Source: Tubiluchus corallicola
Lineage: Eukaryota; Priapulida; Priapulimorpha; Priapulimorphida; Tubiluchidae
Length of the DNA: 64,000 nucleotides
Direction of reading: 5' to 3'
Assembly (NCBI GenBank): GCA_030141605.1
Contig: JAQGDQ010000532.1
Location: 1 to 64,000 of the forward strand
Part shown: positions 1 to 64,000 of the stretch, one piece after another
How positions within the stretch are numbered: the first letter of the stretch is position 1
How the letters are laid out: the number at the start of each line of letters is the position of its first letter
The notes under the pieces: generated by a model
The model's database searches: none
What the model was told of the DNA's origin: nothing
The model's input: the letters and a program-made list of their open reading frames with translations, nothing else
Translations under genes and position numbers: made by a program

Positions 1-844
1 CTTATTACACAAATAATTTGGGACTGAAAGGGTAAACGCTGGTTTACTCTAGAAGCTAGTTAACTGAACTTATTAAATTGATTCTGTACCTAATATGACT
101 CCAATGCATAAGAATCTAGACGTAATACAAATGGTATGTAAAAAAGTCGCCTAAAGGGTGAAATGATAGAAGGCAGAAATGATAAACTAAGATAAACATG
201 TGTGCCTCTTACTGCAGATATTTTATTGACGCTTATAGATTATATCTAATAGTATATTATTTGTTTACCCATTCTGTACAATTGTGATATTTAAATTGTT
301 TTTAAACTGTGTAATTTCTAAAAAGGATTCTATGACTCTGTATTTTTAAAAGCTATCAGTGTAGGTGTATACAGTGTTTCTGCAACACCATTCGCTTCTA
401 TTTTATTTTATGGACCACTTTGACAAATAACTAATACTGCTTATAATTGTTGGCTAAAATGTTATATGCATTAAATAAAGAATTAATAATAATGATGACT
501 GACTATATATCAATGACTAACGCATAAACGGATCACAGCGCACTTGTAATCTAGTTTTTGAAATAAATATGTGAACTATGTGATAGAGTTATCTAAACAT
601 GTCTGTAACCACTAACTATAACTGAAACAAGAAGCTTATCAAACTGAGCAATTTTCATTAAATTTGCGTAGCTACACGCCTTGCACTTTTAGTTAAATTA
701 GTTATGTACCCACTACGGAAAACTTAAACAGGTTACTAATAGTGAGCATAGACCACTGCAAAGTCTTAATGCTAAATATCTTTGTGGTTTTAGAGTTGTG
801 ATGTTAAGTAGAAAAGCTTGTGCATGAAAATCAATTTTTTTCAG
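1..844. other. Left flank, no supported coding region
   Basis: AT-rich sequence without a convincing exon. A canonical AATAAA lies at 474-479 followed by AATAATAAT, so the stretch could be the 3' UTR of a + strand gene entering from the left, or the tail of an old retroelement. I see nothing else that can be supported. Confidence 0.35.
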
Positions 845-964
845 AAAAGAAAAAGGCGTAAATCTGCGGCAAGTAACAACAGTCAGGAGTACGACAACAA
901 AAGTCTGTGCAGTTTGAGTAGTTTGGATTCATTGAGTAGCAATGGCAGTGGCAACAGTAGCAAG
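845..964 (+). CDS. Exon-like segment of an unrecognised + strand gene
   Basis: A 120-bp open stretch (40 codons) is preceded by a good acceptor (TTTTTTTCAG ending at 844) and followed by AAG|GTATGC. It encodes a basic start (KRKRRKSA) and then a Ser/Asn-rich run (LSSLDSLSS). If the donor is not used, the frame ends three codons later at TAA (974-976), which would make it a short terminal exon. The composition resembles a disordered C-terminal tail. No family is recognised. It precedes the receptor start by 1.4 kb and is not in any reading continuity with it that I can show. Confidence 0.35.
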
Positions 965-1951
965 GTATGCAAATAACTATCTCAGAGTTGGCATTTGCCA
1001 GTTCATTTTTAACTCAATTTGACACCGCCGAGATTTGTATGGCTTATCAGGTTGCGTCAACTGAATATTTAGGACTACAGCTGCCCATCTGTTTCATGAT
1101 CGGATGTTGCATAACTGTGCTAACAAGGCAGATATTATTACCACTCAGGTATACCAAGTACCCATAAATACTACAGTGTTCATTAATTAATTGTACACGA
1201 GATGTTATTAAGCAGTACAGAAATTTTCATGATTTTTCTAGGACAGAAGACGTCGATCATTGGCTCGTGTAGATTTTTTAGTTTGCCATTTTATCACCAT
1301 TTTTAATCTATTGTTATTGGCTTAAATCAAAATAATTATTAACAGATCAAATAACTGTCAGTTTTAAAATTTTAAAGGCAAAAAATATTCTGGTATCCCA
1401 TGGGATACAACGGGTCTGAAAGGGTTAAAGGAAAGCCTAAATATGGATCATAACATCATAATAAAAATTTTCTAAATTCTATTCTCATTTTCTACGTTAT
1501 ATTCTAGACACTAATTGGTACCACGACAATAATTTATTAGTACCCTAACCAGACTAAGTTCCATATTTAAGTGCAAAGCAAGTAAGTAAGTAGTATATAC
1601 CAAAGAAAAAGAAGAAAAGGCATGCAGTGGATTAATGAAAACATCTTCTTCTTCCAGTGCCATATTCGCATGTTTATGAAATTGTGTGGCTAATTTCTTC
1701 TCCATTGGTCTGAAAGTAAACATAATTTTTATTTATTAATACATAAACTAATAAAGTTATAATAATTATTTAGCTATATAAAAATAATAATTGGCAGTGA
1801 ATATGGATCCCATAGTAGTAATTCATGAGCTGTTTTATTAGTAATCTTCAAAAAGCATTTACATTATATTACGCGAAAAAAATAAACCAAACCAAATAAA
1901 CTACATCGACATATTATTGTGCAGTTACTGTTACAGTGACCATTTCCTGGT

Positions 1952-2014
1952 CGTCTCTGCACCCACTTTGTTGTGATTAGTAATAATTTCCTACAAAGTG
2001 AATGTACAGAGACG
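1952..2014. repeat. Imperfect hairpin / inverted repeat
   Basis: The arm at 1952-1972 (CGTCTCTGCACCCACTTTGT) is nearly the reverse complement of the arm at 1993-2014 (ACAAAGTG...CAGAGACG), with about 20 nt between them. It lies about 360 bp upstream of the receptor ATG, in a probable promoter or 5' UTR. It could be a small MITE remnant or an RNA hairpin. Confidence 0.6.
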
Positions 2015-2372
2015 CAGTGTGCGACGCAATGAGCACCAGTTATACATTCCTCTATTCGTTGTGGTTATGCTAGAGCCGTTGTTGTGCAGTTTGCCTTCAA
2101 AACTTCTTTCAGATCAAAATCTGTCGAACGCTGAACTTACATATTTTCGTCATTATCTTCAACACCTTGCTCCATTTAATTTCAGAACTATCCCTTTTCA
2201 GCAAAAAACAAATCACTGCACAAAAAAATGTTATAACTTCTGTTTAGGAGGGAACTGTTTAGGGAGGTACAGCATTTTCGCATTTTCCGTGTCGTTTCAA
2301 ATCTTGCGCAAACTGACGTCATCGGATAGAGCGGCGCAACTAATCGAAAATTCGGCATTCGTTCGGGAAAAC

Positions 2373-2510
2373 ATGTCAGCGCCCGTGTCGTTTGTATTTG
2401 TAGTTTCCTTGTTTTGTTCAGCTTTGACTATTTTTAGTGTATTATGCAAGCAACCTTCCACAGAGATTTGTAATTTGCACCAGTGCGTTCTTAGAAGCAA
2501 TAATTTAAGG
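2373..2510 (+). CDS. IL17RD: IL17RD-like exon 1: signal peptide
   Basis: ATG at 2373 opens MSAPVSFVFVVSLFCSALTI and a short Cys-containing mature N-terminus. The donor is AGG|GTAAGT, phase 0. The frame is open upstream to at least 1998, with an in-frame ATG near 2067, but only the 2373 start places a hydrophobic signal peptide at the N-terminus, so I chose it. Confidence 0.8.
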
Positions 2511-5500
2511 GTAAGTAATTGCTTTATGTTAATTGTTTATTAAAAATGAAGATTACATGATTTTTTCTCACTACAGCTATTTCACGCACTTTATTTAATA
2601 AAAATAAATTTTTATACAATTGCTGTTATTAATCTGCCTTTCTATTTTTTCCTTGCAGATTGGACATGAATCAGAATGTCGTATAGAAGTCATGAATTTT
2701 ACTGGTAGGCCCTTAGAGATTATAAGCTTTACATCACATGAAGAAAAATAAAATTTAATATCTTGCCAAATTGACCTTATGCTTTTGTAAATATTTTGAC
2801 TTCTGAAGCATTGCATTTGTGAAGGCATTTAGTTGCCTATCTGAGACCATTTATTTGCTTTTTGAGGTCATTAATATATCTAAAAAGGTTTAAATTTGGT
2901 ACACTAACAACTGTTTCTGATAAATTGTACCAGTGATGCACTACAAGATTCAACAAGAATGTGTTTCTACAGTAGTTCTTGCATAAAGCTTATACGATTT
3001 CTTAAGTACAATCTTGCTTAAAGGAACACAGCTTGTCTCTATTCAAATGTTTTGTACAAGTTAGCTTTTTCACTTCTTTGTTTGAGTAAACATATCTCTG
3101 ATACAAATTGGTTGTATAATATTATAGCTGTAGATAACTTTCTGCACATTGTAATGCCAAAAATTGATGACGGAGGCCATACTACACTAGAATATTCCAG
3201 CAAAGGTTGCATGTAGAAATTATAAAAACTTACCTATCTCTTTTAAATTGCAACTGATAAACATCTCTTAATAATCTGATTTGGTTTCTTTCTGCCCTTA
3301 AAATATTAAATGCTATACACAGTTGCTCTGTGTATCTGAGTATGTGTGTTATAATATAGGTTCTTAATGGTGTATTTGGGTGCAGGTGATGCAGTCATTT
3401 ACTAGCCATCACGCCTATTTGCCCGAGGAATTTTGTGTTATACTATAACCACAGGAATTGCACTACTATAATGTAGCTATTACGAATAATACGTTCCGTA
3501 GTACTGGACCGATAGCGCTGTAGAGTTTGGTAGTTGCTTTCTTGTGAATTCTTATGGGTTCAATTCTATATATATATATAGAATATATATATATATATAG
3601 GGGCAAGGAAGTTTTCTTTCTAACTGATATTATACTTGGTATTTCTTAACAAACTACTACATATAATGATCCTAATTACTGAATAATTGTATTGTTTTGT
3701 TTAGATTTAATTATCTAACTTTATTATTTTTTGTTTTCAGTTCTTTTTGGATAATTTGTATCATTTATACTGTTTTTTATTATTTTTTTCTTATTTGTTT
3801 TTGTTATCTGCAGCATCACCGTTAATTTTGAATATAGTAATCTATTTGTAAGAAAGCGCAGGAAACTAGATGACCCTATGGTCCTTCCCTGCCCTGCTCC
3901 ATGATTATAATTACTTAATATTTGAAAAAACTTTTGATGTGAAACTAATTGGAGAAAATAAATGTTCTATGTCTATGTATTACACACAAGTTGTCGCACA
4001 CTTTTCAAAATAAAGTTATTTGGTTGGAAATCAATTTTGTTGTGACATTAACAAACTAGTCGCTGAATAAACATGGAGAATTTTTTCTACATTTCCATTT
4101 CCTATCAGCAGTAAAAGGCTAATACGCATTAAATATGTTCCAAGCTCTAAGCTTTCAAAGTTACAGGAATGTTAAGAAACTTTTTAACCTAGAACTTTGT
4201 CTATATTATATTATATAATATTACATTACATTAAAACTTTAACAGTAATAATAATAATAATTTCGTTTAGGTCCAGGGATGACACCTTAAGTAACACAAT
4301 ACTTCCAACATTGTCCCAATTATTATTACCCGCATGTTACTCTAATAAAACTGTGTGTTTGGCCAAAGAACCAGCGGTACCATTGTTTAAGTCTGTATGA
4401 CTAGTTTGGTAGTTAAACCTATGACCTCCTGATTGTGAATAGCCATGTTCCTTCTGTCGGTGCATGTGCATAGAGATATGTATAGGCTAGCACATTTTAA
4501 ATGAGCCTATTAACTTCGTTAACGGCATTAATTAGTTACTAACTTATTAGTAACAGTCACAATCGTAAAACTGTCATTTACAAACTGCTGAGCAAATATT
4601 GACCAAGTTTGTAGAACTTTACAAGATTTTTCTTATTCTAATTCTACAGGACAATGTTCTGACTTAAATTGGTTTCCGGGAGTGAACGCAAGCGAGTCTG
4701 TTCCTACGCCACTTGCTGATGTGTTTCTGTATAGCTACTGTTACACTTCCGACAACTCATCTGACGAGACCTGTCAGGGAGATGGAAGCTTAGTCAGTGG
4801 GATTGGTATGAATGTCAGTTTCGTGGTTATGGATCCAGGTAAGAATTTTGATCTTGTCCTTTTCGTAGAGCAAGCAATTTCTGTTTTTACAATGCAGTAA
4901 CTTTTTTATAAACATTTTTTCCATCACCTTTTGTATACAGAACAAAACTGATTAACATACCTTGGGAATTAGTAAGTACTCTATTATAGAGTTGAGACAT
5001 TCATGATTAGATATAGATACCTATGTTTTAGTAATGACAGTGCATCAAATGCAAAATGTTAAATTAACTTTTACTGAATTGGCTTGAAGCTTTTATAAAT
5101 TCCTGCATTAAATCAGAAATAGTCAAAATTGAAAAGTGAGTTACCGTGTAATAAAGTGTGGATTTTAGTTTCAATGTTTAATTCATTAATATTAACTGGG
5201 AGAAAGTTTGAATTCTACAGATTAAAGAAACTGTCATTTCTGTCCTAAACTGACAGGTTAAATAGAGGACATGTTAAATACAGTAGCCTGTCCTCCTGCC
5301 TCCTTTAGAAACCCCTTTTGGACCCCTTTTTCTTCTTAACATTATTTTTAATAACAAGTTTTTTGTTCTTCCCAAAGCAAGTTCTAGTTCAGTTTTTTGA
5401 CACTTTTCTGATGATAAACCATTCAGGAGTTCAGGGCATTACGTGACGGCATGATACTCTTGTCGTATGCTATTCTTGTTTCTTTGTTTTTGTTTTTACT

Positions 5501-8500
5501 TGAAACAAGATTTCTTCAACATTTCATTATGAAAAAGTTAGTCTCACTTTTTTATGCTATAGTTCGCTTACTGTATGCCATTTAGTGTTTCTTGTGGGTT
5601 TGCGTACTGCAATGATTGAAAAAATTTGCTATTTAGACTTTGATTTCATCTTACATTTTTTGTACAATTGTCATTTTTATTTGTTTTGTAGACACCACTG
5701 CCGTTCTTTTGAAATTCTGGAACATAGATGGCGACACCCGATATCAAGGTTCTGGTAGGGAATGCTTTCTATTTGACATCCGGAACCAATCAAAGCATGA
5801 ACTTGCCCAAGGACCTCCGGTTAGTGTTTGATTTTATTTTAGCAGTCAACATTGCAACGATTGATTTATCATTTTTTGCTCTTTCAGAGCAAAACTAAAA
5901 CTATGTCTAACGTACAGCGAGACATTTAACCCAAGTCGGCAGGAAATAATATTCTCTAAACTAACAAATAGTATCTAGTTTATTAAAACAATCTAGAAAC
6001 AATTTACACTTGGCAAACATAAGTAAAGAAAAGCTGGCGACAAAATGTGAAATTCAAGTTTACTGTTTATTTCCAAGTAAAACATACCTTAATAATTCAA
6101 CCTGGGTCATTACAGCTTAAATTTTAAAAATGTGTGCACAAAAAACAAGTGCTGTACCTCTCAATTCAGACGTGTTCATTTGTGACGTAGTGCACACCTT
6201 CGAGAGCTCATGCGTGAGCACAGTGGTAAATTTGAACTTTGCCGAATTTTAGTATATCACACTGAATCTCGTAGATTAGCATTATACTTCAATTTTCGCT
6301 TTTGCAACACGCTCATGGAATGTTTTTGCTGTTGAAAATTATGTTCATTTGTGATGACATCAATAGTTGGCTCACCTGCCGTTAATTATATTATCATTTT
6401 ATCTATTATATAATTATCAGAAATGATTGCAGTATTGGTGGTGTTAAACTGTGCTCTTTTTACCATACTTCAGAAGGGGAAGGATATGAAAAATCATCCT
6501 GCATTCCTTAAAATCTGTTACAGACTTTGTTATGCATTAATTTCTTTTACATTATATTATCACTATGGCTATAAATATTATAGCTATCTTCATTGTTCTT
6601 TTAATTTTTTTATTTTAGTTTTACTTTTGGTATGATTGTTACAATAATTTGATGGCTAACGCTACGTACGGAGTAGAGCTCACACAACTTCCCGGAAATG
6701 TTCCTGTCGTTTACCAAATAACCCTTCCCAGTGCTGAAAGGATATGTAAGTTCAAATAGAAAAAGCAGTAAAACATGCAAGTCAAATGGTAAATATGTGC
6801 AGTTACAGTTTCACTCATTGTAACTTCTCATGCTGAGTTCTAAAGTTAGGGGGAGCAGGCACATTAAAAAAGGTGCCATGACGCCTGAATCAATTATATG
6901 TTTGTCTAGGCCACAACAGACAGTATCAGCGACGCTGTGTGTGACAAGAATATATTATGGTAATTAGATTTGCAACAATTTGATCAGTTCAGTCAGTTAA
7001 CATTGACAAATGAGTTGCGTAAATGCGCGCTAATTTCAAAAACACTGGAAGGCAGGTTGATCAAATAAAGTAATATGGTAAATATGCTGTTGAAAAGATG
7101 CTAATTTTGAAAAATGTTATCCTGGGAGTGGTTGCTCCACTTGCTTCTTTATAAGCTATGCCACTGAACAAAGTCATAGGTTTTCCAGGTAGTCAAATGG
7201 ACTGTTATGCCCGCTTTTTCCCAAAATTGTTTAGAAAGTATGATAAAATGCCTGAGCTGGTTTCCATTAATGATTAGCTAACCTGTTCGATGGTGGATGT
7301 AGTAGCCAGTGGGCACAGTTAGATTGGGCCCACCCAGCTAATGATTTTGGCACTTCTGCTGGGCACCTTGTACAAACAATGTTCATTTAGCGATATTGCC
7401 GGAACTTTTGCTGTACAGGTGGATAAGGTTGAAGTTGACGAAGACGAAATTTTAGAAGATCCATCAAGTGAAGACAAAGTGATGTCTCAGAATTAAACAA
7501 TAAACTTTGTTAACCTATTAAAACAGTTGTCACAAGACTTAATAAACCACCCCATTTTATCCTTGCTGCCCTCATATATCTATGCCGACTTGCTGCAGAA
7601 CTTGGTTGTGTATTACTAGGAGTACTTTGATTATCAGTTGGTCATTCTATCTATCTTCGTAGTGCACTAAGTGTTTGAAGAAGTTCTATAACTCTTTGGA
7701 AAGAGCAGGAAGTGGGTTTCCGGAGGAGATGAATCTCTTTTATAAACGTCTCCACCGGAGCCTACAAGATGGGATAGTTCCAATGTGTCTTAATTCTTCT
7801 GTAGATCATCATTAAATTTAATAAGCCTTTTGCAGTTCCGGCAATTGATGTTGATTGTGAAAAGGTCAAAGGTTAAGTGTACCAGACAACGCATTTGTGT
7901 ACACTTGACAACGCCTCACAGCCCTAGATATTGTAATAGTAACAGTTTTTACAGCTAGCTAGTTAATTTTTTCCCAAGCAAGATCCTGTTAGTAAATCAC
8001 TCTATATCGCACAGACTGATGCATAATTAAGTAAAATCCATGTAAAACAACAACAAAATACAAGAACAACATACAACAATGATGCTGCAATTGTTTGACC
8101 CACATGTCACGTGACGGTTGTAGCTAGAACGCATTGCTAGGATTCACGTAACCTTTGACCTACAGCAACTGCGTGTACGCACAATGAAACTGTGAAAAGG
8201 CTTATTAGTAAGCATGTGCTTTTGTTTATGCACAAAACTAACCATGGAATTGTGATTGCATGCATTTAAAACGCATAGGCAATATTTTAAGCTAGTTAAA
8301 AAACAAGTTGTTTAGCACGCACAGGAATTGCTAACATTTTCGTATATATACATGTATTATACAGTTATATCAGTTATTAACACCCCACACTCACCTCAAT
8401 TTCAAATTCAGACACGTGAACAGTCTGGAGTAGCAATGCATGCCAATTGTTATGTCATTAATGCAGATATCATTCTGATATTACAAATATTGTGGCCAAT

Positions 8501-11500
8501 TTTAAAAAAAAAATTAAAATTTCATTAACGAAAAATGTATCACTTGTTTTGCTATTGTGTATGTTTCTGATTTTCAATTTTTGTTAAAAATGTGTGCATA
8601 TTGCAGGGTAAAAACATGGCAGAATAGTTTATCTACAATATGAGATAACTTAAGTTTAAAACAACTAGTGGTAAAAATGTTAATACTTGCATACAGTAGT
8701 TGAGTTTTGTTTCAAATTAAAAATTTTTGATGGAATTCCCAAAGGGGCAAATTGTCATGATATTTTGCCATACACACAATAGAATTGTCAATTATATTGA
8801 TTCAATATTATTGATGAAATTGTTCATTTACTATATGTGATTGTATATCTATTATTTTGCGCATTACTGTTTCGGTCTCAATATCGCTTGCAAATGCTTA
8901 ATTATATCTAATATTGTCAATTTTATTGTCAATATTGGGTATTACAGTGCGTCTGTGAGAGATATTAAGGTATGAAACCTGCCTGTGTATCCCTCTCAGA
9001 AACACATAAGAATTTTGTAATGGCAACATTGTTTGAAGAGGAGATGACATAATCAGGATATAATTTAAAAGATAAGTTTTTTGTTGCTTGCAAGAAAGTT
9101 ATCAGTGGTTTTGATTGACGTATTTCATGCACACAGACAACAAACATTCTATTGCGACTGCAGTGACAAATACATTGACCAAACTAGTAGACGCCTCATG
9201 TTCAGTGACCAATGACTTTTGTTTGAGGCTTATTCACATTTGCTCGTTTTTATATTTTTCAGTTCCAGATGAGGAAGAGTTGTACTTGTGGCAGCCTAGC
9301 ATAGCAGTTGAGTTGAGAACCGACGGGGTCATCGGAATCTTGTTTACCTATCATCCAGATCTTCGTTGTTACAATGTGGATTTGAAACGTACTGATGGTG
9401 CTGATGTATGTGGATCTCAGGTTTCACAGATTGTAAAGATTCCGTTACAGAAAGAGGTGGTGCTAGCAGCGGAATTTCAACATGTACCTCCTGGGGAGTA
9501 TTTTGTTCAGGTATGATTAATTTCAAGTCTAATTAATCTGGTTTTTTTTGATGAGTTTTACTCTCACATTAACTTACTTAGATTTGTTAATGGCTTGTAA
9601 AGTTGCAGTCAATCTTGGATATAAGGGGCACCTCAAGACTGGAAAAAATCGTCCCTTATATCCGATGTCCCTTATGGCCGAAGTTGAGTCAGACCGAGGG
9701 TGTATCCAGACCTGTACCTTTCTGTACTTTTACCCATATTTTTATGGATTATTGCTACACATTCAGTGCAAATGGTATGTAGGAAGCTCCTTCAGTGATG
9801 CGAGATGTATGTGACCGTGGAAACCGAGCTCTTCGAAGGCCGAGTTTGGAAAAAATTGATGTTAAAAATCGATCAATTTCGTTTTCATCATAGGGTCCCT
9901 TATATGCGAGGTAATTTAACCGGATTTCCATTACGCGGGACCTGAAGATATCATCCCTTATAACCGAAAGTCCCTTATATCCGAGTACCTTATATACGAA
10001 GATTTTTACATAGGAAAAAAATTACGAAAAATCGGGACTGGTGGTCCCTTATAAGCGAGTACCTTATACCTGAGGTTGACTGTGTTTCAAAAATGTTTGT
10101 ATTACTGTTTAGTTTCTGTTTACACATCATATAAGTGAGTTTGAATTCGTGGATTATTGCATGCTGTTGCGGTGACATTCATATTCACTGTACAATGCTT
10201 GTGTAACCATCCGAGTTACATTGGTTAAAGTACTAGCAGCTATCAATTGCAATACATATAAACAATCTTAAAGTGGAAGAAAACCCTCCACTTACATAAA
10301 GCTTGAAAAACTTGTCTTGAAATTTTATAATACTTGCACAGGGGCATATTAACCAATAGGCTAACTATTCTATAGCCTAGAGCACCAAAGTTTGAGGTCA
10401 TCACATTTTAGAAAAAATTCTTATTCTCCTCAGAAAATCTGTATCATATTCATATTCATGTAAAGGTCGCATTTTACAACACAGCACAGGCAGTTACTGA
10501 AAGTAGTTTTTACATAAATGCAACATAACGTACAGGTGCAAGGTATTACGCAACAAGCTGTTGAGCAGACTGTTTCAATGTAAGCACTATACAAATACAT
10601 GTAATTAATAATGACCACATAAAAATTAGATTAATAGTGTTTCTAAAACACCACAAGTAATTGTTCAATCTCCTCATTAACAACCATAAATTCACAATAG
10701 AGATATGCGGGATAGGACTGGTCACTTTCCATAATATTCTTTTAGTGTTAGAATTAATATTTTTAATATATTTTTATACATTTTGTGACTTTTTATGCAA
10801 AATTCGTCAAATCTATACATTACTATACAATACGTACTACGCATGTGCAAAAATACTTTAGACGGAGTGCCGCAAAAACCCGCTAAACAGCGAAAATACC
10901 GCGATAAACGAACCGTGAAGTAGCGAGGGAACACTGTACAACGAATTGGAATTTTTGGTGATCAGTTTGGAACAAACAGTTCATTATCAAGGTAACTAAA
11001 ACAAAAAAATTACCAGAAATTACAAACAACATCGAACAACAACAAGGTAAATTGTTAAATTATTATATAATTATAATCATATGTTATATAATATATCATT
11101 TGGCTGTCTAACTGGTATATTGTACTTCGGTGTTGTTTCTAAATTCTGGCAGTTTTTTTGTCCTAGATGCCTTGAGAATGAACCGTTTGTTCGAAACCGG
11201 TCGCTAATAAATTCAATTTTGATGTATGCATGTAGTATGTAGTAGTATGTAGGTGATACAAAGTAAACAATTTCAAGTTAAGGATTTCGTTACCCTGTAA
11301 TTTGTTGAACATTTAATGTTGTGAATTCCTGTTTATTTTCTGAATTTATAAGCCAAATTAAAGCCGTGTTTAGGAAAAAATTTCAAATTTTTAATGTATT
11401 TTAATTTATTATTTATTAATTACAGATCAGTGCATCTGATGAAGTTGATTGCAAAGATTTCTTAACTCTCTTCACAGCTTCATATCCATTTAATGTTTCT

Positions 11501-14500
11501 GGTGGCCCCGTGTGTCCATCTAATACAACCAAACTGGGTAATTTTGTATAATTTTAGCTGACAATTAGCTGCATAACATAAAAATTAAGTGACATTTTAC
11601 TTCCTCTCGGGGGGGGGGGGGGGTGTTGCATGGAAGTTTGATCAAGCTGTAACATTATTCATGAATGTAAAGAAAATTTGAAGAACGCAGTGATCCAGTT
11701 TGAAACTTAATTAATAATTGTCATTTGCCTGTACATTTGGAAATTTTTTGCATGAGATGTAAGTTAGTTGTCAACCTTGGTGACTTTGTATAGTTTACAA
11801 ATTCTGTGTATTTTTTCTAAGTAATTATACTTTATGTAAGTTTACATATTGGTGTTTGAATTGTTTTCACATTTCTGCATTATTTCTACAAAAACTAGCA
11901 CTTCATTTACAGCATAGTTAAGTTATAGTTTTAGTTAAAGTTTCTAAATAATGGAATAAATGAAAATTGCAATTTTTTGCAATCATCCAGGAACCTTTTT
12001 GATCATCATGTGCTTAACTTAATCCAAATTTAGCTTTCCAACAAATTCAGTTATTCCAAGTGTTGTCATACTGTGGTAATTATTAGTTTAGACCCTACAG
12101 AAATTCCTTGTAATTAATTAATTGCAATATTAATTTCATAATTTATTGATAATCTTGAAAACAAGAATATGAACAATCATTCTTACCTACTTATTGTTCA
12201 AGGTCTTTCAGTGATGACAAAAAATAATCTAATTCGAAATTATTCTGTTTCGAGTAAACTAAACTTGGTGATCTGTTGTTGATTTAATGCAGATCAACCG
12301 TGATTACAATGCCCTAAGTGATTTGTTGTTATAAGGTTTATAATCAGAAGGTTCTTGGTTCAAATACAGCACCAATTTAAACTTTTTCCTGTCTGTTTAT
12401 TTTGAATGATTTTATTAATGGTAGGTTCATTCCATCATTAATTGTTTAACATGAAACTAGGTTTTCAAATATATGATGTATGTAATATTTAAAACTATTA
12501 TAAATTGTGCATTTTTTAGGTTTAGATGTAAAACAGTTGATAGCCCTGGTACTTGGTGTAATCGCTGGAGGCGGCCTGATATTTGTGGTGTTTTTGTACT
12601 TTTGTTGGTACAAACGACGTAAACATGGTAAATTTTCAGTATTTTCGCAGTACTTCCTATACTATGAAAAGGCTGTTTTTACTCTCATATTTGTGGTGTC
12701 TTTGTACTTTTATTGGTACAAACGACGTAAACATGGTAAATTTTCAGTAATTTCGCAGTACTTCCTATACTATGAAAAGGCTGTTTATATTCTCATATTT
12801 GTGGTATTTTTGTACTTTTGTTGGTACACACGACGTAAACATGGTAAATTTTCAGTATTTTCTCAGTACTTCCTATACTATGAAAAGGCTGTTTATAGCC
12901 TTGTATTTGTGGTGTTTTTGTACTTTTGTTGGTACAAATAACGTAAACATGGTAAATTTTCAGTATTTTTGTTGGTACAAACGACGTAAACATGGTAAAT
13001 TTTCAGTATTTTCTCAGTACTTCCTATACTATGAAAAGGCTGTTTATATCCATCATGGGTTTGATCCCATAAATTAAAAACTGCATTTTTTATTGGATGC
13101 AGTCAATGCAATGCTCACATAACCAGTGCCAGGCAGTGCCATACTAGTGCTTGCAACCCCTCCATTTGTCCCCTCCTTTAGCTTCACCACTATTGCCTAG
13201 AAAGGGGTTGATATTAGTCTACAAAATTTGTGTAGTAGTCAGTTTGCCTTTAATTACTCGGACTCTTGAGGTTCTTGAAGGACATTGAAAAATCTTTCAA
13301 GATCTTCACTATATCCAATGGCTGTCAGCTGATGAATTCTGAGAGGAATGGAAGCTACTGAAAAAATAAAGCATTTTTGAGATTTATGGGCATTTTGACT
13401 TCTTTTTTATGGTTAAACCTATATTGAGGCTGATGCAGGATTTTTTTCCGTTTGACATTTCTTCCGAAAAATCAGTCAAAATAAAGTAAAAAATTTGCCT
13501 TTCTACTTAATTCTACTTTGGAATGACATAAATGATGAATTAAAAACTGTTCAACCAATTCAAAAATTTAAAAAGAAATACAGAGCAATGATTCTCAACA
13601 AGTACAACACTTCCTAATATCCCACACCTACTGCAGCAGTCATACCACAATCCTGGTACAGATTATGCAAAACAAGGCATCATTGATAAATCTTTAGAGC
13701 TGATGTCAACATAGCACAATCTATTATCTTTCTTCCTACCATTTCCACTAACACATCCTTCTACCCTTCCTGTGTGATCTAATCTTTCTCCCAGTTCTTT
13801 TTTTTGTTCACTCATCCATTCTTTTTTTATCGGGTTCACATGACGGTTGGCTTATACAAGCCTTTGCTTCTCTAGCCCACTACAGTACAATTATTCTTTT
13901 ATGATAACGATAGTGTATGAAACATAAAAATTTAATACAGTAGATGTAATAATTTTGATGTCACTGTGTGCTTAATGTCATTATATTGTACTGAATGTGA
14001 TAATAATAATAAAAAAAATTATATATCTATTGTGTGTGCTTGTAAGGTTTTCATTTTGCTTTAAGGTTATAGTCGAAATTTCGATGCTACGCTAGAGATC
14101 AAAGTGCCTCGAGTGTTCATAGCTTATTCGTATGATCACACATGTCACGCAGAAGCTGTAGAAAAATTTGCTTCATACTTGAAGAAGCATTGCTATTGTC
14201 AGGTATGTTTGTAGTATGGCACTGTTGCATCTGCATTTCTACATTGTCTTTTCATTTTGTTATTGTCAAGAGTATTAGTAGTATGGCTGTGTCATGTCTA
14301 CGCATCCACAATCATGTTTCAGTTTTATTCTTGTTTGGGGTGTGTGTGTGTGACTTTGCATTATTTTTTGTTTGTTGTTGTTTTCAAGAGTATGAGTAGT
14401 ATGGCTTTTTCAGACCTATGCCTCAACACATTCCAGTTTTCTTATTGTCAACAGTGTTAGTAGTATAGCTTATTTGTATGTATGCCTGTGCATCATTTTT

Positions 14501-17500
14501 TAGTCTTGTTATTCTAGTGGGTGTTAGTAGTTTGGCTCTGTAATATCTGTGTCTCCATATAGCCTGTCAGTTTTGTTAATGCCAGCAGTGTTAGTAGTAT
14601 GGCTTGTTTGTATGTATGCCTCTGCATCATTTTTCAGTCTTGTTATTCTGGTGGGTGTTAGTAGTGTGGCTCTTTTATATCTGTGTCTCCATATAGCCTG
14701 TCAGTTTTGTTATTGCCAGCAGTATTAGTAGTATGGCTTGTGGGTATATGTGCATCTGGATCATCTTTCAGTCTTGTTGTTCTAGAGGGTGTTAGTAGTG
14801 TGCTCTTTCATATCTGTGTCTCCATATAGCCTGTCAGTTTTGTTATTGCCAGCAGTATTAGTAGTATGACGCGTTAGTATGTGTATTTCTGTGCCATTCC
14901 TTTTACTAAGTTTGTGACTTTACAGTTTTGTGACACAATTGTTAAATTGTACTAATTATTGATTTTAGGTGCTACTAGATCAATGGCAGAAAACAGAACA
15001 ATGCGAGAACCCCATTGTTTGGCAGAAACAAAGTATTGCTGTAGCCGATTACATTGTTTGTGTTGCATCTATTGGCACTCACAGTGATCGGATACACCGT
15101 GATGCACAGGTAGAAAATGTTTGCAACTGTTAGTAACAAAATTACATTGCGACGATCATCCACGTAATGTAGAGAAAGATGACTCAACATGAATAAGTAA
15201 AAATTGGTGGAAGGTGTTTACAGTTAATTTTACTAGCTTAGCCCTAATCCTAACTTAAACCTACCCTAGTTTATGCACTTATACTTTGCTAAATACACGT
15301 GCTTGAAACAGGCCACCGCATATTAAAACCAACACTTATTAAATCTCTTATTGCTGGCTCTGTGATGATTTTGTTAAGCAGTGACTACTGTATTAGACTG
15401 TCAAAACTACTTGAATAATAGTAAGGAATTGTGGCTATCAGCGTAGTGGAGAACTTTGCTGAACTATTAATCTTACAAGGCCAATGAGTGATTTTTCTTT
15501 TTTTAGACTGCAGATCAAGTGAGCTGGAAGAACTTGTATGCTTTTGCTCTTGAACAGATCAGGGAGCTCATGCAAAATGAGTTAACGAAAGAAGAGCCGC
15601 GCCTGCAGAAATTTGTGAATGTTTTCTTTCCGTATTCACACAAAACGGTAAGACATGAATGCATTTTTAATGTACGGCAGCATTTCCAGGTTTCAGTGGA
15701 GTCTGCTTAATGGTGTTTGTACTATGACTAGATCCTGGCTCATTATCGAGGGTATTATATCTAAGGTGAGCTACTGAACCAGGAGAGGAGTTTAGCCTCC
15801 TCAGATACGTCCTCTCTGAGTGAGTTAAACAGCCAGGATTCCAGCTTAGTGCACCAGTCAGTGTCAAAAATTTTTTATTTTGCTCTGAAAAATGCGTACA
15901 CTTTCATATTCGCCCGAGGCATGCATTTTACAGCACATCACAAGTAATGTCTGAATCAGTTTTTATGTAAGTTTCATATAATAAATAGGTACAATTATTA
16001 CATAAAAAGTACTACACCACAAGCAGTTTCATAGGCTGCTTAAATATAAGTGCTATGCAAATAGATATTGTGTGTAATTAACAATAACCATGTAGATACT
16101 AGGTAATAGGGGTGAGCATTCTCTACCAGAAAGCGAATTCAAATAGAATCGAGTTTCGTTATTTCGAATCCGAAAATGAACTGAGTTTGAAAGATTTTCG
16201 AACCACTAGAGAAAAGTGGCCTCACAAAGATCATGCATATTACTTGATTTTGTTTTGCAGTAAAACCATTATTAGTTTATTAAAAATTTTGCGGCTAAAT
16301 TGTGGTAATTGCATGCCGTTTCAAACATTTTAATGGTAAAGAATGTATGTGGTTGAAGTGCTGAATTATTCGAATCTGTAATTTTAAGTTCCAATCGAAT
16401 TCGAACTAAAAAAACTTGTTCGAATTGAATTAGATCGATTCGAATGTTCAATGCTCACCCCTACTAAGTAATAGTGTTGCCTATATAAGTAGTTGTATAT
16501 TGTTCTTGATATATAAACAGCTATAAATCTGCATTAGAGATGGAGGAGATAGAACTGTCAGCCCAAAGCGCTGCAATGTCTTGATACGGCCATGCTTCTC
16601 TTTTTTGGCATCTTTTACTTTTTTGTGCACTTTCGTACAACTGCGAGTTGGATCCAGTATTCAACAGCAGGATGTATTCAACAAGATGTTTGTGGCAAGA
16701 CTGGAATCTGGTTCCCAGATGAGCCCACTGAACAATCTATTGTGCATCTGTTTAGCTTTAGTTGACTACATAGTATTACAATCTATTGTGCATCTGTCAA
16801 GCTTTAGTTGACTACATAGTATTACAATCTATTGTGTCTCTGTCAAGCTTTAGTTGACTACATATTATTACAATCTATTGTGCATCTGTCAAGCTTTAGT
16901 TGACTACATAGTATTACAATCTATTGTGTCTCTGTCAAGCTTTAGTTGACTACATAGTATTACAATCTATTGTGTCTCTGTCAAGCTTTAGTTGACTACA
17001 TAGTATTACAATCTATTGTGTCTCTGTCAAGCTTTAGTTGACTACATATTATTACAATCTATTGTGCATCTGTCAAGCTTTAGTTGACTACATAGTATTA
17101 CAATCTATTGTGTCTCTGTCAAGCTTTAGTTGACTACATAGTATTACAATCTATTGTGTCTCTGTCAAGCTTTAGTTGACTACATAGTATTACAATCTAT
17201 TGTGTCTTTGTCAAGCTTTAGTTGGCTACATAGTATTACAATCTATTGTGTCTCTGTCAAGCTTATCGCATAATATTTAATGTTGAATGCAGGATCTATT
17301 TTAGCCTAAAGAAAATATACAAAATTAAGTTTTCATTATTTTGTTAAAAATTTTACATTTTAGGATATCCCGCGGTCGCTAGAAACTCGTCAAACTTTTC
17401 CGTTAATGAGCAGTTTCTCCGCACTAAATCATCATCTTCACGATGTTGACGAGATAATTACTTTGCCGGGAGATGACTACGCCGAGTCAAACGATGGTCA

Positions 17501-18152
17501 ATCGCTGCTCGACTCCATTAACAAAACAAACTCTTACTATGACGAAAATCCATGTTGGTTTGAGGATTTCCTCCAGGAGATAAGGGAAGTTGCAAACGAT
17601 GAGGATGGTTCGTCTAATGAGAACAGTAAAATTAAAGGCAGTTCAAATGTAAAGAAAATGGATGATAGTTCAACGCGGGACGATGTGAACGATGATACTC
17701 AGCTTGTTCACTATGAGAACTGTCCCTGCCCGGACTGTCAGAAAAAGATGCAGCTAAAGTCAGCGAGCACAAATGATTGCAGTTTGACGGATTGTGGTGA
17801 TTCAGACGTTTCCTTACAGGGTGCTGATAATATGGCCTTAATTTCATTCACTAATCAAGCAACCCAGTCTTTCATGCAACAGCTTCAGCCATTGTATCAA
17901 ATGGATGGTTACCATAGCAGCAGTTACCCTAGAAACAATGCATTTGAAACTACTGGTTGCCATGGCAATGTTGACGGTTACCATAGATTTAGTACGCTTG
18001 AGCAATGTCGTCAGTACCTACCATTGTCTGTGGAAAATAATGTTCGTATTTTCAACTCTTTGCACAGTGATCCTTTTTTGCAGCTGCCAAGTAATTCGGA
18101 TGGTTACCTAGGTAACCAGTTTCAGCTAGAAAATTTGCAAATAAAGTCTTGA
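2373..18152 (+). CDS. IL17RD: IL-17 receptor D-like (SEF-like) SEFIR receptor, 12 coding exons
   Basis: Type I membrane receptor; in this family the cytoplasmic SEFIR domain makes homotypic contacts with other SEFIR proteins. Joined exons: 2373-2510, 2659-2704, 4650-4838, 5692-5819, 6619-6745, 9263-9510, 11426-11537, 12520-12627, 14066-14202, 14969-15109, 15507-15647, 17364-18152. All junctions are GT-AG and all phases agree, giving 2,304 nt and about 767 aa (vertebrate IL17RD is about 740). Residues 1-25 are a signal peptide. Residues about 26-330 are a Cys- and N-glycosylation-site-containing ectodomain of IL17R fibronectin-like type. Residues about 336-358 are a transmembrane helix followed by WYKRRKH. 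Residues about 376-505 are SEFIR (VFIAYSYDH, LLDQW, ADYIVCVAS). The tail is 506-767. The stretch after SEFIR (DIPRSLET...FPLM) resembles IL17RD more than IL17RA, which is why I favour that member. Orthology within the family is inference. Confidence 0.9.
2659..2704 (+). CDS. IL17RD: IL17RD-like exon 2 (46-bp microexon)
   Basis: Acceptor TTCCTTGCAG, donor ACTG|GTAGGC. Encodes IGHESECRIEVMNFTG, with one N-glycosylation sequon. Its phases (0 in, 1 out) join exons 1 and 3 without a gap, which is the main support for such a short exon. Confidence 0.8.
3566..3600. repeat. (TA)n palindromic microsatellite
   Basis: Two TATATA runs separated by GAATA form a near-perfect palindrome in intron 2 of the receptor gene. 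The rest of intron 2 (2705-4649) shows no coding signal. Confidence 0.6.
4650..4838 (+). CDS. IL17RD: IL17RD-like exon 3: membrane-distal ectodomain
   Basis: Acceptor ATTCTACAG, donor CCAG|GTAAGA. Encodes CSDLNWFPGV and a Cys-containing stretch with three N-x-S/T sites. Phase 1 in and 1 out. Confidence 0.85.
5692..5819 (+). CDS. IL17RD: IL17RD-like exon 4: ectodomain strand region
   Basis: Acceptor TTTTGTAG, donor CCG|GTTAGT. Encodes a beta-strand-rich piece (AVLLKFWNIDGDTRYQGSG) followed by CFLFDIRNQS. Phase 1 in, 0 out. Confidence 0.85.
6619..6745 (+). CDS. IL17RD: IL17RD-like exon 5: ectodomain
   Basis: Acceptor TTTTATTTTAG, donor ATAT|GTAAGT. Encodes FYFWYDCYNN, then ANATYGVELTQLPG and YQITLP, the alternating-strand pattern of the first IL17R fibronectin-like domain. 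Phase 0 in, 1 out. Confidence 0.85.
9263..9510 (+). CDS. IL17RD: IL17RD-like exon 6: second ectodomain unit
   Basis: The largest ectodomain exon. Acceptor TATATTTTTCAG, donor GTTCAG|GTATGA. Encodes LYLWQPSIAVEL, a central strand pair with two Cys (RCYNVDL, DVCGSQ) and the closing motif FQHVPPGEYFVQ typical of the second IL17R fibronectin-like domain. Phase 1 in, 0 out. Confidence 0.9.
9606..10082. mobile_element. MITE-like element with CAGTCAA ends
   Basis: Begins CAGTCAATCTTGGATATAAG and ends with the near-reverse complement (CTTATACC TGAGG TTGACTG). Inside, short motifs of the form TCCCTTATA-nn-CGA recur many times in both orientations. This fits a non-autonomous DNA transposon in intron 6. 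No clear target-site duplication was found, so the superfamily is open. Confidence 0.55.
10285..10622. repeat. Diverged interspersed repeat, copy 1
   Basis: Segments here recur elsewhere in the window. 10431-10622 matches 15895-16097 loosely (shared GCATTTTACA, GTTTTTA, AAGCA, AACAATAACCA-type blocks). 10290-10345 (ACATAAAGCTTGAAAAACT) matches about 25490-25535. It is an old dispersed family of unknown type in intron 6. Confidence 0.45.
10859..10938 (-). mobile_element. Solo end resembling a pogo/Tigger-like transposon
   Basis: On the - strand the segment starts TA-CAGTGTTCCCTCGCTAC and continues with CGCGG and GTTTAGCGGG-type motifs that are common in pogo-like TIRs. Only one end was found, so this is a fragment. 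The family assignment is inference from the motif. Confidence 0.4.
11426..11537 (+). CDS. IL17RD: IL17RD-like exon 7: juxtamembrane ectodomain
   Basis: Acceptor ATTAATTACAG, donor CTGG|GTAATT. Encodes a segment with two Cys (DEVDCKDF, GGPVCPSN) and two sequons just before the membrane. Phase 0 in, 1 out. Confidence 0.85.
11609..11623 (+). repeat. G15 homopolymer
   Basis: Fifteen consecutive G just after exon 7, in a 35% GC context. It could form G-quadruplex or triplex structures and is prone to length change. Confidence 0.8.
12520..12627 (+). CDS. IL17RD: IL17RD-like exon 8: transmembrane exon
   Basis: Acceptor CATTTTTTAG, donor CATG|GTAAAT. Encodes LIALVLGVIAGGGLIFVVFL followed by the basic stop-transfer WYKRRKH. 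The last 52 bp and the donor are the first unit of a 108-bp tandem array running to about 13,051, so three further in-frame or near-frame copies of this donor follow. Use of the first donor gives the standard one-helix receptor. Confidence 0.85.
12576..13051 (+). repeat. 108-bp tandem array duplicating the TM-exon end and its donor
   Basis: Copies begin near 12576, 12684, 12792 and 12900, and a shorter fifth unit starts about 12967. Each carries the FVVFLYFCWYKRRKH-coding end of exon 8, the donor CATG|GTAAAT (GT at 12628, 12736, 12844, 12952, 12995) and the following intron start. The unit is 36 codons, so the frame stays open through copies 2 and 3 and stops only in copy 4 (TAA near 12,940). 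Copies look about 95% identical, so the amplification is recent or homogenised. Confidence 0.9.
13513..14018 (+). mobile_element. 5'-truncated non-LTR retrotransposon 3' end
   Basis: 13513-13617 encodes LLWNDINDELK, FKKKYRAMIL and a stop, the usual C-terminus of many LINE ORF2 proteins. A 3' UTR of about 390 bp follows and ends in TAATAATAATAAAAAAAA. The 3' UTR is almost identical to 57104-57540, so this is a real family with at least two insertions. It sits in intron 8 of the receptor gene. Confidence 0.75.
14066..14202 (+). CDS. IL17RD: IL17RD-like exon 9: SEFIR start
   Basis: Acceptor GCTTTAAG, donor TGTCAG|GTATGT. Encodes VPRVFIAYSYDH, the first SEFIR strand and box 1, then a helix (AEAVEKFASYLKKHC). 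Phase 1 in, 0 out, matching exon 8 only if exon 8 ends in phase 1, as every copy of its donor does. Confidence 0.92.
14205..14890. repeat. Imperfect tandem repeat, about 134-bp unit
   Basis: Anchors AGCCTGTCAG recur at 14561, 14695 and 14828, and the motif TTAGTAGTATGGCT recurs every 60-70 bp from 14273 on. The array fills intron 9 and starts a few bases after the exon 9 donor. Short open frames inside it are artefacts of the repeat. Confidence 0.75.
14969..15109 (+). CDS. IL17RD: IL17RD-like exon 10: SEFIR core
   Basis: Acceptor TGATTTTAG, donor GCACAG|GTAGAA. Encodes VLLDQW (conserved strand/loop), PIVWQKQS and ADYIVCVAS, the standard SEFIR core. Exactly 47 codons, phase 0-0. Confidence 0.92.
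15507..15647 (+). CDS. IL17RD: IL17RD-like exon 11: SEFIR end
   Basis: Acceptor TTTTTTTAG, donor AAAACG|GTAAGA. Encodes a helix (YAFALEQIRELMQNEL) and the late SEFIR strand KFVNVFFPYS, which corresponds to the KFI.VYF.YS element of IL17RD. Phase 0-0. Confidence 0.9.
16107..16463. mobile_element. hAT-like MITE with TSD
   Basis: A 357-bp element with perfect 14-bp terminal inverted repeats (TAGGGGTGAGCATT / AATGCTCACCCCTA), AT-rich interior and many TTCGAAT-type motifs. The flanks are CTAGGTAA (16099-16106) and CTAAGTAA (16464-16471), a 7/8 matching 8-bp target duplication as expected for hAT transposition. No transposase remains. Located in intron 11. Confidence 0.85.
16733..17264. repeat. 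46-bp minisatellite, about 11.5 copies
   Basis: The unit starts CAATCTATTGTG and contains CAAGCTTTAGTTGACTACAT. Repeat starts fall at exact 46-bp steps from 16733 to 17239. Copies differ mainly at TGCATCT versus TGTCTCT and TAGTATT versus TATTATT. It ends about 100 bp before the receptor's last exon. Confidence 0.92.
17364..18152 (+). CDS. IL17RD: IL17RD-like exon 12: cytoplasmic tail and stop
   Basis: Acceptor TTACATTTTAG. The first 30 codons (DIPRSLET, FPLMSSF, HHLHDVDE) continue the SEFIR-proximal homology. The rest is an acidic, Ser/Asn-rich tail with a Cys pair motif CPCPDC and two copies of DGYH. Stop TGA at 18150-18152. No catalytic motif is visible; the tail probably acts as a docking region. 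Confidence 0.9.
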   Translation, partial: DIPRSLETRQTFPLMSSFSALNHHLHDVDEIITLPGDDYAESNDGQSLLDSINKTNSYYDENPCWFEDFLQEIREVANDEDGSSNENSKIKGSSNVKKMDDSSTRDDVNDDTQLVHYENCPCPDCQKKMQLKSASTNDCSLTDCGDSDVSLQGADNMALISFTNQATQSFMQQLQPLYQMDGYHSSSYPRNNAFETTGCHGNVDGYHRFSTLEQCRQYLPLSVENNVRIFNSLHSDPFLQLPSNSDGYLGNQFQLENLQIKS

Positions 18153-20762
18153 TTATTTTCGCCATTCCTGATTTTAGATTAGAATTTTTTGTACTTACGT
18201 TACGCAGTAGATTCACGTAGTAGAAAAATTTACAACTAGTTAACTGGCGACAGTGATGGTCAGCAGCGATAGTCCAAGTATTTTACTTGTATTTTATTTT
18301 TGTCATGTTGTAAATGTTGCTTTAACAAGCCATCAATGGTGTAGGGTCAGTAGTCACTACATTCATATGCAGTGAGAGGAGTGAATAAATAGAATAATTT
18401 GCCAGCTATGCTGATCGCTGCACCATCTGTAGTAAAGTTCAAATTCTTAATCGACAATTATTTTGTGCAAAAATATGGGGTTTCTATGAGTGCATTCACT
18501 TCATGAGAGCAAAAAAGCTATCATTATATTTGCGATAATGATGTTACAAAGATAATACGACATAAAAATAAATGGCTAGTGTGAAGTATAAAAGAAAATG
18601 GAAATTTTGAAATTCTTCTGTATTGTGAATGCACTGCATTAGCATTATGGTAAATAGTTTTTTATATTTAACAATAGCAACGTATCAATATGAACCATTA
18701 GTTATAAAACAGTCTATGTAGTGATCATAGCTTGAGGTGCCACTAGATTTACATTAATTCCTATGGAAGCCATGGCTTTGTTTAACGAGTGGCTAAAGAT
18801 CTAATTTTGCCTTGTTCTGTTTAAGCAAGATCTTACTGTAGATGTAGTGGTGTGATGCTAGATTACTTGTCTATTGATGATGCGCACACAGTGACATCTA
18901 ACGAGAATTACAGAAAAATGCTGCATTTGAACCTGTATTAATGTGCTTCATTGACTGTCCTATTCTATTGTATCAAGATCAAAGTTATTGCAAATTATTT
19001 TTAAAATAATTTTTGTACTTAGTGTAGTATATCGATAACATTATTACCTCATTATATATATAGAGATAAGTTTATAAGAATGAATTGTAATTATGTAAAT
19101 ATTGACTGATTAAAATTGTTGATTTTTTTAATTTAAGAATAAGAAATGATTCTGTAATGATTACTCATGAATAAGAGGATAGTTTTATCATGTGAAATTT
19201 AGTTAGATTATCCAACTTACTAAGAACATCACTTTGAGAACGAGTTATTCAAAAATAATTGTATTTTTGAAAGAAATAAACTATTTTTTAGTAAAAGTAT
19301 GGTTTAAACAACGTCTATACGAATATATCTCTAATATTTAGTGAAAATAGTAATCATCATTAATCTTGTTGGCTGTCTATTCACTGTGAGAAACGAAAGC
19401 AACCTTGACCTGTGACACCGAAACGACCTTTGACCTCTAGTCAAAAGGCATGGTTACAAACTTTCACTTGATACATTCACAAGCTGTAATGAATGCAGAC
19501 CCAACACTGTTGACATCATCCACCTCATTGAAACAATAAATAGGCATCAAAAAACATTTTGTGAACAACAGCCTCACAACAATAAGCTTCTTTATAGGTT
19601 ACTGTTCAAGCAAGTCGTCACATCTTATTCACTTCTGATAAGCACTTTTTTCACTGTTTAAAAGTCAAAGATCAACAAAAAAACCAAAGATGAATAAGTG
19701 TACGGCAGACAAAATTTTATTTATTGCCCTTATCGCACTTAAATAACTACAAAGAATTCATACTGGTGAATGTTTGACTAGGAAAGTCCAAGAGATTAGG
19801 CCTACAACGACTGTACCAATAGAAACAAGAAACAACATGAATTCTGTTTAAAATTTAGAAGAATTAATACATTCTTTTCCAAATTGCTTGAAGACTTTAA
19901 CCAGTAAGAAATGTAGATAATGATCGACTAGTCAGTAGATCCAAGGTCATTTTCTGGTCATTTATGTGCCACACCCTTTCATAAACATCTGCAAAATCTG
20001 GGGCCAGTAAAAATGTTAATACAACAGCTATTGCAGATAAGAAACTTTACTAAATATAAATGAAACGATATTATCATTTATTGTAGCATTCTTACTGTGG
20101 TTAAGAATGTTCATCTCATAACAAATTACTTGTATATGTTACAAGGGAAGTAAAAGTTTAATTTTTGCAGTGAGAGCATCTCTTTAACACACTGTTATGG
20201 TAAACCTGCAATGAGAATTGCAAGCTAGTCAAAAAGCACTCAAGCTCGTAACTTCGTCGAAGCTAATCAGAGGTCGATTTCATTTCGGCAAAGTAGCAAA
20301 GCCGTAACCAAAACGTACTCGAGTGCGTAAACATACGATAAATTAAATAAACATGAATATATATAAAATAGTATTTACAACATATTCATTGAATACATAT
20401 GAACTCATAGTGACGGAACGCAAATTTTCATACCTGCCAAGATGGAAGGACCACACGTCCGAGTTCTGCACGAGTTCTCTTCTCAGTGACGTACCACACT
20501 TAAATGCTTTGGAATTTCAAATAAGACGTTCATTTAAATTTGTTTATTGTTTTAACTCATAAAAACAGTGAAAGAACCGAAAAGATTAGTAGCAACAAGA
20601 AAAAACATTAACAATTTTGCTTAATTTAATAAATACTGTATTAGATTTTAGCTGACACACAGAAATGATAACCTATTTTGTACAAATGTAAATGGTTCTG
20701 GTATGTGATGTGTAGTGTAAAGGCAAAACTTATACAACATGCATGTTTAGTAATCAAAGCGG
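18153..20762. other. Convergent 3' UTR region between IL17RD-like and SRPK
   Basis: The two genes end tail-to-tail. On + the first poly(A) signals after the receptor stop are AATAAA at 18384-18389 and 18567-18572. On - the SRPK transcript has AATAAA (TTTATT on +) at 20543-20548, about 220 nt past its stop. The rest is AT-rich with no coding signal. Confidence 0.6.
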
Positions 20763-48984
<28,222 letters not shown>

Positions 48985-51489
48985 TCTTCATCAAGTGAAG
49001 ATCAACTATTACCTCAAACAGTATCACCATCTATATATCCATGTAAATCCCTGGGATAAGCTCAGGAAACTGCAGGAGAATCTATGCATTACCTTGCAAT
49101 TACATGCGAGGAAAACTCTACTAAGTAAAAATAATGGTTCTTCTGTGCTGCACTGTTTAGACATTCATAACACCACATGTTTATTAACAGAAACTATGGC
49201 AACCGAAAAAGGTGATTCTGGCTGATGATCATTGCCACACTGACACAATAGTCAACATGCTAAAAGTTGCCTGACTGGTGGCAGCAATTGACCTAAGCAC
49301 GTGGGTGAGTCGACGCAACGTCTGTTCCAGTAATTTACAAAGTTGAAAATAATGCTTTCAACATACACATAATGTTGCCCTCCCTTTCACAAGTTGATGG
49401 TTAGGTCTAAATGAATCACACATATCTTATGCAAGACTGCATATATAAGATTGTCACACAACAATTGTCCGTCCATTTTACAAAGCTGTTTTTGACTTTT
49501 ATAACCAGCTTATCACCAGTGAACACGTGGGTGAGTAGCTATCACAAAAGATGAACAACTAATGAATTTCTTGTCGCAATCAACTTTAGCAGCAAGTCGT
49601 TAGCACACCACAATGAATTTACAAGAAATTTGAAAACTGACAATAATTACGAACATCAGCAATACGAAAACAAATTTACGAGTCATTACATAACAATCTG
49701 ACTGATATAAAACTCATGTGACTATGTAAACCACAAGGACAACCAAATAATATCGCACGTGACGGTAATGAGCAAACGGTGACGACCACAGCTACCATGT
49801 AAGGATCCTGACTGCTTCTTCTTTGCAGCAGCATCAGCAGCAGCAGCTGTCAGCATCACTCTGCTTCAACACAACCCACAACATGCAACAGTTATGCCAA
49901 TTATTATACAGCTTCAAAACACAGGGGGGTTGGACGCCACTATCAACTTTCCTATTCGTTTACTACTAGACCGTGAAATAATGCACCACCTTCGGTTTTA
50001 CTACGCGTATTTACACAAGCGGCCAAAGCCAAATTCACTCGTATAAATACTAATTCCAGTGTCAATAAATCCTGTACATGTACTTTAAAATAAGGCTGTA
50101 AATGCGTATATGGCTTTTGACCTCCCCCCGTAATGATATTGTAATTTATGACGTTCTGAGAGCTAGGAATTATAATTACCACCTTCAAGCATCAATAAAT
50201 CTCTGCCCTGAAATTACAACAGTAGCAAGTAACTTTAATTATAACGTCAAAGATGTTAATGATTGCTCCAGGCCAGCAGTAGAAGCTTCCTACCCCTCTC
50301 GAGTAGTTCTTGTACTGTTAAACTTCTCTTTGACAGGCGTTTTGAGAATGTTAATGAATGTTTTGCAAGGCTAATGGAAAGAAACACAATCCAGACGGCG
50401 CTGATGACAGTTTCAACCTTCACTTTTCTTGGTAGAAAACTAACAGTTAGAAAAAGTGGAAAAATGATAAGGAAAAAACGCCACTAGTGTAGTTTCTACA
50501 AACCATCTATAATAGATAATCACGAGGGTAACAGGATGGCCGAATAATCTAAATCGCCTGCGTTATAAGCACAAAGTTCCTGGTTCAAATCCAGGTTGTA
50601 TTACAGTTTTTTCACATTTACTGTCTTTCAAGTGTGGTATCAAAATTCCATTAATCGAGTGTCTGCAGTATCATTAAAAATAAGAATCTTGACATTAAGA
50701 CTACAATTATTAATCACAAATTTTCACCTAACAAGTGTGAATTTGCTGCACAAAGATCAAACGTAGAGAAGAAATTTGAGTCAAGGAAAATGAGAGTACG
50801 ACTCATCCCAGAGAGTACAAGAACAATTTTCCCGACACTTTGAAGGCGCCATCATTTTTCTTTGGTTTGATTATATGGCTACATCAAAGGCTCAACACTT
50901 AGCGGCTTAAGAAGCGTTCACAGATTCACAGAAAATGTCACTTCTGTGTCACAGAAAATGTGTGATAAAAGCCTAAACCAAACGCTTATTTATTTACAGT
51001 AGCCTGTAAGTATCCTCTTCACTCGTTCCATGATGCTAGAGTTACTAAATCCAGTCAGGGCACCAGCATTAATGAATCTGTTGACACACTAGTAACTTTT
51101 GTCCGCAAACTTTTCTGATCTATCTACCACTAGAATCGTGTATGGGGTCACCTGACACTTGTCGGTCGACTTTATTGGTATTCTTTAGCAAAATTATTCA
51201 AAATTTGTGTGAACAAAAATGGGCATGTCAATAAAATCAAAGTTGGCGATCTTTTTCTACAAATATTGCACCAATTTACAAACGACTTCGTTGGCAGTTG
51301 GCCAAATTTATTCATTAGGATGTCGATATCAGCTTACGCAGAACTTTTGTTGTAAGACTAAAGCCGATAGCGTGTCATTCCGTGCGCTGAATTCTTCTTT
51401 CCAATATCTCAATACGGTAAGCAAAGTGTTCTTTCTTTGTCGCACTTAATTAAGCCAGCAAATTTGAAGTTGAGTGCAAAAGGCTTTGT
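48985..51489. other. SRPK upstream region
   Basis: Expected to hold the SRPK promoter and any 5' UTR exon on -. A tRNA-like remnant lies at about 50,527-50,605. No CpG-rich block or convincing coding exon was found. Confidence 0.4.
50527..50605 (+). repeat. tRNA-like sequence (SINE head or pseudogene)
   Basis: GTAACAGGATGGCCGAATAATC resembles the acceptor/D-arm part and CCTGGTTCAAATCCAGG is a perfect T arm. The anticodon stem has only three pairs (loop GTTATAA, reading TAT) and the acceptor stem needs a bulge, so a functional tRNA is unlikely. Confidence 0.55.
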
Positions 51490-51740
51490 TTATAACATCA
51501 TCAGAGCTTCAAAGAGTTGTCGTGAGTCCTTTAACTGACCTTTGGGATCTGCTTCTAAAGCTTCAAAGACTTCGGAAAACCTCGTCGGTTTGGAAACCCA
51601 TGCTTTTAATTGATTTAAAGCCAAAGTATTGTTTTCAAGGTCAGGTTGAAAGTTTTCCCTGCACGCTACAACTCCATGAAAGTTGAGAAATTTTGTAGTG
51701 GAATGGAGTGTAGCGTCAATTCCGAGCAATTCAAAAATAA
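51490..51740 (-). CDS. Terminal exon of an unrecognised - strand gene
   Basis: On -, a strong acceptor (CCGTTTTTGTTTTTCTAG) precedes 82 codons and a TAA, entering in phase 1. Encodes IFELLGIDATLHSTTKFLNF, VVACRENFQPDLENN, RFSEVFEALEADPKGQLKDS and LFEALMML. AATAAA on - at 51307-51312 would give a 3' UTR of about 180 nt. Balanced, non-repetitive amino-acid content makes this the best orphan exon in the right half. No family recognised. It may belong to the same gene as 61811-64000, but intermediate exons were not found and the phases do not join directly. Confidence 0.5.
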
Positions 51741-53239
51741 CTAGAAAAACAAAAACGGCGAGAGCTGATATTTATAGACTAGGACTTGTTTACTCATCAG
51801 GGTACAAAAATAAACAGATAATATGACTAATGCACAGCTGAGAGGAATTAGTGCATCCTTCAATGGCATTCTTCTAATAATCATTACAATTTATGCTAAC
51901 TCTGTTAAAGCTGGCGCCATCTATCTTACAAGAAATAAATCGAACAAACGCACCAAAGCCCTACTACTTAGCCGCGAACCCAGGTCGTCTGCTTTCCGCA
52001 TTTTAAATGAAAAATCCAAACAGCACACAAAGCTAGGCTATGGCGGAAATGTTGTCGGCAAACCTCCAGATAAACCAAAACAAATGGGCAGTGAATGAAT
52101 GAGTGAATAAATGAACGTGCCAGGTAAATCTGACGTGCATTAAGATGTGCTACCTAAGTACTTATATCGCCAAGTGAAATATTAAATATCAAATCACTGT
52201 GGGAAGACCAGAATCTAGCTCACTTGTAAGACAATCCTTTAAAAATGAGACACTGGAAACTGGACGGGTATTTCTCCACGTCTGGTATACATCGTCTCCT
52301 TAAACACAGGAATAACCAAAGAGAATATGGCAGATAAAACAGCCCTTTCCAGCCACCCATCCATTTACTAACGTGACTCGACACTGCTTAACTATCTATT
52401 CAACCACTGATCGCAGCGGCAGCGCAACGTACTCCAGATGATGTAATTTTCCTCGCTTCAAATGCGCAATCTGTTAACTCCATGAAACATGAGCAGTGGT
52501 TAAAGCATTTAACCCACAACCAGGAAACTGTTTATTGAATCAGCGCCACAAATGAGCAAGCTGACCGCCTCTTATCAATACAATTATTCTCAGTACTCTT
52601 GTGCCTAGTACTTATCAGCTACCACTCGTAGGATTTCCACGAAATTTCTCAGAATCAGGAGCAGATAAATCTCTTCAATTCAAGGTCATTTACAAGTCCT
52701 TCCATCGATAACTTAATAACAGAATCAATTCTCATACAATGGACACTGTCCCACATTTAATTTTGCCTTCTAAACCAGCAAAAACTATGGTGATTCTGCG
52801 CAAGAACAAGGGATTTACGTGAATGCTTAAATTTCATAAATTAGTTCAATGAAAACAATACCGTCGTCATGGCAACGGAAATTACCAGCATTCCCGAAAG
52901 GCGAGCAAAGTTGCAGAAAACGCAAATGAGATAAGACGTTCAGGAATAGTTGAAGAAATCTTGAACGTCTAATAATAAAACATGTAAGAAAAAGTGAAAA
53001 CTGCAATTTTTTATACAGTTCATGTTGTTAAGCTTACTGTGCGATCATAAATGTCTTTAATTGATCCACCTTAATAATCCTGAAAATATCTAATCAAGCT
53101 TGATGTATCTCTAACTTAATGTATTTAGTTTTGAAGAAAAATTATCTGTACCTTCAATGTTCAAAGATAAAAATAAAGATGTAAAGATATTCATACTTAA
53201 GTACGTAAATTAAATTTAGACGACAAACAGATTAAAAGG

Positions 53240-53335
53240 ATGAAAATGTGAACAAGCCTAGATTCGAACCAGAAATCTTTGAATTTTGTATAATTCACAT
53301 TACTCACATTTTTGCCTGAAAATTATCATACCTTT
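53240..53335 (-). repeat. tRNA-like sequence (SINE head)
   Basis: On -, a B box/T arm TCTGGTTCGAATCTAGG follows GTGAGTAATGTGAATTATAC. The A-box part is decayed. Confidence 0.4.
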
Positions 53336-53997
53336 AGTATCACAAATTTAGTAGCAATAAAGATTATAACACATAAATTAACTAGCCGGACACAAAAGAA
53401 ACAAAATATACATTAAGATTTTTAAAAAATGAATTATGAAAAGAGAGAGAATTAAATTATGAATTGAACGAATTATGAAAGTTTACAAAAATTTATCATA
53501 TACTGAATGCAATAATGCAATTCATAAAGGAAGTTCTCATAAAGTTGTTACTATGCATATATGAATAATTGTATAGTTACGAATAAAACAAACCCTAAGT
53601 TTGCATAATAAAAACTTCAAGGATTTAAATACTTTACCTACAAATCAATTCTCTCCTGCATATATGTTTATAGTACGTGCTAGTTTTTAATATTGTATTT
53701 TATCTTTTTATATATGTCGCCTATTTTAACTAGGAACTGCAGTTTTCAGTTCAAATTCAATAAATAAATATATAAGCTTGATTTCCTAAATTTGCTCACG
53801 CCCATTAAACATTAAAATTTAAATACCTAAACCTTTTGTGTATTGTGTAAGTAGGTCTAATCTGATTCTAGTATTTACAAAATGTTTTGACCTGCCAGGA
53901 TTTAGCCAATTCCACTGTAAACAATGAAATGCGCTAAACAAACAATGAAAATGTCAGCAGAGCTTCTAGTACATTTCACTCTAAATAAGAAAAGAGG

Positions 53998-54060
53998 TAA
54001 AACACACATGACGTCAACACAACACACAAACACATGACGTCAACACAACACACAAACACC
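53998..54060. repeat. 28-bp tandem duplication containing TGACGTCA
   Basis: Two copies of ACACATGACGTCAACACAAC plus 8 bp. Each contains the palindrome TGACGTCA, the consensus of CREB/ATF binding sites. Position far from known starts makes a regulatory role speculative. Confidence 0.7.
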
Positions 54061-57000
54061 CATGTAAAGAAACGGTTTAAGAGCACCTGACACAATTTAG
54101 CTGATTCTAAACTGAGTCACCGCGATTGCATTGCATTCAAATAGAGGGTTGAACGGCCCGTCTCACTCAGATGATAATCAAAAGTAATCAAACACTGGAA
54201 TTTAACCGTTAATAATCTTCCATGTCATCAACTAATAGCTACTTTTGTAAACACAAATTACTACTACCTGACTATTATGTATTTAACTACTTCCACGATA
54301 TTATTATATGTGGCTAATAATCCATCAATTGTTAACTAAACCGCAATGACAAGGCATGAAGAGGAAATTCGACTAAAGTTGGAAGCACTAACAATGGCTC
54401 AGGCGTTTCGGTAAAAGCACAGGCATTCAAACCATTCAAACAAACGTTTTCTATACTGCCACTAACTGTGAAAATTTAATCTAGCCCAGGTTTGATTATG
54501 CATTATATATCTAAAAAGGAGAAATTTGTACTGCTAAATTGGACAAATGTATATTAAGTATTTTTGTACGTGGTTAAACGAAAAAGTTTAAGACGCACCC
54601 AAATAACGGGGGGGGGGGGGTAAAAACATCTTTGACCACATCCAATTGTCTCTGTTAGCGAAGTGGTCCTAATCACACAAGGGATTTTAGGAGGGATACA
54701 ACTATTACACTAGATGATACACCAGTAACAGTAACTTGAGACCCAGTAGCTCAGCTATATTAATTACAAATTAGCTAAAGTACGTCGAAACGTGAGTTTA
54801 AGCCAACTATTAAATAGAGGGTGACTTGCACGTTTCAAGCACTGTGTGGCAGCACCTGTTCAATTTGAAACACTACAGCTTGGAAACTAAAAACTCGATC
54901 CAAAGCAAAACCTCGACTCCTAGAAATTGTACAATCTGGAACAGGAAGCATTCACAGACTTCACTCACTAACTCACTGATGTACTGATTGTTCATCAATG
55001 TACTGATTCACTACGAAATGAACAAGTTCAATAGAATGCTTGCACTGTAATCTGTCCAAAAATCGCTGATTTGTTCAGCACAAAAGTACAATAAATGTTT
55101 AATTAACTCTTAAACTTGAAACGTTTCTTAACCACAACAAATACGAAAAGAAGTTAAGAAGTAGTAATTGAACACGTTAGCTTATAAAAATACCAACGCA
55201 GTGATCACCGACTTTATAAGCTTTTGTACAAGTGCCTAGCATGCAAAAGACGTTAGCCCGCTGGCACAATGTAAACACCTAAGAAAGAAAAAACCCAGTT
55301 CAAACAACACGGAAAATCCATGCGCTATCGGTTGTCTGCGAGTAGAGTTTAGAATTCGGTACATCCAACAAAATAAGGAAGTTTATTAACCAATCACTGT
55401 ACGTGCACTCGTTCAAAACTGTCTAACAGTGCAGAAATGTATAGCTCAAAGCGTTATGGGATGATAATAGTCTTCACAGTCATTAATTACACTGAGACTA
55501 AGTACCGTACGACCTTACTGAATTTTACTTAGAAAGAACCGAATGGGGGGGGGGGCAGAATGAGCGAGGTCAGAACATCTGAATCAAATTCTGCTTATAA
55601 GAAAGCTTAGCGAAAGGGCCAGATTGTCGTGTAGGGCTAAGCAAAGCTTCAGCCTAGGACACCTCAAATTTTGTTAAAGACGTTTTTTTCACTACGGATG
55701 TGTTGAAATATGTGCTAATTTGGTTTGCAATAAATAGTAAAATAATGATATTTCTTAAAGAATATAATTATTTTCAAACAAAAGACAGCTATTCTAGTTC
55801 AAATAAAGAAATTTGCAATACGTTTACTTCAACCTACGTAAATGTCGCTAAAATACATCACCAGTAAAAATATTGAAAACGGGTGCTGGCGAGTTAAGAG
55901 GGTGGTTCCGTCTGAAGGGTAGGGCCATAATTTCATTCGCCTAAGGGTGCCAAAAGGTCATAACCCGGCCCTGCTCAGGGGTAAACGTCATGAGTTTATA
56001 CGTCATAAAGGGACAACTGAAATTACGGATGCGCCAGTGTAACATACCTAAGGGGATAAAGATAATAGAGTCATTATGGTTTTAACAGTTGTAAACCAAA
56101 TAACGCTGTTAGCACACAAACCTAAAACGACTTCTTACCAGCAGTTTATAATCCCTTCGCTATCAGCGTTTAATTAAAAAAATAATGTAGCATTTTGTAA
56201 TTATTATTATCAACAATGTGTCGCCGCCAGCACCATCACCACCACCACTGTCACCACAATCAGCACCCATCATCGTCATCATCAACTCTGTTGTTTTTAT
56301 TAACTCATTTATTAAAATTTATTGCAATAATTATAATACAACGGTTCAACAAAGGACAAAGAATAAAAAGTTTCCATCTATAGGCACTGGGTTCAGCCAC
56401 CTTACAACAAAAAGAACAAAGAAAGTATGTACTAAGAGAACAAAGGGAAAGAAAACAGAAAGAGAAAAGAAAAAGAAATAAAACAGAAAATAGTATTGGG
56501 TTTTAAAGAAAACAAAAGAGAAAATTCTCTTGGCTTTCCATACAGACTTTCTTCATTGTTGTCGTTTTCTGTTATCAAATAAGTTTACACAAAAGAAAAG
56601 AATAGTTTATATATTTGTGAAAAATGCACTGATTTAGTTTTACCTAAAATGTATGTAATTCAGATATGTAGATTCAACTTAGGCCTTATCATATTTAAAA
56701 GTACGATCTCAATACTTGAATTTAAAAAAAATCATTTAAACCTAAATGAAATTAGAAATGTCTAATACCTAACATTATTTATACATTCTCAATAAGATAA
56801 GTTATGTTTTAGTATGTTTCTAACAGTATGAAAATTTTTTCAAAACGTCTCATCAGAGCATGAAGTGGAAAATGACTAGACAGCCAACTACACTGATCTA
56901 AACTAGATGGCACCACTCGTATGCTCTGTAAAATTTAACCACAGAGTTTAAATCAATTAAATTGCCTAAAGGAGTAAACGCAGAAAGCTTTAGTCTGTAG

Positions 57001-57103
57001 GTGAAATTTCTAATTCTTTTTTACTATGCATTGAGGTTTCAATGTAAAAAGTAGAAAGGAGTGGAAAAACAGAAAATGCTATAATTTATATGAAGTCATA
57101 CCA

Positions 57104-57540
57104 CAACAAGTACAACACTTCCTAATATCCCACACCTACTGCAGCAGTCATACCACAATCCTGGTACAGATTATGCGAAACAAGGTATCATTGATAAATC
57201 TTTAGAGCTGATATCAACATAACGCAATCTATTATCTTTCTTCCTACCATTTCCACTAACACATCCTTCTACTCTTCCTGTGTGATCTAACCTTTCTCCC
57301 AGTTCTCTTTTTGTTCACTCATCCATTCTTTTTTTATCGGGTTCACATGACGGTTGGCTCATACAAGCCTTTGCTTCTCTAGCCCATTGCAGTACAATTA
57401 TTCTTTTATGATAACGATAGTGTATGAAACATAAAAATTTAATACAGTAGATGTAATAATTTTGATGTCACTGTGTGCTTAATGTCATTATATTGTACTG
57501 AATGTGATAATAAGAATAATAAATAAAAAAAGTAATAAAA
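57104..57540 (+). mobile_element. LINE 3' UTR, second copy
   Basis: Nearly identical to 13596-14018, beginning at the last codons of ORF2 (CAACAAGTACAACACTTCC) and ending in a TAATAAGAATAATAAATAAA tail. A 5'-truncated insertion of the same family as in the receptor intron. Confidence 0.8.
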
Positions 57541-58019
57541 TAAAGTTGCTAACTACAAGAATACAGAAAGGCCAAAAAATTTTGTAGCGCCAAGATTAAA
57601 ACTGGGTCATTTAAAAGATTCATACCAGCCCCCTGCTTAAAGATAATTAAAACCTGAAAATGTGGGGTCTAAAAGTCAGATCCCAGTCAAAGTCAGTAGT
57701 CATTTACAATGCATTTTGTTTTGGATAAAACTACAACTAGATATTTTAGGAATTACTCTGACCTATTTTACATGTATTCATTTATAACAAACATAGCACA
57801 ATTTTTAGCCAAACAACCCTAACCCTACTTGTATGGTAAACCTGCTAAGATTCTGTTTGTAAGTTCTTTCACTTTTTTCAATCAGTATTGTTAGATGTAT
57901 AGAGATGTTTGGCAAACTCGTGTTACGTCTTAGTTGTCATCTAGATATTTACACAAATGCAAAAATTGTACGAAAAGACGAATGGGAATAGCATTTGAGT
58001 GAGCAAGCCTAAGCAAACA

Positions 58020-58020
<1 letters not shown>

Positions 58021-58073
<53 letters not shown>

Positions 58074-58440
58074 GAGTTTATTTCACATAAAAATATACAG
58101 CTTACAAAGTTAAAGATGTCAGTAAAACAGGTAATGCATGCACTGTTAGTAAAGTAACATATCTTCAGAAATTCAACTTTATAATATCCACTCATTTTAG
58201 TATCCTAGTAATTATATTACAGTATACAGTGTTGTAAGAAGCTGTAATAGGTATCTTAAAACATAATCTTTAAATGAGTTCTTAACCTTTAATTTTACAT
58301 TTTCGTTTAGATCTACAGTACTACCATATTTAAATCTTAAATTTGCTCGACTGTTATTTACATAGTAACATAGCTTTGGAATTCTCAATGTGCAAGACTT
58401 TGCAATTTTTCTCACAAAGTTTAATTTTCGACTATCTATA
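58021..58440 (-). mobile_element. LINE 3' end with (AAT)n tail
   Basis: On -, an open stretch (RKIAKSCTLRIPKLCYY, NSFKDYVLRYLL) is followed by GTGAAATAAACTCATAATAATAAT, a poly(A)-type signal and trinucleotide tail (58021-58073). Composition fits a LINE ORF2 C-terminus; the family is not certain. Confidence 0.6.
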
Positions 58441-59534
58441 TAATTAGATTGTGATTACAAAGTATGATTAAGTAAATCATTTATTTATTTATTTTTATTA
58501 TTGTTCTACAACAACACCAAACAGCAATACAATATAACAAAACACAATATCATGACATGACGTACATAGGGTTGTATTACTACATTAATACTTTAACAAA
58601 ATAGACATGATATGCTATCTCTATAATCTGCCGCTTACTTACATGTAGACAGAAGCATTACTTGTGCCTACTAGAGACAGAATCTATAGACAGAAGCCTT
58701 GGTTGTGCCTAATGGCGCAGGTGTTAGGATGCAAAAAAGGAAACGTAAATAAAATGATGGAATGACAGTGGAGACTGCAAGAGATGGGAATTAATAGGGT
58801 TAGTCAGTAAAATAATGTGAATGAGAATGAATATGAGATTGCTATTTAGAACATTACAAAACTATTGTGCATTTATGAGCAGAAGTACACTAAGGGCCAG
58901 CTTGTCGCACACCGTGAACGTATACACACGTCAGCATCAGACACAATACATGCTCAATGTTTAAAATGAATTTAAAAATGAGCTTTTCAAACTTTTTTTA
59001 AATTTTGGTAACGGCAAAACTGACCTAATATTTGCAAGTATTTTGTTACATATAACAGAACCAACAAAATTATATAACAGGAATAGCCCGTTATATTTAC
59101 ATGTATATTTGTATTATTGTAGCTTGCTGGTGAAATAAACTGAATTTGAAAAAAGCCCATACTAGAACACAGCCACATACACGAACTGTGTGAAATAATA
59201 ATCTCTGCGTTTTTGTGTAAAATGTCATTTTTACAACGAAATCGAAATAATGAAAAAGATGGAAAGCCAATGCACTAAGCCACAGGAAATGAAGTTATCT
59301 TTCAAAGTTTGTAATCAACGTCTTGCTAAATCCACCTGCGACACTGAAAGCCTGCATTAATTTCTGCCACACAAACCAATAACTTCAGCAAATTCTGCCA
59401 ACCCAGTTAATGAATTACGTCTAATAACATCATAAAATGAGAGATTGTAGAACGGTAATGAAATTAACGATTTACGAGTGTCTAGTGGAATGGAGGTTTA
59501 GGAAACGGAAAATATTTAAAATAATGATAGTAGA

Positions 59535-59770
59535 ACATTAGTGCAATAAACATCACAATTGTAGAATTGACAGTAGGAAATTAGTGCAATAAACATCACA
59601 ATTGTAGAAGTGACCGTAGAAAATTAAAATTAATGCAATAAACATCACAATTGTAGAAGTGACCGTAGAAAATTAAAATTAATGCAATAAACATCACAAT
59701 TGTAGAAGTGACCGTAGAAAATTAAAATTAATGCAATAAATATCACAAGTGTAGAAGTGATCGAAAATAA
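59535..59770. repeat. 49-bp tandem repeat, about 5 copies
   Basis: GCAATAAACATCAC anchors at 59543, 59586, 59635, 59684 and 59733. The first spacing is 43 bp, the rest 49 bp. The array sits directly upstream of a decayed LINE. Confidence 0.88.
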
Positions 59771-59809
59771 TATCTAATGCGAGTCAACAGTTATCTGTCT
59801 AATAAAAAA

Positions 59810-60415
59810 GTCAGAAACGATATCAATGTTAAGTATCTAGGTCACATATTGTTACATAATGTATAAGATGACGGTGATATTCTTAATCAACATCGTTTAT
59901 TTTATGTCAGAGCAAAAACCATTGTAAGGCATTTTTCTTATTGTACAACAGATGTAAAATGCACACTGTTTAACTCATATTGTTCATCATTTTATTTCTG
60001 CAATCTCTGGATTAAATATAACTTGTATAAGCTAAAGTCTGCTGACTATACCAGCTATGGTAAAATTCTTCAAATACAGATATGATACTCGAGCTTCTGC
60101 AATCTGTGTGGATAATTAATTTAATCATTTTAAAGTTTTTTTGCATAAATGTACGTATAATCTTAAATGCCAATCTTTAAACCCTTCTAATGGTTTCTTA
60201 AAACATGTAATTTACAGCAGCGATGATTTTATATGCTCCAAAATTTTTGCCCATTGGAATGAAATCTTAATGTATTTTTAATGCATGTCATTTATGAAAA
60301 ATATTTTAACTATTTTCTCTTGTTTTCTGTAAATTGTAAGTTTATGTTTGCATAATTCGTGCTTAGTAATTACTGTATGAACACAAATAAAGATTAAAAT
60401 AAATAATAACAATAA
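59810..60415 (+). pseudogene. Decayed LINE reverse-transcriptase 3' half
   Basis: Broken frames give INVKYLGHILLHN, DDGDILNQ, VRAKTIVRHFSYCTTDVKC and LFNSYCSSFYFCNLW, the well-known thumb/post-RT region of invertebrate non-LTR elements, then HWNEILMYF and a stop. The 3' end has AATAAAGATTAAAATAAAT. Several internal stops make it inactive. Confidence 0.8.
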
Positions 60416-61810
60416 TAAAACATCTAAAACAATACATGTAAGTGTAATGTTTAAAGAAATGAGTGATCATGGCAAACTTAGTAAGTAAGATAAACAACAA
60501 CAATTATAAAGAAATTTCTAATGATAATCACGGAAAATCTAAAGAATCGAATGGCAGCAGAGTATCAAATAGTCATAGTAGAATATTCAATAATGATTAG
60601 GGATTGTGAAATGCAATGAATGAAGGTGATACACCTTTATATCACCTGAAAGGAGATGACTAATGTGCAGTGGAAATGTTGATTTTCTTAATGAAAATGC
60701 CATAAAATTTGCCAATATTGTGGGTTGTTTATCAAACCGATGCCATTGCTGTTATTAATAATTTGGGAAAGTCTACCATGGACCATTAAGTCTTAATACA
60801 TGATATGGACAATTAATTAACATCATGGAGTAGCTACAGCAATTGAAAATGATGTAACAAATGAACTTGATGATCAACATAGGTCACGCCAAGAAGAAAT
60901 ACTGATAGAATAAATAATCAATGAAGCTCGATGTAGATTTTCGTTATATTTTGCCAGAATTTAAGCAGGCTCCTGCCGCGACATTATTGCGAGAATCCAA
61001 GAAGTGAGGTCCAAATTACGTAGTTCAAGTATGACGAATTATAATTATTGAAGCAAGATTGAATTTGATTTAAAGTGATTTAAAATAAGAATTAATTACT
61101 ATCAGTACTAACATCTTTCTCAGCAGGCATGAAACGTAACATTTCCTGATTCAAGCAAATTAGAATTTTGTTGATTATATTCTTTGCCACTGCACCACAA
61201 TTATCACTTTGTTCAACCATCAAGAAATGTATTACAAACATTTGAAAGCAGAATTGTTCAATATTTTAGTAAAACATGAAATCATTGACTAATAACTTGA
61301 AAAATTGCTCACTTCCAAACTTTACACGTTGGCTTGGCAGTGAGTTTAGAATTCTATGATTTTTCTGTACAACTTTGAATGAAAAGTGCAGTGGTCAAGG
61401 ACTCTGGGAAGTAACTAAACTTGCAAGCGCAATATGGCAGCGTACATGCTAGCATAAAGCAAACAGTGAAAAAGTCAGTTTAGTGCCAGTATTTTTTTAA
61501 CATTCAAGTAAAACCTGCAAGCTTGAATCTAACTAGATTAGAGGTAATGGGCAATGAAGATAATGTTTAGGCGAATGAATTCAGGGATTCGCACTGAAAT
61601 TCTGACCTTGACAAATGGAATGAAATATGTAACAGAACGCATGACTGTGAAGTACCGGTACTTAAAAGTAATGCACTGGCTTAAAAAACGTAATGATATA
61701 AGTATGTTTGTCATTTTTGTATATGCGTTTTTAAATCTTTTGTATATGCTTTTTTAACCATGTCTCTAATTTGTATTATTTGTAATGTTAACAAAAAATA
61801 AATAAAATAC

Positions 61811-64000
61811 TCACTTTGGCACACTTGGTGATTTAAAACGTCTATCCCGGTTGTGATTCAATACCTCAGGCACTATAGGTAATGAACCTTGGTCATCGTG
61901 GGATGTATCAACTTTATCAGCACCATCTACGTAATTAGCGTCTTCACATCTTTCACGGTCAGACTCTAGTTGTCTATCAGGCGTTAAGAATTCTCTACCG
62001 GAAGAATAGTTAGATGAACAATGCGACGATTCGCGGTCAGACACGCAGGAACTTGAATCAACACCGCAATAATATGCACCAGAGTTAGATTCTAAGTCTG
62101 AGCCAGACACTGCATCAAAGTCGCTGAGCCGCTTTGCAGGGGAAACAGAATAGTGGACATTTCTATTTGAATCACTTGATCGTGTAGAAGAATTTCGTTG
62201 TCGAGTGGAAACAGTAATCACCTCTTCCGACAATGGAAGCATGCGGGCTTGAGCGCTTTTTCGCTTCTTACAGATTTTGTCTAACGAGCCACCAGGACTA
62301 AAGCGTCTATGAGATTCTCTGGGGGACCCAGAGAGTTCGTGCAATAAAGATGATTCAGAAGATTCGTCTGAACAGTGAACACGTATTGGCAGCGGATATT
62401 CATCCTGAGACGACGACTTTTTGTAATGCCAGTGCTTGGAATCCGCGTAATAATCAGCAGGAAAGGAATGCATGTTTGTCAATCTCTTAGGAGATGAGGA
62501 ATGAGAATCTACCGATGACGACATTATGTCCTCAGAATGCGAACTTGTTGCGTGAAAAGTTGGTGAGGCAGACTGTTTCCTGTAAGAGCCTGTAGTGAGA
62601 TCCAGAAGTCGTTCTGGCGTAAGTCTGGGTATATTTATAGGTACATTATCAAAGCTACGGTTAAGGCACCTACTATCCGTTTCTGTGTTATGTAACCTAC
62701 CAGAATTCAAGCTACACTCCTGTGCAACCAAAGGCAGCTTTTCAAACTCTGGGGGACAACTGGTTTTGCGTGTTTTGGTTACAACTGGCCAAAATGTATC
62801 CCTTTCCTCCAGTTCTAGAAAATGTCGTAAGGTGTTAGAAGTTGAAGGAGCATGAGCTTGGTCAATTTTAGATGCACGCGCTTTACTGCCGTGAGAATTG
62901 GTCTTGCAGTCATTTGAATGTGCTAAGTGGCTACTGTAACAATTATAAGCAGTCTCCTCATCTTGCTTTGAGTGGTCACTCTTCCAGTGCAGATTGTCAT
63001 AATCACTTCTACTGTCATTGCGTCCAGTACTATGATCTTGACTACTATTTGGGGATGATGGACGGAGAAGGGCTGCGCCTCTCATTTTGTTGTACCGTCT
63101 TCTTGTTCCATGGCGTTCAGGCTCACAGTCAGATGAACTATACTGATCCTCATGAGTAGAGTGAGCTATTCCATACATGCGTTCTTGTATGTACTGAGAA
63201 GGATTATCCGCCAAATAATGCTGTATGTACTGATTGCTAAAGCGCCCCTCGCATTCATTACTGGAGTTTGCATTACTAGGAGATCTGTCACTCTGTGCTT
63301 CTGAAGATTTTAAACTAGAAAAAGGTGAATCATCTTGAGTAGGATAATCACGGTTTGAATGGATGGCATCATCAGCATCATAATATCTGCTGATAGGTGA
63401 TGCTGATAAGTGGGGTACATCAGAAGATCTTCGGTTTGGTGATAAGGACACATTTGAGGCACTGCTATGTCCAGAATGTGATCTTCTTCGTCGTGATGTT
63501 ACTACTGAGTTTCTTGGTATAGGTGCTTCAACTGACTCCAAATCAAATTCTTTGTAAGAACAGTACATACCATCCTCAGGTAAAATTATCTGAGGAGCGC
63601 TCAAGCCTAAACTGGAAATCTGTCGTTCACAAATACCAGACGGTTCACGTGTATGTACGTTTGAAATTTCATGAACTGCATCTCTAGTGTAGTTTGAACT
63701 TGGCACATAAACTGAAGGCACAGATTTTCTCAGGGGCAAATCAATATTGTTGTTCTCAAACTCGGATATGAAACTAGGTGTAGTATTAGAGTTGTACTTC
63801 ACACTATCAGAGGAATGTAGTGCTTCACTTTCACTCGACGTCCACTTTTCGTTTACCGAATCTCTACTAGAATCATTTCGCTCACTTGCACAGTTTAACA
63901 GACGATCTTTAGACGTCTTTTTTGGCTTGCTGTACCTGCTAGCCAGTAGACGATGAGGCTCAATATACTCAGAATCAGAAGTGGAAGGCGAGTAACAATT
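61811..64000 (-). CDS. Ser-rich protein, large exon, 5' part outside the window
   Basis: An uninterrupted frame of at least 729 codons, open through the right edge, so the N-terminus is missing. Rich in Ser, Asp, Arg and His; about one in five residues is Ser. Contains RS-type clusters (SRRRRSHSGHSSASN) and proline-directed SP sites, no transmembrane or catalytic motif. It reads to TGA at 61811-61813, but CCAAA|GTGAGT at 61814/61815 is a strong donor two bases into the penultimate codon, so it may instead be an internal exon ending at 61815 in phase 2. No family recognised; it looks like a disordered scaffold region of a larger signalling or cytoskeletal protein. Confidence 0.85.
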   Translation of the reverse strand, partial: NCYSPSTSDSEYIEPHRLLASRYSKPKKTSKDRLLNCASERNDSSRDSVNEKWTSSESEALHSSDSVKYNSNTTPSFISEFENNNIDLPLRKSVPSVYVPSSNYTRDAVHEISNVHTREPSGICERQISSLGLSAPQIILPEDGMYCSYKEFDLESVEAPIPRNSVVTSRRRRSHSGHSSASNVSLSPNRRSSDVPHLSASPISRYYDADDAIHSNRDYPTQDDSPFSSLKSSEAQSDRSPSNANSSNECEGRFSNQYIQHYLADNPSQYIQERMYGIAHSTHEDQYSSSDCEPERHGTRRRYNKMRGAALLRPSSPNSSQDHSTGRNDSRSDYDNLHWKSDHSKQDEETAYNCYSSHLAHSNDCKTNSHGSKARASKIDQAHAPSTSNTLRHFLELEERDTFWPVVTKTRKTSCPPEFEKLPLVAQECSLNSGRLHNTETDSRCLNRSFDNVPINIPRLTPERLLDLTTGSYRKQSASPTFHATSSHSEDIMSSSVDSHSSSPKRLTNMHSFPADYYADSKHWHYKKSSSQDEYPLPIRVHCSDESSESSLLHELSGSPRESHRRFSPGGSLDKICKKRKSAQARMLPLSEEVITVSTRQRNSSTRSSDSNRNVHYSVSPAKRLSDFDAVSGSDLESNSGAYYCGVDSSSCVSDRESSHCSSNYSSGREFLTPDRQLESDRERCEDANYVDGADKVDTSHDDQGSLPIVPEVLNHNRDRRFKSPSVPK

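What the first reader, a model, noticed from the sequence alone, without database searches (positions are those of the whole stretch)
12520..13051. In-frame tandem amplification of a receptor transmembrane exon with its splice donor
The end of the TM exon, its donor and the start of the intron are repeated about 4.5 times with a 108-bp (36-codon) period. The frame stays open through copies 2 and 3, and each copy has the identical donor CATG|GTAAAT in the phase that joins exon 9. Use of donor 2 or 3 would add a second or third hydrophobic segment plus the linker KFSVFSQYFLYYEKAV. Two helices would in principle place SEFIR on the other side of the membrane; three would restore it. Copy 4 gains a TAA just before its donor, so exactly three donors can be used. 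The array and frames are seen; use in splicing is inference.
Basis: partly seen in the sequence, partly recalled or inferred. Interest (0 to 1): 0.8.

Follow-up and report, generated by a model that had tools for sequence, protein, structure and literature searches.

The report
Minisatellite duplicating a receptor splice donor
In an unnamed animal, a short DNA repeat covers the end of the membrane-spanning exon of an interleukin-17-receptor-like gene and copies its splice signal five times; this could lengthen or cut short the receptor, but such repeats are common in the sampled parts of this genome and nothing seen shows that the extra copies are used.

Summary
The array is real. Three full 108-bp copies start at 12579, and a fourth and fifth are fused by a 65-bp deletion. 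The donor CATG|GTAAAT occurs five times (12628, 12736, 12844, 12952, 12995), not three. The host gene holds up: 12 hand-drawn exons, 11 GT-AG introns, consistent phases, a 767-aa single-pass SEFIR receptor. Donors 1-3 give 767, 803 or 839 aa with SEFIR intact; donors 4 and 5 give 469 aa without SEFIR (an in-frame stop does not by itself block a donor). By a recalled scale the added segments could insert in a membrane. Nothing clearly indicates selection for use: copies show no clear excess of silent changes, an open in-frame unit has about a 9% chance, and minisatellites cover 4.8% of 174 kb sampled, including two more introns of this gene. A close precedent exists: in human ABCA7 a VNTR starts at an exon's donor, and retention of one unit is a reported isoform. 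Most likely this is a donor-straddling minisatellite with donor 1 dominant and at most minor use of later copies. Variable membrane-span isoforms or a SEFIR-less decoy remain possible but need RNA.

The parts
12520..12627 (+). Exon 8 (transmembrane exon, 108 bp), phase 1 in and out, encodes LDVKQLIALVLGVIAGGGLIFVVFLYFCWYKRRKHG with shared border codons
   Evidence: GT-AG borders and phases fit exons 7 and 9; predicted insertion energy -2.83 kcal/mol with recalled parameters
12579..12686 (+). Repeat copy 1 (end of exon 8 + donor 12628 + start of intron 8)
12687..12794 (+). Repeat copy 2, donor 12736; frame open
12795..12902 (+). Repeat copy 3, donor 12844; frame open
12903..12969 (+). Repeat copy 4, cut short by a 65-bp deletion; TAA at 12939-12941; donor 12952 intact
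   Evidence: deletion read by eye
12967..13051 (+). Repeat copy 5, lacking about its first 21 bases; donor 12995 (43 bp after donor 4)
2373..18152 (+). Host gene: 12 exons, 767-aa predicted single-pass SEFIR receptor
   Evidence: hand-drawn exon model, 11 of 11 introns GT-AG, frames consistent; Pfam SEFIR E 5.4e-23 at residues 381-530
14066..14202 (+). Exon 9, start of the SEFIR domain; its acceptor could serve any of the five donors

Best explanation
A minisatellite arose by tandem duplication of a 108-bp piece that spans the 3' end of the transmembrane exon, its 5' splice site and the first part of intron 8 of an IL-17-receptor-like (SEFIR) gene. It grew to five copies and has begun to decay (65-bp deletion, stop codon in copy 4). 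The normal receptor is made by splicing from the first donor (12628) to exon 9. The extra donors are mostly passengers; some leaky use of donor 2 or 3 is likely and would add 36 or 72 in-frame residues. Shown: the array, the donors, and the reading frames of each donor's product. Strongly supported but not proven by RNA: the exon model. Inferred: which donor is used, and near-neutrality.
For: Minisatellites are common in what was sampled: arrays with period 20 or more and score 150 or more cover 4.8% of 174 kb, this array included; on the 6 loci from other contigs I add up about 2.3% of 60 kb, with such arrays in 3 of 6. At those rates 22-42% of genes with 11 introns would have a donor inside an array by chance, ignoring selection. 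Three of the gene's 11 introns hold such arrays (8, 9 and 11). Silent changes among changed codons: 0 of 5 (copy 1 v 2), 3 of 6 (1 v 3), 3 of 8 (2 v 3), no clear excess. A period divisible by 3 with an open intronic part has a chance of about 0.26 x 1/3 = 0.086. The other SEFIR receptor found in this genome has one strong TM segment. In human ABCA7, where a VNTR starts at the exon 18 donor, the paper calls splicing without retained units canonical and lists retention of one unit as an alternative event (passages).
Against: All five donors are identical over CATGGTAAAT, so no copy is disabled. The donor is weak (6 of 9 to consensus, the lowest score among the gene's 11 donors, shared with four others), so donor 1 has no intrinsic advantage. 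SRSF1 is reported to favour intron-proximal donors (passages), which would favour later copies. Comparable human arrays are not inert: ABCA7 VNTR length goes with lower expression and more skipping of the next exon, and CBS VNTR length with lower enzyme activity. Copy 3 leans silent (3 of 6 against copy 1). No RNA was available.
Confidence: 0.65

Rival explanations
1. Alternative use of donors 1, 2 and 3 makes receptors with one, two or three hydrophobic segments, changing or tuning SEFIR topology.
For: Frames open with intact C-termini of 767, 803 and 839 aa. Predicted insertion energies of the extra segments are -0.66 and -2.29 kcal/mol (parameters recalled).
Against: No clear excess of silent changes in copies 2 and 3. 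Both extra helices end in a basic KRRK or TRRK stretch, which disfavours placing that end outside. One strong TM in the other SEFIR receptor found. No RNA.
Confidence: 0.12
2. Intron-proximal donors 4 or 5 are used often; the TAA in copy 4 then gives a 469-aa receptor without SEFIR (a decoy) or a transcript removed by nonsense-mediated decay, or the array causes skipping of a neighbouring exon. In each case it lowers full-length receptor output.
For: Donors 4 and 5 are intact and give 469 aa. SRSF1 favours intron-proximal donors in other genes (passages). Longer ABCA7 arrays lower expression and raise skipping of the next exon (passages).
Against: Of the three ABCA7 events named in the passages read, one is retention of a single unit and none is retention of many. 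It would be costly for a receptor found once in the assembly. No RNA.
Confidence: 0.13
3. The repeats are becoming new introns: the donor of copy n splices to an AG of copy n+1 (for example 12628 to 12747, 120 bp, in frame), as in intron gain by tandem duplication.
For: Copies 1-3 each carry an AG at ...TTTTC(AG) and a more pyrimidine-rich one 11 bases later; copies 4 and 5 carry the first, and copy 5 both. Published intron gains by tandem duplication, including duplication of an intron-exon structure in potato (passages).
Against: Pyrimidine tracts are short; the array lies at an intron start, where the whole stretch can be removed anyway.
Confidence: 0.04
4. The array is an assembly artefact.
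For: The assembly has 2344 contigs; reads were not available.
Against: Copies differ by private substitutions and a deletion, which a stuttered assembly would not be expected to produce. One locus in the assembly.
Confidence: 0.04

Closest known systems
Human ABCA7 intron 18 VNTR (PMC5954066, passages read)
   Same: A tandem array starts at an exon's donor, with the unit's first two bases (GT) serving as a donor; retention of one unit through a donor in the array is a reported isoform.
   Different: 25-bp unit, so one retained unit shifts the frame; about 12 to 427 units between alleles; the array starts at the donor and does not repeat exon sequence.
[quoted passage not shown]
   Same: Repetition at an exon-intron boundary of a coding gene; 844ins68 shows strong preference between duplicated splice sites.
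   Different: 31-bp unit, not divisible by 3, described as non-coding; 844ins68 concerns an intron-to-exon junction (the text says donor, the title of a cited paper says 3' splice site); neither encodes membrane segments.
[quoted passage not shown] ATP2A1; fission yeast 24-bp arrays)
   Same: Tandem duplication multiplies splice signals.
   Different: There a new intron is formed; here the simplest outcome is a longer exon or no change.
IL-17 receptor-like SEFIR receptors
   Same: Hydrophobic N-terminus, one TM, SEFIR domain.
   Different: I know of no such array in others (recall; not searched gene by gene).

Membership tests
SEFIR-domain receptor (IL-17R-like) | SEFIR domain over the curated cut-off | tested here: met
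   PF08357 E 5.4e-23, 82.4 bits v cut-off 23; best PDB match chain 9ot1_B, named IL-17 receptor B / IL-17 receptor A, E 2.3e-08; single IL-17RA and IL-17RB chains only E 0.022 and 0.024 (residues 1-551)
SEFIR-domain receptor (IL-17R-like) | Single TM between ectodomain and SEFIR | tested here: met
   One strong segment, -2.83 kcal/mol at residues 336-360; next best is the N-terminus, 0.33 (recalled parameters)
SEFIR-domain receptor (IL-17R-like) | IL-17R fibronectin-III-like ectodomain | tested here: inconclusive
   No Pfam match in the ectodomain of this protein at E up to 1; the other SEFIR gene, on C989, has an IL17R_fnIII_D1 match below its cut-off, E 0.0012
Donor-containing VNTR/minisatellite (ABCA7 type) | Tandem array whose units carry the exon's donor | tested here: met
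   5 identical donors in 5 copies
Donor-containing VNTR/minisatellite (ABCA7 type) | Copy number varies between individuals | not testable with these tools
   One assembly, one locus
Donor-containing VNTR/minisatellite (ABCA7 type) | Alternative use of donors in RNA | not testable with these tools
   No RNA data
Intron gain by tandem duplication | A new intron removed between copies | not testable with these tools
   Candidate AGs exist, no RNA

The most novel reading that the evidence does not exclude
A copy-number-variable donor array sets how many membrane segments an IL-17-like receptor has, and whether it keeps its SEFIR domain, so that one minisatellite yields signalling receptors of differing topology and a SEFIR-less decoy from a single gene.
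Probability: 0.07. Interest if true: 0.75.

Novelty: new member of a known kind. Interest (0 to 1): 0.32.

Why it matters
If later donors are used, a tandem repeat would directly control the number of transmembrane segments of an immune-type receptor, for which I know no precedent (recall). Even if unused, it is a natural experiment on choice among five identical 5' splice sites, each giving a transcript that can be told apart.

Tried and rejected
Retrocopy, haplotype or paralogue of the array: a DNA search of the 343.5-Mb assembly found only this locus. A protein search with residues 1-551 of 767 found 14 matches at E up to 0.1, all on C90 inside the gene. A SEFIR family search found one further gene, on C989; it works exon by exon and found only one exon of the present gene, so SEFIR genes split over several exons may have been missed. 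RNA structure as the reason for the array: z -1.44, 8 of 100 shuffles fold as well, so not supported. A second array that repeats donor 9: only 10-15-bp matches between the end of exon 9 with the start of intron 9 and the rest of that intron, not supported. Literature: CBS was recalled first and then looked for. Four searches used minisatellite/VNTR or duplicated-donor wording, two competing donors, one intron gain, one SEFIR receptors. Searches listed nothing; two searches gave the CBS and ABCA7 papers.

Full report
Observation. The tandem array is real. TRF reports 12579-12969 with period 108, 3.6 copies and 93% matches. In register, copies 1-3 differ from each other at 5, 7 and 9 of 108 sites; copy 4 stays alike for 67 bases, with 3 differences, and then breaks. 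Reading those calls by eye, copies 4 and 5 are joined by a 65-bp deletion at a TTTT stretch, so the donors are 12628, 12736, 12844, 12952 and 12995: five, not three. Copy 4 has CGA to TAA at 12939-12941, with 10 bases between it and its donor.

Gene. I drew 12 exons by hand from 2373 to 18152. All 11 introns are GT-AG and the frames join to give 767 aa. Pfam finds SEFIR at 381-530 (E 5.4e-23). phmmer with residues 1-551 finds a PDB chain named IL-17 receptor B / IL-17 receptor A at E 2.3e-08; single IL-17RA and IL-17RB chains are only at 0.022 and 0.024. No Pfam domain was found in the ectodomain. The TM exon is 12520-12627, also 108 bp; it begins 59 bases before the repeat unit, so its equal length to the period looks like coincidence. 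The array occurs once in the 343.5-Mb assembly. One other SEFIR gene was found, on contig C989, a 672-aa open frame with one strong TM. The organism was not identified.

Consequences of each donor. Donor 1: 767 aa. Donor 2: 803 aa. Donor 3: 839 aa. All three keep the normal C-terminus. Donors 4 and 5: 469 aa, ending in copy 4 without SEFIR; the remaining exon junctions downstream would make such transcripts candidates for nonsense-mediated decay (inference). By a recalled insertion scale the extra segments score -0.66 (copy 2), -2.29 (copy 3) and, in the truncated form, -0.64 (copy 4), against -2.83 for the true TM. The controls scored -1.4 (glycophorin A) and -2.8 to +2.9 (seven bacteriorhodopsin segments, several positive although the protein is a membrane protein), so the scale is a guide only. 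The segments could insert. But a basic KRRK or TRRK stretch follows the helices of copies 1-3, so a clean inversion of SEFIR is uncertain.

Is it more than chance? The array as such is far beyond chance. Its place at a donor is not surprising here: arrays with period 20 or more and score 150 or more cover 4.8% of the 174 kb examined (window, this array included, plus 11 loci, 5 of them on the same contig). On the 6 loci from other contigs I add up about 2.3%, with arrays in 3 of 6. With 11 donors per gene that gives 22-42% of such genes with a donor inside an array, if selection is ignored. Introns 9 (14434-14882) and 11 (16732-17264) of this gene also hold arrays. The open frame adds little: 26% of 10,065 overlapping 60-base stretches from introns 1-8 of this gene are open in a given frame, times 1/3 for the period, about 9%.

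Selection. Silent changes among changed codons are 0 of 5 (copy 1 v 2), 3 of 6 (1 v 3) and 3 of 8 (2 v 3). Random change would give roughly a quarter silent (general knowledge), so there is no clear excess, though copy 3 leans that way; the numbers are small and the pairs not independent. The unchanged donors are compatible with chance given about a dozen changed sites across the unit (my estimate). The RNA fold is not unusual (z -1.44). The donor matches 6 of 9 consensus bases, the lowest score among the gene's 11 donors and shared with four others. Two more GTs with the same score lie in exon 8 (12549) and late in intron 8 (14042), so this score alone does not mark a used donor.

Precedents. 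In human ABCA7 a 25-bp VNTR starts with the exon 18 donor, and retention of exactly one unit is a reported isoform, out of frame there; that event did not change with VNTR length, whereas skipping of exon 19 rose and expression fell with length (passages). In CBS a 31-bp VNTR lies at the exon 13/intron 13 boundary and more units go with lower activity (passages), and a duplicated intron 7/exon 8 junction shows strong choice between the copies (passages). Tandem duplications can also create introns (passages). SRSF1 and hnRNP A1 are reported to push choice toward intron-proximal and intron-distal donors respectively (passages), so position alone does not settle which donor wins.

Verdict. The most likely reading is a decaying, donor-straddling minisatellite with donor 1 dominant and perhaps minor +36 or +72 isoforms. 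Multi-TM isoforms, a decoy, or lowered output remain possible but rest on no evidence of use in this animal.

Noticed in passing
27638-28568: 30-bp unit repeated 31 times (95% matches); each of the three + strand frames has a long open stretch there, one reading [10 protein letters not shown] repeats.
   Followed up: partly
16732-17264: 46-bp minisatellite, 11.6 copies, in intron 11 of the same receptor gene shortly before its acceptor.
   Followed up: no
14434-14882: 134-bp (67-bp half-unit) array filling much of intron 9 of the same gene.
   Followed up: partly
13456-13617: Intron 8 carries an open stretch resembling the C-terminal tail of a non-LTR reverse transcriptase (resemblance recalled, not searched).
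   Followed up: no
L027:157-2175: Second SEFIR receptor found in the genome (contig C989), in one 672-aa open frame, with one strong TM and a below-cut-off IL17R_fnIII_D1 match.
   Followed up: partly
20641-21886, minus strand: Open stretches that look like an SR-protein kinase gene on the other strand downstream (resemblance recalled, not searched).
   Followed up: no
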